From assembly GCF_025642745.1 (NCBI RefSeq), contig NZ_JANZKP010000014.1, positions 1-64,000 of the forward strand: DNA of 64,000 nucleotides, given 5' to 3'. Position numbers and translations under genes: made by a program. This stretch comes from Cellulomonas sp. RIT-PI-Y (GTDB lineage: Bacteria; Actinomycetota; Actinomycetes; Actinomycetales; Cellulomonadaceae). This document shows, piece after piece, positions 1-64,000 of the stretch. The notes below the pieces were generated by a model. It made no database searches, was not told the DNA's origin, and saw only the letters and a list, made by a program, of their open reading frames with translations. Each line of letters opens with the position of its first letter. Within the stretch, counting starts at the first letter, position 1.

Positions 1-1560
1 CGTGCCCGCGCCGCCCTGGTCGCCCTGCCCGCCGTCGCCGGTCTGCTGGCCCTGACCGCCTGCGGCCAGAGCGGCACCATCGGTTCCACCTCCTCCGGCG
101 GCGGCGACGTCTTCACCGCCGTGATGCTCACCGGCTACACCACCCCGCCGGACCCGGACGTGAACTACGACGGACCGGGCCTGAACATCATCGAGAACAC
201 CTACGAGGGCCTGGTCGCCTACCAGGACGGGGTGGAGAGCCCGGAGATCGTGCCGGAGCTGGCCGAGGAGTGGACGGTCTCCGACGACGGCCTGACCTAC
301 ACCTTCACCCTGCGCGACGGGGTGACCTTCCACGACGGCACCGCCTTCACCTCCGCGGCGGTGCAGCGCTCCTTCGAGCGGCGCACGCAGGTCGACGCCG
401 GCCCGGCCTACATGGTCGGCGACGTGGTGAGCGTCGAGACCCCGGACGACCTCACCGCGGTGATCACCCTCAGCGCACCGAACCAGGCGTTCCTGGACTA
501 CCTGGCCTCGCCGTTCGGGGTGAAGATGATCAGCCCCACCGTGCTGGACGAGCAGGCCGGTGACGACCTCGCGCAGACCTACCTGACCACGCACGACGCG
601 GGCACCGGTCCCTACGAGCTCACCGCCGTCGAGACCGGTGAGCGCTACGAGCTGACCGCCTACGACGGCTACTGGGGCGACGCGCCTGAGCTGACCGACA
701 TCGAGCTGCAGGTCGCCGAGAACGCTTCCTCCGCGCAGCTGCAGCTGGAACGCGGGGAGATCGACGCGATCCTGGGCAACCTGAACAAGACCTCCTTCGA
801 GTCCTTCGCGGACAGCGAGGACGTCACCACCAGCACCTTCGCGAACTTCACCACCCAGATGATCTACGTGAACCCCGGGTCGAGCTGGCTGTCGACCGTG
901 GACGCCCGGGAGTCGCTGTTCGCCGGGATCGACAAGGAGTCGATCATCGAGGAGGCGATGGGCTCGCTGGAGGTCCCGACCGACCAGCTGTTCCCGCAGG
1001 GCATGGTGGACGCCGGGATCGACGACCAGGGCATCAGCTACGACGCCGACGCGTGGTCGAGCCTGGGCACCCCCGACTCCGGCACGGTCCGGATCGCGTA
1101 CGCGGGGTCCAGCGCGGACGGCAAGGCGGTGGCCGAGGAGCTCGGTTCCCGGCTGAGCTCGGCGGGCATCCCGGCCGAGGCGGTCGCCTACTCCGCCGGC
1201 ACGATCTACGGCATCGCGGACGAGGGCGCCGACGGGCCGGACCTGGCGGTGTTCTCGGTGTTCCCGGACGCCGGGCACCCGGACGCCTGGGCCTCGATCA
1301 TCTACACCCCGGCCGGCGGGCTGGACCTGTTCGGTGCCGAGGCCCCCGGCCTGACCGATCTGCTGGACACCGCCCGGTCCAGCGCGGACGTCTCGGCCTA
1401 CGCACCGGTCGCCCAGGCGGTCAACGCCACCCGGTACTGGTACTCCATCGGGTCGCTGAACACCACGCTGCTGACCACCCCGGACGTCACCGGCGCCACC
1501 GAGGCGCAGAACGTCCTGGAGTACAACGTGCTGCACTTCGCGGCGCTGGGCCGGGGCTGA
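1..1560 (+). CDS. ABC transporter substrate-binding lipoprotein, peptide/nickel type (5' end missing)
   Basis: Extracellular solute-binding protein of the SBP_bac_5 (oligopeptide/nickel) family. The frame is open from base 1, so the start codon lies outside the window. The first codons give a hydrophobic signal sequence ending in the lipobox L-T-A-C, with the lipid-modified cysteine at bases 61-63; the protein should sit on the outer face of the membrane. The body has the typical family opening (a solvent-exposed start, then a stretch ending in YTFTLRDGVTFHDG). It lies 4 bp before a fused ATPase and two permeases, so it is the receptor of that importer. Substrate is not readable from sequence; the downstream amidohydrolases suggest a guanidino or ureido compound. 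Confidence 0.93.
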   Translation, partial: RARAALVALPAVAGLLALTACGQSGTIGSTSSGGGDVFTAVMLTGYTTPPDPDVNYDGPGLNIIENTYEGLVAYQDGVESPEIVPELAEEWTVSDDGLTYTFTLRDGVTFHDGTAFTSAAVQRSFERRTQVDAGPAYMVGDVVSVETPDDLTAVITLSAPNQAFLDYLASPFGVKMISPTVLDEQAGDDLAQTYLTTHDAGTGPYELTAVETGERYELTAYDGYWGDAPELTDIELQVAENASSAQLQLERGEIDAILGNLNKTSFESFADSEDVTTSTFANFTTQMIYVNPGSSWLSTVDARESLFAGIDKESIIEEAMGSLEVPTDQLFPQGMVDAGIDDQGISYDADAWSSLGTPDSGTVRIAYAGSSADGKAVAEELGSRLSSAGIPAEAVAYSAGTIYGIADEGADGPDLAVFSVFPDAGHPDAWASIIYTPAGGLDLFGAEAPGLTDLLDTARSSADVSAYAPVAQAVNATRYWYSIGSLNTTLLTTPDVTGATEAQNVLEYNVLHFAALGRG

Positions 1561-1564
1561 CGCG

Positions 1565-3265
1565 ATGACCCACGTCCTGCAGGTCTCCGGCCTCGACGTC
1601 CGGCTCAGCCGGGACGGGGAGAGCGTGCACGCCGTCCGCGGTGTCGACCTGTCCGTGGCACCGGGCGAGGTGCTCGGTCTGGTCGGCGGATCGGGCTCGG
1701 GCAAGAGCATCCTCGGCCTGGCGGTGATGGGTCTGCTGCCCGCGACCGCCCGACCGGTGGTCTCCGGCTCGATCGACCTGGCCGGCACCGACATGGTCCA
1801 CGCGCCGGACCCGGTGCGCCGGGCCACCCGCCGTGCGCACGTCGGCGCGGTGTTCCAGGATCCGATGACCTCCCTGGACCCGACCATGACCGTCGGCCGG
1901 CAGCTGGCCGAGGTCACCCGGGACCGGGCGCAGGCGCTGTCCCTGCTGCAGGACGTGGGCATCCCGCACGCCGCCGACCGGTTGAAGGCGTACCCGCACC
2001 AGCTCTCCGGCGGCCTGCGGCAGCGCGTGATGATCGCGCTCGCGGTGGCCCGCCGGCCGTCCCTGATCCTCGCCGACGAGCCGACCACCGCCCTCGACGT
2101 CACGGTGCAGGCGCAGATCCTCGACCTGCTGCTGACCCTTCGGGAGGAGATCGGCTGCTCGATCGTGTTCGTCACCCACGACCTCGGCGTGGCCGCCCAG
2201 GTCTGCGACCGCATCGCGGTGATGCAGACCGGCCGGATCGTGGAGTCCGCCGGGGTGGACCAGGTGTTCGGCGACCCGCAGCACCGCTACACGAAGAACC
2301 TGCTGCGGTCCCGGATCGACCTGTCCACCCCGCGGGACCGACCGCTGGCCGCCATGCCGGTGACCACGCCCCCGTCGGCCGGTGGCGCGGCCCTGGGCGA
2401 CGACGACGTGGCGGTCGGCGCGGACGGGGTGCTGGACCTGGCCCCGGGCGCACCGACCCCCGCGCTGCCCGAGGTCTGGCCGCCCGCGCCGATCCGGCCC
2501 ACCGCGGCGGTCACGGTCACCGGCGTGCACCGGGAGTTCCGGTCCGGGCCGCCGTGGAAGCGCCGGGTGCTGCCCGCGCTGCGCGGCGTCGACCTGGAGG
2601 TCAAGGCCGGTGAGGCGGTGGCCCTGGTCGGCGAGAGCGGCTGCGGCAAATCCACCCTGCTGCGGGTGGTGGCCGGACTGGAGACGGTGACCTCCGGGTC
2701 GGTCGTCCTCGCCGAGGGCGCCCGGCCGCAGATGGTCTTCCAGGACGCCGGCGCCTCGCTCACCCCCTGGCTGCGGGTCGGCACCATGCTGGACGAGCGG
2801 CTGCGGTCGCACGTCACCGGTATGTCCCGGGACCAGCGGCGGGCCCGGGTGCTGGACGCGCTGCGCACGGTGGGCCTGCCCGAGGACACCGCCCGGGCGC
2901 GCGGCGACCAGCTCTCCGGCGGGCAGCGTCAGCGGGTGGCACTGGCCCGCGCGGTGATCGTGCCGCCGACCGTGCTGCTCTGCGACGAGCCGACCAGCGC
3001 CCTGGACGTCTCCCTGGCCGCCACGGTGCTGAACCTGATCGGCCGGCTGCGCCGCGAGCTGGGCATGTCGGTGCTGTTCGTCACGCACGACCTGGCCGCC
3101 GCCCGGATCGTCGCCGACCGGATCGCGGTGATGCGCGAGGGCCGGATCGTCGAGGCCGGGCCGACCGACCGGGTCTGCGCCGCGCCGGAGCACGAGTACA
3201 CGCGCACCCTGCTGGCCGCGATCCCCGGCCCGCAGCACCGTCGTCCGATCGGAGCCGCCCGATGA
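1565..3265 (+). CDS. Dipeptide/oligopeptide-type ABC transporter, two fused ATP-binding domains (DppD-DppF-like)
   Basis: 566 aa protein with two complete ABC ATPase domains in one chain. Domain 1 has Walker A GGSGSGKS (residues 41-48), signature LSGGLRQR and Walker B LILADEP. Domain 2 has Walker A GESGCGKS (about residue 356) and signature LSGGQRQR (about 450). A proline/alanine-rich linker of roughly 50 residues joins them. In most peptide importers these are two genes (dppD, dppF); fused forms are known in actinobacteria and in GsiA. It powers uptake by the neighbouring permeases. ATG start 4 bp after the receptor gene stop; its own stop overlaps the next start (ATGA). Confidence 0.95.
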   Translation: MTHVLQVSGLDVRLSRDGESVHAVRGVDLSVAPGEVLGLVGGSGSGKSILGLAVMGLLPATARPVVSGSIDLAGTDMVHAPDPVRRATRRAHVGAVFQDPMTSLDPTMTVGRQLAEVTRDRAQALSLLQDVGIPHAADRLKAYPHQLSGGLRQRVMIALAVARRPSLILADEPTTALDVTVQAQILDLLLTLREEIGCSIVFVTHDLGVAAQVCDRIAVMQTGRIVESAGVDQVFGDPQHRYTKNLLRSRIDLSTPRDRPLAAMPVTTPPSAGGAALGDDDVAVGADGVLDLAPGAPTPALPEVWPPAPIRPTAAVTVTGVHREFRSGPPWKRRVLPALRGVDLEVKAGEAVALVGESGCGKSTLLRVVAGLETVTSGSVVLAEGARPQMVFQDAGASLTPWLRVGTMLDERLRSHVTGMSRDQRRARVLDALRTVGLPEDTARARGDQLSGGQRQRVALARAVIVPPTVLLCDEPTSALDVSLAATVLNLIGRLRRELGMSVLFVTHDLAAARIVADRIAVMREGRIVEAGPTDRVCAAPEHEYTRTLLAAIPGPQHRRPIGAAR

Positions 3266-4131
3266 CCACGCTGACCGCCGTCGCCCCCGGCCGGGCCGCC
3301 CGACGCTGGGCCCGGGTCACCGCCGTCCGGCACCGCGCGGTCGGGGTGGACCTGGTCGCGATCGGGGTGCTGGCGCTGATCGTCGTGGTGGCGCTGGCCG
3401 CCCCGGTGCTCGCCCCGCACTCGCCGATCCTGCGCAGCGGGGACGCCTTCCTCCCTCCCGGCAGCCCCGGCCACCTGTTCGGCACCGACGCCCTCGGCTA
3501 CGACATCCTGTCCCGGCTGCTGTTCGGCATGCGGTCCAGCCTCGCCGCCGCGGCGCTCGTGATCGTCTCCGGGGTGCTGATCGGCGGACTGATCGGCCTG
3601 CTGGCCGGGGCACTGCCGGGCTGGGTGGACTCGCTCCTGATGCGGACCACCGACCTGTTCCTGGCCCTGCCCGGCCTGGTGATCGCGATGGCGGTCGCCG
3701 CCGCGCTCGGTGCCAGCTTCACCAGCGCACTGATCGGCGTGGCGGTGGTCTGGTGGCCGCTGTATGCCCGGCTGGTGCGCGGCGAGGTCCGTGCCTGGGC
3801 CGCGCGTCCGCACCTGGAGGCGGCCCGCCTGGCCGGGACGCCGTGGGGGATGCGGGTCACCCGGCACCTGCTGCCGGGAGTGCGCTCCACCCTCGTGGTC
3901 GCCGCCTCCCTGGACGTCGGCGGCCTGGTGGTCGCCCTGTCCGGGCTGTCCTTCATCGGCCTGTCCTCCCCCGCGCCCGCCCCGGAGCTGGGCGCGATGG
4001 CCGCGCAGGGCATGGCCTACCTGCTGAAGGCCTGGTGGGTGCCGATCTTCCCGGGCCTGGCGGTGCTGGTCATCGCCCTGGCCGCCAACCTCGCCGGTGA
4101 CGGCGTCCGCGACCTGATGCGCGGCCGCTGA
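3262..4131 (+). CDS. ABC transporter permease, DppC-like
   Basis: 289 aa inner-membrane permease of the BPD_transp_1 family. The N-terminal helix (about residues 35-55) is followed by the DppC-type motif FGTDALGYDILSRLLFG and then several hydrophobic helices; the EAA-type loop that contacts the ATPase is at ARPHLEAARLAGTPWG. The ATG overlaps the stop of the ATPase gene by 4 bp, so translation is probably coupled. It pairs with the next gene to form the channel of the importer. Confidence 0.95.
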   Translation: MTTLTAVAPGRAARRWARVTAVRHRAVGVDLVAIGVLALIVVVALAAPVLAPHSPILRSGDAFLPPGSPGHLFGTDALGYDILSRLLFGMRSSLAAAALVIVSGVLIGGLIGLLAGALPGWVDSLLMRTTDLFLALPGLVIAMAVAAALGASFTSALIGVAVVWWPLYARLVRGEVRAWAARPHLEAARLAGTPWGMRVTRHLLPGVRSTLVVAASLDVGGLVVALSGLSFIGLSSPAPAPELGAMAAQGMAYLLKAWWVPIFPGLAVLVIALAANLAGDGVRDLMRGR

Positions 4132-4162
4132 TGACCACCCAATCGCAGAAGGAGATGCCGAC

Positions 4163-5161
4163 ATGGTGATGTTCCTGATCAAGCGGGTGGCGGCCACCCT
4201 GGGCGTCCTGCTGGCGCTCACCATGGCGCTGTTCGGCCTGCAGGAGGTCTCCGGGGTAGACCCGGCCAAGGCCTACGTGGGGACCAATGCCTCCGCCGAC
4301 GCGGTGGCCGCCGCCCGCGAGCGCCTCGGTCTGGACGAACCGCTGGTCTCCCGGTATCTGACCTACCTGGACGGGCTGCTGCACGGCGACCTGCAGAACT
4401 CGCTGCGCAGCCGGACCCCGGTGTCGGAGAACCTGGCGCAGGTGCTGCCCGCGAGCCTGGAGCTCGCGGCCTGGGTGCTGGGGATCGCTCTGGTGCTCGG
4501 GGTGGCGTTCGCCGCGTTGACCACGCTGGCCTGGAAGGGCGCAGGGATCGTCCGGGTGGTCCTGCTGTCCGGGGCCGCCGCGCCGACCTTCCTGCTCGGC
4601 ATGGTGGGTCTGCTGGTGTTCTACGCCCAGCTGGGCTGGTTGCCGTCCGGCGGCCGCACCGGGTTGAGGGACGCCCCTGCCGGGCCTACCGGGTTCCTGG
4701 TGCTGGACGGGCTGCTCGCGGGGCGGTTCGACGTCATGGGCGACGCGGTGGCGCATCTGGCGCTGCCCGCCCTGTGCGCGGCGATCTCCCCCGCGGTCGC
4801 CATCGGCCGGGTGCTGGTGGACGGGCTGAAGGCCAACATGTCCGCCGACCACGCCCGCACCGCCCGGTCCGCCGGGATGAGCGAGCGCCAGATCCTGGTC
4901 CGGCACGCGGTGCGCAACTCCCTGGGCCCCACCCTGTCGATGGTCGGGATCCAGGCCGGGATGCTGCTGGCCGGCCTGGTCGTGGTCGAGAAGATCTTCG
5001 ACTGGCCCGGGGTCGGCTCCTACCTCGACAAGTCCGTGGCCGCCTCCGACTTCCCCGCGATCGCGGGGGTCGCCCTGGTGCTCGGCATCGTCTACGTCCT
5101 GCTCAACACCCTCGTCGACTGCCTGCAGGCCGCCGCCGACCGTCGCATCGCGCTCGCCTGA
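4163..5161 (+). CDS. ABC transporter permease, DppB-like
   Basis: 332 aa permease of the DppB/OppB type: a first transmembrane helix at the extreme N-terminus, a periplasmic stretch with GLDEPLVSRYL and then a core of about five helices. The EAA loop reads DHARTARSAGMSERQIL. A good ribosome-binding site (AAGGAG) lies 8 bases before the ATG, and the gene follows the DppC-like gene after 31 bp. The order receptor, ATPase, DppC, DppB is unusual (DppB normally precedes DppC) but all parts of one importer are present. Confidence 0.95.
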   Translation: MVMFLIKRVAATLGVLLALTMALFGLQEVSGVDPAKAYVGTNASADAVAAARERLGLDEPLVSRYLTYLDGLLHGDLQNSLRSRTPVSENLAQVLPASLELAAWVLGIALVLGVAFAALTTLAWKGAGIVRVVLLSGAAAPTFLLGMVGLLVFYAQLGWLPSGGRTGLRDAPAGPTGFLVLDGLLAGRFDVMGDAVAHLALPALCAAISPAVAIGRVLVDGLKANMSADHARTARSAGMSERQILVRHAVRNSLGPTLSMVGIQAGMLLAGLVVVEKIFDWPGVGSYLDKSVAASDFPAIAGVALVLGIVYVLLNTLVDCLQAAADRRIALA

Positions 5162-5184
5162 GCGCGATGAGGAAAGGAACAGCC

Positions 5185-5823
5185 ATGAACGTCACCGGCA
5201 ACGCCGTCCTGATCGTCGTCGACATCCAGGGCGGTGACGTGGAGCGGGCCGAGTCCCGCACCGAGATCCCGTACATGCCCGGGCGCACCGAGCGCGCGCC
5301 GCGGGTCCGGTCCCTGATCGCCAGGAGCCGGGAGCAGGGCATCCCGGTGGTCTGGATCCAGGAGGTGCACAAGCCCTCGCTGATCGACATCGGCCGGGAG
5401 CTGGACGGCGCCGAGGGCCCGCACTGCGTGGAGGGCTGGCCGGAGACCGAGCTGGCGCAGGGCCTGGACCCGCGACCGGACGAGTTCCTGATCCGCAAGC
5501 GCCGCTACTCCGCGTTCTTCGGCACCGAGCTGGAGATCGTGCTCAAGGCCTACCGGGCGGAGACCGTGATCCTGATCGGCGGGCTGACCGATGTCTGCAT
5601 CCACTACACCGCGGTCGACGCGCACCAGCACGACTACCGGGTGCGGGTGGTGACGGATGCGGTGGGCGGCTCCAGCCAGGAGGCGCACGACGCGGCGCTC
5701 CGGGCGATCGGCTACCTGCAGACCGACGCCCTGGTCACCGCGGACCAGGTGCAGGACTGGCTGGCCACCGCGCCGGAGAACCCCGAGGTGGCCCGGGCGA
5801 CCGCGTCGGCGGTGGCCCTGTGA
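5185..5823 (+). CDS. Isochorismatase-fold cysteine hydrolase (candidate biuret/guanylurea-type amidohydrolase)
   Basis: 212 aa member of the isochorismatase-like cysteine hydrolase superfamily. The catalytic triad is visible as D13 (VVDIQ), K105 (LIRKRRYS) and C138 (GLTDVCIHYTA), with the conserved GG before the cysteine segment. Start ATG is backed by GGAAAGGA 8 bases upstream; the larger open frame around it starts inside the permease gene and is not real. Known relatives split C-N bonds in biuret, ureidoacrylate, guanylurea, nicotinamide or N-carbamoyl compounds. Lying directly before the two DUF1989 genes and allophanate hydrolase, it most likely makes the deiminase or allophanate substrate from an imported molecule. 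The exact substrate is inference. Confidence 0.85.
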   Translation: MNVTGNAVLIVVDIQGGDVERAESRTEIPYMPGRTERAPRVRSLIARSREQGIPVVWIQEVHKPSLIDIGRELDGAEGPHCVEGWPETELAQGLDPRPDEFLIRKRRYSAFFGTELEIVLKAYRAETVILIGGLTDVCIHYTAVDAHQHDYRVRVVTDAVGGSSQEAHDAALRAIGYLQTDALVTADQVQDWLATAPENPEVARATASAVAL

Positions 5824-6641
5824 GCACCGCCGACCCGCTGGGCGCCCGGGACCACGCCCGCGCCCAGGGCGGCACCGTCGTGGAGACCATGCCCACCGTC
5901 CCGGCAGCGGACGCGGCCGACTGGCCCGCCGACGCTGGGGAGCGCCTGCACGCGGAGACGGTCGCGGGCGGCAACTACACCAGCCTGGCCTTCACAGCGG
6001 GCACCGTGCTGGAGCTGACCGACCTGCTCGGCGACGCCTGCGCGCACCTGGTGCTGACCAACGCCGCCCAGGTGGACGAGCGGCTGAACGTCGCGGACAC
6101 GGTCAAGATCCAGTGGCAGGCCTACCTGGGTGCCGGATCCCTGCTGCTCTCCGACCGCGGCCGCGTGCTCGCCACCGTGCTCACCGACACCTCGGGTCGG
6201 CACGACACCTTCTGCGGCACCTCGACCCGGGCCGCGAACGAGCGCCGGTACGGCGACGGTTCGCCGCAGGGCGGCACCCCCGCCGGCCGGGAGCTGCTGA
6301 CCCTGGCGGCACTGAAGCAGGGGCTGTCCCCCCGGGACGTCCCGCCGAGCGTCAGCCTGTTCCAGGGGGTGCGGATCGCCGACGACGGCAGCACCGAGTT
6401 CACCGGTTCCGCGGGTCCGGGCGCCACAGTCCGGCTGCGGCTGGAGCTGCCCTGCCTGGTGCTGCTGGCCAACGTCCCGCATCCGGTCGACCCCCGCCCG
6501 GAGTACGTGTCCACCCCGCTGCGCCTGCGGGCCTGGCGCGGTGAGCCGACCGCGCTGTCCGACCCGCTGGCCACCGCCACCCCGGAGGCGGCCCGGGCCT
6601 ACGCCAACACCACCGACTACGCCCGAGCGAAGGGGCTGTGA
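5820..6641 (+). CDS. cgdA: DUF1989 protein, urea carboxylase-associated protein 1 / carboxyguanidine deiminase subunit A-like
   Basis: 273 aa protein of the DUF1989 family (urea amidolyase-associated protein 1). Members work as a heteromer with a second DUF1989 protein, shown in guanidine users to hydrolyse carboxyguanidine to allophanate plus ammonia. Family marks seen here are TSGRHDTFCGTS and the late segment NVPHPVDPRP. Compared with its partner it lacks the H-x-C and N-C-P cysteine motifs, so it is probably not the subunit that holds the metal. GTG start overlaps the upstream stop by 4 bp. The name rests on family and gene order; the older name urea carboxylase-associated is equally valid. 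Confidence 0.82.
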   Translation: MSTADPLGARDHARAQGGTVVETMPTVPAADAADWPADAGERLHAETVAGGNYTSLAFTAGTVLELTDLLGDACAHLVLTNAAQVDERLNVADTVKIQWQAYLGAGSLLLSDRGRVLATVLTDTSGRHDTFCGTSTRAANERRYGDGSPQGGTPAGRELLTLAALKQGLSPRDVPPSVSLFQGVRIADDGSTEFTGSAGPGATVRLRLELPCLVLLANVPHPVDPRPEYVSTPLRLRAWRGEPTALSDPLATATPEAARAYANTTDYARAKGL

Positions 6642-7252
6642 CCATGACCATCGTTCTCGACCAGGTCGTCCCCCGCCGCGCCCCGTGGTCCGCCGTGGTC
6701 CCCGCCGGGCACGAGCTGACCATCGTGGACCTGGAGGGCAATCAGGCGGTCGACTGCCTGCTGTACGACGCGCACGACACCGGCGTCCGGTACTCGGCCT
6801 CGGCCACCATCGCCGCGCAGCGCAACGTCTACCTGACCACCGGGTCGGTGCTGCGCGCCTCGGACGACCAGCCGCTGATGACCCTGGTCCGGGACGACGT
6901 GGGCCGGCACGACACCATCGGCGGGGCGTGCTCCAAGGAGTCGAACTCGCTGCGCTACGGCCACCACACCGTGCACCAGCACGCCTGCGTGGAGAACTTC
7001 CTGGCCGAGGGCGCCCGCTGGGGGCTGGACAAACGGGACCTGGTCAGCAACATCAACTGGTACATGAATGTGCCGGTGGAGGCGGACGGGGCGCTCGGCA
7101 TCGTGGACGGCCTGTCCTCCCCCGGGCTGACTCTCACGCTCCGGGCCGAGCGGGACGTGCTGGTGCTGGTGTCCAACTGCCCGCAGATCAACAACCCGTG
7201 CAACGGCTTCGACCCCACCCCGGTCCGGATGATCGTCGAGGACCCGCGGTGA
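6638..7252 (+). CDS. cgdB: DUF1989 protein, urea carboxylase-associated protein 2 / carboxyguanidine deiminase subunit B-like
   Basis: 204 aa DUF1989 protein (UAAP2). It keeps the likely metal-binding and active-site features of the family: DVGRHDTIGGACSKESN, VHQHACVENF and SNCPQINNPCNGFDPTP, supplying several cysteines and histidines. With the preceding protein it should form carboxyguanidine deiminase, feeding allophanate to the next enzyme. GTG at 6638 overlaps the previous stop (GTGA); an ATG at 6644 is an alternative start that changes only two residues. No biotin-dependent guanidine or urea carboxylase lies next to it, which is the usual partner of this pair. Confidence 0.85.
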   Translation: MTMTIVLDQVVPRRAPWSAVVPAGHELTIVDLEGNQAVDCLLYDAHDTGVRYSASATIAAQRNVYLTTGSVLRASDDQPLMTLVRDDVGRHDTIGGACSKESNSLRYGHHTVHQHACVENFLAEGARWGLDKRDLVSNINWYMNVPVEADGALGIVDGLSSPGLTLTLRAERDVLVLVSNCPQINNPCNGFDPTPVRMIVEDPR

Positions 7253-8907
7253 ACGTCGTCGCGGCCTACGACCGGATCGCGGCGGTCGACCGCCCGGAGG
7301 TCTGGATCCACCTCCGCCCCCAGGCCGACGTGGAGGCCGAGGCCGCGGCGCAGCAGGCCCGGGCGGCGGCGGGCGAGGACCTGCCGCTGCTCGGCCGCCT
7401 GGTGGCGGTCAAGGACAACATCGATGTCGCCGGGCTGCCCACCACGGCGGGTTGCCCCGGCGTGGCCTGGACCCCGGAGGCGGACGCCACCGCGGTCGCA
7501 CGGCTGCGGGCCGCCGGGGCCGTGGTGCTCGGCAAGACCAACCTGGACCAGTTCGCCACCGGCCTGGTCGGCACCCGCAGCCCCTACGGCGCGGTGCGGT
7601 CGGCCGCCGACCCGGAGCGGATCTCCGGCGGGTCCTCCTCCGGTTCCGCGGTGGCGGTCGCGCTGGGGATCGTGGACCTGGCGCTCGGCACCGACACCGC
7701 CGGCTCCGGCCGGGTGCCCGCCGCGCTGCAAGGCATCGTCGGGATCAAGCCCACCCCCGGTCTGGTGCCGACCACCGGCGTGCTGCCCGCCTGCCGGTCG
7801 CTGGACTGCGTGAGCGTCTTCGCCCGGGACCTGCCGCTGGCCGCGCTCGCAGTCCGGCTGATGTCCGGGCCGGACGGGGTGGACGCCCTGGCCCGGCCGG
7901 TGCCCGCCCACGCCCCGCTCGCCGGTCCCGAGCACCCGGTGCTGGCCGTCCCCCGCGCCGAGGACCTGTCGGCCGTCGACCCGCAGTGGCGCGCCGCGTT
8001 CGACGGGCTCCGGTCCACGATCACCGGCATCGAGCTGCGCGAGATCGACCTCGCCCCGTTCCTGGCCGCCGCCCGCCTGCTCTACGACGGCGCGTTCGTC
8101 GCCGAGCGCTGGGCGGCGGTCGGTCCCCTGGTCGAGTCCGCACCCGACGGCCTGGACCCGACGGTCGGAGCGATCATCGGGGCCGCCCGGGACCTGCCCG
8201 CGCACCGCTACGCCGCCGACCTGATCACTCTGGCGGAGCTGCGCGCCGCCGCGGAACGCGCCCTGGCCGAGGTCGGCGCGGACGGTCTGCTGCTGCCCAC
8301 CACCACGCACCACCCGACCCTGGCCGAGGTGGCCGCGGACCCGGTGGGCGTGAACTCCCGGCTCGGCACCTTCACCAACTTCTGCAATCTGTTCGGCTAC
8401 ACCGCGGTGGCGGTCCCGACCCCCGGGATCGGCGTCAGCGTCCTGACCCCCGGCTTCACCGACGCCGGCGCGCTCGACCTCGCCGCCCGCATCCTGGGGA
8501 CGCCGCTACCGCTCTCCGACGACGACCGGGCCGTCGACCTGCTGGTGGTCGGTGCCCACCTGTCCGGCCTCCCGCTGCACGGCCGTCTGCGCCGCCACGG
8601 TGCCCGGCCGCTCGGCGAGGTCCGCACCGCCCCCGGCTACCGGCTGGTGGCGCTCGGCGATCCGCTCGACCGTCCCGGACTGGTCCGCGCCCCCGGCGAG
8701 GACCGCACCGTGGTCGGCGAGCTCTGGCGCCTGCCCCGCCCCGCACTGGCTGACCTGCTCGCCGAGAGCCTGCCGCCGCTCGGACTCGGCTGGGTCGACC
8801 TGTCCGACGGCCGCACCGTCCTGGGCTATCTGGCCGAACATGCCGCGGTCCGGGAGCTGGACGCCCTGCCCGGCGGGTCCTGGCGGGACCGTCCGGTGAC
8901 GGTGTGA
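7249..8907 (+). CDS. atzF: Allophanate hydrolase
   Basis: 552 aa amidase-signature enzyme that splits allophanate into CO2 and two ammonia. The Ser-cisSer-Lys triad is K55 (VAVKDNID), S129 (ISGGSSSGS) and S153 (DTAGSGRVPAA). The C-terminal ~110 residues (VVGAHLSGLPLHG to the end) match the extra domain that marks AtzF/DUR1-type allophanate hydrolases rather than generic amidases; length is slightly below the usual 570-620. The true start is GTG 7249 overlapping the cgdB stop; an upstream in-frame extension runs through cgdB and is spurious. It is a free-standing enzyme, not fused to urea carboxylase. Confidence 0.93.
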   Translation: MNVVAAYDRIAAVDRPEVWIHLRPQADVEAEAAAQQARAAAGEDLPLLGRLVAVKDNIDVAGLPTTAGCPGVAWTPEADATAVARLRAAGAVVLGKTNLDQFATGLVGTRSPYGAVRSAADPERISGGSSSGSAVAVALGIVDLALGTDTAGSGRVPAALQGIVGIKPTPGLVPTTGVLPACRSLDCVSVFARDLPLAALAVRLMSGPDGVDALARPVPAHAPLAGPEHPVLAVPRAEDLSAVDPQWRAAFDGLRSTITGIELREIDLAPFLAAARLLYDGAFVAERWAAVGPLVESAPDGLDPTVGAIIGAARDLPAHRYAADLITLAELRAAAERALAEVGADGLLLPTTTHHPTLAEVAADPVGVNSRLGTFTNFCNLFGYTAVAVPTPGIGVSVLTPGFTDAGALDLAARILGTPLPLSDDDRAVDLLVVGAHLSGLPLHGRLRRHGARPLGEVRTAPGYRLVALGDPLDRPGLVRAPGEDRTVVGELWRLPRPALADLLAESLPPLGLGWVDLSDGRTVLGYLAEHAAVRELDALPGGSWRDRPVTV

Positions 8908-10133
8908 GCGTCGAGGCTCCCCCCGCGGTGGCCCGTGCCCGGCTCTGGCCCCTGGCCACCGGCACCTTCGCGATCGGCTTCGGCTCCTACGTGATGGCCG
9001 GGCTGGTGCCCAGCGTCTCCGCCGACCTGGACGTGCCCGTCACCCGGGTCGGCACCCTGGTCAGCGTGTACGGCTTCACCTACGCGGTCGCCACCCCGCT
9101 GCTGACCCTGGTCGTGCGCCGCCTGCCCCGTCGGCTCCTGATGGGCCTGGCGCTCGCCCTGTTCGCCCTCACCGCCGCGGCCACCGCCCTGGCCACCACG
9201 TACACCGCGGTCGCCGTGCTGCGCGGGCTGTCCGCGGTCGCCGCCGGTGGGTTCACCCCCACCGCCACCGTGCTCGCCGCCCGGCTCGCCCCGCCCGGCG
9301 GTCGTGGCCGGGCGGTCGCCACCGTGTTCGGCGGTCTGACCACCGCCACGGTGCTCGGGTCCCCGGCGGGCAACCTGCTCGGACCGGTGCTCGGCTACCG
9401 CGGGGTGTACGCCCTGGTCGCGGTGCTGGCGCTGGTGGCCCTGGCCTCGGTGCTGTGGCTGGTCCGTACCCCGGCACCCGTCGACCGGGACCTCGTCGGC
9501 CCCGTGCCGGTCGGCCCGGCCCCGGTCGACCCGTCCCTCACCGAGCGCGCCCCCGGCAGCGGCCGCGCGCTGCCGCTGCTGATCGCGGCGACCCTGCTGG
9601 TCTCGATGCTGGAGACCGCCTCCGCGCTGATGGTGCAGACCTATGCGTCACCGATGCTGACCGAGCTGGCCGGGATCACCGGGGCCGTCCTGTCCGTCGT
9701 CCTGCTCGCCTATGGTCTGGCCGGTGTGGCGGGCAACGTGGTCGGCGGACGGCTCGCCGACCGGTATGGGGCCGCCCGGAGCATCTCGCTCGCACTGGGG
9801 ACCTCCGCCCTGGCCCTGTTCCTGCTCGCACCGTCCACCGGGTCGGTCGTCACGGCGGTGGCGGTGTTCGCGCTCTGGGGGTTCGCGGCGTGGGCGATGA
9901 ACTCACCGCTGCAGAACGTGCTGCTGGCGTTGTCCGGGCGGCACGGGCAGGTGGTCGTCGCGCTGAACTCCTCGGTGATCTCCCTGGGCACCGGGGTGGG
10001 GGCGCTCGCCGGTGCCCAGGTGATCGCCGGACCGGGGTACGGGTGGCTCGGCGTCGCGGCCGGCGGGGTGATGGTGCTCGCGGTGGGGCTGGTGGCGGTG
10101 CTGGGGCGGCGTCCGGCGGTGCGAGCGGTCTGA
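8904..10133 (+). CDS. MFS transporter (DHA1/AraJ-like)
   Basis: 409 aa major facilitator protein with about twelve hydrophobic segments in two halves, split by a polar, proline-rich loop near residues 190-220. The first segment (TFAIGFGSYVMAGLVPSVSADL) and the loop motif VSVYGFTYAVATPLL are typical of the AraJ/DHA1 drug-efflux or sugar-efflux branch. GTG start overlaps the atzF stop by 4 bp, so it belongs to the same transcript. It could export a toxic intermediate or serve as a second substrate carrier; the sequence does not decide. Confidence 0.9.
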   Translation: MSVEAPPAVARARLWPLATGTFAIGFGSYVMAGLVPSVSADLDVPVTRVGTLVSVYGFTYAVATPLLTLVVRRLPRRLLMGLALALFALTAAATALATTYTAVAVLRGLSAVAAGGFTPTATVLAARLAPPGGRGRAVATVFGGLTTATVLGSPAGNLLGPVLGYRGVYALVAVLALVALASVLWLVRTPAPVDRDLVGPVPVGPAPVDPSLTERAPGSGRALPLLIAATLLVSMLETASALMVQTYASPMLTELAGITGAVLSVVLLAYGLAGVAGNVVGGRLADRYGAARSISLALGTSALALFLLAPSTGSVVTAVAVFALWGFAAWAMNSPLQNVLLALSGRHGQVVVALNSSVISLGTGVGALAGAQVIAGPGYGWLGVAAGGVMVLAVGLVAVLGRRPAVRAV

Positions 10134-10150
10134 GGAACCGATCCCGGCCC

Positions 10151-10367
10151 CCCAGCTCAGCTCCGCGGCTCCCAGACCGGGCTCCCGCCGCATTCGCAGC
10201 GCGGTCCGGTACAGCTCGTAGGTCGACCCGGGCACGTCCCGCTGGGGGCACCGTGTGGCGGTCCCAGTCGTCGCCCTGGGGCAGCCCGGTGTGCCCGGTC
10301 GGCGAGAACCCGGGCCCGGGGGCACACCGGGCTGCCACGGGATCGGCACCCGGCAACCGTCACGACC
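10151..10367 (-). pseudogene. GH13 alpha-glucosidase C-terminal fragment, frameshifted
   Basis: On the minus strand, reading from 10367 down, three pieces in two frames join into the C-terminal part of an oligo-1,6-/alpha-glucosidase: GRDGCRVPIPW (10367 downward), then after a frame change FSPTGHTGLPQGDDWDRHTV, then back in the first frame RDVPGSTYELYRTALRMRRE followed by GAAELSW. These match the conserved order in GH13 enzymes (RDGCRVPxPW, LPQPxDW, STLxLYRxALxLRRE). The N-terminal catalytic barrel and the true C-terminus are missing, and at least two frameshifts are needed. A dead fragment left by deletion; it sits tail to tail with the MFS gene. Confidence 0.75.
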
Positions 10368-10389
10368 GGCCGCGCGGCCACCGCTGCGG

Positions 10390-10845
10390 GCGGACATCGG
10401 GGACGTGCCGGTGGCGGACCGTCGGCTCGCGGGCTGGGCCGAGGCGCTGCGCTCCGCCGGGATCGAGCCCGAGGACACCCGGGTCGAGCACGCCTCGTTC
10501 ACCCGGGACGGCCGCCAGCAGGCGATGGCCACCCTGATCGAGCGCGCCGGTTGCACGGCGGTGTTCGCCTCCGGCGAGGTGCAGGCGATCGGCGCGCTCC
10601 CCCATGCCCGCAGCGCCGGACGGAGGGGGCCGGAGGACCTGAGCGTGGTGAGCTTCGACGGGACCGAGCTGGCCCGGCACGCCGTACCACGGCTGACCGC
10701 GGTGGTGCAGCCGCTGCGCCGGATCGCCGAGCTGGCCGCCGCCGAGGTGGTCCGCCGGATCGCCGACCCCGCCGCCGAACCCCGGTCGATCGAGGTGCCG
10801 ACCTCGCTGGAGCCCGGCGACTCCACGGCGCCGCCGCGCGGGTGA
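10390..10845 (+). pseudogene. LacI-family regulator remnant (ligand-binding domain only)
   Basis: About 150 codons matching the C-terminal half of LacI/GalR regulators: RLAGWAEALRSAGIEP, CTAVFASGEVQAIGAL, LSVVSFDGTELARHAVPRLTAVVQP, and the closing dimerisation segment. The N-terminal helix-turn-helix, hinge and first subdomain are absent: upstream sequence in this frame has no family similarity and on the other strand encodes the alpha-glucosidase remnant. It therefore cannot bind DNA as a LacI protein. Remnant of a regulator that was probably divergent from the alpha-glucosidase gene. Ends 3 bp before the stop of the Lrp gene on the other strand. Confidence 0.75.
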
Positions 10846-10848
10846 GGC

Positions 10849-11439
10849 TCAGCCCTGGTCGAGCAGCCGGGTCAGCAGCTCACCGGCGGGCACCTCACCG
10901 AGGCTGAGGAAGGTCTCGATCCGCTGCAGACCGTCGATCTGCCACAGCGACTCCAGCAGCAGCGCCTGCAGGTGGGCGTGGTCGCGCAGCCGGAACCGGC
11001 CGATCAGGTCGTAAGTGCCGGTCACCGCGACCAGCTCCTCCAGCTCCGGCACCGCCCGCAGGTCGGTCAGGATCTGGGCCAGATCGGCGCCCGGGGCGAT
11101 GCTGATCGGGATGTAGGCCAGCACCGGGAAGCCGAGCGCCGCCCAGTCGACGGCGACCGTGTAGCCCTTGATCACCCCGGCGCGTTCCAGCCGGGCGATG
11201 CGTTCGCCCACCGCCGGTCCGGACATGTTGATCTCCCGGGCCAGCTGCCGCTGGGAGGCACGCGGGTCGGCGGCCAACCGGCGGATCAGCTCCCGGTCGA
11301 TGTCGTCGAGCGGCACGGCCGGACCCTGCCGCTCGATGAACCCGGCCAGGCCGGACATCGAGTTGCGCCGCGGGGTGTCGGCGGGCGTGCTGCGCCGGGT
11401 CCGGCGCCGGGTGCCCTCCCCCTCGCCCTCGGCGGTCAC
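10849..11439 (-). CDS. Lrp/AsnC family transcriptional regulator
   Basis: Regulator with an N-terminal winged helix-turn-helix (LDDIDRELIRRLAADPRASQRQLAREINMSGPAVGERIARLERAGVI) and a C-terminal ligand-sensing RAM domain (VTGTYDLIGRFRLRDHAHLQALL). GTG 11439 overlaps the stop of the monooxygenase-like gene by 4 bp, the habit of this genome, giving 196 aa; the ATG at 11358 (169 aa) is the alternative and would drop a charged 27-residue leader. Likely the local regulator of the divergent monooxygenase/SDR operons and of the palindromes between them. Family members usually sense amino acids or related small molecules. Confidence 0.9.
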   Translation of the reverse strand: MTAEGEGEGTRRRTRRSTPADTPRRNSMSGLAGFIERQGPAVPLDDIDRELIRRLAADPRASQRQLAREINMSGPAVGERIARLERAGVIKGYTVAVDWAALGFPVLAYIPISIAPGADLAQILTDLRAVPELEELVAVTGTYDLIGRFRLRDHAHLQALLLESLWQIDGLQRIETFLSLGEVPAGELLTRLLDQG

Positions 11440-12194
11440 CGACCCCACCGCGCGGGCAGATCGGCCTCGGCCATGATCCGCGGGAAGCCGGGCATGGACA
11501 CCTCCGGTTGCAGGTAACGGGCGACGTACAGCCCGAAGAATGTCGCAGCCTCGGTCCCGGCCGCGACCCGACCCGCCGGTGCGGGCGGCCGCAGCAGCAG
11601 ATGGGTGACCCCGGCATCGGACCAGGCGGTCACCAGGGCGCGATCCCGGGCCAGATCGCCGGTCAGCTCCGCCACCCCGGGCTGGACCTGCCGGTCGGGC
11701 CGCGCCGCGGCCGGGTCGTCGATCACCTCCGGCAGGTCGACGCCCGGGACGGCACGGGTCAGCCACACCGCCAGCTCGACCTGCGACGGCACCGGCGTGA
11801 TCGCGATCCGCTCAGGCATCCCCTCGCCCATCACACCGCTGGGCACCTGCCAGCGCGCGCCGTGGTGCGCCACCGGGCGACCGGACCAGCAGGCACGCAG
11901 CAGCGCCAGGTCCTCCGCGGCGGCCTGGTCGGACAGGGCACCGGGATCGACCAGCACCACGACCCGCCCCGCGCTGAGGTGGTCCAGCACCGCGACCTCC
12001 TCGGCCAGGGTGACCGGGTTCTCGGTGCCGAGCAGGACCCGGACCAGCACCCGGCAGTCCCGGGTCAGGGTCGCGACCTCGGCGGCGGTGACACTGCCGG
12101 TGTCCGATCCGGTGTCCAGCAGCACGCCGAAGGCACCCGCCTCCGCGGCCGGTCGCACGTCCGCGACCTCGGTGAGCCAGGCTCCGATCCTCAT
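11436..12194 (-). CDS. Short luciferase-like monooxygenase (LLM) family protein
   Basis: 252 aa protein with LLM-type elements (VTLAEEVAVLDHLSAGRVVVLVDPG, LLRACWSGRPVAHHGARWQVP), but about 70-100 residues shorter than a standard LLM barrel and with a poorly conserved N-terminus. ATG start overlaps the stop of the full-length LLM gene. It may be a partner subunit of that enzyme, as in two-component luciferases, or a diverged paralogue that has lost flavin chemistry. Substrate unknown. Confidence 0.75.
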   Translation of the reverse strand: MRIGAWLTEVADVRPAAEAGAFGVLLDTGSDTGSVTAAEVATLTRDCRVLVRVLLGTENPVTLAEEVAVLDHLSAGRVVVLVDPGALSDQAAAEDLALLRACWSGRPVAHHGARWQVPSGVMGEGMPERIAITPVPSQVELAVWLTRAVPGVDLPEVIDDPAAARPDRQVQPGVAELTGDLARDRALVTAWSDAGVTHLLLRPPAPAGRVAAGTEAATFFGLYVARYLQPEVSMPGFPRIMAEADLPARWGR

Positions 12195-13168
12195 GCGACG
12201 GCCTCCACGTTCTCCAGGGCGGGCAGCACCTCGTCGGCCATCCGGCCGAGCATCCGTCGCACGGCGGAGGCGGGTGCGCCCTCGATGATCACCCGCAGCA
12301 CCACGTCGTCGACGCCAGCCGCGCTCGCCTCGTGCAGGGCGTCCACGATCTGCGCCGCGGGACCCACCACCGAGGTCGCGACCGCCTGGCCGACCGCCTT
12401 GTCCAGGTCGGCCCGGAAGTCCATCGCCTCGGTCGAATCCTGCTGCGCCACCGCCCAGCCCAGCCCGGCGTACAGCACGTAGCTCGCCCGCTGCCAGTCC
12501 AGGACCGCCGCGGCCTCGTGCCGGTCGTCGGTGAGCCAGAAGTTCCGCAGCGCACTGACCCGGGGCCGCACGCCACCCGGCCGTCCGGCCTCCTCCCAGC
12601 CGGCACGGTGTGCCGCGGCGAGCTCGGTGACCAGCGACAGCGGGTTCGCGCCGGAGAGCATGATCCCCTGCCCGCGCGCACCGGCCCGCGCCACCCCGCG
12701 CGGCGTGGCCGAGCCGTTCCAGATCGTGGCCCCGGCCGGGACCGCGGTGCGCTGCAGCTCGGTCAGTCCCTCCCGGTGCAGGGCGACCCGGTCCTGGCGC
12801 CGGACCCCCTTGCCGTCGAACTCCACGTCCCGGTAGCCGAGTCCGACCCCGACGTCCAGCCGACCGCCGGAGCGGCCCGCGATGTCGGTGGCCAGCCGCG
12901 CGACCCGCCCGGGGTCCTGGAGCGGCAGCAGCATCATGCCGGTGCCGACCCGCAGCCGCGTGGTCGCGGCCAGCAGTCCGGAGGCCACCGGCAGCAGGGC
13001 CGGGCAGTACCCGTCGTAGAAGAAGTGGTGCTCCGACAGCCACATGCCGTCGTAGCCCCAGCCCTCCAGCAGCCGGGCGTCCTCGACCAGCTCGCGGTAC
13101 GGGGTGCTGGGATGCCGGGGTGTGCTCGCGGTGGCCTGCAGGCAGTACAGCCCTACGCCGAACTTCAC
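12191..13168 (-). CDS. LLM class flavin-dependent oxidoreductase
   Basis: 325 aa luciferase-like monooxygenase, a TIM barrel using FMN or F420. Diagnostic pieces are EDARLLEGWGYDGMWLSEHHF near the start, RLRVGTGMMLLPLQDPGRVARLATDI and GGRLDVGVGLGYRDVEFDGKG. GTG start with an AGGAGG site 7 bases upstream. First gene of a three-gene minus-strand operon (LLM, short LLM, Lrp regulator), divergent from two SDR genes and a third LLM. Function within the pathway unknown. Confidence 0.9.
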   Translation of the reverse strand: MKFGVGLYCLQATASTPRHPSTPYRELVEDARLLEGWGYDGMWLSEHHFFYDGYCPALLPVASGLLAATTRLRVGTGMMLLPLQDPGRVARLATDIAGRSGGRLDVGVGLGYRDVEFDGKGVRRQDRVALHREGLTELQRTAVPAGATIWNGSATPRGVARAGARGQGIMLSGANPLSLVTELAAAHRAGWEEAGRPGGVRPRVSALRNFWLTDDRHEAAAVLDWQRASYVLYAGLGWAVAQQDSTEAMDFRADLDKAVGQAVATSVVGPAAQIVDALHEASAAGVDDVVLRVIIEGAPASAVRRMLGRMADEVLPALENVEAVA

Positions 13169-13293
13169 GATCCGCCTCCTGGTCTGTCGACTGTCGATCC
13201 GCTCGGCACCTTAGGCCGGATTTGTTTCACTTGTGAGTCACAAGACGACACCGGCTTTACATCTGCGTAGCTTTGGCGTGCTCACATAGTCAC
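13169..13293. promoter_or_regulatory. Divergent promoter region with two perfect palindromes
   Basis: The spacer between the LLM operon (minus) and the SDR operon (plus) holds CTTGTGAGTCACAAG at 13230-13244 (7-bp arms around one base) and GTCACGTGAC at 13289-13298. The second overlaps the likely GTG start of the SDR gene. Both are built from the same GTGAC/GTCAC element, so one dimeric regulator could bind both; the Lrp/AsnC protein at the end of the minus operon is the nearest candidate. Confidence 0.55.
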
Positions 13294-14043
13294 GTGACAA
13301 CCGACACTGAGGCATCCCTCGTCAGCGGCGGCGCCAGCGGACTGGGCCGCGCCATCTGTCTGCGCCTGGCCGCCCGGGGCGATCTGGTCACCGTGGCCGA
13401 CCGGGACGGCACCGGGGTCGCGGCCACCGTCGACCTGATCACCGCCGCGGGCGGTCGCGCCCGGCCGGTGACGCTGGACGTCACCGACGCCGACGCCGTC
13501 CGGCACGCGGTGGCCGAGGCGGACGCGGAGCTCCCGCTGACCACGGCAGTGGCCTGTGCCGGGATCGCCCTGCCCACCTCGGTGCTCGACCCGGACCTGT
13601 CCGGACTCGACCGCACGCTCGCGGTGAACGTCCGCGGCAGCTACGCGGTGGTCCAGGCGGCGGCGACCGTGATGGTGCCGCGCCGATCGGGCAGCATCGT
13701 CACGATCGGCTCGACCTCCTCCTTCACCGCCTCGTCCACCCCGATGCTGGCGTACGACATGTCCAAGGCCGCGGTCCGGATGCTCACCCAGGCGGCGGCC
13801 CGCGAGCTCGGTCCGCACGGGATCCGGGTCAACGGGGTCGCGCCCGGCACGATGGACACCCCCCTGATGCGCGGACTGGGCGCCGACGACGCCGGGCTGT
13901 CCACCCTGGCCGCGGCCCGGATCCCGCTCGGCCGGCTGGGGCTGCCCGCGGAGGTCGCCGAGGCGGTCGCCTTCGCCTCCTCCGCCGAGGCGTCGTACCT
14001 CACCGGTCAGATGCTCGTGGTGGACGGGGGGTGGCTGGCATGA
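13294..14043 (+). CDS. SDR family oxidoreductase
   Basis: Classical short-chain dehydrogenase/reductase of 249 aa. The cofactor motif reads SGGASGLGRAI in place of the usual TGGxxGxG; the catalytic residues are in GSTSSFTASSTPMLAYDMSKAA (S, Y-x3-K), followed by GIRVNGVAPGTMDTPL. GTG 13294 is preferred; a TTG at 13273 would add seven residues with no site before it. No ribosome-binding site precedes GTG 13294, so the message may be leaderless. Overlaps the next SDR gene by 4 bp. Substrate unknown. Confidence 0.9.
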   Translation: MTTDTEASLVSGGASGLGRAICLRLAARGDLVTVADRDGTGVAATVDLITAAGGRARPVTLDVTDADAVRHAVAEADAELPLTTAVACAGIALPTSVLDPDLSGLDRTLAVNVRGSYAVVQAAATVMVPRRSGSIVTIGSTSSFTASSTPMLAYDMSKAAVRMLTQAAARELGPHGIRVNGVAPGTMDTPLMRGLGADDAGLSTLAAARIPLGRLGLPAEVAEAVAFASSAEASYLTGQMLVVDGGWLA

Positions 14044-14774
14044 GCCCGCGGATCTCCCTGGTCACCGGCGCCGGGGCGGGGATCGGGGCCGCGGTGGCCC
14101 GCCGGCTGGCCGACCGGGGCGACCGGGTAGTGGTCGCGGACCGGGACGGGGACGCCGCCGCCCGGATCGCCGCCGAACTGGACGGCCTGGGCCTGACCGC
14201 GGACGTCGCCGTCGAGGGAGCCGGGGACGACCTGGTCGCCCGGACGGTGTCGCACCACGGCCGGCTGGACGTGGTGGTGACCAGTGCCGGGATCGAGCGC
14301 ACCGGCCCCGCGGCCACGCTGCCGACCGGCACGGTCCGGGACTCGCTGGCGGTGAACGTGCTGGGCTCCTTCGACGTCGCGGCGGCCGCCGCACGGCGGT
14401 TCCAGGCCCAGGGCGACGGCGGCCGGGTGGTGCTGGTCGGTTCGGTGAACTCGCTGCGCGCCCTGCCGGGTCAAGCCGCCTACGCCACGTCCAAGGGCGC
14501 GGTGCTCATGCTGACCCGGGCTCTGGCGGTCGACTGGGCGGCGGACGGCATCACGGTGAACATGGTCGCCCCCGGCGTCACCGACACCGCGATGTCCGCG
14601 GGCTCGCTCGGCGACCCGGAGCGCCGCGCGGCCCTGCTGTCCCGGGTGCCGATGGGCCGACCGGCCCGGCCGGAGGACATCGCCGACGCGGTGGCCTTCC
14701 TCTCCGGACCCGAGGCCGGGTACATCACCGGGATCGCGCTCCCGGTCGACGGCGGCTGGTCGGCCGCCGGATGA
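14040..14774 (+). CDS. SDR family oxidoreductase
   Basis: 244 aa classical SDR. Cofactor motif TGAGAGIGAAVA near the start, active-site serine in VGSVNS and Y-x3-K in YATSKGAVLMLTRALAVDWA, and the C-terminal YITGIALPVDGGW. ATG overlaps the previous stop (ATGA) and its own stop overlaps the next ATG, so three enzymes are translationally linked. Two successive SDRs with an LLM suggest oxidation of an alcohol and a ring or side-chain oxygenation in one pathway, but the substrate cannot be read. Confidence 0.92.
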   Translation: MSPRISLVTGAGAGIGAAVARRLADRGDRVVVADRDGDAAARIAAELDGLGLTADVAVEGAGDDLVARTVSHHGRLDVVVTSAGIERTGPAATLPTGTVRDSLAVNVLGSFDVAAAAARRFQAQGDGGRVVLVGSVNSLRALPGQAAYATSKGAVLMLTRALAVDWAADGITVNMVAPGVTDTAMSAGSLGDPERRAALLSRVPMGRPARPEDIADAVAFLSGPEAGYITGIALPVDGGWSAAG

Positions 14775-15640
14775 CCCTCGCGATCGGCGCCAAGCTCCCG
14801 CACACCGGCGCGGCCGCCACCGGCCCCGCGGTCCGGGCCGCCGCCCGCGCGCTGGAACAGGCCGGGGCCGACGCCCTCTGGGTCAGCGACCACGTGGTGC
14901 TGCCCGCCCGGGTCGACTCCCGCTACCCCTTCGCCGAGGACGGCGTGGCGCGCTGGTCCACCGAGGTCGACTACCTGGAGGCCCTCATCACGTTGACCGT
15001 CGCGGCCGCCGTCACCGAACGGGTCCGGCTGGGCACCGCGGTGCTGGTGCTGCCGCAGCGACAGCCGGTGCTGCTGGCCAAGCAGGCGGCCAGCCTGGAC
15101 GTGCTATCCGGCGGGCGGCTCGAACTGGGCGTCGGCACCGGGTGGCTGCGCGAGGAGTTCGACGCCCTCGAGGTGCCGTTCGACCGGCGGGGCGCCCGCG
15201 CCTCCGCGGCGATCGAGCTGCTCCGGGACTGCTGGACCGGGCGACCGCGCACCCCCGCGCTCCCGGCGGATCTGCTGGTGCTGCCGACCCCCGCCCATCC
15301 GATCCCGCTGCTGGTCGGCGGGCACTCCTCCGCCGCCCTGCGCCGGGCCGGGACCCTCGGCGACGGCTGGCTGGCGCAGCAGTCCGCCACCGCGCTGGAC
15401 CCGATCACCCTCGCCGCAGAGATCACGGCCCTGCACCGGCACGCCGCCGAGGCCGGCCGGGACCCCGGGTCGGTGCGGGTGGTGCTCCGGGTCGCCGACT
15501 CGCTCGGGCGCTGCGCCGACCTGGCCGATCGGGTGCCGTCCCTGCGTGCGGCGGGGGTCACCGAGCTGATCGTCGACGTCGATCCGCACGCCGACCCGGC
15601 CGCCGAGCTGGACCGTCTACGGTCCGCCGCCGCTCAGTAG
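14771..15640 (+). CDS. LLM class F420/flavin-dependent oxidoreductase (TIGR03619-like)
   Basis: 289 aa luciferase-like enzyme. Opening AIGAKLPHTG, then ALEQAGADALWVSDHVVLPARV, TERVRLGTAVLVLPQRQPVLLAKQAASLDVLSGGRLELGVGTGWLREEFDAL, and IPLLVGGHSSAALRRA. This pattern is closest to the F420-dependent LLM subgroup common in actinobacteria. It is the last gene of the SDR-SDR-LLM operon and its 3' end overlaps the convergent aldolase gene by 7 bp. Confidence 0.9.
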   Translation: MTLAIGAKLPHTGAAATGPAVRAAARALEQAGADALWVSDHVVLPARVDSRYPFAEDGVARWSTEVDYLEALITLTVAAAVTERVRLGTAVLVLPQRQPVLLAKQAASLDVLSGGRLELGVGTGWLREEFDALEVPFDRRGARASAAIELLRDCWTGRPRTPALPADLLVLPTPAHPIPLLVGGHSSAALRRAGTLGDGWLAQQSATALDPITLAAEITALHRHAAEAGRDPGSVRVVLRVADSLGRCADLADRVPSLRAAGVTELIVDVDPHADPAAELDRLRSAAAQ

Positions 15641-16365
15641 CCCCCGCGCCCCGCGCCGGTCGCGTCGCCCAGGGCGGCACGGGCGCCCGCGGCCAGCAGC
15701 CCCGCGTCGGTGCCGACGACCACCTCGGTGAAGCCCAGCTCGATCAGTCGCGCACCCCGGACCGGGTCCCCGGCGAACGCCCCGGCCCGCAGCCCGTGCG
15801 CGTGGCAGGCAGTGACCACCGCGCGCAGCGGGCCACCGTCGTCGAGCAGCGCGTCCAACGGCCGTCCGAGCGCCAGGGCCAGGTCGAAGGGTCCCAGGAA
15901 GATCATGTCCAGCCCGGGCGTCGCGGCGATCTCGGCCACCCGCGCCAACGCGGGCTCGGTCTCCACCATCACCGCGCACGCGGGATCCGCCTCGGCCGCC
16001 GGCACCACGGGTCGGCCGACCAGCGAGGCCGCCGGTCCCCAGCTGCGCCGGCCACGCGGCGGGTAGTGCACCGCGGCCACCACCGCCGCGGCCTGCTCCG
16101 CGGACTCCACCATCGGCACGATCACCCCGGCCGCCCCGGCATCCAGCGCGCGGCCGATGCCCGCGGGCCGGTCGTCCTGCACCCGGACCCACGCCGGGGA
16201 CCCCAGCACCGGCAGCGCGGCGGCGATCGTGGCGTCCGACCACAGGCCGTGCTGGGCGTCCAGCACCAGCCAGTCCGGATCGGCGGCGGCCAGCAGTCGC
16301 AGCGCGGCGGTGTCGGCCAGACTGCTCCACAGACCGAGGGCGGGTGAGGCGGTGTGCAAGATCAT
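15634..16365 (-). CDS. HpcH/HpaI family aldolase
   Basis: 243 aa class II metal-dependent aldolase of the HpcH/HpaI family, which cleaves 4-hydroxy-2-oxoacids into pyruvate and an aldehyde. Seen: WLVLDAQHGLWSD (catalytic His region), WVRVQDD, VIVPMVESAEQA, METAL-ligand segment VMVETEPALARV and LDMIFLGPFDLALALG. ATG 16365 is preceded by a TACGGT hexamer with six bases between, suggesting a leaderless mRNA, so the longer frame starting at 16416 is unlikely. Divergent from the aminotransferase-ABC operon, sharing a 136-bp spacer and maybe regulation. Confidence 0.9.
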   Translation of the reverse strand: MILHTASPALGLWSSLADTAALRLLAAADPDWLVLDAQHGLWSDATIAAALPVLGSPAWVRVQDDRPAGIGRALDAGAAGVIVPMVESAEQAAAVVAAVHYPPRGRRSWGPAASLVGRPVVPAAEADPACAVMVETEPALARVAEIAATPGLDMIFLGPFDLALALGRPLDALLDDGGPLRAVVTACHAHGLRAGAFAGDPVRGARLIELGFTEVVVGTDAGLLAAGARAALGDATGAGRGGY

Positions 16366-16371
16366 GCGGCC

Positions 16372-16377
16372 ACCGTA
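16372..16377 (-). promoter_or_regulatory. -10 element of a leaderless promoter for the aldolase
   Basis: On the minus strand TACGGT is followed by six bases and then the ATG at 16365. The TANNNT-N6-start layout recurs at four other genes in this window. Confidence 0.5.
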
Positions 16378-16501
16378 ACTTGCACTCGCGAAGAATTCAG
16401 CGCGTTTGGTTATCACTTATTCGCCCTGTTACCCACGATGACTTCCGCCGTAACACGGGCTGCCTACCGTCCAAGGATCGAACCCGGCGAGAGAGAGATC
16501 C

Positions 16502-17671
16502 ATGAACGTGTTGGAACGCGCGGGTCGGCTGACCGCCCACGCCGCCGCCGTCCCCGGGTCGGGGATCCGGGAGATCGTCATGCTGGCCTACGGCCGGGAC
16601 GACGTGGTGCACCTGGAGATCGGCGAGCCGGACTTCGGCACCCCGACGCACATCGTCGCCGCGGGTGACGCCGCCCTGGCCACCGCGAACCGCTACACCC
16701 CGAGCGCCGGGATCCCACCGCTGCGCGCGGCGATCGCGGACCGGCTGCACACCCGTTACGGCACGCCGGACGACCCCGAGCGGGTGGTCGTCAGCCAGGG
16801 CGCCGTGCAGGGGCTGGCCGCCGTGCTGTCCGTCCTGGTCGAGCCGGGCGACGAGGTGCTGATCCCCGATCCGGCGTGGCCGAACTACGAGATGCAGACC
16901 CTGCTGCTCGGCGGCCGACCGGTGCGCTACCCGCTGGACCCCGCACACGGCTTCCGCCCCGACCCGGAGCAGGTCGCCGCCCTGATCGGCCCGCGCACCA
17001 AGGTCCTGGTGCTCAACACCCCGGGCAACCCGACCGGCGCCGTACTGGAACCGGGGCTGATCGAGGCACTGGTCACCGCCGCCGTCCGCCGCGGCGTGAC
17101 CGTGGTCTCGGACGAGGTCTACGACGAGATCGTCCTGGACGGTCGCCACACCAGTGCCCTCACGGTGGCGCCGGACGACGTGGTCGGGGTGTTCAGTTTC
17201 TCCAAGACCTACGCCATGACCGGGTCCCGGGTCGGCTACCTGACCGCGCCCGCCTGGCTGGCGCCCACGGTCGCCCGGGTGCAGGAGCCCCTGCTGTCCT
17301 CGATCTCGGCCGCCGCCCAGGCGTCGGCGCTGGCCGCGCTGCGTGGTCCGCAGGACGCGGTGACCGCGATGGTCGCCACCTACCGCGACCGCCGTGACCT
17401 GGTGGTGGACCGGTTGGCCGCCGCCGGGCACCGGGTCACCCCACCGGCGGGCGCGTTCTACCTGATGCTGCCGCTCACCCCGGGTGCCGACTCCCGGGCC
17501 GCCGCGCTCGACCTGGTGGACCACGGCGTCGCCCTGGCACCCGGCACCGCCTTCGGCACCGCCGCGCGCAGTCACCTGCGCCTGTCGCTGGCGTCCTCGG
17601 CGGCCGACCTGGTGGCCGGGATCGACCGCTTCACCGCCTGGTACGCCCACACCGACGGAGGTGTCCGATGA
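16502..17671 (+). CDS. Pyridoxal-phosphate aminotransferase, class I/II (aspartate aminotransferase fold)
   Basis: 389 aa fold-type I aminotransferase. PLP-binding lysine K235 lies in VFSFSKTYAMTGSRVGYL; also seen are LEIGEPDFGTP, LVLNTPGNPTGAV and DEVYDEIV. A purine-rich GAGAGAGA site precedes the ATG. It heads an operon with a complete polar amino-acid importer, so it probably removes the amino group of the imported amino acid. The divergent HpaI-type aldolase would then fit a 4-hydroxy-2-oxoacid product; this link is inference. Confidence 0.92.
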   Translation: MNVLERAGRLTAHAAAVPGSGIREIVMLAYGRDDVVHLEIGEPDFGTPTHIVAAGDAALATANRYTPSAGIPPLRAAIADRLHTRYGTPDDPERVVVSQGAVQGLAAVLSVLVEPGDEVLIPDPAWPNYEMQTLLLGGRPVRYPLDPAHGFRPDPEQVAALIGPRTKVLVLNTPGNPTGAVLEPGLIEALVTAAVRRGVTVVSDEVYDEIVLDGRHTSALTVAPDDVVGVFSFSKTYAMTGSRVGYLTAPAWLAPTVARVQEPLLSSISAAAQASALAALRGPQDAVTAMVATYRDRRDLVVDRLAAAGHRVTPPAGAFYLMLPLTPGADSRAAALDLVDHGVALAPGTAFGTAARSHLRLSLASSAADLVAGIDRFTAWYAHTDGGVR

Positions 17672-18477
17672 CCGTCGACCTGTCCGGAGGAACCGTGACC
17701 ACCACCCGCACCGAGCCCACCGCACCGCCCGACGACCGCAGGCCGGTGATCCGGACGCGCGGTCTGCGCAAGTCCTTCGGCGATCTGGAGGTGCTGGGCG
17801 GGATCGACCTGGACGTGCACCCGGGCGAACACGTGGTGCTGCTCGGCCCCTCCGGCTCGGGCAAGTCCACCCTGCTGCGCAGCATCAACCTGCTGGAGCG
17901 ACCGACCTCCGGGTCCCTGGTGGTCGACGGGCACGAGTACGCCTCCGGCACCGCACACCCGCGTGGCACCCCGGTGCGTCTGCGCCGGACCGTCGGCATG
18001 GTGTTCCAGCAGTTCAACCTGTTCCCGCACCTGACCGCGCTGGACAACGTCGCGCTCCCGCTGCGCTCGGTGCGCGGTCTGTCCCGCCGTGACGCCGACG
18101 AGCGCGCCGCTCACGACCTGGACCGGGTCGGCCTGCTGGCCCGCGCCGGGCACTACCCGGCCCAGCTCTCCGGCGGACAGCAGCAGCGAGTGGCGATCGC
18201 CCGTGCCCTGGCCCTGGACCCGCAGGTGATGCTGTTCGACGAGCCCACCTCGGCCCTGGACCCGGAACTGGTCGGCGAGGTGCTGCGCACCATCCGGGCG
18301 GTCGCCGAGTCCGGCATGACCATGGTCGTCGTCACCCACGAGATCGGCTTCGCCCGCGAGGTCGGCGACCTGACCGTCTTCCTGGAACACGGCCAGGTGG
18401 TCGAGACCGGCGGCCGCGAGTTCTACACCGAGTGCCGCACCCAGCGCGCACGTGACTTCCTCCAGGCGGTGAAGTGA
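17668..18477 (+). CDS. Polar amino-acid ABC transporter, ATP-binding protein
   Basis: 269 aa ABC ATPase of the GlnQ/HisP family: Walker A GPSGSGKST, Q-loop GMVFQQFNLFPHLTALDNV, signature LSGGQQQR, Walker B VMLFDEPTSALDPE and the H-loop VVVTHEIGFAREV, all typical for polar amino-acid uptake. Two starts are plausible: ATG 17668, which overlaps the aminotransferase stop and has GGAGG upstream, and GTG 17695, which also has GGAGG 8 bases before it. The extra nine residues carry no domain. Confidence 0.93.
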   Translation: MTVDLSGGTVTTTRTEPTAPPDDRRPVIRTRGLRKSFGDLEVLGGIDLDVHPGEHVVLLGPSGSGKSTLLRSINLLERPTSGSLVVDGHEYASGTAHPRGTPVRLRRTVGMVFQQFNLFPHLTALDNVALPLRSVRGLSRRDADERAAHDLDRVGLLARAGHYPAQLSGGQQQRVAIARALALDPQVMLFDEPTSALDPELVGEVLRTIRAVAESGMTMVVVTHEIGFAREVGDLTVFLEHGQVVETGGREFYTECRTQRARDFLQAVK

Positions 18478-19223
18478 TGGACTGGTCCCTGATCTGGACG
18501 CATCGGCAGGAGCTGATCGACGGGCTGTTCGTGGCGCTGCGGGTGTCCGCGACCGCCCTGGTCGTCTCCGTGGTGCTCGGGATGCTGCTCGCCCTGCTGC
18601 GGATGGCCCGAGCCCCGTTGTCCTGGATCGCCGCGGCGTACATCAACGTGTTCCGCGGCATCCCGGCCCTGGTCAGCGTGATCTGGGTCTACTTCGGCCT
18701 CTCACTGGCCTTCGACATCTCGTTCAGCGTCTACCAGGCCGGCGTGATCGCGCTGTCCCTGCTGTACTCCGCGTTCCTGGCCGAGATCTTCCGCTCCGCC
18801 CTCACCGCGGTGCCGCCGGGGATGCGTGAGGCCGGGCAGGCCCTGGGACTGCGACCGGCCCGGATCTTCTTCTCGGTGGTGCTGCCGCAGGCCGGCAAGA
18901 TCGCGCTGCCCAACATCGGCAGCATGTTCATCGGCATGGTCAAGGACACCTCCACCTTCACCGTGATCGGCCTGCTGGAGGTCGTCCGGGTCACCCAGAA
19001 CCTGGTCAGCACCACCTTCCAGCCCTTCGTGCTCTACAGCGCGGCCGCCGCGATCTACGTCGCCGCCGCCTTCGTCATCGACTTCCTGTTCCGACTGGTC
19101 GAGAAGCTGCTGTCCAGCCCGCCGCAGGGCCGGCTGGCGCGGGCGCTGCGCGCACGTCGACGGGCCCGGATCGAGGAGCTGATCGTCACCACCTCCGACC
19201 GCCGCGAGCCCGCCGCGGTCTGA
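18474..19223 (+). CDS. Polar amino-acid ABC transporter permease
   Basis: 249 aa permease of the HisM/GlnP type with about five membrane helices and the ATPase-contact loop FRSALTAVPPGMREAGQALGLRP. GTG 18474 overlaps the ATPase stop by 4 bp and is followed at once by an ATG (18477), either of which can start. The last ~50 residues are a basic cytoplasmic tail (ARALRARRRARIEEL). It probably forms a homodimeric channel because no second permease gene is present. Confidence 0.93.
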   Translation: MMDWSLIWTHRQELIDGLFVALRVSATALVVSVVLGMLLALLRMARAPLSWIAAAYINVFRGIPALVSVIWVYFGLSLAFDISFSVYQAGVIALSLLYSAFLAEIFRSALTAVPPGMREAGQALGLRPARIFFSVVLPQAGKIALPNIGSMFIGMVKDTSTFTVIGLLEVVRVTQNLVSTTFQPFVLYSAAAAIYVAAAFVIDFLFRLVEKLLSSPPQGRLARALRARRRARIEELIVTTSDRREPAAV

Positions 19224-19274
19224 CCCCCTCCGGCGGCACCCCCTGCGCCTCCGGACCCGAGAAGGGACACCCCT

Positions 19275-20138
19275 GTGCGACTGATGAACTCACGCCCCGC
19301 CCGACGTGCCGGTGCCGTCGGTGCCGTCCTCGCCCTGGTCGGGATGCTCGCCGCCTGCGGCGGGAGCGCCGACGCGGGATCGTCCTCGGCCGACGCGTCC
19401 GACGACCTCGGCCTGATGACCCCCGGCACCCTGGTGGTCGGGATGAACCTGCAGTTCCCGCCCGAGATGTACCTCGACGACGACAACCAGCCCGCGGGCT
19501 ACGACGTCGACCTGCTCAACGCGCTGGCCGACGACCTCGGCGTGGAGCTGCAGATCCAGAACCTGGACTTCAACGGCCTGATCCCCGGGCTGCAGAGCAA
19601 GCAGTTCGACCTGGTCTCGGTGGGCCTGACCGCCACCGAGGAGCGGCAGCAGGTGGTCGATTTCTCCCGGGCCTACGTGCCGTACACCAGCGTGCTCGCG
19701 GTGCCGGACGGCGACACCACGGATGCCACCGTGGACGCCTTCGACCAAGCGGGGGTCACCATCACCGCGCTGCAGGGCAGCTCCGGCGAGAGCCTGGCCC
19801 AGACCAGCTTCCCGAACGCGACCGTGTCCGGGTTCCCGGACCAGAACGCCGCGCTGCTGGAGGTCGCCACCGGCCGGGCGCAGGCCAGCGTGCTGGAGGA
19901 CTACATCCTGGCGCAGTACATCAAGGCGAACCCCGGTCAGGTGCAGAAGGCCGATCTGCCGGAGCCGCTGGACATCGGCTACGGCTCCTGGGCGGTACAG
20001 AAGGGCAACACCGCGCTGGTCGACGCGCTGGACACGTTCCTGTGCGGCCAGCAGACCGACGGCGGACTGGCCGCGCTGTACGAGAAGAACTTCGAGGTCC
20101 CGGCGGACGAGTTCCCGGAGATGCCCTCCGGCTGCTGA
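19275..20138 (+). CDS. Amino-acid ABC transporter substrate-binding lipoprotein
   Basis: 287 aa solute-binding protein of family 3. Signal peptide with lipobox L-A-A-C (MLAACGG), then the ligand core: YDVDLLNALADDLGVELQIQ, FNGLIPGLQSKQFDLVSVGLTATEERQQVVDFSRAYVPY. GTG start with GAGAAGGGA upstream. It is the last gene of the aminotransferase-ABC operon and is closed by a strong hairpin. The conserved arginine that binds the ligand carboxylate in most family members is not obvious here; a threonine/glutamate-rich stretch (TATEER) is at that place. Confidence 0.93.
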   Translation: MRLMNSRPARRAGAVGAVLALVGMLAACGGSADAGSSSADASDDLGLMTPGTLVVGMNLQFPPEMYLDDDNQPAGYDVDLLNALADDLGVELQIQNLDFNGLIPGLQSKQFDLVSVGLTATEERQQVVDFSRAYVPYTSVLAVPDGDTTDATVDAFDQAGVTITALQGSSGESLAQTSFPNATVSGFPDQNAALLEVATGRAQASVLEDYILAQYIKANPGQVQKADLPEPLDIGYGSWAVQKGNTALVDALDTFLCGQQTDGGLAALYEKNFEVPADEFPEMPSGC

Positions 20139-20146
20139 CCGGCCGG

Positions 20147-20190
20147 CGCCGCCGTCGAGGAGCCGGTTCCGGTCCTCCTCGACGGCGGCG
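20147..20190. terminator. Bidirectional hairpin terminator
   Basis: A 16-bp stem (20147-20162 with 20175-20190) around a 12-base loop between two convergent genes. No T-tract follows, as is usual at this GC content. Confidence 0.8.
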
Positions 20191-20193
20191 TCG

Positions 20194-21417
20194 TCACACG
20201 CCGCCGCGCAGCGCGGCGATCGGTTCGACCGACGCCGCCTTGAGCGCGGGGTAGATCCCGGCCAGGAGGCCGATCACACCGCCGCCGGCGGCTGCGCCCA
20301 GCACGACCCAGATGTCCAGGATCGGGGTCCAGGACTGCGCGGCGGAGACCGCGACCACCGCCGCGACGCCGAGGGCCGCGCCGACCATGCCGCCGAGCAG
20401 CCCGACCGTGGCCGACTCGATCATGAACTGACTGGCGATGTCCCGGCGCCGCGCGCCGAGCGCCCGGCGCAGGCCGATCTCGCCGACCCGCTCCATCACG
20501 GACAGCAGGGTGACGTTCGCGATGCCCAGCCCGCCGATCAGCAGCGCCACCCCGCCGAGCGCCAGGAAGATCGTGCTGATGTCCGCCTGCACGTCGCTGC
20601 CCACCGAGGATCCCCCGGAGGGCACTTGCATGGTGACCACCTCGGGGGTGTTGGGCGCCAGCGCGATCGGCACCTGCTCGGCCACCAGGGGCCCGGCGCC
20701 GACCGCGATCCGCAGGTGCAGCTCCTCCGGCGCGGCCAGCGCGAAGTCCTGGCGGGCGGTGCCGTCCGGCATCAGCACCGCGTCCAGCAGATCGGTGCGG
20801 CGCTGCATGCCGTCGATGATCCCGATCACCGTGTAGGCCCGCTCCCCGACGAACACCGAGGGCTGCGCGTCGACCCGGCTCACGCCGAGCCGCTGGGCCG
20901 CCCGGGTGCCGAGCACCACCACCCGGTCGCCGCGCTCGTCGTGCCCGGCGTCGAAGAACCGTCCGGTCACCACCGTGCCGCGGACCGCGTCCAGCAGTCC
21001 GGCCGACCCGGCCAGCACGGCCGGGGAGGTGGCCTCCGGCGCGGAGGGGTCGTTCACCGGCACCGCGGTCACCGTGGCGTCGCCGACGTCCACCGTGGCG
21101 ACCAGACCGGCCGCCTCGACGCCGTTCAGCCGCCCGGCGCGGGCATCGGCGTCCCACGGCAGGGACTGGGTGGCCCGCTGCGACCCGTCCGCGGTGCGGG
21201 TCGTGGCCGGGCTCGCCATCGCCTGGGTCGCGGCGACCGCGTCGAACCGCCGGGCGATCTGGCCGGCCGCGGTCTGCGCCAGCCCGACCGTGACCACCAC
21301 GGAGGCGATGCCGAGCACCGTGCCGAGGATGGTGAGGAACAGCCGTCCCGGTCGCGCGTCGATCCCGGCCGACGCCTCCCGGAACAGGTCCCGGGCGCCG
21401 AAGCGGTCGCTCATCAC
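20194..21417 (-). CDS. ABC transporter permease, MacB/FtsX-like
   Basis: 407 aa MacB-type permease. One N-terminal helix (LFLTILGTVLGIASVVVTVGLAQ), a large extracytoplasmic MacB_PCD domain of about 240 residues, then three helices of the FtsX domain (GGVALLIGGLGIANVTLLSVMERVGEIGLRRALGARR). This type works as a mechanotransducer that acts on periplasmic or cell-wall substrates rather than a classical channel. GTG 21417 overlaps the ATPase stop; ATG 21414 is the alternative. Last gene of a four-gene operon. Confidence 0.93.
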   Translation of the reverse strand: MMSDRFGARDLFREASAGIDARPGRLFLTILGTVLGIASVVVTVGLAQTAAGQIARRFDAVAATQAMASPATTRTADGSQRATQSLPWDADARAGRLNGVEAAGLVATVDVGDATVTAVPVNDPSAPEATSPAVLAGSAGLLDAVRGTVVTGRFFDAGHDERGDRVVVLGTRAAQRLGVSRVDAQPSVFVGERAYTVIGIIDGMQRRTDLLDAVLMPDGTARQDFALAAPEELHLRIAVGAGPLVAEQVPIALAPNTPEVVTMQVPSGGSSVGSDVQADISTIFLALGGVALLIGGLGIANVTLLSVMERVGEIGLRRALGARRRDIASQFMIESATVGLLGGMVGAALGVAAVVAVSAAQSWTPILDIWVVLGAAAGGGVIGLLAGIYPALKAASVEPIAALRGGV

Positions 21418-22133
21418 GCCACCTCCGTCAACCGGCCGTCGGCGATCCGCACCCGGCGGTCGGCCCGGGCGGAGACGACAGTGTCGTGCGTGATGACCAC
21501 CAGGGTCAGGCCGTCGTCGTGCAGCTCGTCGAACAGTTCCAGCACCCCGGCGGAGTTCGTGGTGTCCAGATTGCCGGTGGGCTCGTCGGCCAGCAGCACC
21601 CGGGGCGCCGCGACCACCGCACGGGCCACCGCCACCCGCTGCCGCTCACCGCCGGAGAGCGTGGTCGGCAGGAAGTGCAGCCGGTGGCTCAGGTGCACCC
21701 GGTCCAGCGCGGCCAGCGCCCGTTCCCGCCGTTCGGCCCGCGGCACCCCGCTGTACAGGGTGGCCAGCAGCACGTTGTCCAGCACGGTGCGGTGCGGCAG
21801 CAGGTGGAACTGCTGGAACACGAATCCGATTCGTCCGCCGCGCAGCGCGCTGCGCCGGGCCTCGGAGATGTCCCGGGTCGGCTCGCCGTCGAGCAGGTAC
21901 TCCCCCGACGTGGGCCGGTCGAGCAGGCCGAGCAGGTGCAGCAGCGTCGACTTGCCCGAGCCGGAGGGACCCACGATGGACAGGTAGTCACCTGCCGCCA
22001 CCACCAGATCGCTGGCGTGCAGGGCGTGCACCGGCGGATCGCCTGGGAACACCCGGGTCACCCCTCGCAGCTCCACCACCGGCGGGACCTCGACCAGGTC
22101 GGGCAGCTCCGGTGCCGGGTCGAGGGCGGTCAC
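21414..22133 (-). CDS. ABC transporter ATP-binding protein, MacB/LolD-like
   Basis: 239 aa ATPase: Walker A GPSGSGKST, Q-loop IGFVFQQFHLLPHRTVLDNV, signature LSGGERQR, Walker B VLLADEPTGNLDT and H-loop VVITHDTVV. The LADEPTGNLD form is the hallmark of the LolD/MacB/FtsE class. GTG start overlaps the adaptor gene stop by 4 bp. It drives the permease encoded next. Confidence 0.95.
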   Translation of the reverse strand: MTALDPAPELPDLVEVPPVVELRGVTRVFPGDPPVHALHASDLVVAAGDYLSIVGPSGSGKSTLLHLLGLLDRPTSGEYLLDGEPTRDISEARRSALRGGRIGFVFQQFHLLPHRTVLDNVLLATLYSGVPRAERRERALAALDRVHLSHRLHFLPTTLSGGERQRVAVARAVVAAPRVLLADEPTGNLDTTNSAGVLELFDELHDDGLTLVVITHDTVVSARADRRVRIADGRLTEVA

Positions 22134-23806
22134 GCGTCCTCGTCCGCGCCGGCGTCGTCGGCGGCCCCGGATCCGCTCTCGCCCACCACGACCAGGTCGC
22201 CCTCGGCCAGGCCGTCACCGGTGACCTCGGCGTAACCGCCCGCGGCCAGGCCGGTCTCGACCTCCACCAGGGTGGTGGTCCCGTCCTCGGCGAGCACCTC
22301 GACCCGGGACTCCCCGCCCGGGCCCGCGGTCAGTGCGGCGAGCGGCACCGCCAGCACCGCGCCGCCGGTCGAGGACACGGGGAGCGACACCCGGACGTTC
22401 GAGCCCTGCAACGCCGCGGTCTGCTCCGCGGTCAGGTCCGCGGGCTGCATCGTGACGGTCTTGCGCCCGGCGGTGGACTTGTCGTCGCCGGAGCCCGAGG
22501 ACGTGGCGTCCTCGATCGCGGTCACCGTGACCGCCACCGGCGTCCCGTCCACGTCGATGCTGCCGACGCTGCCGACCTCCAGCAGCGCCGCATCCGCGGC
22601 GGCGGCGGTGCCGACCACCTGCAGAGTGGCGCCGGAGACGCTCATCACCGCGCCCTCGACCGTGCCACCGCGCTTGGCGTTCACCGCGTCCACCCGGCGG
22701 GGCAGCGTCTCCAGGTACACGATCTCGCTGGCCGGCAGCGTGACGACGGTGGCCTGCTGGGCCTCGCTCAGCGCGGTCCTGGCGTCACTCAGGTTGTCTC
22801 GCGCCGCCTGCAGGCTCGCCGACTCCATGCTGGTGTCCGGCGTCGCGCCGAGTCCGGCCCGCTCCGCCTGGGCCACGGCGACCGCATCCCGGGCGTCGTC
22901 GACGTCCTTCTGCTTCTGCGCCTGCTCCCCCGGCGTGCAGCCGGCGCTCGCGCAGGCGTCCAGCTCGGCCTGGGCCACGGTCACCGCGCGTTCGGCGGAC
23001 CGGACCGCGGCATCCGCGGCGGCCACCTGCGCGGCGGTGGTCGAGCCGTTCCGGGCCGAGGCCAGCGCGCCCTCCGCGGCGGTGACCTCCGCCTGCGCCG
23101 AGCGCACCGCCCGCTCGGCGTCGGTGACGGTCTGCCTCTCCTCGTCGGTGGCCGACGGCACCGGGTAGCCGGATCGGCGGTACAGCTCCGCGACCGCGTC
23201 CGCGGTCGCCTGGTCGTAGCGGTCCGAGGTGGCGTCCCCCGCACCGATGCCCAGCGCGCCGAGCGCCGCCTTGAGCTGCAGCACGTCGGGCCCGGAGACC
23301 CCGATCCGCAGCGTGCGGTAGGTGGGCAGCGTGCCCGGCAGCACCAGCACGGGACGCCCGGCGATCTCCAGCGCCACCGACCCCGCGTCCAGCGTGGCGC
23401 CCACCTCCGGCACCTGGCCGGTGATCACGGCCCGCTCGCCGAGCTCGGCGGTCTCGACCCGCAGGTCGACGGCGTCGTCGAAGACCACGTCACCGCGCAG
23501 CGTCACGTCGTTGCTCAGCTCGCGGTTCTCCACCGGCACCGTGATCGGCCCGGCCTCGGGTGCGGCGGTGCGGGCGGCGGCCTCGGCGGGGTTCACGATC
23601 AGGCGGGACAACCCCAGACCCGCGATCAGGCTGACCACGGCGACACCGGCCAGCACGAGCAGCGTGCGGTTACCGGTGCGCCAGGACGGACGCGCCGCGG
23701 CGGGCTCCGTCGCGTCCGCCGACCCGAGCTCGGCCGGCTCGACCTCGGCGGGGACGCCCTCGGCGGCGACGATCTCGGTGGGCTGCTCGTCCCGGTGCGC
23801 GCTCAC
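22130..23806 (-). CDS. HlyD-type membrane-fusion/adaptor protein with a peptidoglycan-binding domain
   Basis: 558 aa. A single N-terminal membrane helix (LLVLAGVAVVSLIAGLGLSRLIV, near residue 55) anchors it with the bulk outside. An extracellular peptidoglycan-binding type-1 domain (VSGPDVLQLKAALGALGIGAGD, about residues 170-220) is inserted before a long alanine-rich coiled-coil hairpin (about 225-345). The hairpin tip carries a cysteine pair, CASAGC at about 285-290. The C-terminus has the beta-barrel and membrane-proximal segments of MFP adaptors. GTG start overlaps the lipoprotein stop. In Gram-positives such adaptors link MacB-like pumps to the cell wall. Confidence 0.9.
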   Translation of the reverse strand: MSAHRDEQPTEIVAAEGVPAEVEPAELGSADATEPAAARPSWRTGNRTLLVLAGVAVVSLIAGLGLSRLIVNPAEAAARTAAPEAGPITVPVENRELSNDVTLRGDVVFDDAVDLRVETAELGERAVITGQVPEVGATLDAGSVALEIAGRPVLVLPGTLPTYRTLRIGVSGPDVLQLKAALGALGIGAGDATSDRYDQATADAVAELYRRSGYPVPSATDEERQTVTDAERAVRSAQAEVTAAEGALASARNGSTTAAQVAAADAAVRSAERAVTVAQAELDACASAGCTPGEQAQKQKDVDDARDAVAVAQAERAGLGATPDTSMESASLQAARDNLSDARTALSEAQQATVVTLPASEIVYLETLPRRVDAVNAKRGGTVEGAVMSVSGATLQVVGTAAAADAALLEVGSVGSIDVDGTPVAVTVTAIEDATSSGSGDDKSTAGRKTVTMQPADLTAEQTAALQGSNVRVSLPVSSTGGAVLAVPLAALTAGPGGESRVEVLAEDGTTTLVEVETGLAAGGYAEVTGDGLAEGDLVVVGESGSGAADDAGADEDA

Positions 23807-24876
23807 TTGTCCCGGCCCGCGGAGGCGGCGTCGGCCCAGGCCTGCAGCTCGGTGCGGTTCTTGTCCACGAACTCCTGCTGCAGCTCGTGGTCGATCTCCA
23901 TCTGCCGCGCGGTGTAGTCCAGCTTCTCCTGGCAGGTGACGTCCGCGACGGCCTGGGCGATCTCCTTCTCCGTGAAGACCTTCACCGCCGCCTCGTCGGC
24001 CTCCGGCGCCGGCGGACCGTCCGGCTCGGCCTCCCAGTCCCAGCTGTCCGCGAGCGCGGCGTACTCGGGGTCGTTCCAGCCCTGCAGCTCGTTGTACTCG
24101 TCGTACAGGGCGTTGGTGGACTCGTTGACATCGGTCAGCCCGTCGAAGCCCTCGTCCGCCATGCAGGAGGTCCAGGACGCGTTCAGCTCGGTCATCCGCG
24201 AGTCGGCCTGCACGGTCTCCCAGAACCGGTTGACCTCGTCCTCGAGGTCGGCGTACTCGGTCCCGGTGTCGCCGCCCTCGTAGACCTCGTGCTGGGCGGA
24301 GCCGTAGCAGCCCGCGGTGGTCCAGTCGTACTCGGTCGACTCCTCACCCTCCACGTACTCGACGCTCGGACCCCACAACGCCTCGTCGTAGGCGAGCTGC
24401 TCGCTCTCCGACATCGCGTCGCGGTAGTCCTGGTTCGGGTCCACGTACTCCTCGCCGGAGTCGGCGGGGTCGCCGTCGTCCTGGGTGCCCCAGGGGTCGG
24501 TGCTGATGCCGTAGCCGTACTGCTCGGCGAACTCGATCGTGCCCCACTGCACGTCCAGGTCGTCGCTGCTGAAGGACACACCGCCGCTGTTGTCCACCGG
24601 CGTGTAGTCGAAGCCCTGGTCCTGCATGCAGGCGGCGACCAGCTCCTCGACCTGACTGTTCTGCCGGTCGGAGTCGGCCTGGATCTCCTCGTCGCTGCGC
24701 TCGTCGTCGTAGTCGTAGCCGTAGATCTGCGCCAGGTACTCGTCCAGGGCGCCGGGCTTCCACTCGGTGTCGGTCTTCCCACCGCCACCGCCGGCGGAGC
24801 AACCGACCAGGGCGAGCGTCGCGGTGGTCACTGCGGCGGCGAGGACGAGCACGCGGCGCGGGCGGGGTGTCGACAT
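23803..24876 (-). CDS. Cysteine-patterned acidic lipoprotein of unknown function
   Basis: 357 aa lipoprotein: signal peptide ending in L-A-L-V-G-C (C26), then a glycine run and a very acidic, tyrosine/tryptophan-rich body. Four further cysteines (about 83, 190, 238, 315) sit in two repeated motifs, ACMQDQGFDYTP and SCMADEGFDGLT, plus GCYG and TCQEK, so two disulfides are likely. The ATG is set by GGAG seven bases upstream; the longer upstream open frame crosses the tRNA and other genes and is spurious. First gene of the MacB-like operon, so it is probably the surface partner or sensor. I do not recognise a named family. Confidence 0.88.
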   Translation of the reverse strand: MSTPRPRRVLVLAAAVTTATLALVGCSAGGGGGKTDTEWKPGALDEYLAQIYGYDYDDERSDEEIQADSDRQNSQVEELVAACMQDQGFDYTPVDNSGGVSFSSDDLDVQWGTIEFAEQYGYGISTDPWGTQDDGDPADSGEEYVDPNQDYRDAMSESEQLAYDEALWGPSVEYVEGEESTEYDWTTAGCYGSAQHEVYEGGDTGTEYADLEDEVNRFWETVQADSRMTELNASWTSCMADEGFDGLTDVNESTNALYDEYNELQGWNDPEYAALADSWDWEAEPDGPPAPEADEAAVKVFTEKEIAQAVADVTCQEKLDYTARQMEIDHELQQEFVDKNRTELQAWADAASAGRDK

Positions 24877-24925
24877 CGAGAACTCCGTTCGTGGGGGCAT
24901 GCGCGCCCGGGCGGACGACAGACCT

Positions 24926-24947
24926 GACTGTGAGCTGTCTGTGACCC
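24926..24947 (-). promoter_or_regulatory. Promoter of the lipoprotein-MacB operon with an 11-bp-spaced direct repeat
   Basis: On the minus strand a TAGGGT hexamer (24942-24947) lies about 65 bases before the ATG. Starting at its last base, TCACAG occurs twice, 11 bases apart (24937-24942 and 24926-24931). Direct repeats one helical turn apart are typical of OmpR/PhoB-type response regulators; this placement over the transcription start would fit repression. Confidence 0.4.
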
Positions 24948-25092
24948 TAGCGACGCCATGTCCGCCGCGAGTCCGACTCGGGGTGGAGATTGCCGGACGA
25001 CCACGGGTGGACACCAGGGCATTCACGCGGAATGCGCAGTCCGACACCGTGGATTGGGTGGACCACTCGGTCGAGTGGCCGGGATGCCTAGG

Positions 25093-25166
25093 TGCCCCGA
25101 GTGGGATTCGAACCCACACTGGATCGGGTTTGAGCCGAACGCCTCTGCCGGTTGGGCTATCGGGGC
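25093..25166 (-). tRNA. tRNA with anticodon CAA (nominally Leu) but class I architecture
   Basis: 74 nt. Acceptor stem GCCCCGA/TCGGGGC is perfect with A73; T-arm GTGGG-TTCGAAT-CCCAC is perfect; the D-arm has GCC/GGC with GG in the loop; the anticodon loop is CTCAAAC, giving CAA. CC but not CCA follows A73. The variable loop is only CCAGT, whereas tRNA-Leu normally has a long variable arm, and the outer anticodon-stem pair is a T-T mismatch. The identity is therefore uncertain: it may be an atypical tRNA-Leu, a misassigned isotype or a decaying gene. Confidence 0.88.
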
Positions 25167-25194
25167 CGTGTGCGTGTCCCACTCTAGCGGCGCG

Positions 25195-25200
25195 TAGCGT
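25195..25200 (+). promoter_or_regulatory. -10 element of a leaderless promoter for the HemK-like gene
   Basis: TAGCGT followed by exactly six bases and the GTG start at 25207. There is no ribosome-binding site in those six bases. Confidence 0.5.
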
Positions 25201-25206
25201 GCCCCC

Positions 25207-25995
25207 GTGCCCCCGATCCTCTCCGACGACCAGTTCGCGGCCCTGATCGCCGAACTCCGCGGCGCCGGGTGCGTGTTCGCGGAGGACGAGGCCGCCCTGC
25301 TCCGGGAGGCGACGGTGGACCGGGACGACCTCGCGGCGCTCACCGCCCGCCGGGTGGCCGGGGAACCGCTGGAACAGGTTCTGGGGTGGGCGGAGTTCGC
25401 GGGCCGGCGGGTGCGGGTGGCCCCCGGGGTGTTCGTCCCCCGCCGCCGCAGCGAGCTGGTGGTCCGGGAGGCGGTGGCTGCCGGCGGGAGCACGGTGGTC
25501 GACCTGTGCTGCGGCACCGGCGCGATCGGCGTGGCCGTGGCCCTGGCGCTGCCCGGCAGCCGGCTGTGGTCCTGCGACCTGGACCCCGCCGCGGTGGCCT
25601 GCGCCGCTCGCAACCTCGCCGATGCCGGGGTGGACGGCCGGGCGCTGGCCGGTGACCTGGACGCGCCGCTGCCGCCCGCGCTCGCCGGACGGGTGGACGT
25701 CCTCACCGCCAACACGCCCTACGTCCCCACCGCCGAGATCGCCCTGATGCCCACCGAGGCCCGGGACCACGAACCGGCCCTGGCGCTGGACGGCGGCGAG
25801 GACGGCCTCGCGCTGCACCGCCGGGTGGCACGGGCGGCTCCCCGGTGGCTGCGACCGGGTGGCACCCTGGTGATCGAGACCTCCCCGCGACAGGCGGAGC
25901 GGACGGCGGCGGCCTGTGCCGCGGCGGGCCTGCACCCCCGGGTGGTCGGTGACGACGAGCTGGGGGCCACGGCGGTGGTCGCGCTCCGCTCCTGA
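25207..25995 (+). CDS. HemK/PrmC-like protein-(glutamine-N5) methyltransferase family protein
   Basis: 262 aa SAM-dependent methyltransferase. The SAM site reads VVDLCCGTGAIGVAVA, an acidic residue follows in WSCDLDPAAV, and the catalytic motif is N-T-P-Y (TANTPYVPTAEI) in place of the classical N-P-P-Y of PrmC. A short N-terminal helical domain precedes the Rossmann core, as in release-factor methyltransferases. The NTPY variant marks a subgroup annotated as putative N5-glutamine methyltransferase in actinobacteria, probably distinct from the housekeeping prmC. GTG start chosen for the leaderless promoter. Confidence 0.85.
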   Translation: MPPILSDDQFAALIAELRGAGCVFAEDEAALLREATVDRDDLAALTARRVAGEPLEQVLGWAEFAGRRVRVAPGVFVPRRRSELVVREAVAAGGSTVVDLCCGTGAIGVAVALALPGSRLWSCDLDPAAVACAARNLADAGVDGRALAGDLDAPLPPALAGRVDVLTANTPYVPTAEIALMPTEARDHEPALALDGGEDGLALHRRVARAAPRWLRPGGTLVIETSPRQAERTAAACAAAGLHPRVVGDDELGATAVVALRS

Positions 25996-26110
25996 CCTCC
26001 ATCGGGAGCACCACCGGAACAGAGCGCGCGGCGCAGGACGTTGAACGGGCACGATGACGGACGGCACCGGCCCACCCGGGCGGTGCACCGAACACGGCGG
26101 AGGACGACAG

Positions 26111-26701
26111 ATGGCCCGGGCGTTGATCGTGGTGGACGTGCAGAACGACTTCTGCGAGGGCGGCGCGCTGGCCGTGGTCGGCGGCGCCGCGGCCGCCGGG
26201 GCGATCAGCGCCCATCTGGACGCACACGCCGCCGACTACGCGCTGGTCGCGGCCACCGCCGACTGGCACGAGCCGCTGCCGGACAGCAACGACGGGCACT
26301 TCGCCGTGGACGGGGCACCGGACTACGTCAGCACCTGGCCCGAGCACTGCGTGCGGGACAGCGCGGGCGCGTCGTTCCACCCGGACCTCCGGCTGCCGTC
26401 CGGCACCGTGCTCGTGCACAAGGGCCAGGGCCGGCAGGACTACTCGGGCTTCGCCGGGCAGCTGGTCGGTCGTCCGGGTGATCTTGCCGCGGCGCTGCGG
26501 GCCGCCGAGGTCACCGAGGTCGACGTCGTCGGGCTGGCCACCGACCACTGCGTCACCGCCACCGCCCTGGACGCCCGGGGGGCGGGCTTCGCGGTCCGAG
26601 TCCTCACCGACCTGACCGCGGGAGTGTCCACCTCGACCAGCATCGCCGCGCTCACCCGGCTGCACCGGTCCGGCGTCGAGCTGGTGACCTCTCAGCCCTG
26701 A
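26111..26701 (+). CDS. pncA: Nicotinamidase
   Basis: 196 aa isochorismatase-fold enzyme that converts nicotinamide to nicotinate in NAD salvage. Triad D9 (VVDVQNDF), K104 (LVHKGQG) and C147 (ATDHCVTATALDA); metal ligands lie in TADWHEP and the following histidines. ATG 26111 has GGAGGA seven bases upstream; the in-frame start 57 bases earlier has no such site and adds a non-conserved leader. Length matches mycobacterial PncA (about 186 aa). Its 3' end overlaps the small convergent gene by 10 bp. Confidence 0.95.
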   Translation: MARALIVVDVQNDFCEGGALAVVGGAAAAGAISAHLDAHAADYALVAATADWHEPLPDSNDGHFAVDGAPDYVSTWPEHCVRDSAGASFHPDLRLPSGTVLVHKGQGRQDYSGFAGQLVGRPGDLAAALRAAEVTEVDVVGLATDHCVTATALDARGAGFAVRVLTDLTAGVSTSTSIAALTRLHRSGVELVTSQP

Positions 26702-26895
26702 TCGGCGCGCAGCGTCCCGGTCGCGCGGAAGGTGTCCGCGATCTGCTGGGCCTGGGCCGAGATCAGCCGCCGGTACACGTCATAGGCACTGTCCACCCGC
26801 TCCGGCAGGTCGCCCCGATTGCGTGCGAGCTGCCAGTCCCGCTTGGCCGCGGCGATGTCGGCGTTGGTGACCACCACCCGCTCCTCGTCCTCCAT
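26692..26895 (-). CDS. Small conserved-looking hypothetical protein
   Basis: 67 aa from ATG 26895 (MEDEERVVVTNADIAAAKRDWQLARN), ending DTFRATGTLRADQG; a longer frame begins at 26952. Predicted mostly helical, charged, without signal peptide or membrane segment. It is convergent with pncA and overlaps it by 10 bp. Not recognised; kept because the codon pattern is protein-like and its N-terminus is typical of small actinobacterial soluble proteins. Confidence 0.6.
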   Translation of the reverse strand: MEDEERVVVTNADIAAAKRDWQLARNRGDLPERVDSAYDVYRRLISAQAQQIADTFRATGTLRADQG

Positions 26896-27016
26896 GGCGA
26901 GAAGGATGCGTCCGATTTGCCCGATATGCGAGAGTTCCACGGGGTGAATCACTCGTGCGGCTCACGCTGCGGAAGTGGCACCACCCCTGGCACTCTGTGC
27001 AGGTGAGGACACACCG

Positions 27017-29133
<2,117 letters not shown>

Positions 29134-29137
<4 letters not shown>

Positions 29138-31623
29138 GCGACCCGACCACGCCCAGCCGTCGCCTGCCCGCGCCGGGTCGCCCGGTCCCGGTGTCCACCT
29201 ACCGGTTGCAGCTCGGACCGGACCTGTCCCTGGACGACGCCGCGGATCTGGTGCCGTACCTGGACTCGCTCGGGGTCAGCCACCTCTACCTGTCCCCCGT
29301 GCTGCGCGCCGCGCCCGGCTCCACCCACGGCTACGACGTGGTCGACCACGACGAGGTCGCGCCCGAGCTGGGCGGCGAGAACGCGTTGCGGCGCCTGGCG
29401 GAGGTGGCCCATGCCGCGGGACTGGGCCTGGTGCTGGACATCGTGCCCAACCACATGGCCGTGCCGACCCCCGCCTGGCACAACCGCGCCCTGTGGTCGG
29501 TGCTGTCCGAGGGACCGGAGTCGCCATTCGCGGCCTGGTTCGACGTGGACTGGTCGGCCGGGGACGGCGCCCTGCTGATGCCGGTGCTGGGTGACCGGAT
29601 CGGGGCGGTCCTGGCCCGGGGCGAGCTGACCCTCGACCAGCACGCGGACGCCCCGGTCCTGCGCTACTACGACCACGTGTTCCCGGTCCGGCCCGGCACC
29701 GAGTCGTTGCCGCTGGCCGAGCTGGTCGAGCGGCAGCACTACCGCCTGGCCTACTGGCGGGTCGCCGACGAGGAGCTGAACTATCGCCGGTTCTTCGATG
29801 TCGGGACGCTGGCGGCGATCCGGGTCGAGGACCCGGAGGTCTTCGACGCCACGCACGCGCTGGTGCTCCGGCTCCTGCACGAGGGCGTGATCGACGGCCT
29901 GCGGATCGACCACCCGGACGGCCTGGCCGACCCGGCCGGGTACCTGAGCCGCCTGCGCGCGGCGACCGGCGGCGCATGGGTCGTGGTCGAGAAGATCCTG
30001 CAGAACGACGAGGAGCTGCCGACCGACTGGGACACCGCGGGCAGCACCGGCTACGACACCGCCTGGCGGATCCAGCAGGCCTTCGTCGACCCCGGCGGCG
30101 GCGGACGGCTGGGCGCCCTGATGCACCGGCTCACCGGGGACACCAGCGACGCGCTGCCCGCCCTGGTGGACGAGGCCAAACGGGAGATCGTCGACCGCGC
30201 GCTCTACGCGGAGGTGCACCGGCTGACCGAACTGGCCGCCGCGGTCTGCCGGGACGACCTGCGGCTGCGCGACCACACCTGGCGCTCGCTGCAGGACTGC
30301 CTGATCGAGCTGCTGATCGCCATGGACCGGTACCGCGCCTACGTGGTGCCCGGCCAGACCCCGCAGTCCGAGGACGTCGACGTGCTGTCGGCGGCGGCGG
30401 ACATCGCCCGCACCCGGCTCGCCCCCGAGCGCGGGGACACGATGGACGTGCTGGTCGACCTGCTGCTCGGCCGGGAGGTCGGCTCCGCCGGACGGACCCG
30501 CGACCCGCGCCGGGACGAGCTGATCGTGCGGTTCCAGCAGACCTGCGGCGCGGTGATGGCCAAGGGCGTGGAGGACACCGCGTTCTACCGGTGGACCCAG
30601 CTGGTCTCGCTGTGCGAGGTCGGCGGCGAGCCGGACCGCTTCGCGCTGTCCCCCACCGAGCTGCTCACCTGGGCCGGCCGGATGCAGGTCACCTCACCGC
30701 TGGGGATGACCACGCTGAGCACCCACGACACCAAGCGGTCCGCCGACGTGCGGGCCAGGATCGGCGTGCTGTCCGAGCTGCCGGTCGAGTGGGCCGCCCT
30801 GGTCGGCGAGCTGCGTGCCGCGTCCGCCGCCTGGCGGCCCGCGCTGCTGGACGGCCGGACCGAGAACCTGCTCTGGCAGACCCTGGCCGGAACCTGGACC
30901 GCCGACGGCCCGTTGTCGGCCGACCGGTTGACCGAGTACCTGACCAAGGCGATCCGGGAGGCGAAGCAGCACACCAGCTGGACCGCTCCGGACCACGCCT
31001 ACGAGTCCGCCGTGCTCGGCGCGGCCCGGCAGGCCGTGACCGACCCCGCGATCGCCGAGCTGTTCGGCCGCTGGGAGCTGCGAACCCGGGAGGCGGTCCG
31101 GGCGGCGACGCTCGGCACCGCCCTGCTCCAGCTCACCCTGCCGGGCGTCGCCGACGTCTACCAGGGCACCGAGGTCCCCTCGATCGCCCTGGTCGACCCG
31201 GACAACCGGCGACCGGTGGACCACGCCGCGATCGCCGCGCGCCTCGCCCGGCTGGACGAGGGTGCCGGACCCCGCGACCTCGCCGACGAGAAGCTGCTGC
31301 TCACCGCGCTCACGCTCCGGGTCCGCCGGGAGCTGCGCGAGGCGGTGATCGGCCCGGAGGCCGGTTTCATCCCGCTGGCGCACTCGTCCGGGCACGCGAT
31401 CACCTACGCCCGCACCGTCGCCGGGGACCCCCGGATCGCGGCGGTCGCCACCCGGCTGGCCGCGTCGGTCGAGCGGATCGGAGGCTGGGCGGAGCACACC
31501 GTCGCGCTGCCCGAGGGCGACTGGCAGGACGTGCTGACCGGTCGAGCCGTGGCCGGTGGAGTGCGACGACTGAGCGAGCTGCTCGACCGGCTGCCGGTCG
31601 CGCTGCTGGTCCGGGAGGACTGA
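29134..31623 (+). CDS. treY: Maltooligosyl trehalose synthase
   Basis: 829 aa GH13 enzyme that turns the reducing-end bond of malto-oligosaccharides from alpha-1,4 to alpha,alpha-1,1, giving maltooligosyl-trehalose. Typical marks: VPVSTYRLQLGPDL, YLSPVLRAAPGSTHGYDVVDH, DIVPNHMAV, nucleophile region GLRIDHPDGLADP (about 255), VVEKIL (about 287) and LSTHDTKRSADVRAR (about 530). GTG 29134 overlaps the glgX stop by 4 bp; an apparent upstream extension of this frame runs antiparallel in meaning through glgX and is spurious. Acts in the cytoplasm between GlgX and TreZ. Confidence 0.96.
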
Positions 31624-31626
31624 CAC

Positions 31627-33450
31627 ATGCGGGTATGGGCGCCACGAGCGACCGGGGTGGCTCTGGTGCTGCCCGGCTCCGACGACAGCGGCACCGTACG
31701 GGTGCCGCTCGACCGGTCCGACGGCGGGTGGTGGACCGGTGACGACCACCTGCCGCACGGCACCGACTACGCGTTCAGCGTGGACGGCGGCCCGCCGCGC
31801 CCCGACCCGCGGTCACCCTGGCAGCCCGAGGGCGTGCACGGACCGTCCCGGGTGTTCGACCCCGAGCGCTTCGACTGGGCCGACGGCGCCTGGGCCGGCC
31901 GGGACGTCCGCGGTGCGGTGGTCTACGAGCTGCACGTGGGCACCTTCACCCCGGAGGGCACCCTGGACGCGGCGATCCCCCGGCTCGGCCACCTGGTCGA
32001 CCTGGGGGCCGAGGTGGTCGAGCTGCTCCCGGTCGCCCCGTTCAACGGGCGGCACGGCTGGGGCTACGACGGGGTCTCGCTGTACGGCGTGCACCAGCCC
32101 TACGGCGGTCCGGCCGCACTGCAACGGTTCGTCGACGCCGCGCACCGGGCCGGGCTCGCGGTCTGCCTGGACGTGGTGCACAACCACCTCGGACCGTCCG
32201 GCAACTACCTCGCCGAGTTCGGTCCGTACTTCACCGACGCGCACCAGACCCCCTGGGGCAGCGCGATCGACCTGTCCGAGGTCGAGGTGCGGCGCTGGAT
32301 CCTGGACTCCGCGCTGCGCTGGTTCCGCGACTTCCACGTCGACGCGCTCCGGCTGGACGCCGTGCACGCCCTGATCGACGACTCGCCCCGGCACCTGCTC
32401 GCCGAGCTCTCCGACGCGGTCGCCGCACTGGACCTCGGCCGCCCACTGTCCCTGATCGCCGAGTCCGACCTCAACGACCCGGTGTCGGTCACGCCCACCG
32501 CGCAGGGCGGCTGGGGCATGACCGCGCAGTGGGCCGACGACGTGCACCACGCCGTGCACGCCCTGCTCACCGGCGAACGCCAGGGCTACTACGTCGACTT
32601 CGGCGCGCCCGAGACGTTGGCGCACGCCATGACCCGGGTGTTCGTGCACGAGGGCGGGCGCTCCACCTTCCGCGACCGGGACTGGGGCCGCCCGGTTCCG
32701 GACGACGTGGACGGCCACCGGTTCGTGGTCTTCGGCTCCGACCACGACCAGGTCGGCAACCGCGCCCTCGGCGACCGCCCCGCCGAGAGACTGGACGACG
32801 CCGCGTTGGCCGCCGAGGCCGCGCTGATCCTGCTCTCGCCCTACACCCCGATGCTGTTCATGGGCGAGGAGTGGGGCGCCCGCACCCCGTGGCTCTTCCT
32901 CACCGACCACCCCGAGCCGGAACTGGCCGAGGCCGTCCGCCGGGGCCGGGCCGAGGAGTTCGGCTCGCACGGCTGGGCGGTGATGTACGGCCGGGACGAC
33001 GACGACTTCACCGTCCCGGACCCGCAGTCCGCCGAGTCGCTGGACCGCAGTCGTCTGGACTGGACCGAGCCGGAGCTCCCCGGCCGTCGTCGGCTGCTCG
33101 ACTGGTACCGCCGCCTGATCGCCCTGCGCCGCGAGGTCGGCGTGCTCGGTGACGGCGACCGCTCCGCGACCCGCGTGACCTGGGACCCGGCCGTCGCCGA
33201 CGCCGAGTCGTCCACCGACGACTCCCCCGAGGCGGCACGGTCCCGCGCCTGGGGCAGCTGGCTGGTCCTGCACCGCGGCGACGCCCGGGTGGTGATCAAC
33301 CTCGCGGACACCGAGCAGACGGTCCCGCTGGACCGCACCGGCACGCCGACGGTCCTGGCCGCCTGGGCCGCCGGCCACACCCGCGTCCTGCCCGACCCGG
33401 ACCAGACCCGGGTCACCGTCCCCGCCCGCACCGTGGTCGTCCTGCACTGA
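31627..33450 (+). CDS. treZ: Maltooligosyl trehalose trehalohydrolase
   Basis: 607 aa GH13 enzyme that releases free trehalose from maltooligosyl-trehalose. N-terminal CBM48-like part (MRVWAPRATGVALV), then VYELHVGTFTPEGTLDAAI, CLDVVHNHLGPSGNYL, nucleophile in VDALRLDAVHAL (about 240), LIAESDLND (about 278) and SDHDQVGNRALGDR (about 372). ATG lies 3 bp after the treY stop. The three enzymes complete the TreYZ route, one of the main trehalose pathways of actinobacteria. Confidence 0.96.
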   Translation: MRVWAPRATGVALVLPGSDDSGTVRVPLDRSDGGWWTGDDHLPHGTDYAFSVDGGPPRPDPRSPWQPEGVHGPSRVFDPERFDWADGAWAGRDVRGAVVYELHVGTFTPEGTLDAAIPRLGHLVDLGAEVVELLPVAPFNGRHGWGYDGVSLYGVHQPYGGPAALQRFVDAAHRAGLAVCLDVVHNHLGPSGNYLAEFGPYFTDAHQTPWGSAIDLSEVEVRRWILDSALRWFRDFHVDALRLDAVHALIDDSPRHLLAELSDAVAALDLGRPLSLIAESDLNDPVSVTPTAQGGWGMTAQWADDVHHAVHALLTGERQGYYVDFGAPETLAHAMTRVFVHEGGRSTFRDRDWGRPVPDDVDGHRFVVFGSDHDQVGNRALGDRPAERLDDAALAAEAALILLSPYTPMLFMGEEWGARTPWLFLTDHPEPELAEAVRRGRAEEFGSHGWAVMYGRDDDDFTVPDPQSAESLDRSRLDWTEPELPGRRRLLDWYRRLIALRREVGVLGDGDRSATRVTWDPAVADAESSTDDSPEAARSRAWGSWLVLHRGDARVVINLADTEQTVPLDRTGTPTVLAAWAAGHTRVLPDPDQTRVTVPARTVVVLH

Positions 33451-33482
33451 CCCGGTCCACGCCCTCTCCCCCGGTCCCGCTG

Positions 33483-33546
33483 GGCCGAGTGCGAAGAACT
33501 TGTCGCCCATATCGCCCGGAGGACGACGACTTCTTCGCGCTCGGCC
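33483..33546. terminator. Long hairpin between treZ and clpC
   Basis: Arms 33483-33505 and 33524-33546 pair over 23 positions with one mismatch and two G-T pairs, around an 18-base loop. It starts 33 bases after the treZ stop and ends before the clpC promoter, so it most likely ends the glgX-treYZ transcript. It is longer than the other terminators in the window. Confidence 0.7.
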
Positions 33547-33584
33547 GGAGGGTCGGTGCGGGGGCGGACTGGGACCGCGCGTCA

Positions 33585-33632
33585 CGCCAGCGGCGAACAC
33601 GGGACGCCTGGGCCCACCCCCGCCGTTAGCAT
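33585..33632 (+). promoter_or_regulatory. clpC promoter with a ClgR-like operator
   Basis: On the minus strand 33585-33598 reads GTTCGC-N5-GCG, the pattern bound by the Clp regulator ClgR of actinobacteria. TAGCAT at 33627-33632 is a suitable -10, placing the box around -50 and leaving a leader of about 65 bases before the clpC ATG. No HspR-type inverted repeat was seen. Confidence 0.55.
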
Positions 33633-33705
33633 CGAACAACGCCAGCCCCCGCCGTGCCCGGGCACCTGTCCGGCATTGCGGGGACGCCGCTCGTGAGGAG
33701 TGCAC

Positions 33706-36288
<2,583 letters not shown>

Positions 36289-36298
36289 TCTGAGTGAC

Positions 36299-36336
36299 CC
36301 GGAGGCCCGGAACGCGACCGCGTTCCGGGCCTCCGG
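36299..36336. terminator. Rho-independent-type hairpin after clpC
   Basis: A perfect stem of 17 bp (36299-36315 with 36320-36336) with a 4-base loop, 11 bases after the clpC stop codon. Confidence 0.85.
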
Positions 36337-36447
36337 TGTGTCCGGGAGGGGTGACCGGCCCGATGGTCGGACCGCTACTGATCTGGGTGGCGACTCATCC
36401 GGGTGCTGGCACCTCTGCCACGGCTGTCTCTCCAGCGGGAATGCGCA

Positions 36448-36453
36448 TACCGT
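36448..36453 (+). promoter_or_regulatory. -10 element of a leaderless promoter for the LacI-type gene
   Basis: TACCGT followed by six bases and the ATG at 36460. This argues against the longer frame starting at 36403. Confidence 0.5.
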
Positions 36454-36459
36454 CTGGGG

Positions 36460-37497
36460 ATGGTCCGGCCCGTCACGCTCAGCGATGTCGCGCAGGAGGC
36501 CGGTGTCTCGCTGGCCACCGCCTCCCGTGCGCTCAACGGCAGCGCCACCCGGACGGTGGGCCCCGAGCTGGCCCGGCGGGTGCGGGCCGCGGCGGAGCGG
36601 CTCCGGTACGCACCCGACGGTGTGGCCCAGGCGATGGCACGCGGACGCACGAACGCGATCGGGCTGGTGGTCCCGGACGTCTCGGACGCGCTGTTCGGCG
36701 CGATCACCGCCGGGGTGAGTGCCGCGGCGGACGAGGCCGGACTCAGCGTGACCCTGGCCAGCACCCGGGACGTCCCCCGACGCGAGGCCTCGGTGATCGA
36801 TGCGCTCGCGCGGCAGCGGGTGCGGGCGATGGTCCTGGTCGGCGGGCCCACCGGCAACGTCGAGGCCGACGTGGCGGCGATGCGCGCGATCGAGGCCTAT
36901 CTGGTCGGCGGTGGCTCGGCCGCGCTGATCGGGGCCGCGATGCCCGGCACCAGCGGCGTGGACATCGCCGACAAGCGGAGTGCCGCGCAGCTCGCGATGG
37001 AACTGCACGCGTTGGGCTACCGGCGGTTCGTGGCGTTGGCGGGCCCGGACCGGCCGGGCAGGCCCGCGGAGCGACTGGCGGGTTTCGTCGAGACGGTCAC
37101 GGTGCTGGGCGCTGAGGTGCTGGCGGTCCAGCGGATGACCGCGCCCACCCGGGAGGCCGGGCATGCCGCGATGGCGGAGGTGATCGCGTCCGGTGTGCTC
37201 ACCGGGGGCGACGCCGGGCGGCCGCTGGTGTTCGCGGTGACCGATCAGGCGGCGTTCGGGGCGCTGGCCGCACTGCGCCAGGCGGGTATCCCGGTTCCGG
37301 ACCAGGTGGCGCTGGCGGGCTTCGACGACTCCCCGGGGGCGGCGGAGGTCACGCCGACGTTGACCACCGTGCGACTGCCGCTGGTCGCGGCGGGCGCGGA
37401 GGCGGTGAAGCTGGCGCTCGCCGGCGAGGCGGGCCGCACCGTGGTGCTGGACGGGGAGCTGGTGCTCCGGGAGTCGACGCCCCCGCTGGCCGGCTGA
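36460..37497 (+). CDS. LacI family transcriptional regulator
   Basis: 345 aa regulator with an intact N-terminal DNA-binding domain (VTLSDVAQEAGVSLATASRALNG) and hinge, followed by the periplasmic-binding-protein-like core (IGLVVPDVSDALFGAITAGV, VALAGFDDSPGAAEVTPTLTTVRLPL). Ligand probably a sugar or related molecule. No sugar transport gene is adjacent: clpC is upstream and the dehydrogenase/catalase pair is convergent downstream, so its target is not evident. Separate from the truncated LacI remnant near 10.4 kb. Confidence 0.93.
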   Translation: MVRPVTLSDVAQEAGVSLATASRALNGSATRTVGPELARRVRAAAERLRYAPDGVAQAMARGRTNAIGLVVPDVSDALFGAITAGVSAAADEAGLSVTLASTRDVPRREASVIDALARQRVRAMVLVGGPTGNVEADVAAMRAIEAYLVGGGSAALIGAAMPGTSGVDIADKRSAAQLAMELHALGYRRFVALAGPDRPGRPAERLAGFVETVTVLGAEVLAVQRMTAPTREAGHAAMAEVIASGVLTGGDAGRPLVFAVTDQAAFGALAALRQAGIPVPDQVALAGFDDSPGAAEVTPTLTTVRLPLVAAGAEAVKLALAGEAGRTVVLDGELVLRESTPPLAG

Positions 37498-37509
37498 GCG
37501 AGGCCCCAC

Positions 37510-37556
37510 GACCGCGACCCGGAGCGGGGTGTCCACCGGTGCTCCGGGCCGTGGTC
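37510..37556. terminator. Bidirectional hairpin terminator
   Basis: Arms 37510-37525 and 37541-37556 pair over 16 positions with one mismatch and one G-T pair, between the convergent LacI-type and dehydrogenase genes. Confidence 0.6.
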
Positions 37557-37563
37557 GGAGAGC

Positions 37564-38763
37564 TCAGCCCGCCAGACCCGGGTCGAGCACGACCTTGATG
37601 CAGCCGTCCTCCTTCTGCTGGAAGGTGCGGTAGGCGTCCGGCGCCTGCTCCAGCGGGACCCGGTGGGTGCGCAGGTCGAGCACGCCCAACGGGTCGGCGT
37701 CGTCCTGGACCAGGGGCAGCAGGTCGTCGATCCATCGACGGACGTTGGCCTGGCCCATCCGCACCGACACCTGCTTGTCGAACATCTGCATCAGGGGCAG
37801 TGGACTCTTCGCACCGCCGTACACCCCGGAGACCGAGATCGTCCCACCGCGCCGGACGGCGTCGATCCCGGTCAGCAGGGCGGCCAGCCGATCGCCGCCG
37901 ACCCGCTCGGTGGCGGCGGCCGCGACCGCGTCGGGGAGCAGGCCGACCACCTTCATGGCGGCCTCGGCGATCGGGGAACCGTGCGCCTCCATCCCCACCG
38001 CGTCGATCACGCTGTCCGCGCCGCGACCGTCGGTGAGGTCGCGGATCGCCGCCGGGACGTCGTCCACCGTGCGCGCGTCCAGCACGTCGATCCCGTGCCG
38101 GGCCGCCATCGCCAGACGTTCGGGCACCAGGTCCACGCCGATCACCCGGGCCGCCCCGCGGTGCCGGGCGATCCGGGCGGCCATCTGGCCGACCGGACCC
38201 AGCCCGAGCACGACGACCGTGCCGTCCGGCGGGACCTCGGCGTACTCCACGCCCTGCCAGGCGGTCGGCAACACATCCGACAGATAGAGGTAGCGCTCGT
38301 CGGGCGCGCCGTCGTCCGGGACGACCACCGGGCCGTACTGCGCCTGCGGCACGCGTAGGTACTGGGCCTGGCCGCCGGGGACGCTGCCGTACAGCCGGGT
38401 GTAGCCGAACAGGGCCGCACCCTTGCCCTCGGCCCTGACCTGGGTGGTCTCGCACTGGGACTGCAGTCCGTTCCGGCACATGAAGCAGGTGCCGCAGGCG
38501 ATGCCGAACGGGATCACGACCCGATCCCCGACCTTCAGGTCCCCGGCCGCCGTGCCGACCTCCTCGACGACACCCATCGCCTCGTGCCCGAGGATGTCCC
38601 CGGCGTCGAGGTACATCCCCAGGATGCCGTAGAGGTGCAGGTCGGATCCGCAGATCGCGGTCGACGTGACGCGGATGACCGCGTCGGTGGGCTGCTGGAG
38701 CTCCGGGTCCGGGACGGTCTCGACGCTGACCTTCTCGCGTCCCTGCCAGGTGAGTGCGCGCAT
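37564..38763 (-). CDS. Zinc-dependent alcohol dehydrogenase (formaldehyde dehydrogenase-like MDR)
   Basis: 399 aa medium-chain dehydrogenase. Catalytic zinc ligands C38 (AICGSDLH) and H60-E61 (GHEAMG); structural zinc motif C-x2-C-x2-C-x7-C in ACGTCFMCRNGLQSQC; NAD(P) motif GLGPVG, and the acidic residue in VIGVDLVPERL. The long insert after the core and the segment YLSDVLPTAWQGVEYA resemble the glutathione-independent formaldehyde dehydrogenase branch often annotated as threonine dehydrogenase-like. ATG has AAAGGA upstream. Follows the manganese catalase gene after 22 bp, so both probably share a stress-induced transcript. Confidence 0.92.
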   Translation of the reverse strand: MRALTWQGREKVSVETVPDPELQQPTDAVIRVTSTAICGSDLHLYGILGMYLDAGDILGHEAMGVVEEVGTAAGDLKVGDRVVIPFGIACGTCFMCRNGLQSQCETTQVRAEGKGAALFGYTRLYGSVPGGQAQYLRVPQAQYGPVVVPDDGAPDERYLYLSDVLPTAWQGVEYAEVPPDGTVVVLGLGPVGQMAARIARHRGAARVIGVDLVPERLAMAARHGIDVLDARTVDDVPAAIRDLTDGRGADSVIDAVGMEAHGSPIAEAAMKVVGLLPDAVAAAATERVGGDRLAALLTGIDAVRRGGTISVSGVYGGAKSPLPLMQMFDKQVSVRMGQANVRRWIDDLLPLVQDDADPLGVLDLRTHRVPLEQAPDAYRTFQQKEDGCIKVVLDPGLAG

Positions 38764-38785
38764 GGTGGTCCTTTTCTCGAAGGGA

Positions 38786-39745
38786 TCAGGGGGTGGGATC
38801 GACCGGTCCGTAGAGCGGCTGGACCTCGGCCGCCTCCAGGTCGGCGGTCGCCTGGATGAGAGCGAGCAGGTCCTTGTCCAGCCCGGGGGAGAACTCCTCG
38901 AACCGCTCCTCGGCGATGGCGCTCGGCACGCCCTCCGGGGCCTGCTCGCTCGCGTCCAGGGTGGTGCCGTCCTTCGACGGTGACATGCCCTGGAAGATCT
39001 TCCCGGCTTCCGAGGATGCGGTGAGGTCGAAGGTGTACTGCTTGCTCTGCAGCCCGAGGTCGACCAGCTTCTTGACCTCCGGGAACCGCTCGGCATTCGT
39101 CTTCGGGATCGGCAGGACGGTCGCCCAGTCCACGCCGAGCGTCTCCAGGGCGCGCGCGTAAGCGTTCTCGTGCGCCTGGTCCCGGACGATCAGGTACGCG
39201 ATGGTGGACCGTGCCGTCGCGTTGTCGGTCATCTCGTAGATCCGGCACTTCTGCAGGCGGCCGGTGGACTCGAGCATCAGGTTGTACAGCAGGTCGAGCA
39301 CCAGGTTGCCGGAGTTGTAGACGTACGACCCCGACCACGGGTTCCCGGCCGAGTCGACCGGCAGTGCACCCTGGGCGGCGACGAGGTAGTGATGGATGTT
39401 GCCCTGGTCGAGCGCCAGGCCGAGGGGTGTGGCGCCGCCGGCTCCGGGCTTGTCGAGCGGGTCGGCCTTCTTGCCCTGGTAGCGCGGGGAGCCGTCCAGC
39501 AGGCGGGCGATCGTGGTGCCGATCAGCTCGACGTGACTGATCTCCTCGGTGCCGACGCCCTGGAGCAGGTCGCGGTAGGGCTTGCCGGCGGGGCCGCGGA
39601 AGTTCATCGACTGGAACAGGTACTGCATCATCGTGCGCATCTCGCCGAACTGGCCACCGAGCCCCTCCTGCAGGGCGTTGGCCGCAGCGGGGTCGGGCTC
39701 GTCGGGGACGATCTCGTGGATCAGGCGTTGGACGTGCAGGTACAT
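38786..39745 (-). CDS. Manganese catalase family protein
   Basis: 319 aa ferritin-like protein that disproportionates hydrogen peroxide at a dimanganese centre. Ligand-bearing segments of the family are all visible: LGGQFGEMRTMMQYLFQS (Glu), GTEEISHVEL (Glu and His), LMLESTGRLQKCRIYEM (Glu) and VRDQAHENAYARAL (His). The ATG at 39745 (MYLHVQRL) matches the usual N-terminus; an upstream in-frame start adds 14 residues without support. A perfect 9-bp hairpin lies in its leader. First gene of the catalase-dehydrogenase pair. Confidence 0.92.
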   Translation of the reverse strand: MYLHVQRLIHEIVPDEPDPAAANALQEGLGGQFGEMRTMMQYLFQSMNFRGPAGKPYRDLLQGVGTEEISHVELIGTTIARLLDGSPRYQGKKADPLDKPGAGGATPLGLALDQGNIHHYLVAAQGALPVDSAGNPWSGSYVYNSGNLVLDLLYNLMLESTGRLQKCRIYEMTDNATARSTIAYLIVRDQAHENAYARALETLGVDWATVLPIPKTNAERFPEVKKLVDLGLQSKQYTFDLTASSEAGKIFQGMSPSKDGTTLDASEQAPEGVPSAIAEERFEEFSPGLDKDLLALIQATADLEAAEVQPLYGPVDPTP

Positions 39746-39781
39746 GGCGTGCTCGCTCTCGGTGCGAGGGCCGAAAAGGGT

Positions 39782-39801
39782 CCGCACCCCGTGGGGTGCG
39801 G
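39782..39801 (-). other. Perfect hairpin upstream of the manganese catalase start
   Basis: Nine-base arms (39782-39790 and 39793-39801) around two bases, 37 bases before the ATG on the minus strand. It could be a leader hairpin or an operator; it is too far from any gene end on the plus strand to be a terminator there. Confidence 0.45.
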
Positions 39802-39901
39802 TGGGGTCGGGGCGTCACCGTCGGCGCGATCCGATCCGTGGGGCGCCGGGTCCTGACGCCATCTGCCGTGCGGGAGGCCCGCCGACGACTCGACGGTAAC
39901 C

Positions 39902-39919
39902 GCCCGGGTGGACCCGGGC
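39902..39919. terminator. Short hairpin after the TetR gene
   Basis: GCCCGGGT-GG-ACCCGGGC, a perfect 8-bp stem 10 bases downstream of the TetR stop on the minus strand. Confidence 0.55.
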
Positions 39920-39929
39920 CACCGGTGGG

Positions 39930-40553
39930 TCAGCCGCCCAGCGCGTCCAGCACCGTCGTCAGCGCCAGGGCGGAGCCCGGCAGCGCCGTGCCGTCCGGTC
40001 GGAGCGCGTCGCGGACCAGGGGCACCCGCCGCGCGATCAACGCCTCGTCGAGCTCCACCGGCAGCCCCGGCATCCTGCGGAGCGCGCCCGCGAGCAGCAG
40101 CATGATCTCGGCCGCCCCGATGTCCGCCCGGACCACCCCGTGCCCCTGGGCGGCGCGCAGCACCTCCTCGGCGGCACGGGCGGTGCGCGCGCGGGCGGCC
40201 AGCAGCTCAGCCGGGAAGACCTCGGCGTCGTTCGAGCGCGGCACGAGGGTCGGGACCAACAAGGGCAGGCCGGAGGCGATCAGGCCGTCGAACAGTCCCC
40301 ACCAGGCGGCGGCGGGATCCTCGTCCAGCCGGGTGCGAGCCTGCTCGACCAGACCGGTGACGTGTGCGATCCGATCGGCGATCACCGCCCGGACCAGGGC
40401 GCCACGGTCCGGGAAGTGCCGGTAGACGGTGCCGACGCCGACCCCGGCGGTGCGGGCGACGGCCTCCATCGAGGCGTCCAGCCCCTCGCGGCCGAACAGG
40501 TGGCGTGCGGCGTCCAGGACGGCCCGGCGGTTGCGCGCCGCATCAGCTCTCAC
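39930..40553 (-). CDS. TetR family transcriptional regulator
   Basis: 207 aa. N-terminal helix-turn-helix (ARNRRAVLDAARHLFGREGLDASMEAVARTAGVGVGTVYRHFPDRGALVRAV), typical of the TetR subgroup with the SBD of AcrR-like proteins; the C-terminal half is an alpha-helical ligand-binding domain. GTG 40553 is the start that begins the family region; TAACCT lies seven bases upstream of it, suggesting a leaderless mRNA. Divergent from an ABC-2 exporter, so it most likely represses that exporter and itself. Confidence 0.93.
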   Translation of the reverse strand: MRADAARNRRAVLDAARHLFGREGLDASMEAVARTAGVGVGTVYRHFPDRGALVRAVIADRIAHVTGLVEQARTRLDEDPAAAWWGLFDGLIASGLPLLVPTLVPRSNDAEVFPAELLAARARTARAAEEVLRAAQGHGVVRADIGAAEIMLLLAGALRRMPGLPVELDEALIARRVPLVRDALRPDGTALPGSALALTTVLDALGG

Positions 40554-40560
40554 GCCGTCC

Positions 40561-40610
40561 AGGTTACGGGACGATAAGCGGAAGCGGATGTTCCGGTTCG
40601 GGTGTACGGT
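40561..40610. promoter_or_regulatory. Divergent promoter/operator between tetR and the ABC-2 exporter
   Basis: The 63-bp spacer contains an inverted repeat CGGAA-N7-TTCCG (40579-40595), a candidate TetR operator, a -10 TACGGT (40605-40610) exactly six bases before the exporter ATG, and TAACCT on the minus strand (40561-40566) before the tetR GTG. Confidence 0.5.
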
Positions 40611-40616
40611 CGGCGG

Positions 40617-41642
40617 ATGCGAGCGATGATCCTGAAGGAGTTCCGCGAGCTGCGGCGCGACCGCAGAACCGTGGCGATGCTGGTCGTGCTGCCGCTGCTG
40701 CTGCTCACGATCTTCGGCTTCGCCGCCACCTTCACCGTCGACCACCTCAGCGTGGTCGTGGTCGGGCCTGGGGCCGAGCAGGCCGAGCAGTTCCTCACCG
40801 CCGACGTGCTGCGGGTCGAGGACGTCCGGCCGGACGCGGACCGGGCCGACGCGGTGGCCGATCTGGCCGCCAACCGGGCCGACCTCGCCGTCGTGACCGG
40901 AGGGAGCGTGCCGGAGGTGTTGATCGACGGCAGCAACATCTTCGCGGCGCAGAGTGCCAACGTGCTGGTGGCTCAGCTGGGTGACCGGGTGGACAGCGAG
41001 ATCCTGTTCAACCCCGGCCTGGACACCTCGTGGGTGATGGTCCCGGCGCTCATCGGGCTGATCCTGACCTTCATCGGGACGATCATCACCAGCATCGGCA
41101 TGGTGAAGGAGCGGGCCGCGGGCACGCTGGAGCAGCTCGCGGTGATGCCCCTGCGTCCGATGGACGTGATCGTCGGCAAGATCGCGCCGTACTTCCTGCT
41201 GGCGGCGATCGACATGGTGCTGGTCACGGTGCTCGGCCGCGCGTTGTTCGGGGTGCCGTTCCGGGGCAGCGTGTGGCTGTTCGCGCTGGCCGGGGCGATC
41301 TTCCTGTTCCTCGTGCTCGGGATCGGCGTGCTGATCTCCACGGTCTCGCAGAACGCCGGACAGGCGATCCAGACCGCCATCCTGGTGCTGCTGCCACAGA
41401 TCCTGCTGTCCGGGATGATCTTCCCGCTGGACGCGATGGCCGGCGGGGTGCGCTGGATCGGCTACTGCCTGCCGTTGACCTACTTCATTCAGGTGTCGCA
41501 GGGGGTCATGGTCCGCGGTGCCGGGCTCGACTCGCTCTGGCTCCCGCTGGTGGTGCTGACCGGGATGGCGGCGGCGGTGTTCGGCCTGGCGATCTGGCGG
41601 TTCCGGGCCTCGATCACGCCCCGCCGGGCGGTGGCCCGATGA
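40617..41642 (+). CDS. ABC-2 type transporter permease
   Basis: 341 aa permease of the ABC-2 exporter family (YhhJ/DrrB-like): short cytoplasmic N-terminus (MILKEFRELRRDRRTVAML), first helix (VVLPLLLLTIFGFAATF), an extracytoplasmic domain of about 130 residues, then five helices with the family motif ERAAGTLEQLAVMPLRPMDVIVGKIAPY. ATG 40617 fits the leaderless promoter; ATG 40626 is possible. It pairs with the fused ATPase whose start overlaps its stop. Probably exports a toxic compound or lipid. Confidence 0.92.
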   Translation: MRAMILKEFRELRRDRRTVAMLVVLPLLLLTIFGFAATFTVDHLSVVVVGPGAEQAEQFLTADVLRVEDVRPDADRADAVADLAANRADLAVVTGGSVPEVLIDGSNIFAAQSANVLVAQLGDRVDSEILFNPGLDTSWVMVPALIGLILTFIGTIITSIGMVKERAAGTLEQLAVMPLRPMDVIVGKIAPYFLLAAIDMVLVTVLGRALFGVPFRGSVWLFALAGAIFLFLVLGIGVLISTVSQNAGQAIQTAILVLLPQILLSGMIFPLDAMAGGVRWIGYCLPLTYFIQVSQGVMVRGAGLDSLWLPLVVLTGMAAAVFGLAIWRFRASITPRRAVAR

Positions 41643-43300
41643 GCTGGGGGATCACCGGGGTCGCGCTGAGGCCGGGCGCGGAGCCGATCGACCTGGACCT
41701 GCCGGGCGGGGAGGTGACCGCGGTGGTGGGTGGTGACGGCGCGGGCAAGACGTCGCTGGCCCGGCTGCTGGTCGGCCTGGACCTGCCCGGCACCGGGACC
41801 GTGCGGGCGCCTGCCCGGGGTGCGCTCGGCTTCATGCCGTCCGGCTCCGGCGTGTGGGGCGACCTGTCCATCGCGGAGAACGTCGATCTGGTGGCCCGCA
41901 CCCACGGAGTCCGCCCCGACGGCGACCGGATCCGGCGGCTGCTGGCCGCCGCGGACCTGGACCGGGTGCCCCGCCGGCTCGGCCGGCAGCTCTCCGGCGG
42001 GATGCGGCAGAAGCTCGGGTTCTGCCTGGCCCTGCTGCACGACCCGGAGCTGGTGGTGCTGGACGAGCCGTCCACCGGGGTCGACCCAGTCAGTCGGACC
42101 GAGCTGTGGCGGATGATCACCGACGCCGCCACGGACGGCACCGCGGTGCTGCTGACCACGACCTACCTGGACGAGGCCGAACGGGCCGGGCGGGTGCTGG
42201 TGCTGGACCGCGGATCGGCGCTGTACGCCGGGGAGCCGGACCGGGCCTGGACGGCGGTGCGCGGGACGGTGCGGGAGGCCGGACCGCAGGACGGCGATGC
42301 GCTGCCCGGCTGGCGGCGAGGGCGCGCCCGCCACCTCCTGGTGCCCGGACGTCTCCCGGACGCACCTGTTCCGGACCTCGAGGACACGGTCATCGCGCTC
42401 ACCCTCGAACACCGCGACACCGCACCCGCCGCGCCGTCGCCGCTCGTGCCCGTCACGGTGCCCGCCGACCCCGCGATCGAGGTGCGGGGCCTGGTCACCA
42501 CCTTCGGCAGCCACCGAGCGGTCGACGACGTCTCCCTCACCCTGCGCCCCGGCCAGGTCATCGGGCTGCTCGGCGCGAACGGGGCGGGCAAGACCACCCT
42601 GATCCGCACCGTGCTGGGCCTGGTCGCCGCGGACGGCGGCGAAGTCCGCGTGCTCGGCGGCCCGGTCACCCGGGAGGTCCGCCGCCGGATCGGCTACGTG
42701 CCGCAGGGCCTGGGACTGTCCGCCGAGCTGTCCGTCGCGGAGAACCTCGGGTTCGTCGGAGCGGTGTTCGGAGTGGATCTGCCGGTCCCGACCGCGCTGG
42801 CCGGCGACCGGGACCGTCCGATCGGCCGGCTCAACCTCGGTGTGCAGCGCCGGACCGCGTTCGCCGCCGCCCTCGGGCACGGGCCGGAGCTCCTGGTGCT
42901 GGACGAACCGACCTCCGGCGTCGACCCGCTCGCCCGCGCCGCGCTGTGGGACAGCGTGCACGCCGCTGCCGATGCCGGGGCGGCCGTGCTGGTCACGACG
43001 CACTACCTGCAGGAGGCGGAGCAGTGCGACGCCGTCATGCTGATGGCGCACGGCCGGGTGGTGGCGCAGGGCGCCCCGGCCGAGCTCGCCGCCGGGATCG
43101 AGGCGGTGGAGGTGCTCGCCGACGACTGGTCGTCGGCCTTCCGCACCCTGGGCGCGGCCGGGCTGCCGGTGTCGGTGGACGGTCGGCGGCTCCGGGTCGC
43201 CGGGGTGCCGCTGGACCGGGTGCGGGCCGTCCTGCCGGACGCCGAGCTGCGCCCGGTGCCCGCCCGACTGGACGAGGTGATGGTGCTGGCCGCGTCCTGA
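41639..43300 (+). CDS. ABC-2 exporter ATPase with two fused nucleotide-binding domains
   Basis: 553 aa with two ABC domains. Domain 1: Walker A GGDGAGKTS, signature LSGGMRQK, Walker B LVVLDEPSTGVDPVSR. Domain 2: Walker A GANGAGKTT (about residue 312), Q-loop IGYVPQGLGLSAELSVAENL, Walker B LLVLDEPTSGVDPLAR, but the signature is degenerate (LNLGVQRR, about 397). One ATP site of the pair may therefore be weak, as in asymmetric ABC exporters. ATG overlaps the permease stop; the longer frame reaching back into the permease gene is not real. Similar fused pairs with YhhJ-type permeases exist (RbbA-like). Confidence 0.92.
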   Translation: MSWGITGVALRPGAEPIDLDLPGGEVTAVVGGDGAGKTSLARLLVGLDLPGTGTVRAPARGALGFMPSGSGVWGDLSIAENVDLVARTHGVRPDGDRIRRLLAAADLDRVPRRLGRQLSGGMRQKLGFCLALLHDPELVVLDEPSTGVDPVSRTELWRMITDAATDGTAVLLTTTYLDEAERAGRVLVLDRGSALYAGEPDRAWTAVRGTVREAGPQDGDALPGWRRGRARHLLVPGRLPDAPVPDLEDTVIALTLEHRDTAPAAPSPLVPVTVPADPAIEVRGLVTTFGSHRAVDDVSLTLRPGQVIGLLGANGAGKTTLIRTVLGLVAADGGEVRVLGGPVTREVRRRIGYVPQGLGLSAELSVAENLGFVGAVFGVDLPVPTALAGDRDRPIGRLNLGVQRRTAFAAALGHGPELLVLDEPTSGVDPLARAALWDSVHAAADAGAAVLVTTHYLQEAEQCDAVMLMAHGRVVAQGAPAELAAGIEAVEVLADDWSSAFRTLGAAGLPVSVDGRRLRVAGVPLDRVRAVLPDAELRPVPARLDEVMVLAAS

Positions 43301-43346
43301 CGGCTCAGCTCCTCGACGGCTCAGCTCGCCGACGGCTCAGCGCAGC
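43299..43346. repeat. Three tandem copies of a 16-bp repeat at a convergent gene junction
   Basis: Units GACGGCTCAGCTCCTC, GACGGCTCAGCTCGCC and GACGGCTCAGCGCAGC lie head to tail. The first begins at the last two bases of the ABC-2 ATPase stop codon; the third contains the stop of the convergent ATPase gene (TCA, 43337-43339). Because the unit is 16 bp, the TCA of the other copies gives minus-strand stops in the two other frames. Confidence 0.85.
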
Positions 43347-44101
43347 CCGCCGATCGCCTCCGGCAGCGCCTCGGCGAGCTCCCGGGTCTCCTCGTGCTGC
43401 GGGTCCGCCATCAGCTGCCGGACCGGGCCGCTCTCCACGATCTTGCCCTCGGCCAGCACGTGGGTGACCGTGGTCAGCCGGTCGACCATCCGCAGGTCGT
43501 GCGAGACCACCAGCAGGCCGACCCCCGCCGCGGTGAGCTCGGCGATCCGGTCGGTGACGGTGTCGCGCAGACCCGGGTCGAGCGCGGTGGCGGGCTCGTC
43601 CAGGATCAGGATCTCCGGACGGGTGGCCAGCGCGTTGGCCAGCACCACCCGCTGGCGCTCGCCGCCGGACAGCGACTGCAGGGTGCGGGAGGTGAACCGC
43701 TCCTCCATCCCGACCGTCGCCAGCACGTCGGCGGGGTGCTGACCGGTGGCCAGTCCGGCCTTGCGGGCGTCGTTGAGGGTGTTCAGCAGCAGCCGCTCGA
43801 CGGTCATCCGCGGGTCGGCGCCGGAGAGACCCTCCTGGTGCACCGCACGCACGGTCGCGCGGAAGCCCTTCTTCTCCTTGCGGGAGAGCCGGGACACCGT
43901 GCGGCCGCCGTAGGTCGCCCGGCCGTGGGTCGGCTTGTTCAGCCCGAGCAAGACCTGGACCAGGGTCGACTTGCCCGCCCCGGACCGGCCGATCAGACCG
44001 ACCGTCTCGCCGGGAGCGATGCTGAGGTCCACGCCGCTGAGGACCGAGGCGCCGCCGTAACCGGCCCACACCTCCTGGGCGACCAGCGGGGTGCCGGTCA
44101 T
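43337..44101 (-). CDS. Orphan ABC transporter ATP-binding protein (peptide/nickel-type)
   Basis: 254 aa ATPase: Walker A GRSGAGKST, signature LSGGERQR, Walker B ILILDEPATALDPG, H-loop VVSHDLRMV, and a peptide-type tail (ESGPVRQLMADPQHEETREL) like DppF/NikE. There is no permease or receptor gene next to it; neighbours are a sugar MFS gene and the ABC-2 exporter. The Q-loop region is altered (RAVHQEGLSGADPRMTVERLL). It may serve a distant importer or be a remnant of a larger locus. Confidence 0.88.
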   Translation of the reverse strand: MTGTPLVAQEVWAGYGGASVLSGVDLSIAPGETVGLIGRSGAGKSTLVQVLLGLNKPTHGRATYGGRTVSRLSRKEKKGFRATVRAVHQEGLSGADPRMTVERLLLNTLNDARKAGLATGQHPADVLATVGMEERFTSRTLQSLSGGERQRVVLANALATRPEILILDEPATALDPGLRDTVTDRIAELTAAGVGLLVVSHDLRMVDRLTTVTHVLAEGKIVESGPVRQLMADPQHEETRELAEALPEAIGGLR

Positions 44102-44194
44102 CGCCGGTCCTGCGGGGAGGTGAGGGGGGTGAGAAGCACGGTCGTCCTTTCGTCGCTGGGGGAACGAGCGAGCGGAGACCAGGGTTCCACACGC

Positions 44195-44232
44195 GCGAGG
44201 GCCCGGCACCCATCGGGATGCCGGGCCCTCGC
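44195..44232. terminator. Hairpin terminator of the sugar porter gene
   Basis: A perfect 14-bp stem (44195-44208 with 44219-44232) 13 bases after the minus-strand stop at 44245; its inner bases can pair further. Confidence 0.85.
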
Positions 44233-44244
44233 CGAGCGGTGCGG

Positions 44245-45684
44245 TCAGCGCCGACGCGCCGGGGGCAGGTTCTCCATGTCCTCCAGCTCCACGCCCTTGG
44301 TCTCCGGCACCTTGCCGAGCACGAAGACGAAGGACAGTCCGGCGAAGATCGCGTACATCAGGTACGGCCCGGTCGCACCGAACTGGCTGAGCAGCGGCGG
44401 GAAGGTCACGGTGATCAGGAAGTTCGCGATCCACTGCGCAGCGGCGGCCACGCCCAGTGCGGCGGCCCGGATCCGGTTCGGGAACATCTCCCCGAGCAGC
44501 ACCCAGACCAACGGGCCCCAGGAGGCGCCGAAGAACACCACGAACGCGTTCGCCGCGACCAGGGCGACCGGCCCCCAGGCACCCGGCAGCGAGACGTCGT
44601 CGCCGGAGCCGGTGGACTGGGTGAAGGCGATCGCCATCACCGCGAGCGAGATCGTCATGCCCGCGGAACCGGTGAGCAGGATCGGACGGCGCCCGACCTT
44701 GTCGATCAGCGCGATGGCGATGAAGGTGACCAGCACGTTGGTGACGGAGGTGATGGTCGAGACCAGGAAGGACTGGCTCTCGTCGAAGCCCACCGCCTGC
44801 CAGAGCGTCGTCGAGTAGTAGAAGATCACGTTGATCCCGACGAACTGCTGGAAGACCGAGAGCAGGATGCCCGTCCAGACCACGGGGAGCAGGCCGAAGC
44901 GCGAGCCGCGCAGGGTGGCCTTCTCCGCGTTCTCCTGGTCCTTCTTGATGGTGGCCTCGATCTGGGACACCCGCTCCTCGGGGTCCTCGTCCGCGCCGAG
45001 CACGCTCCGGAGCACCTGGACGGCCTCGTCCCGGCGGCCCTTGGCGACCAGGTAGCGCGGCGACTCCGGGATCCGCAGCGCGAGGATGCCGTAGACCGCG
45101 GCCGGGACCACGGCGACCAGGAACATCCAGCGCCAGGCCTCCCAGCCGAGCCAGAGCACCTCGGACGCACCGCCCGCGGCCTCCTGCAGGAGCTGGTCGG
45201 ACAACAGGGCGGCGAAGATGCCGAGCGTGATCGCCAGCTGCTGCAGCGAGCCGAGCCGGCCACGCAGGGCGGCCGGGGCGATCTCCGCGATGTACGCGGG
45301 GGCGATCACCGAGGCGATGCCGATGCCGACACCGGCCAGCACCCGCCAGACGATCAGGTCCCAGACGCTGAACGCGATCGCGGACAGGATCGAGGACACG
45401 AAGAACAGCACCGCGCCGAGCACCATCACCCGGGTCCGGCCCCAGTGGTCGGCGAGTCGGCCGCCGGCCCAGGCGCCCACCGCGCAGCCGAGCAGCGCCA
45501 CCGCCACCGCGAAGCCGGTCAGGGTCGAGCCGAGCCCGAACTGGCCCTGGATCGCGTCCACCGCACCGTTGATCACGGAGCTGTCGAAGCCGAACAGGAA
45601 GCCACCCACCGCGGCGGCGACCGCGAGTCCGATCGCCTTGTTGTGCGCGGGGTGTCGGCCCTGCGTCGGTGTACTGCCAGCCAT
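44245..45684 (-). CDS. Sugar porter family MFS transporter
   Basis: 479 aa MFS protein of the sugar porter (XylE/GLUT-like) family, a proton-linked sugar importer. All family signatures are visible: GGFLFGFDSSVINGA in helix 1, LADHWGRTRV, RVLAGVGIGIASVIAPAYIAEIAPAALRGRLGSLQQL, PESPRYLVAKGR, QQFVGINVIFYYSTTL in helix 7, DKVGRRP and the closing PETKGVELEDME. ATG has GGAAGGA upstream. Monocistronic, ended by a strong hairpin. Likely substrates xylose, arabinose, galactose or glucose. Confidence 0.95.
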   Translation of the reverse strand: MAGSTPTQGRHPAHNKAIGLAVAAAVGGFLFGFDSSVINGAVDAIQGQFGLGSTLTGFAVAVALLGCAVGAWAGGRLADHWGRTRVMVLGAVLFFVSSILSAIAFSVWDLIVWRVLAGVGIGIASVIAPAYIAEIAPAALRGRLGSLQQLAITLGIFAALLSDQLLQEAAGGASEVLWLGWEAWRWMFLVAVVPAAVYGILALRIPESPRYLVAKGRRDEAVQVLRSVLGADEDPEERVSQIEATIKKDQENAEKATLRGSRFGLLPVVWTGILLSVFQQFVGINVIFYYSTTLWQAVGFDESQSFLVSTITSVTNVLVTFIAIALIDKVGRRPILLTGSAGMTISLAVMAIAFTQSTGSGDDVSLPGAWGPVALVAANAFVVFFGASWGPLVWVLLGEMFPNRIRAAALGVAAAAQWIANFLITVTFPPLLSQFGATGPYLMYAIFAGLSFVFVLGKVPETKGVELEDMENLPPARRR

Positions 45685-45881
45685 GACGACGTCCTTCCGA
45701 TACGCGGGCACCGCCCGGCCGGTGCACATCATTGGGCGCCGGTCGAGGGCAGCTCCCACCATTGACCAGGTCGGCGCATCCCGCACCCGGAACGCGCCTC
45801 GGGGACCGTAGTGCCGGTCAGGGCGTCGCGCACGGCGAGCGGGTTCGCCGACCCGGGGCGTCGGGCGGAGAATCGTGGACG

Positions 45882-46529
45882 ATGAGCAGCGAACAGCCCC
45901 GCCCCCGATTCCGTCGCCCGGCCATGCTCGACCCGCAGGAGGCCGACCAGATCCCGGGCGGGATGGACCCGGCACTGCGCTCGCGGGTGGCCCACACCAC
46001 CGCGACGGCGATCGTGCACGGCGGTCGTGCCGGGGCGGGGGACGACCCGGCGCTGGTCGACCGGTTGGTGCACCTGGTGGAGTCCGAGGGGCTGGACACC
46101 CTGGCGGCGCTCTGGGCGGACTGCCCGGCCACCACACTGCCCGGCACGATGTGGCGGCTGTACGTGCTGCGCGAGTGGGTGCGGCGCGACCCGGCCACGC
46201 TGGCCGAGCGCTACCGCCTGGGCCTGGTCGCCGCCGAGGTGCCGCACGCGGTGGCCGGGGTGGTCACGCCGCCCGGACCGGGTGAGCTGCGCGAGGTCCT
46301 GGACGCGGTGCTGTCCGGCGTCTACACCGGCGACCTGGCCGTGGCCCTGGAGCGCGGGGCGGCGTTCTGCCGGGTGCTGGCCACCGGGGCCGCCTTCGAC
46401 GCCGACCATCTGGACGTCGCGGACGCGGAGGCGGCGAACCGGCTCACGCGCGGTGCCGACGGGCTGCTGCGCACCGCGGAGGAGCTCGAGCACTCCGCCG
46501 GGCTGTGGCGCTCCGATCAGCTGGAGTAG
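45882..46529 (+). CDS. Conserved hypothetical protein
   Basis: 215 aa soluble, alpha-helical protein without signal peptide or membrane segment. Opens with a basic N-terminus (PRPRFRRPAMLDPQEADQIPGGMDPALRSRVAHTTATAIVHGG); the middle contains WADCPATTLPGTMWRLYVLREWVRRDP. I do not recognise a named domain; the sequence looks like an orphan family found in actinobacterial genomes. Divergent from the sugar porter; the 197-bp spacer shows no clear operator. ATG 45882 is preferred over the upstream GTG frame because the conserved-looking part begins there. Confidence 0.72.
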   Translation: MSSEQPRPRFRRPAMLDPQEADQIPGGMDPALRSRVAHTTATAIVHGGRAGAGDDPALVDRLVHLVESEGLDTLAALWADCPATTLPGTMWRLYVLREWVRRDPATLAERYRLGLVAAEVPHAVAGVVTPPGPGELREVLDAVLSGVYTGDLAVALERGAAFCRVLATGAAFDADHLDVADAEAANRLTRGADGLLRTAEELEHSAGLWRSDQLE

Positions 46530-46594
46530 CTCATTCCCGTCGTCCGGGTGGGATGTCTCACCCCCGCGAGGGGTGACGAACCGGACCGGCCGGG

Positions 46595-46780
46595 TAAAAT
46601 GGTGGGCGACGTCGGGCCGCGGTAGCCCCGGGCTCCAATATCAGCCGCTTCGAGCGGCCACGCGCCGAGAGGCGCTTCCCGGTCCGGCGTCACCTTCTTC
46701 CCGTCCCGACGAGCGACGAAGCTCACAGGGGGAACGGGACCTCCGTCACATCGCCCGCACCGGACGCCGCCCCGTACCTG
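46595..46780 (+). ncRNA. Candidate structured RNA (leader or small RNA) before the phosphate operon
   Basis: A TAAAAT -10 (46595-46600) is followed by no start codon but by a non-coding stretch rich in hairpins: GCCGCT-TCG-AGCGGC, then GCGCC-GAGA-GGCGC with a GNRA tetraloop, and longer pairings such as CCCGTCCCG with CGGGAC and GTCCGG with CCGGAC near the end. The segment AGGGGGAACGGGACC and ACCTTCTTCCCGTCCCG loosely recall the ydaO (c-di-AMP) riboswitch, but the match is not firm. It could be a free small RNA or part of a long leader upstream of the PHO box. Confidence 0.4.
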
Positions 46781-46783
46781 TGC

Positions 46784-46839
46784 GTTCACCCCGCGTTCAT
46801 CTCCGGGGTTGCGTGTTCACCCGTCGGCTGCCCTAGCCT
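46784..46839 (+). promoter_or_regulatory. PHO box and promoter of the DUF47-PiT operon
   Basis: GTTCACC (46784), GTTCATC (46795) and GTTCACC (46815) form the 11-bp-spaced direct repeats that bind the response regulator PhoP in Streptomyces and relatives. A -10 TAGCCT follows at 46834-46839, 36 bases before the GTG start. The repeats lie at about -60 to -25, consistent with control by phosphate starvation. Confidence 0.75.
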
Positions 46840-46874
46840 GAGCACGACCAGAGCCCTTCCACTGGGAGTCTCCC

Positions 46875-47495
46875 GTGCGCCTGCGCCTCACTCCGCGCGA
46901 CACCTCGTTCTTCGATCTCCTCGCCGCCTCGGCGGCCCACCTCGTCACCGGCGCGAACCTCGTCGCCGAGCTGCTCGGGGCGGACCGCCAGACCCGCAAG
47001 GCGATCGCCAAGCAGATCAATGAGGTCGAGCACCTCGCCGACGAGGCGACCCACTCGATCATGCGGCGGCTGAACCAGACCTTCGTCACCCCGTTCGACC
47101 GGGACGACATCTACGCCCTGGCGTCCGCGCTGGACGACTGCATGGACTTCATGGAGGAGGCGACCGACCTGATCGTCCTCTACAAGCTGGAGGAGCTGCC
47201 GCCGCGGGTCTCCGACCAGGTCCAGGTGCTGCAGCGTTGCGCCGAGCTCACCGCCGAGGCGATGCCGAAGCTGCGCTCGATGGACTCGCTCAGCGATTAC
47301 TGGGTCGAGGTCAACCGGCTGGAGAACCAGGCGGACAAGTCGCACCGCAAGCTGCTGGCGCAGATGTTCGACGAGATCGCCGACCCGATCCAGCTGATGA
47401 AGCTGAAGGAGGTCGTCGAGAAGCTCGAGGACGCCGCCGACGCGTTCGAGAAGGTGGCGAACACCGTCGAGACCATCGCCCTCAAGGAGTCCTGA
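46875..47495 (+). CDS. DUF47 family phosphate-transport accessory protein (PhoU-like)
   Basis: 206 aa all-helical protein of the DUF47/PhoU-like family (Pit accessory protein). Features: DRQTRKAIAKQINEVEHLADEATHSIMRRLNQTFVTPFDRDDIYALASALDDCMDFMEEA. Such proteins bind metal and tune the activity of the PiT transporter encoded next. GTG start with GGGAG upstream. Followed after 6 bp by the transporter gene, so they are made together from the PHO-box promoter. Confidence 0.94.
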   Translation: MRLRLTPRDTSFFDLLAASAAHLVTGANLVAELLGADRQTRKAIAKQINEVEHLADEATHSIMRRLNQTFVTPFDRDDIYALASALDDCMDFMEEATDLIVLYKLEELPPRVSDQVQVLQRCAELTAEAMPKLRSMDSLSDYWVEVNRLENQADKSHRKLLAQMFDEIADPIQLMKLKEVVEKLEDAADAFEKVANTVETIALKES

Positions 47496-47501
47496 GCTCC
47501 C

Positions 47502-48503
47502 GTGGAGATCGCGCTCGTCGTCGTCGTTGTCGCGTTCGCGCTCGGCTTCGACTACACCAACGGGTTCCACGACGCGGCGAACGCCATCGCGACCTCGGTG
47601 TCCACCCGGGCACTGACTCCGCGGGCGGCGCTGCTGATGGCGGCCGTGTTCAACCTGCTCGGTGCCCTGCTCGGCACCCACGTGGCGACCACCATCGCGC
47701 ACGACATCGTCAGCATCGACGACGTGGCGCCACACTCCGGCCTGGTGATCGTGCTGTCCGCCCTGGTCGGCGCCATCACCTGGAACCTGATCACCTGGTG
47801 GCTCGGACTGCCGTCGTCCTCCACGCACGCTCTGATCGGCGGGTTGGCCGGTGTCGGCGTCGCCTCCGGGATCACCGTGCACTGGTCGGCGATCCTGGAC
47901 AAGGTCGTCATCCCGATGATCGTGTCCCCTCTGCTCGGCTTCGCGGCCGCGTTCGCGGTGATGGTCGGCGTGCTGTGGCTGGTCCGGCGCGCGTCGCCCG
48001 CCCCCGCGCAGCGTCGGTTCCGGCTCGCGCAGACCGCCTCGGCCGCCGCCATGGCGCTGGGGCACGGTCTGCAGGACGCCCAGAAGACGATGGGCGTCAT
48101 CGTGCTGGCGCTGGTCGCCGGCGGCTTCCACGACGGCGACTCGATCCCGCTCTGGGTCAAGCTGGCCGCCGCCACCGCGATCTCGCTGGGGACCTATTCG
48201 GGTGGCTGGCGGATCATGCGGACCCTGGGCCGCAAGATCATCGAGCTGGACCCGGCCCGCGGCTTCGTCGCCGAGTCGGTGTCCGCCGTGGTGCTCTACC
48301 TGAACGCCTACTGGCTGCACGCCCCGGTCTCCACCACCCACACGATCACCTCGGCGATCATGGGCGTCGGCGCCACCAAACGGCTGTCCGCGGTCCGATG
48401 GGGTGTCGCCAAGAGCATCGGCGCCGCCTGGATCCTGACCATCCCGGCGGCGGCCGCGGTGGCTGCCGTGGTCTACGTGGTGCTGCACGCCTTCCTGGGC
48501 TGA
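47502..48503 (+). CDS. pit: Inorganic phosphate transporter, PiT family
   Basis: 333 aa low-affinity phosphate/metal-phosphate symporter of the PiT family. The two halves each carry the family signature, here YTNGFHDAANAIATSVSTRAL near the N-terminus and STTHTITSAIMGVGATKRL near the C-terminus; about ten membrane helices are seen. GTG start. The usual GANDVAN form of the signature is replaced by GFHDAAN, as in actinobacterial PitA proteins. Partner of the DUF47 protein. Confidence 0.95.
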   Translation: MEIALVVVVVAFALGFDYTNGFHDAANAIATSVSTRALTPRAALLMAAVFNLLGALLGTHVATTIAHDIVSIDDVAPHSGLVIVLSALVGAITWNLITWWLGLPSSSTHALIGGLAGVGVASGITVHWSAILDKVVIPMIVSPLLGFAAAFAVMVGVLWLVRRASPAPAQRRFRLAQTASAAAMALGHGLQDAQKTMGVIVLALVAGGFHDGDSIPLWVKLAAATAISLGTYSGGWRIMRTLGRKIIELDPARGFVAESVSAVVLYLNAYWLHAPVSTTHTITSAIMGVGATKRLSAVRWGVAKSIGAAWILTIPAAAAVAAVVYVVLHAFLG

Positions 48504-48600
48504 CCGGCCCGTTCGGCTCACCCGATCGGCCTAGTCAGGCCATATCGCCCGTAACGCTTGAAGTGGACGAACCGCTTCGACGTCGGGTTCACTGCGTGTC

Positions 48601-49095
48601 ATGTCTGTGCGGAAGCTGAACCTCACCTATGTCCTCGGGGGCCTCGCTGTGGCCTCCCTCGCCCTCTCCGGCTGTAGCTCGAGCGCACCCGACGCGCAGC
48701 GGGACGAGTCGTCTGGTGAGATCACCGCGTCCTCCGACGCCAACGTGTTCACGGTGGCTGTCGGCGACTGCCTGGATCTCGCGTCCGCTGACCTCGCCGA
48801 CGAGGTCTCCTCGCTGCCTACGGTGCCCTGCTCCGACGCGCACGATTCCGAGATCTACGCCGAGGAGGAGCTGCCTGCCGGTGACTTCCCGACCGACCTC
48901 GACGCGCAGGCCGACGACTTCTGCTACGGCGAGTTCGCCACGTTTGTCGGGGTGCCGGCTGAGAACTCCTCCCTCGGCTACCAGCCGATGACCCCGACCG
49001 AGGGTGGGTGGGAGCAGATGGATGACCGCGTCGTCCAGTGCATCGTCATGAGCGCAGAGCCGGTGACGGGAACCTTGGAAGGCTCGGGACTCTGA
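48601..49095 (+). CDS. Septum-formation-domain-like lipoprotein
   Basis: 164 aa lipoprotein with a signal peptide and lipobox L-S-G-C at about residue 26. The mature part fits the actinobacterial septum formation family: VGDCLDLASADLADEVSSLPTVPCSDAHDSEIYAEEELP, with later cysteines in DDFCYGEF and VVQCIVM that can form two disulfides. Codon choice is less GC-biased than in neighbouring genes. Followed by a strong hairpin. Function in the envelope is inferred from the family only. Confidence 0.8.
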   Translation: MSVRKLNLTYVLGGLAVASLALSGCSSSAPDAQRDESSGEITASSDANVFTVAVGDCLDLASADLADEVSSLPTVPCSDAHDSEIYAEEELPAGDFPTDLDAQADDFCYGEFATFVGVPAENSSLGYQPMTPTEGGWEQMDDRVVQCIVMSAEPVTGTLEGSGL

Positions 49096-49114
49096 GCTGA
49101 TCGATCGCCTCGGC

Positions 49115-49150
49115 TGAGCGGCGCGTCCTGCACCACGGGCGCGCCGCTCA
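49115..49150. terminator. Hairpin terminator
   Basis: Perfect 11-bp stem (49115-49125 with 49140-49150) 19 bases after the lipoprotein stop. Confidence 0.8.
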
Positions 49151-49205
49151 CTCATGCCGGCCTCACCGAGTTTCGCACAAGGACGCCAGTCATCTACCGT
49201 TGTAT

Positions 49206-49224
49206 TTGATGAATCAATCATCAA
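49206..49224. promoter_or_regulatory. AT-rich inverted repeat before the secreted-protein gene
   Basis: TTGATGA-N5-TCATCAA, 7-bp arms, about 65 bases before the start codon in an unusually AT-rich patch. A possible operator; no regulator gene is nearby. Confidence 0.4.
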
Positions 49225-49290
49225 GATTTCTGGACTTGTTGTCATCGAATGGATAGCTTGGTCGTCCTATCGGAACAACAAGGGGGCATG

Positions 49291-49830
49291 ATGAAGCGTA
49301 GTATCGGTGTGACCGCAGTGCTCGGCATGGCATGTCTGCTCAGCGGGGGCGCGATCTCTCCGGCTATCGGCAGCGAGTCGTCGCCGACGACGACCAGTGT
49401 CACGGTCTTCGACGCGGCCGAGCCGACGATCCGGCCGGCGGCAGGTGAGACGGTGGTCGTCCATGAAGGCGCCACGACAACCACGTACGTGGGAGTGACG
49501 GCGGCCTGCACAGAGACGGTCACCGCCGGTTCTCCCACGAAGAGCGGGAGCATCGTCATGAGCACCGTCTCCTTCGCGCGGAGTGCCGGATGCTCGCCGA
49601 CGACGCAGGTCGCCACCGCGCGACTGTGGAGTTACCAGGGTGCACTGATCGGCTGGCGCGAAAACACATCGTCCAACACTTCCGTCATTGCCGGGGGTAA
49701 GGGTGTCGGTGTGATGACGAAGTTCACCTGCAAGAACTCCAATGCGACACAGTGGCGCAGCGGCGGATTCCTCGGTTCGGCTGGGAATCCGACGTACGGC
49801 GCGTCGGTCACGTTGAGCTGCGGCGGCTGA
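49291..49830 (+). CDS. Secreted hypothetical protein
   Basis: 179 aa. N-terminal signal peptide (MKRSIGVTAVLGMACLLSGG) then a threonine/serine-rich exported part with four cysteines (TAACTE, AGCSPT, FTCKN, LSCGG), so two disulfides are likely; the C-terminal half looks like a small beta-rich domain (MTKFTCKNSNATQWRSGGF, SVTLSCGG). ATG 49291 leaves four bases after AGGGGG; ATG 49288 is too close and a start at 49249 has no site. Codon use is clearly less GC-rich than the rest of the window. No known family recognised. Confidence 0.7.
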   Translation: MKRSIGVTAVLGMACLLSGGAISPAIGSESSPTTTSVTVFDAAEPTIRPAAGETVVVHEGATTTTYVGVTAACTETVTAGSPTKSGSIVMSTVSFARSAGCSPTTQVATARLWSYQGALIGWRENTSSNTSVIAGGKGVGVMTKFTCKNSNATQWRSGGFLGSAGNPTYGASVTLSCGG

Positions 49831-49852
49831 GCGAAATGGCGTAAAAGGCCCC

Positions 49853-49887
49853 GCTCTCCCGCGCCGAGCGCTGTGGCGCGGGAGGGC
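49853..49887. terminator. Bidirectional hairpin terminator
   Basis: A 13-bp stem (49853-49865 with 49875-49887, one G-T pair) between the convergent secreted-protein and mutT1 genes. On the plus strand an AAAAGG run precedes it. Confidence 0.75.
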
Positions 49888-49893
49888 GACTCG

Positions 49894-50928
49894 TCAGGGC
49901 AGGTGCCGCTCCACCGCCAGCACCCGCCGCCGCCCGCGTTCGTCGGCTGCCGTCGCGACGTGGGCGACCAGCATCTCCCCGGGGTGCAGCCACGGATCGG
50001 CCGTCGGCAGTTCCGCACGGGCCTTGGTGCGGGCGTGGCCGGCCAGGACGCCGACCACGGTGGGCAGCACCGGCCGGTGGGTGCACAGCGCCAGGTCGAC
50101 CTGTCCGGCCCGGGCGGCGATCAGCGCCTCGACGGCGTCCGCGGTCGCCCCCGGGTCGTGCGCGTGCGCGTGCTCGGTCAGCGGCTCGAGCTCGCCGATC
50201 GGCAGCCCGGCCGCGGTGGCATAGGGCTCCACGGTGCCGTGGCAGCGCGCCCAGGGGCTGGTGACGAGTTCCGCGACGCCGAAGGCAGACAGCAGCGGGA
50301 CCAGGTCCTCGGCCTGGCGGCGCCCGACCGGGGTCAGCGGCCGGGTCAGTTCCTCCGCGCCGTGGGCGGCGCGACTGCGGGCGCGACCGTGCCGGACGAC
50401 CACGACCGCGCGGGTGTCCAGGCGCCCCTTGGTGTGCGCTCTGACCAGGGCGTCCAACGGTTCGGCGTCGGCGCGCCGGGTGAGCTTGCGCCGGGCGACC
50501 TCGGCGTCCATCCAGGCGACCCGGTCGATCTCGGTGGCCGCGGCGGGCGCGAACGGCGGGCGGGCGTGCAGGGCGGGGCCCTCGGGGCGGCCGGCGACCT
50601 GCGCGGCCCAGTAGTGCACCCGCTTGTGCCGACCGTCGTTCAGCGCGTACTGCAGGCCGGGCAGCGGGCGGCCGAGCACGATCGGCAGCCCGGTCTCCTC
50701 CTCGACCTCGCGGATCGCGGCGACGGTGACGTGCTCCCCGGGTTCGACCTTGCCCTTGGGCCAGGACCAGTCGCGGTAGCGCGGGCGGTGCACCAGGGCG
50801 ACCTGGAGCCGGCCCTGCCGCACCCGCCAGACCAGGGCGCCGGCCGCCTCGACGACCGCGGGCCGCCGGGCATCCCGGGCGGTGCGTGCGGCCCGGGCGG
50901 CCTCGGCGACGGTGGTGCCAGAGCTCAT
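49894..50928 (-). CDS. mutT1: Two-domain Nudix hydrolase/histidine phosphatase (MutT1-type)
   Basis: 344 aa. N-terminal Nudix domain with a full Nudix box ([22 protein letters not shown]) and C-terminal histidine-phosphatase domain with [10 protein letters not shown] and the later catalytic [10 protein letters not shown]. This is the architecture of mycobacterial MutT1, which degrades 8-oxo-dGTP and diadenosine polyphosphates. In Mycobacterium tuberculosis mutT1 also sits next to ppk1, as here. ATG overlaps the ppk stop by 4 bp, so the long upstream frame is not used. Confidence 0.93.
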
Positions 50929-53438
50929 CGGCCCGCGCCCAGCCGCCGACGCTGCCGGTAGATCAGGGCGGACTGCAGGTCGCGCAGCCGACCGTCCGCG
51001 CCGGTGGCGTGCCGGTCCCAGGTGCCGTCGGGTCCCAGGTGCCAGGAGACGGTGGCGTCGGACATCGACTCGTCCATCAGGTCGACCAGCTCGGCGACCT
51101 GCTCGGGCTCGGCGATCCGGACCAGGGCCTCGACCCGGCGGTCCAGGTTGCGGTGCATGAGGTCCGCGGAGCCGATGAACACCTCCGGGCCGGGGATCAG
51201 GACGTCGGACTCCTTGCCACCGTCCACCAGGTCCTTGCGCATTCCGCCGTCGGCGCAGAACGCGTACACCCGGGAGTGCTCCAGGAACCGGCCGAGGATC
51301 GAGCGCACCCGGACGGTCTCGGACAGGCCGGGGACGCCGGGTCGCATGGCGCAGATGCCGCGGACCACCAGGTCGACCGGCACCCCGACCTGCGAGGCGC
51401 GGTACAGGGCGTCGATGGTCTCCTCGTCGACCATGGAGTTGACCTTGAGCTTGATCCAGCTGGGCCGGCCCTCCCGCGCCGCCTGCGCCTCGCGCTCGAT
51501 CCGCTCGATCAGGCCGGAGCGCACCGACCGCGGGGCGACCAGCAGGCGGTGGAACCGGGACTTGGGCGCGTAGCCGGACAGCTGGTTGAACAGCCGGGTC
51601 AGGTCCTGCCCGACGTCCGGGTCGCTGGTGAGCAGACCGAGGTCGGTGTAGATCCGGGCGGTCTTCGGGTTGTAGTTGCCGGTGCCGACGTGGCAGTACC
51701 GGCGCAGCCCGTCGGACTCCTGCCGGACGACCAAGGACAGCTTGGCGTGCGTCTTCAGGCCGACGATGCCGTAGACCACGTGCACGCCCGCCTGCTCCAG
51801 CTTGCGGGCCCATCCGATGTTGGCCTGCTCGTCGAACCGGGCCTTGATCTCGACCAGGGCCAGCACCTGCTTGCCCGCCTCGGCGGCATCGATCAGGGCG
51901 TCGACGATCGGCGAGTCGCCGGAGGTGCGGTACAGGGTCTGCTTGATCGCCAGCACCTTGGGGTCGGCGGCCGCCTGCTCCAGGAAGGTCTGCACCGAGG
52001 TGCTGAACGAGTCGTAGGGGTGGTGCAGCAGGACGTCCCGGGTCCGGATCGCCGCGAAGACGTCGGTCGGGGTGGCGGACTCCACCTCGGCCAGGAACCG
52101 GTGCGTGGTCGGCACGAACTTCGGGTACTGCAGGTCCGGGCGCTCCAGGTCGGCGATCAGGTTCAGGCCGGTGTGGTCCAGCGGAGCGGGCAGCTCGTAG
52201 ACCTCCTCCTCGACCACGCCGAGCTCGCGGATGAGCAGCTGGCGGATCCGCGGGCTGATCGACCGGGCGACCTCCAGCCGGACCGGCGGACCGAACCGGC
52301 GGCGCAGCAGCTCCTTCTCCAGCGCCTGCAGCAGGTTCTCGGCGTCGTCCTCCTCGACCTCCACGTCCTCGTTGCGGGTGACCCGGAAGGTGTGGTGCTC
52401 GCGGATCTCCATGCCCGGGAACAGGTAGTCCAGGTGCTGGGCGATCACGTCCTCGATCGGGACGAAGGACATCGGGCGCTGGTCCATCGGCGCCTGCCCG
52501 GCGGTGGCGGTGGGGCGGCCCTTGGCGTCCACCGCGATGTAGCGGGGCAGCAGCGGCGGCACCTTGACCCGGGCGAAGTGCTCCTTGCCGGTGGTGGGGT
52601 TCGCCACGACCACGGCCAGGTTGAGCGACAGGCCGGAGATGTACGGGAACGGGTGCGCGGGGTCGACCGCCAGTGGGGTCAGCACCGGGAAGATCTGCTT
52701 GCGGAAGAACTTGCGCAGCCGGTCCTGCTCGGCCTCACCGAGCTCTTCCCAGCGGACCAGGGTGATGCCCTCGGCGGCCAGGGCGGGCTGCACCTGCTCG
52801 GTGAAGACCGCGGCGTGCCGCTCCATCAGCTCGTGCGCGCGCTCGCTGATCGACTCCAGCACCCGGCGCGGGCTGAGACCGGAGGCGGCGGTGACCGCCA
52901 GCCCGGCCGCGATCCGGCGCTTCAGGCCGGCCACCCGGACCATGAAGAACTCGTCCAGGTTGGAGGCGAAGATCGCCAGGTACCGGACCCGCTCCAGCAG
53001 GGGCTGGCCGTCGTCCTCGCCCATCTCCAGCACGCGCTGGTTGAAGGCCAGCCAGGACAGCTCCCGGTCCAGGAACCGGTCATCGGGCAGCGGCTCGGAC
53101 GCGGGGAGCCCGGCGGGCTCGGCCTCGGCCACCGGCGCGATGTGCTCTGCGATGTGCGCGGCCAGTTCCGGTGCCAGCGGCCGGCCGGTGCGGGTGCGAC
53201 CGTCCTCGGTCACCCCGTCGGCCGCGGAGGTGCTGGCCGCGACGGTGCCGTTGGCCCGCGCGGCGGGCTGGTCGGCGGTCGGCTGCCGGCGGGCACGGCC
53301 GGTGGTCGAACGGCTGCTGGTCGTCGAGCGGCTGCCGGTGCCGGTGCTGCCGGCCGCGGAGCTACGACTGGTGCTGGTCGTGGCGGCGCTGGTCCGCCGG
53401 GTGCGACCGCGGGGCTGCTGGTCCGGGTTGTCGCTCAT
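50925..53438 (-). CDS. ppk1: Polyphosphate kinase
   Basis: 837 aa PPK1, which reversibly makes polyphosphate from ATP. The phospho-histidine is in [25 protein letters not shown] (His about 582), the second active-site histidine in [19 protein letters not shown] (about 762); the N-terminal part begins [20 protein letters not shown] low-complexity N-terminal extension of about 95 residues rich in Ser, Thr and Arg precedes the catalytic core, absent in E. coli PPK. ATG 53438. Operon ppk1-mutT1. Confidence 0.96.
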
Positions 53439-53531
53439 CGCCCCATGGTGGCACTGGAAGGTGTCCAGCGGGTGACCGAGATCCGAGCCCTGGGGACCAC
53501 GGCCGTCCGTGGCGGCTTGTGGAGGGGCGGG

Positions 53532-54413
53532 TCACCGTCGGTAGACGACGTGCACCGCGCTGCGGTCGAAGCCCGCGCGTCGGTAGGTCCGCACCGCGGC
53601 GGCGTTGTCGCCCTCGGTGTAGAGGACCGCGGTCCTCAGTCCGCGATCGGCCAGCTGGGCCAGCATCCGGTCGGTGAGCAGCCGGCCCAGTCCGCGGCCC
53701 TGGGCCTGCGGATGGACGCCGAGCACGTAGATCTCGCCCTCGTCCTCACCCGGTGGCACCTTGGTCCAGCCGGCGGCCAGCAGCCGGCCGTCCACGGTCG
53801 ACTCGGCCAGCAGGAAACCCGCCGGGTCGAACCACGGCTCGGCCTCGCGGGCGTCCAGGTCCTCCCGGGTCAGGCGGCCCTGCTCCGGGTGGTGGGCGAA
53901 GGCGGCGGCGTTCAGCTCCAGCCACGCGGCCTCGTCCCGGCCCGGGACGAAGGCCCGGATCCGCAGCTCGGGTGGGGTGGGCGCCGGGTCGGCGGGCGCG
54001 GGGAGCGGGTCGAGTCGCATCTGCCAGAGCTCCCGCACCACCGGCAGGTGCCGGGCGGCGGCGAGCGCGCGGGCCGCGGGCAGGTCGCCGTGCGCCCAGA
54101 GGTCGACCGGGGCCGTCAGTGCGTCGATCAGTGCGGAACCGAGACCCTGGCGGCGGTGGTCCGGGTGCACGACCAGCTCCGCGGTGGCCTGCCCCGGGTC
54201 GCGCAGATCGAGCTGGGCGTACCCGGCCGGTGCGGCCGGATCGCCGGCCGTGAGGTGGTGGATCGCCGGTCCGGCGCCGGTGAGCCAGAGCAGGGGCTGT
54301 TCGGAGAGCGGATCGACGCCGTCCGCCGCCGCGGCCGCTCGGGCCAGGGTGCGTACGGCGTCGGCGTCGGCGCTGCTCAGGGGACCGGTGCTGCGGCGGA
54401 GGTCGGCGGTCAT
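53532..54413 (-). CDS. mshD: Mycothiol synthase
   Basis: 293 aa protein with two GNAT acetyltransferase domains; transfers acetyl from acetyl-CoA to Cys-GlcN-Ins in the last step of mycothiol synthesis. Domain 1 has AELVVHPDHRRQGLGSALID, domain 2 has EIYVLGVHPQAQGRGLGRLLTDRMLAQL and the closing TAVLYTEGDNAAAVRTYRRAGF. ATG with a TAGGCA(T) hexamer six bases upstream, so the mRNA may be leaderless. Presence of mycothiol confirms an actinobacterium. Confidence 0.95.
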   Translation of the reverse strand: MTADLRRSTGPLSSADADAVRTLARAAAAADGVDPLSEQPLLWLTGAGPAIHHLTAGDPAAPAGYAQLDLRDPGQATAELVVHPDHRRQGLGSALIDALTAPVDLWAHGDLPAARALAAARHLPVVRELWQMRLDPLPAPADPAPTPPELRIRAFVPGRDEAAWLELNAAAFAHHPEQGRLTREDLDAREAEPWFDPAGFLLAESTVDGRLLAAGWTKVPPGEDEGEIYVLGVHPQAQGRGLGRLLTDRMLAQLADRGLRTAVLYTEGDNAAAVRTYRRAGFDRSAVHVVYRR

Positions 54414-54641
54414 GGCACATGCCTATCAGCCGCTCCGGTGCACCAGCCCTCAGGGCCAGGGGAGATGGCTACTCATGCGTGGGTGAATCGCACTCTGGTC
54501 GAGTCGATTTACTACTCGGGTCGTGCGTGATCAGTACCCCACCGGGAGCTGTTAACCCCTGAGTTGGACGGCGAACGGCGCCGATGCGGGGGCCGCTTCC
54601 TAGGGTCGCGGTCATTCCGCCCCCCGCTTGAGAGGTGCTCC
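54414..54641. other. Divergent spacer mshD / LuxR-type gene
   Basis: 228 bp. Holds the probable mshD promoter and, on the plus strand, TAGGGT at 54601-54606 as a -10 for the regulator. The variants ACTCATGCGTGG and CGGGTCGTGCGTG resemble one another and a stretch near 54545-54565 is less GC-rich, but no clear operator emerges. Confidence 0.35.
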
Positions 54642-57104
54642 GTGCTCCGCGATCTCGCACTCACGCTCGACGCCGTCGAGTCCTGGCTCGACCTGGGACG
54701 GGACGTGGTGATCCGTGGTGACGACGGATCCGGGCGCAGCACCGTCCTCCGGGGGCTGGCCGGACGACTGACCGAGCGCGGCGATCGGACCCTGCTGCTC
54801 ACCGCTGCCGGCCCGCGCGATCACGCCGCCCTGCTCGCCCACCCGTCGTTCCCGCCCGCGCTCGCGGACGCCAGCAGCGTCGAGCTCGCGCGCTGGCTGG
54901 GTGACGAGCTCTCCGGTGAGCACGTCACCCTGCTGATCGACGACGCCGCCGACCTGGACCCGTGCAGCGCGCAGGTGGTCCGTCAGGCACTGGCCCGGTC
55001 CGGGGGCGCCGTCGTCCTGACCGCCGGTGGCCGACGTCGCGACACGGAGGGCGCCGGTGCCGTCCTCTGCGCCGAGCGGGCCCCGGCCGACGTGTGGCTC
55101 CGCCCGCTGACCTACAGCTCGGTGTTCGAGCAGATCGCGACCGCCCTGGGTGCGCCGGCCGACGTCCCGCTGGTCGCGTCGGTGGCGGCCCGGTCGGCGG
55201 GCAATCCCCGGGTGGTCGACGCCCTGGTGGACGCGGCGCGGTACGCCGGGGCGATCGAGCTGCGGGACGGCCGGTGGCATGCGGTCGCGATCGCCAAGGG
55301 TCTTCCCCTGGACGCCGTGGTGAACGCCTTCGTGCCGCGGTTGCCCGCCGCCGAGGCCGAGGCGCTGGAGCTGCTGTCCTGGCTCGGCCCGGCCGCGGCC
55401 GAGGACGTGGCGCAGTGGGTGCCGCCCGAGCTGGTCGGGCGGCTGGTCGACCGGGGGCGCCTGATCGGTTCCCAGGACCGTCGCGGTCGGCCGACCCTGG
55501 CGGTGTCGCCACCGGCGCTCGCGGCCGCACTGCGCTCGGGGTTGAGCCTCCGGCGCCGGGCCGAGTTCACCGAGCGGGCAGGCGCGACGGCCCACCGGCC
55601 CCGGGCCGACCACCGGTCGCCGCTGGACGTGGTGTTCGAGCCTGCACCGGACGAGGTGGGGCTGGGCGCGCTGTGGACCGCCGGGCTGGCGGCGCGGATC
55701 GAGGAGGACGAGGTCGCACGGGAGTCCGACCTGCGCGCCCGGTGGCTGGCCACTCCGTCGGTCCGGACCGCGAACGCCTACCTCACCCTGGTGCGCCGAC
55801 GGCCGGAACGTGAACGGATCGCCGCCGTCTACCGGCAGACCGCGCTGTCCGACCGGGACGACCCGCTGGACCGGGCCCTGTACCGGCTGCAGCAGCTGGT
55901 CTGGGCGCAGTGGAGCGGACAGGGCCGGTCGGCCGTCGTCGCCCTGGCCGCCGCGCACGCGGAGGACCTGCGTCCGCTGATAGAACTGGACGCGCAGCGC
56001 GAGCAGGTGCTGGCCCTGGCCCGGGCGGGCGAGCCGGTCGACGCGGCGGTGCGGGCACTGCCCCCGGTCGGGGGCGGGACGCGCGCCGCGGTGCAGGCCG
56101 CCGTGCTGGCGGGCGTCCTGATCGAGGTGGGGCGCCCGGACCTCGCTTTCCCGCTCGCCGATCGGGGCGACCTGACGGATCAGCCGGGTCTGCTCGGGCA
56201 CTTCCTGGCGGGCCTGCGCGCGTCGGCGCTGCTGTTGCTGGGGGACTGGGCGGAGGTGGAGCGGCAGTCCCGCGGTCTGCTGGAGACCGCCTGCGCGGAG
56301 CTGGACGCCCCGGGCATCCGGGTGCACTCGTGCCTGCTCGCCGAGGTGCTGTCCCTGACCGGCCGCCCCGACCAGTCCTGGCTCGCGGTGAGCCTGGCGC
56401 TGCGCTTCGGCACCTCCGGACCCGCCGAGGAGCCGTTCTTCCGCCGGGCGCTGGCCCTGGCCGCCTCGATCCGGGTGCAGCTCGGCGACCGGTCGACCGC
56501 TGAGGGGATGCTGACCGAGCTCCGGGCGGCGCCGATCCGGTACCGCCCGCTGATCGACTCCCTGCTCCCGCTGGCCGAGACGCTGGTCGCCCACGCCGGG
56601 ACCGCCGAGGAATCGGCCGCGGCGGACCGGGCGCTGTGGGAGGAGGGACTGCGGCTGGTGGAGTGCGGTCAGATCGGCGTCGCGCTGGAGTGCTGGCTGC
56701 GTCGTCCGGGCCGCTACACCGTCGACCAGCTGGCCGTGATCGAGGCGCAGCTCGACCGGGTGACCATGCCGATGCTCGCGCCGTGGTACCGGCTGCACCG
56801 CGCCTTCACCGACGACGACTCCGACGCGATGCGGTCCGCCCTGGCCGAGGTGCCGCCCGCCGCGGAGCTCGCGGTGGTGGTCCGCGGGGTCCTGGGGCTG
56901 ACAGAGTCCTGCCCGGCCCCGGCACAGGTGTTGTCCGAGCGTGAGCGCGGGGTGGCGGAGCTGGCCGCGCTGGGGTGGGACGACCGGGCGATCGCCGCCG
57001 AGCTGTTCCTGAGCCTGGGCAGCACCCGGTTGCACCTCGACCACGCCCTGACGAAGCTCGGCCTGGACGACCGCGTGCAGCTGGCCCGGATCGAGCTCGG
57101 CTGA
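54642..57104 (+). CDS. Large ATP-binding LuxR-type transcriptional regulator (LAL-like)
   Basis: 820 aa. The N-terminal ATPase domain has a Walker A variant GDDGSGRST (near residue 27) and Walker B VTLLIDDAADLDP; the middle is helical, likely TPR-like; the C-terminus carries a LuxR-type helix-turn-helix (LSERERGVAELAALGWDDRAIAAELFLSLGSTRLHLDHALTKLGLDDRVQLARIELG). GTG 54642 has GAGAGG upstream and begins the conserved part. LAL-type proteins often activate secondary-metabolism or stress genes. The gene next to it encodes a flavoprotein; a target is not evident. Confidence 0.88.
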   Translation: MLRDLALTLDAVESWLDLGRDVVIRGDDGSGRSTVLRGLAGRLTERGDRTLLLTAAGPRDHAALLAHPSFPPALADASSVELARWLGDELSGEHVTLLIDDAADLDPCSAQVVRQALARSGGAVVLTAGGRRRDTEGAGAVLCAERAPADVWLRPLTYSSVFEQIATALGAPADVPLVASVAARSAGNPRVVDALVDAARYAGAIELRDGRWHAVAIAKGLPLDAVVNAFVPRLPAAEAEALELLSWLGPAAAEDVAQWVPPELVGRLVDRGRLIGSQDRRGRPTLAVSPPALAAALRSGLSLRRRAEFTERAGATAHRPRADHRSPLDVVFEPAPDEVGLGALWTAGLAARIEEDEVARESDLRARWLATPSVRTANAYLTLVRRRPERERIAAVYRQTALSDRDDPLDRALYRLQQLVWAQWSGQGRSAVVALAAAHAEDLRPLIELDAQREQVLALARAGEPVDAAVRALPPVGGGTRAAVQAAVLAGVLIEVGRPDLAFPLADRGDLTDQPGLLGHFLAGLRASALLLLGDWAEVERQSRGLLETACAELDAPGIRVHSCLLAEVLSLTGRPDQSWLAVSLALRFGTSGPAEEPFFRRALALAASIRVQLGDRSTAEGMLTELRAAPIRYRPLIDSLLPLAETLVAHAGTAEESAAADRALWEEGLRLVECGQIGVALECWLRRPGRYTVDQLAVIEAQLDRVTMPMLAPWYRLHRAFTDDDSDAMRSALAEVPPAAELAVVVRGVLGLTESCPAPAQVLSERERGVAELAALGWDDRAIAAELFLSLGSTRLHLDHALTKLGLDDRVQLARIELG

Positions 57105-57148
57105 GGGCGGTCCGGGAACGTCGGCGGGGTCGGAGGCGTTGACCGACC

Positions 57149-58420
57149 GTGGCCCCTGACGACGACACGCAGCGGGTGGACGTGGTGGTGATCGGGGCCG
57201 GGCAGGCAGGACTGTCGGCCGCCGCCCATCTGCGCCGCTCCGGATTCGCACCGGTGGACGCTCCCGCACCGGGAGCCCCGACCTTCGTGGTGCTGGACGC
57301 CGCCGACGGTCCGGGCGGCGCGTGGCGGGAACGCTGGCCCACGCTGACCATGCGCACCGTGCACAGCGTCTACGAGCTGCCGAACCGGCCGATGCCGGAG
57401 TTCGACCTCGATCTGCCCGCCGCCCGGGCGCTGCCCGGGTACTTCGGCGAGTTCGAGGCGACCGAGGGGCTGCACGTCCGGCGGCCGGTGCAGGTCCGCG
57501 CGGTCCGCGACGCCGAGGACGGCCTGCTCGCGGTGCAGACGGTGGACCGGTCGGGGTCGCCGGTCGGCCCCGTCGCCGAGGCCGCACCGGTCCTGCCGCA
57601 GTCGGAGGACTGCCTGGGCTGCGGTGCGGGACCGGTCCGGCCGGCCGGCGCGGCCCCGCGTCCGCCCGCACCGCCCGGGGCGCCGCGCCGGGTGCACCGG
57701 ACCTGGCTGGCCAGGGCCCTGGTGAACGCGACCGGGACCTGGACCCGCCCGTTCTGGCCGGTGTACCCGGGGCAGCGCGAGTTCGCCGGGACCCAGCTGC
57801 ACACCCACGACTACCGCGCACCGGAGGACTTCACCGACCGGGACGTGATCGTGGTCGGCGGGGGCACCTCGGCGGTGCAGCACCTGCTGGCGATCCGTCC
57901 GTTCGCCCGGTCGACCACCTGGGCCACCCGCCGACCGCCGGAGTGGATCGACGCGGAGTTCTCCCCGGAGCTCGGCCGGGAGGCGGTGGCCCGGGTGGAG
58001 CGCCGCGCCCGGGAGGGACTGCCGCCCGCCAGCATCGTCTCCGCCACCGGGCTGTCGCTCACCCCGGAGTACCGGCCGGGCATCGAGTCCGGTGTGCTCC
58101 GGGCCCGGCCGATGTTCGAGCGCCTGGTGCCGGACGGCGCGGTCTGGGCGCCCGGGCCGGTCGGTGCGGGCTGGGTCGACGGACCGGAGCACGTGCGGGC
58201 GGACGTGGTGCTCTGGGCCACCGGGTTCCGGCCGGCGGTGGAGCACCTGGCGGCGCTGCGCCTGCGGCACCACAACGGCGGGATCGAGCTGGAGGGCACG
58301 CGGGCGGTGGTCGATCGGCGGATCCAGCTGGTCGGCTACGGGCCGAGTGCCAGCACCGTCGGGGCGAATCGGGCCGGCCGGGCGGCGGCGCGGGAGGTCC
58401 GGAGGCTGCTCGACGCCTGA
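57149..58420 (+). CDS. Flavin-containing monooxygenase-like oxidoreductase
   Basis: 423 aa flavoprotein. FAD motif VVVIGAGQAGLSAAAHL near the start, GGAWRERWPTLTMRTVHSVYELP typical of the FMO/BVMO-like class, NADPH motif VIVVGGGTSAVQHL near 235 and a late ATGFRPAVEHL. Between the two Rossmann folds is a proline/alanine-rich insertion of about 30 residues with a C-x2-C pair (C155, C158). GTG start. The substrate cannot be inferred; similar enzymes oxygenate amines, sulfides or ketones. Confidence 0.88.
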   Translation: MAPDDDTQRVDVVVIGAGQAGLSAAAHLRRSGFAPVDAPAPGAPTFVVLDAADGPGGAWRERWPTLTMRTVHSVYELPNRPMPEFDLDLPAARALPGYFGEFEATEGLHVRRPVQVRAVRDAEDGLLAVQTVDRSGSPVGPVAEAAPVLPQSEDCLGCGAGPVRPAGAAPRPPAPPGAPRRVHRTWLARALVNATGTWTRPFWPVYPGQREFAGTQLHTHDYRAPEDFTDRDVIVVGGGTSAVQHLLAIRPFARSTTWATRRPPEWIDAEFSPELGREAVARVERRAREGLPPASIVSATGLSLTPEYRPGIESGVLRARPMFERLVPDGAVWAPGPVGAGWVDGPEHVRADVVLWATGFRPAVEHLAALRLRHHNGGIELEGTRAVVDRRIQLVGYGPSASTVGANRAGRAAAREVRRLLDA

Positions 58421-58428
58421 GGTGTCCG

Positions 58429-58434
58429 TATCCT
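58429..58434 (+). promoter_or_regulatory. -10 element of a leaderless promoter for the DUF5997 gene
   Basis: TATCCT followed by six bases and the GTG at 58441. It starts only 9 bp after the flavoprotein stop, so the DUF5997 gene has its own promoter. Confidence 0.5.
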
Positions 58435-58440
58435 GGGCCG

Positions 58441-58830
58441 GTGACCTCGCAGCCCCGTCGTGCCCGCGCGACCCAGACCATGAAGCCCGCCACCGCCGCG
58501 ACCAAGCTCGGCGTGTACCTGCCCGCCACCCCGGCGGAGTTCCAGGCCGGTCCGGTGTCCCGCGACCAGCTGGACGAGTGGCAGCAGCACCCGCCGGAGT
58601 GGCTGACCGAGCTGCGCCGCACCGGACCGCACCCGCGCCAGGTGGTGGCCGCCCGGTTGCGGGTGTCGATGTCGGGGCTGGCCCGCGGCGGCCTGACCGA
58701 TCCGCTGACCACCGAGCAGATCGACGCGATCATCGCCGACGCGCCGGAGTGGCTGCACCGGGAGCGGGCGAGCTACGCCGAGGTCAAGCGCGAGGAGCAG
58801 CGGCTCAAGGAGCGCGACCAGGAGCGCTGA
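58441..58830 (+). CDS. DUF5997 family protein
   Basis: 129 aa small soluble protein matching DUF5997, an actinobacterial family of unknown function: QTMKPATAATKLGVYLPATPAEFQAG, PEWLTELRRTGPHPRQVVAARLRVSMSGLARGGLTDPLTTEQIDAI, then a charged helical tail. GTG start fixed by the leaderless promoter; the first ten residues are basic. Ended by a strong hairpin. Confidence 0.85.
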   Translation: MTSQPRRARATQTMKPATAATKLGVYLPATPAEFQAGPVSRDQLDEWQQHPPEWLTELRRTGPHPRQVVAARLRVSMSGLARGGLTDPLTTEQIDAIIADAPEWLHRERASYAEVKREEQRLKERDQER

Positions 58831-58842
58831 GCGCAGGACGCG

Positions 58843-58875
58843 GACGGCCCGTCGGGGGTTCCCCGGCGGGCCGTC
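58843..58875. terminator. Hairpin terminator
   Basis: A 15-bp stem with one G-T pair (58843-58857 with 58861-58875) and a 3-base loop, 12 bases after the DUF5997 stop. Confidence 0.85.
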
Positions 58876-58933
58876 GTCATGTCCGGCATGCGGCCGTCCG
58901 GGTGTCGTGGCCGTTTTGTGACACGACGTCCTC

Positions 58934-58974
58934 TTGTTTCTGAGGGTGCCCTAACTTAGGTTAGGCGAGCCTTC
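58934..58974 (+). promoter_or_regulatory. Iron-regulated promoter with an IdeR/DmdR-type box
   Basis: TTAGGTTAGGCGAGCCTT (58956-58973) closely matches the 19-bp iron box of actinobacterial DtxR-family repressors. A TTGTTT -35 (58934-58939) lies 17 bases before TAGGTT (58957-58962), so the box overlaps the -10 and repressor binding would block RNA polymerase when iron is plentiful. Confidence 0.8.
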
Positions 58975-58997
58975 CAGACGTAGGAGTTCGTCCCACC

Positions 58998-60098
58998 ATG
59001 TCGCTGTTCTCCCGGTTGCGCCGTGTCCTGATCCCCGTGTGCGTGCTCGCCGTCCTCGCCGGCTGTTCCCTCACCGGAGCCGCGGGCGACTCCGGCCCGG
59101 CCGCCGCCGACGACCGTCCGGCGCTGGACACGCTGACCCCGTTGGAGCACCCGCGCGACTACCAGGGGCCGAGCACCGCGGTGTCGGTGGCGACGCCGGT
59201 CGAGCCGGTGGCCGAGGACCCGAGCCCGGCGCTGCCCGCCACCGTCACCGACGCCCAGGGCACCGAGGTGACGGTGACCGACACCAGCCGGATCCTGGCG
59301 CTGGACCTGTACGGCTCGACCTCGCGGATCGTCTACGAGCTCGGCCTGGGCGACAGCGTGGTCGGCCGGGACACCTCCTCGGACTTCCCGGAGATCGTGG
59401 ACAAGCCCCTCGTCACCAGCAACGGGCACGAGCTCACCGGCGAGGCGATCCTGGAGCTCGCGCCGACCCTGATCATCACCGACACCACCCTGGGGCCCTG
59501 GGACGTGATCCTGCAGATGCGGGACGCGGGCATCCCGGTGGTCGTGGTCGACTCCCACCGCAGCCTGGAGAACGTCGCCACCCTGATCACGCAGGTCGCC
59601 GCCGCCGTCGGGCTGCCGGAGGCCGGTGCCGAGCTGACCAGTCGCACCCAGCAGGGCATCGACGAGGTCACCGGCCAGATCGCCCGGCTCGCGCCCACCG
59701 ACGAGTCCGAGAAGCTCCGGGTGGTCTTCCTCTACCTGCGCGGCAGCGCCGGGGTCTACTACATGTTCGGCACCGGCTCGGGTGCGGACTCGCTGATCAC
59801 CTCGCTCGGCGGCGTGGACGTCGCGACCGAGATCGGCTGGCAGGGCATGCGGCCGATCACCGACGAGGGCCTGGTCGCCGCGCAGCCGGACCTGGTCCTG
59901 GTGATGACCAAGGGCCTGGAGTCGGTGGGGGGCGTCGACGGCCTGCTGGAGCAGCTGCCCGCGGTGGCGCAGACCCCGGCCGGTGAGCACCGGCGGATCG
60001 TCGACATGGCGGACACCCAGCTGCTCGGCTTCGGGCCGACCACCGCGCAGACCCTCGACGCCCTGGCCCGCGCGCTCTACGCCCCGGACGCCGCATGA
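58998..60098 (+). CDS. hmuT: Hemin ABC transporter substrate-binding lipoprotein
   Basis: 366 aa lipoprotein (lipobox L-A-G-C near residue 23) of the cluster B/TroA-like heme/siderophore receptor family. Features: ILALDLYGSTSRIVYELGLGDSVVGRDTSSDFPEI, LIITDTTLGPWDVI, VVVVDSHRSLENVATLI, VFLYLRGSAGVYYMFGTGSGADSLITSLGGVDVATEIGWQGMRPI. Axial heme ligands of corynebacterial HmuT (a His and a Tyr) are plausible but not assigned. First gene of the iron-box operon; its stop overlaps the permease start. Confidence 0.92.
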   Translation: MSLFSRLRRVLIPVCVLAVLAGCSLTGAAGDSGPAAADDRPALDTLTPLEHPRDYQGPSTAVSVATPVEPVAEDPSPALPATVTDAQGTEVTVTDTSRILALDLYGSTSRIVYELGLGDSVVGRDTSSDFPEIVDKPLVTSNGHELTGEAILELAPTLIITDTTLGPWDVILQMRDAGIPVVVVDSHRSLENVATLITQVAAAVGLPEAGAELTSRTQQGIDEVTGQIARLAPTDESEKLRVVFLYLRGSAGVYYMFGTGSGADSLITSLGGVDVATEIGWQGMRPITDEGLVAAQPDLVLVMTKGLESVGGVDGLLEQLPAVAQTPAGEHRRIVDMADTQLLGFGPTTAQTLDALARALYAPDAA

Positions 60099-61159
60099 CG
60101 GCGATCACCGCGGTCCTGCCCCGCACGGTCTCCCGGGTGGTGCCGGTGACCGTGCTGCTGGTGATCGCGCTGGTGGCGCTCGGGATCGTCAGCGCCGGGA
60201 GCGGACAGCTCGCCGTGCCGCCGGACCAGGTGCTCGGGTCGGTGCTGCACCGGATCGGTCTGGACTGGCTGCCGCTGCCCGTCCACCCCAACGGCGACGC
60301 CGCGCTGTGGAGCATCCGGTTCCCCCGCGTCGCGATGGCCATGCTGGTCGGAGCGGCACTGGCCACCGCGGGGGCGGTGATGCAGGGGGTGTTCGGCAAC
60401 CCGCTCGCCGATCCGGGCGTGGTGGGGGTGTCCTCCGGTGCGGCGCTCGCGGCCTGCGCCGGGATCGTGTTCGGGCTGAGCTTCGCCGGGGCGTACACCA
60501 CGGCGGTGCTGGCCTTCGTCGGCGGACTGCTCGCGACCTTCCTGGTGTACCTGCTGGCCCGGTCGGACGGCCGGACCGAGGTGGTCACCCTGGTGCTCAC
60601 CGGGGTGGCGGTGAACGCGGTCGGCGGCGCGGGGATCGCGTTCCTGACCTTCCTCGGCGACACGCAGTCCCGGGAGCAGATCGTGTTCTGGCAGCTCGGG
60701 TCGATGAACGGCACCCGGTGGGCGTACGTCGGCGTGGTCGCGCCGCTGGTCGCGGTCGGCGTCCTGGTGGCGATGCTGCTCGCCCGGCGGCTGGACCTGC
60801 TGGCGCTCGGCGAGCGCTCGGCCCGGCACGTCGGCGTCGACGTCGAGCGGCTGCGGATGGCGAGCATCGTGGTGGTGGCGCTGCTGACCGCGGCGGCGGT
60901 GGCGTTCTGCGGGATCATCGCGTTCGTCGGACTGGTGGTGCCGCACCTGATCCGGATGCTGCTCGGCCCGGGGCACCGGGTGCTGGTGCCGCTGTCCGCG
61001 CTGGGCGGTGCGGTGCTGCTCACCGGTGCCGACCTGGTCGCCCGGACCGCGGTCGCCTACGCCGACCTGCCGATCGGCATGCTGACCGCGCTGGTCGGCG
61101 GCCCGTTCTTCTTCTGGCTGATCCGGCGCACCCGCCGCACCGCGGGAGGCTGGGCATGA
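60095..61159 (+). CDS. hmuU: Hemin ABC transporter permease
   Basis: 354 aa FecCD-type permease with about ten helices. Family marks: RFPRVAMAMLVGAALATAGAVMQGVFGNPLADPGVVGVSSGAALAA, QLGSMNG, FCGIIAFVGLVVPHLIRMLLGPGHRVLVPLSALGGAVLLTGADLVAR. ATG overlaps the receptor stop by 4 bp. Forms the channel with the ATPase encoded next. Confidence 0.95.
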   Translation: MTAITAVLPRTVSRVVPVTVLLVIALVALGIVSAGSGQLAVPPDQVLGSVLHRIGLDWLPLPVHPNGDAALWSIRFPRVAMAMLVGAALATAGAVMQGVFGNPLADPGVVGVSSGAALAACAGIVFGLSFAGAYTTAVLAFVGGLLATFLVYLLARSDGRTEVVTLVLTGVAVNAVGGAGIAFLTFLGDTQSREQIVFWQLGSMNGTRWAYVGVVAPLVAVGVLVAMLLARRLDLLALGERSARHVGVDVERLRMASIVVVALLTAAAVAFCGIIAFVGLVVPHLIRMLLGPGHRVLVPLSALGGAVLLTGADLVARTAVAYADLPIGMLTALVGGPFFFWLIRRTRRTAGGWA

Positions 61160-61977
61160 CCGCCGCGATCGAGGCCCGGGACCTGGGCTACGTCGTCGAG
61201 GACCAGGTGCTGCTGACCGGGGTCGACCTGGACCTGCGGCACGGCGAGCTGCTCGCGGTGGTCGGACCGAACGGTGCCGGGAAGTCGACGCTGCTCGGTC
61301 TGCTGGCCGGTGACCTGCGACCGTCGACCGGGTCGGTGCGCTACGCCGGCCGGGACGCGCACGCGTCGCCCGCCGCGGACCTGGCCCGTCGTCGTGCCGT
61401 GCTGCTGCAGGAGCACCGGCTGAGCTTCCCGTTCACGGTGCTGGACGTGGTGCGCATGGGGCGGGCGCCCTGGCGCGGGCGCCCCGAGGAGTCCGAGGAC
61501 GACCGCGCCGTGGCCGAGGCCCTGGCCGCCGCCGACGTCGGACCCCTGGTGCACCGCCGGTTCCCGACCCTGTCCGGCGGGGAGAAGGCGCGGACCTCCT
61601 TCGCCCGCAGCCGGGCGCAGGGCACCGGGGTGCTGCTGCTGGACGAGCCCACCGCGGCGCTGGACATCAAGCACCAGGAGCAGGTGCTCGGCCACGCCCG
61701 GGACCGGGCCCGCTCCGGTGACGCGGTGCTCGCCGTGCTGCACGACCTGTCCCTGGCCGCCGCCTACGCCGACCGGGTGCTGCTGCTCGGCGCCGGCTGC
61801 ACGCACGGCCTGGGCGCACCGGCCGACGTGCTCCGGGCCGACACCCTGAGCGACCTCTACCAGTACCCGGTCGACGTCTTCCGGCACCACCGCACCGGCG
61901 AGCTGGTGGTGCTGCCCGACCGCACCGCCGCCCACCACACCGTCCCGACCGCCCTGCCCACGGAGGCCCTCCGATGA
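61156..61977 (+). CDS. hmuV: Hemin ABC transporter ATP-binding protein
   Basis: 273 aa ATPase of the HmuV/BtuD class: Walker A GPNGAGKST, Q-loop LQEHRLSFPFTVLDVV, signature LSGGEKAR, Walker B VLLLDEPTAALDIKHQE and H-loop VLHDLSLAAAYADRV. ATG overlaps the permease stop. The C-terminus is slightly extended (about 40 residues) and ends over the next start. Confidence 0.95.
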   Translation: MTAAIEARDLGYVVEDQVLLTGVDLDLRHGELLAVVGPNGAGKSTLLGLLAGDLRPSTGSVRYAGRDAHASPAADLARRRAVLLQEHRLSFPFTVLDVVRMGRAPWRGRPEESEDDRAVAEALAAADVGPLVHRRFPTLSGGEKARTSFARSRAQGTGVLLLDEPTAALDIKHQEQVLGHARDRARSGDAVLAVLHDLSLAAAYADRVLLLGAGCTHGLGAPADVLRADTLSDLYQYPVDVFRHHRTGELVVLPDRTAAHHTVPTALPTEALR

Positions 61978-63317
61978 TCCGCCGCGCGGCACCCCGCCGC
62001 TCCGCCCTGACCGCGCTCCTCGCGCTGGTCGCCCTGCTGTTCGCCGCCCCCGCCGCGATGGCCGCCCCTTCGGTCGGCGTGGCCGGGGTCGACGGCCGGG
62101 CGCAGGCGGCGCTGGACGGGCCGACCACCCTGCAGCTGACCGGCACCGGGTTCCAGTCCATCCAGGGCGGGTTCGGCGGGATCTACGTGGTCTTCGGCTG
62201 GGTCGACGACGCCGCGGGCGGCAGCTGGCGACCGAGCCAGGGCGGCCACACCGGCAGCGACTACGACTACGTGCCCGACGCCGAGACCGCGGACAACCAG
62301 GGCTACATCCGGTTCGTGGCGTTCCCCGGCTCGGACACCGAGGCGGCGGCGAACGGCGGCACGGTGGCCGCGGACGGCACCTGGTCGACCTCGCTGACCG
62401 TGCCGGGCCCGACCTTCACCGCCAAGGGCCGCGACGGCGCCATCACCGAGGTGGACTGCACCCAGGTGCAGTGCGGGGTGATCACCATCGGCGCGCACGG
62501 TGTGGTCAACCCGAGCAACGAGAGCTTCACCCCGGTCGACTTCGTGGCCGCCGGATCCGGTGCCGCCGCTGCGACGAGTCCGGGTGCGGCCGCCGGGACG
62601 TCCGAGTCCGCCGCCGAGGAGACCACCGAGCGGGCCGCTCCGACCGTCGGCGTCGACCAGGCCACCGCGGTGGTCGGCAGGGCCCTGACCTTCGCCGGGC
62701 AGGGCTTCGACCCGGGCGAGCAGCTGACCGTGACCCTGGACGACGGTGTGGTCTCCCTCGGTCCGCTGAACGCCGGTGCCCAGGGCGAGATCGCCGGGGC
62801 GCTCCAGCTGCCGGGCGACACCCGGGTCGGCACCCACCTGCTGCGGGTCAGCGCCGCCGGTTCCGGGCTGACCACCGAGCTGGAGTTCACCGTCACGGCC
62901 GATCCGGCCGCCGCGAGCGCCGCCGACCTGATCGCTGCGCAGAGCGCGGGGGAGGGGCACGTGTGGACCGCCGCGGAGATCGCGGTGGCGGTGGCGGGCG
63001 GCCTGCTGCTGCTCACCGTGCTGGTGTCCCTCGTGACCGCGCAGCGTCGCCGCCGGCGGGCCAGGAGGGCGGCGCAGGCTCAGCCGTCCGCACCGGCCCC
63101 GGTGGACGGGGTCGCGGCGGCCCGGACCGCCGACGCCCCGCCCCGCGCCTCGGTCGCCCGGCACTACGCGGCCGCACCGCCGATCGCGTCGTCCGCGCCC
63201 GGTGCGGTCGACGGCCCCGCGACCCGGCGACCGTCGCCCCTGCCCGCGCACGACCCGGTGGACGGGCCGCCGACCGAACAGCTCCCGCCGGTCGTCACCA
63301 CCGAGGCCGTCCGATGA
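61974..63317 (+). CDS. Heme-uptake-associated secreted protein with C-terminal membrane anchor
   Basis: 447 aa. Signal peptide (LLALVALLFAAPAAMAAPS), an N-terminal domain (residues about 30-190) with LQLTGTGFQSIQGGFGGIYVVFGWVDD and two cysteines in VDCTQVQCGV, a spacer rich in Ala/Ser, an Ig-like beta domain (APTVGVDQATAVVGRALTFAGQGFDPGEQLTVTLDDG), one membrane helix (EIAVAVAGGLLLLTVLVSLV) and an 85-residue cytoplasmic tail rich in Pro, Ala and Arg. Proteins of this type flank htaA genes in corynebacteria and relatives. Overlaps hmuV by 4 bp. Likely a heme relay or cell-wall partner. Confidence 0.82.
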   Translation: MIRRAAPRRSALTALLALVALLFAAPAAMAAPSVGVAGVDGRAQAALDGPTTLQLTGTGFQSIQGGFGGIYVVFGWVDDAAGGSWRPSQGGHTGSDYDYVPDAETADNQGYIRFVAFPGSDTEAAANGGTVAADGTWSTSLTVPGPTFTAKGRDGAITEVDCTQVQCGVITIGAHGVVNPSNESFTPVDFVAAGSGAAAATSPGAAAGTSESAAEETTERAAPTVGVDQATAVVGRALTFAGQGFDPGEQLTVTLDDGVVSLGPLNAGAQGEIAGALQLPGDTRVGTHLLRVSAAGSGLTTELEFTVTADPAAASAADLIAAQSAGEGHVWTAAEIAVAVAGGLLLLTVLVSLVTAQRRRRRARRAAQAQPSAPAPVDGVAAARTADAPPRASVARHYAAAPPIASSAPGAVDGPATRRPSPLPAHDPVDGPPTEQLPPVVTTEAVR

Positions 63318-64000
63318 GGCGGGTCCTCGCGGCCGCGGCCCTGGCCGCCGCCGCGCTGCTCGCCACGGCCCCGGCGGCGCTCGCCGCCGACGACCCGGAC
63401 GGCTCGATCGAGGTCGGTGTGACCATCCCCGACCTGGGCGACCAGAAGCTGTCGATCACCAACGGCCAGCTGCGCTGGTCGCTGAACGCGGAGACCGGCG
63501 CCGGGGCGTACTTCGGCGGGTGCAACTTCCTGATGGCCGGCATCCCGGGCGCCGACGGGAACGCGGGCAGCGCCAGGGTCTGGTCCGAGGCGGACGGGTT
63601 GTACCGGGCCACCGACGGGGACGTCCGGATCGAGCGCCCGGCCGCCGACGGCACCCGGGTCACCGCCGACTGGGCCAGCCGGTGCACCGACCGGGACGGC
63701 GTCACCGTGACGGCGGGCAACAACCGGGTCACCGAGCAGCAGGTCGTGCTGGACGGCGGCACCGGCACCGCGGACCCCGATGCGGGCACCGCGCAGATCC
63801 GCTGGTCCGGCACGTTCAGCGTGGTGTTCTACGGCGGGATGACCTACTGGTGGGCCAGCGACCCGGTGCTCACGGTGAACGCGGACGGCACCGCCCGGCT
63901 CACCGCCACCGCGAGCGGCTACGGCACCTCGATGTCGGACACCTCGCAGTGGAACCGGTTGGCGGACACGACGATCACCCTCGCGGACATGTCCGGGGTC
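63314..64000 (+). CDS. HtaA-domain heme-binding surface protein (3' end missing)
   Basis: The first 229 codons of a secreted protein cut by the window end. Signal peptide VLAAAALAAAALLATAPAALAA, then HtaA-like features: LSITNGQLRWSLNAETGAGAYFGGCNFLMAG, RVWSEADGLYRATDGDVRI, VVFYGGMTYWWASDPVLTVNADGTARLTATASG. HtaA domains bind heme through a conserved tyrosine and pass it to HmuT. ATG overlaps the upstream stop (ATGA). Frame is open to base 64000. Confidence 0.85.
   Translation, partial: MRRVLAAAALAAAALLATAPAALAADDPDGSIEVGVTIPDLGDQKLSITNGQLRWSLNAETGAGAYFGGCNFLMAGIPGADGNAGSARVWSEADGLYRATDGDVRIERPAADGTRVTADWASRCTDRDGVTVTAGNNRVTEQQVVLDGGTGTADPDAGTAQIRWSGTFSVVFYGGMTYWWASDPVLTVNADGTARLTATASGYGTSMSDTSQWNRLADTTITLADMSGV

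Follow-up and report, generated by a model that had tools for sequence, protein, structure and literature searches.

A hydrolase in the place of guanidine carboxylase: a possible carboxylase-free CgdAB-AtzF pathway in Cellulomonas

Guanidine riboswitches have raised the question of the natural origin of guanidine and its derivatives and of their use by bacteria. The guanidine carboxylase that feeds CgdA, CgdB and allophanate hydrolase (AtzF) is energy-costly, and at the start of the 64,000-nucleotide stretch of Cellulomonas sp. RIT-PI-Y DNA analysed here (the window) a small cysteine hydrolase, HYD, stands where relatives carry that carboxylase. How could CgdAB and AtzF be supplied at such a locus? 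In profile searches, each of nine genes at positions 1-10133, all on the + strand, scored against its expected family:

1..1560, + strand: substrate-binding lipoprotein of an ABC importer (SBP_bac_5, NikA/DppA-like), 5' end cut; PF00496, 195.6 bits
1565..3265, + strand: double ABC ATPase (Opp/Dpp type); PF00005 in two stretches, oligo_HPY
3262..4131, + strand: ABC permease C; PF00528
4163..5161, + strand: ABC permease B; PF00528, PF19300
5185..5823, + strand: HYD, isochorismatase-like cysteine hydrolase, occupying the guanidine carboxylase position; PF00857, 137 bits
5820..6641, + strand: CgdA (UAAP1, DUF1989); TIGR03425, 274 bits, cut-off 206
6638..7252, + strand: CgdB (UAAP2, DUF1989); TIGR03424, 322 bits, cut-off 285
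7249..8907, + strand: AtzF allophanate hydrolase with C-terminal domain; TIGR02713, 579.5 bits, cut-off 511; AH_C, 102 bits
8904..10133, + strand: MFS transporter (Cmx/CmrA-like); PF07690, 136 bits; Cmx/CmrA model, 165 bits, cut-off 400

The first gene is 5'-truncated because the window and its contig (C6) share their first base; the solved structures nearest to its product were nickel and peptide binding proteins. The AtzF start was taken as GTG 7249, the profile scan having begun at 7246. Genes overlap by 4 bases at every junction from HYD through the MFS transporter, and a single operon is therefore likely. The set of importer, cysteine hydrolase, CgdA-CgdB pair, allophanate hydrolase and MFS carrier described by an earlier, sequence-only reading of this DNA is real, its nine genes matching their families.

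That reading had also suggested that the hydrolase could bypass the carboxylase. A search for the carboxyltransferase A/B domain (CT_A_B, PF02626) gave no match in the whole window genome, which is 99.98% complete, and by this search no biotin-dependent guanidine carboxylase is encoded beside the operon genes or elsewhere in the genome. In relatives, the genes just upstream of the operon, where a carboxylase was to be looked for, encode a TetR regulator and an amidohydrolase instead; in the window's own genome, contig C88 opens with a divergent amidohydrolase gene followed by a TetR gene. A carboxylase hidden beyond the contig start was rejected, since the upstream genes of relatives are on C88 and no part of the genome matched CT_A_B. 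The one-contig genome G516 (99% complete), carrying HYD and CgdAB, had no CT_A_B match. The CT_A_B proteins of two further one-contig, HYD-bearing Cellulomonas, G493 and G501 (L144 and L145), were considered as carboxylases and rejected: they resemble PxpB-PxpC fusions and lack a biotin carboxylase domain, although neither the PxpB nor the PxpC equivalog cut-off was reached. No guanidine carboxylase was seen in any of these three genomes. When CgdAB-linked carboxylases were aligned, leaving out matches covering fewer than 560 query positions, the guanidine-carboxylase Asp was present in 30 of 35 rows; it was absent from seven of seven CT_A_B proteins of Streptomyces shenzhenensis, three Micromonospora and Jiangella. 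Matches L114-L120 cover nearly one common stretch of the carboxylase query.

The distribution of HYD, CgdA and the carboxylase was compared within the genus and across the class. CgdA scored over the cut-off in 32 of 81 genomes of the genus, among them all 12 that carry HYD (all candidates scored). A full-length carboxylase lies about 3 kb from CgdA in 20/20 CgdA-bearing genomes without HYD; of those with it, 1/12 has a carboxylase beside CgdA, a contig-edge fragment in the Demequina-like G505. HYD and an adjacent carboxylase are thus mutually exclusive in 31 of the 32. Because the carboxylase-free Cellulomonas, 11 in number, form one clade in the CgdAB tree, these counts are not independent events. 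A sample of 394 genomes of the class, drawn irrespective of HYD, contained 41 with CgdA, at least eight of them with HYD, a count that is possibly too low as up to seven first-look candidates were scored per genome. A nearby CT_A_B match was absent from just three of the 41 (G000, G113 and G192), all HYD-bearing, and five of the eight retain a carboxylase near CgdA. The adjacent carboxylase was also absent from S. shenzhenensis and three Micromonospora, genomes chosen because they carry HYD. CgdAB without the carboxylase is seen in at least four lineages, every one of which has HYD. Of 40 genomes with both HYD and CgdA, 27 have a carboxylase near CgdA, including eight Demequina and five Solirubrobacterales. 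In ten of 50 genomes with HYD no CgdA match exceeded the cut-off, and five of these had none of any score. A TetR-amidohydrolase-ABC-HYD module without adjoining CgdAB occurs in Agreia, S. shenzhenensis and a Streptomyces plasmid.

The window's CgdA keeps 29 of 29 invariant columns and its CgdB 63 of 63, counted with five divergent rows left out (L099, L102, L103, L105 and L163), and dN/dS for CgdAB is 0.08-0.27. This conservation and selection suggest, at the level of sequence, that CgdAB is still functional in carboxylase-free operons; a CgdAB-AtzF set without a carboxylase is not necessarily a broken pathway. In the CgdAB tree, from which 24 of 91 sequences were dropped as near duplicates and Micromonospora was filtered out, S. 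shenzhenensis branches from within the carboxylase bearers. The tree marks Demequina and L046 as carboxylase-free because their loci stop short of the gene, but separate searches showed that they carry it.

Fold and active site place HYD in the isochorismatase-like superfamily. The proposed triad D13-K105-C138 held, being unchanged across 45 aligned family sequences, and the AlphaFold model (mean pLDDT 88) has the isochorismatase fold, with no single relative standing out in fold comparison. Also invariant in the alignment are the acidic residues E60, D68, E72, E77 and E83, and Y108. The tyrosine aligns with the second lysine of BiuH and TrtA, three residues past the catalytic lysine (BiuH K145, TrtA K132), which is absent from HYD; residue roles for this lysine are described in the part of PMC7948467 consulted. 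HYD reached 63.4 bits against the BiuH equivalog model (cut-off 370), on which the MET guanylurea hydrolase reached 271 bits, and 46 bits against the RutB model (cut-off 378); no rut gene is among the nine operon genes. The cysteine hydrolase of pMET-2, taken here as the characterised guanylurea hydrolase BB_00025, is 28% identical to HYD and lies in another branch of the tree. Placement of HYD with the biuret and guanylurea hydrolases, as suggested earlier, was not borne out: by sequence, HYD forms an isochorismatase-like subfamily of its own, as yet uncharacterised.

A link to guanidine came from the sequences preceding HYD. Of 48 HYD loci scanned, six have a guanidine-I or guanidine-III riboswitch 10-188 nt ahead of HYD, and these six were all the guanidine riboswitches found in the 0.96 Mb scanned. 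In three Solirubrobacterales loci (L099, L102 and L105) a guanidine-I riboswitch, assigned by Rfam match at family level rather than at the level of guanidine-binding subtype, lies 42-43 nt 5' of HYD and is followed by the gene order HYD-ABC-CgdAB-carboxylase-AtzF. In L108, L111 and L112 a guanidine-III riboswitch lies 10-188 nt 5' of HYD, which stands alone, the next genes being on the opposite strand; the three genomes are CgdA-free, and G024 (L108) and G061 (L111) are also without a CT_A_B match. No guanidine riboswitch was found in window positions 1-14000 or in L132 (unread sequence separating the two contigs), in the close relatives scanned or in six carboxylase loci scanned. Control of the carboxylase pathway by guanidine riboswitches is frequent, not universal. 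One TetR subfamily adjoins both CgdAB-carboxylase loci and HYD loci. Overall, the link between HYD and guanidine is strong.

We consider it an evenly balanced proposition that the operon is a carboxylase-free guanidine (CgdAB-AtzF) nitrogen pathway in which HYD releases carboxyguanidine from a guanidine derivative. The ABC importer would take up the derivative, and HYD would cut the bond between the carbonyl carbon and the outer nitrogen, leaving the carbonyl with the guanidine part. The simplest candidate substrate is guanylurea, from which carboxyguanidine and ammonia would form; with a substituted amidinourea, an amine would take the place of the ammonia. CgdAB would convert carboxyguanidine to allophanate and ammonia, and AtzF would convert allophanate to ammonia and CO2, so that entry into the pathway would require neither ATP nor biotin. 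What HYD acts on and which reaction it catalyses, what the importer carries and what the MFS carrier does are all inferred. The Opp/Dpp-type importer and prolidase-like amidohydrolase fit a substrate larger than guanylurea. Sources of guanylurea named in the part of PMC11410670 consulted are metformin and the fertiliser additive cyanoguanidine. The more general proposal is put forward tentatively, at somewhat below an even chance: HYD would be an unrecognised guanidine-responsive family, controlled by two riboswitch classes or TetR, that hydrolyses carbamoylguanidines (guanylurea, substituted amidinoureas) to carboxyguanidine for CgdAB-AtzF without ATP or biotin, making the carboxylase dispensable. 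A family behind two riboswitch classes and in the carboxylase's place offers a concrete enzyme and a cheaper pathway entry, and hints that carbamoylguanidines may serve actinobacteria as substrates.

The main difficulties of the carboxyguanidine reading are the HYD genomes lacking CgdA over the cut-off and HYD standing alone behind guanidine-III; guanidine made by a lone HYD would have no known outlet there, as these genomes lack CgdA. Retention of the carboxylase near CgdA in most HYD- and CgdA-bearing genomes also counts against it, as do the distance to the MET guanylurea hydrolase, the larger substrate that the importer and amidohydrolase would fit, and the finding of no riboswitch in window positions 1-14000 or in the close relatives scanned. 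The lone HYD genes, and the lack of a CT_A_B match in G024 and G061, would suit a metal-free guanidine hydrolase in which the cysteine attacks guanidine to give urea and ammonia, for detoxification or nitrogen, with CgdAB and AtzF serving another role; the five invariant acidic residues could bind the guanidinium ion. Urea, however, would not feed the CgdAB that apparently still works in carboxylase-free operons. Enzymes of the isochorismatase fold cleave amides, and isochorismatases a vinyl ether, but we know of no member that cleaves an amidine, and this explanation appears improbable. Release of free guanidine and an acid from an N-acylguanidine or other derivative, the guanidine being used where a carboxylase is present and otherwise exported, would accord with the six riboswitches and the 27 of 40 genomes, and has a parallel in the methylguanidine demethylation genes of a guanidine operon described in the part of PMC12508155 consulted. 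It would leave CgdAB-AtzF kept yet without substrate in the HYD-clade Cellulomonas, Jiangella, S. shenzhenensis and Micromonospora, and is unlikely, if less so than guanidine hydrolysis.

AtzF in the operon and the isochorismatase fold invite a biuret, triuret or ureidoacrylate hydrolase supplying allophanate to AtzF. The BiuH and RutB scores, the tree and the tyrosine at the second-lysine position (PMC7948467, in the part consulted) led us to reject this activity, and HYD relatives stand behind guanidine riboswitches; biuret, named earlier as a possible substrate, is unlikely because its hydrolysis yields allophanate directly and CgdAB would then have no role. We regard the explanation as very improbable. 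The modules without CgdAB alongside in Agreia, S. shenzhenensis and the Streptomyces plasmid would agree with HYD, importer and amidohydrolase processing an unrelated peptide-like amide, CgdAB-AtzF being co-located by chance and fed by a carboxylase missed in assembly. Against this stand the one-contig genomes G516, G493 and G501, the riboswitches upstream of HYD and the TetR subfamily common to both kinds of locus, which make it a quite improbable account. The earlier interpretation is partly supported overall: its carboxylase bypass agrees with the exclusion within the genus and the six riboswitch-linked relatives, whereas many genomes outside the genus have both HYD and carboxylase.

The window operon resembles the guanidine carboxylase pathway in its CgdA, CgdB and AtzF, all over curated cut-offs in what is likely one operon, and in the retained CgdAB invariants. 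It differs in lacking the carboxylase in operon and genome, in having HYD, an Opp/Dpp-type importer and an MFS carrier instead, and in the TetR gene near it, with no riboswitch found. BiuH and TrtA have fold and triad in common with HYD, but differ at the second active-site lysine, and biuret breakdown does not require CgdAB. The Pseudomonas mendocina guanylurea hydrolases (GuuH of strain GU; BB_00025 of strain MET) are likewise isochorismatase-like cysteine hydrolases; the identity and branch given above compare HYD with the MET protein. The P. mendocina enzymes work alongside CgdAB-AtzF. The pMET-2 hydrolase also sits with an ABC importer, which favours the carboxyguanidine reading. Pseudomonas, in contrast, retains the guanidine carboxylase, and guanidine is the product reported in the part of PMC9800807 consulted; carboxyguanidine may therefore decarboxylate before meeting CgdAB. 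The methylguanidine operon of Vreelandella boliviensis (MgdH, MgdL) also adds an enzyme feeding a guanidine derivative to CgdAB-AtzF. As described in the part of PMC12508155 consulted, its oxygenase and lyase yield guanidine, so that the carboxylase is still needed, and it is under guanidine riboswitches, as are the three Solirubrobacterales HYD operons.

The operon was found as the sequence-only reading had described it, with a 4-base overlap at every junction from the isochorismatase-fold cysteine hydrolase (HYD) through the MFS carrier:

1–10133, + strand: nine genes, SBP-ATP-C-B (ABC importer), HYD, CgdA-CgdB (DUF1989 pair), AtzF (allophanate hydrolase) and MFS
5185–5823, + strand: HYD
contig C88, 89–1306: amidohydrolase
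contig C88, 1303–2010: TetR regulator

The window forms bases 1–64000 of contig C6 in a genome of 3.52 Mb (94 contigs, 99.98% complete), and C6 opens partway through the stretch that codes for the SBP signal peptide. In Cellulomonas relatives, a divergent amidohydrolase and a TetR gene precede SBP; the same pair lies on C88, so that the full set reads TetR-amidohydrolase / SBP-ATP-C-B-HYD-CgdA-CgdB-AtzF-MFS, an order that spans a short unread gap between C88 and C6. The nearest solved chains to the amidohydrolase were putative amidohydrolases, prolidases and arginine carboxypeptidases, and its score of 276 with the Xaa-Pro dipeptidase model fell short of the required 500. Past TetR, C88 encodes an ANTAR-domain response regulator and a periplasmic binding protein akin to urea/amide types (L132:2620-4845), perhaps another nitrogen locus. 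Seven named records carried hydrolases 88–93% identical to HYD (five Cellulomonas, one Cellulosimicrobium and one Micrococcales MAG).

Urea and guanidine carboxylases share a carboxyltransferase A/B domain, PF02626 (CT_A_B). No carboxylase gene was found upstream of the window, where C88 carries the TetR-amidohydrolase pair, and a PF02626 search of the whole genome returned 0 matches. Across the genus (81 genomes), CgdA exceeded the cut-off in 32, and HYD was present in 12, every one CgdA-positive. In all 20 genomes with CgdA and no HYD, an open frame longer than 1150 codons, at a distance of about 3 kb from CgdA, gives a CT_A_B match. Among the 12 with HYD, a carboxylase adjoins CgdA in one (G505), as a fragment at a contig edge within a Demequina-like cassette. 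G516, a one-contig genome (99% complete) with HYD and CgdAB, gave no CT_A_B match; in G493 and G501, also one contig each, the sole matches were PxpB-PxpC-like fusions.

A class sample of 394 genomes, drawn irrespective of HYD, contained 41 with CgdA, eight of which also had HYD (55–100% identity). A CT_A_B match lay near CgdA in 38 of the 41, including five of the eight; the three without (G000, G113 and G192) all carry HYD, which has a probability of 0.005 if genomes are independent, an assumption broken by G113 and G192, which share a genus. Searches with HYD yielded 80 genomes; among 50 of these, CgdA exceeded the cut-off in 40, with a CT_A_B match nearby in 27 and none in 12 (seven Cellulomonas-group, Micromonospora G414, G422 and G423, S. 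shenzhenensis G416 and Jiangella G430); the remaining genome, G435, has a guanidine-type carboxylase, but on another contig. Carboxylase absence was thus seen only together with HYD, and HYD was not always accompanied by loss: all 53 genomes with CgdA and no HYD (genus and class sample together) had a carboxylase match close to CgdA. The proposal that HYD bypasses the carboxylase is supported by this comparison. A tree of CgdAB places Jiangella, S. shenzhenensis and the HYD-bearing Cellulomonas clade on separate branches amid lineages that have a carboxylase; Micromonospora, outside the tree, is a fourth lineage without carboxylase. Microbacterium rhizomatis (G432) has a second CgdAB-AtzF copy without an adjacent carboxylase, and behind it lies an importer set of the window's type, SBP-ATP-C-B (L185:7628-15995).

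According to the accessible part of one study, an aspartate at model position 701 distinguishes guanidine from urea carboxylase (PMC11410670). This position (query position 700, matched via the alignment range of the model) is aspartate in 30 of 35 CgdAB-linked carboxylase rows, including all six aligned Cellulomonas rows, and methionine in the other five, from four Solirubrobacterales genomes. It is asparagine in an AtzF-linked, CgdAB-free Cellulomonas carboxylase (L175), and glutamine or glutamate in seven CT_A_B proteins from carboxylase-less genomes outside Cellulomonas. Judged by this residue, the enzyme missing from the carboxylase-free HYD operons is a guanidine-type carboxylase. Methionine-bearing proteins occur in loci L099, L102, L104 and L105; the L099 gene (17286–19178) codes for the carboxyltransferase part only.

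Invariant columns were defined on 48 carboxylase-linked sequences, five divergent ones being excluded. In loci without an adjacent carboxylase, all 29 CgdA columns were kept across 14 sequences, and the 63 CgdB columns showed four exceptions, two each in L133 and L152 and none in the window. Pairwise dN/dS of the nine window genes against six relatives (five for AtzF) was 0.08–0.27. CgdAB is probably still in use in these loci. L133:7146-10509 belongs to G516, the closest one-contig relative, whose operon lacks AtzF; the gene is present elsewhere in that genome. The window's genome has a second AtzF next to a GntR gene (L172:9162-10857, contig C57), and no urea carboxylase to accompany it was found there; in G448 the corresponding gene precedes one for an SsuA-type binding protein. 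The operon AtzF of L034 (12225–13700) lacks the C-terminal allophanate hydrolase domain seen in the window's AtzF and ends instead in an alanine-rich tail of low complexity. In several other HYD-bearing Cellulomonas, AtzF matches end near model position 411–415, among the matches listed, and may share this condition.

An Rfam scan at gathering score covered 48 distinct HYD loci, three being weak homologues (32–41%). Every guanidine riboswitch detected in the 0.96 Mb scanned, six in total, precedes HYD; the other 42 loci had none, nor did six carboxylase loci without an HYD orthologue. A guanidine-I riboswitch lies 42–43 nt upstream of HYD in L099, L102 and L105, heading the operon HYD-ATP-C-SBP-B-CgdAB-carboxylase-AtzF. 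Guanidine-III riboswitches precede HYD in L108 (on the same contig as L192), L111 and L112, at distances of 10, 10 and 188 nt from its closest in-frame start; because the neighbouring downstream genes are on the opposite strand, HYD seems to be the sole gene under their control. One TetR subfamily adjoins many CgdAB-carboxylase loci (34–44% identity to the Cellulomonas TetR) and HYD-ABC loci. Our literature search, with poor coverage of subscription papers and so no proof of novelty, found no guanidine riboswitch linked to a cysteine hydrolase or isochorismatase; emrE and speB are the genes mentioned in the accessible part of the 2010 paper on ykkC-III (PMC2864571).

The gene set represents a variant guanidine pathway centred on an enzyme family yet to be characterised, for which guanylurea, proposed in the sequence-only reading, is a candidate substrate. 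TrtA, as described in the accessible part of its report, frees ammonia and leaves carboxybiuret as the carboxylated remainder (PMC7948467). By analogy, HYD would probably act on guanylurea to leave carboxyguanidine, the CgdAB substrate. Such a step would account for the retention of CgdAB and AtzF in operons that lack the carboxylase and for the presence of HYD in guanidine-controlled operons; where the carboxylase is kept, it may recover guanidine arising by decarboxylation. The mechanism explains poorly the 10 of 50 HYD-bearing genomes without CgdA over the cut-off (five without any CgdA match), the lone guanidine-III-controlled HYD genes, and HYD in amine-oxidation clusters. Speculatively, HYD may also accept substituted amidinoureas, the amine released being what these clusters degrade. 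The clusters carry HYD at 70–80% identity (L045, L046, L050, L053, L055, L064 and L068) with varying sets of glutamine-synthetase-like (gamma-glutamylation), Rieske oxygenase, copper amine oxidase, phosphotriesterase-like and aldehyde dehydrogenase genes.
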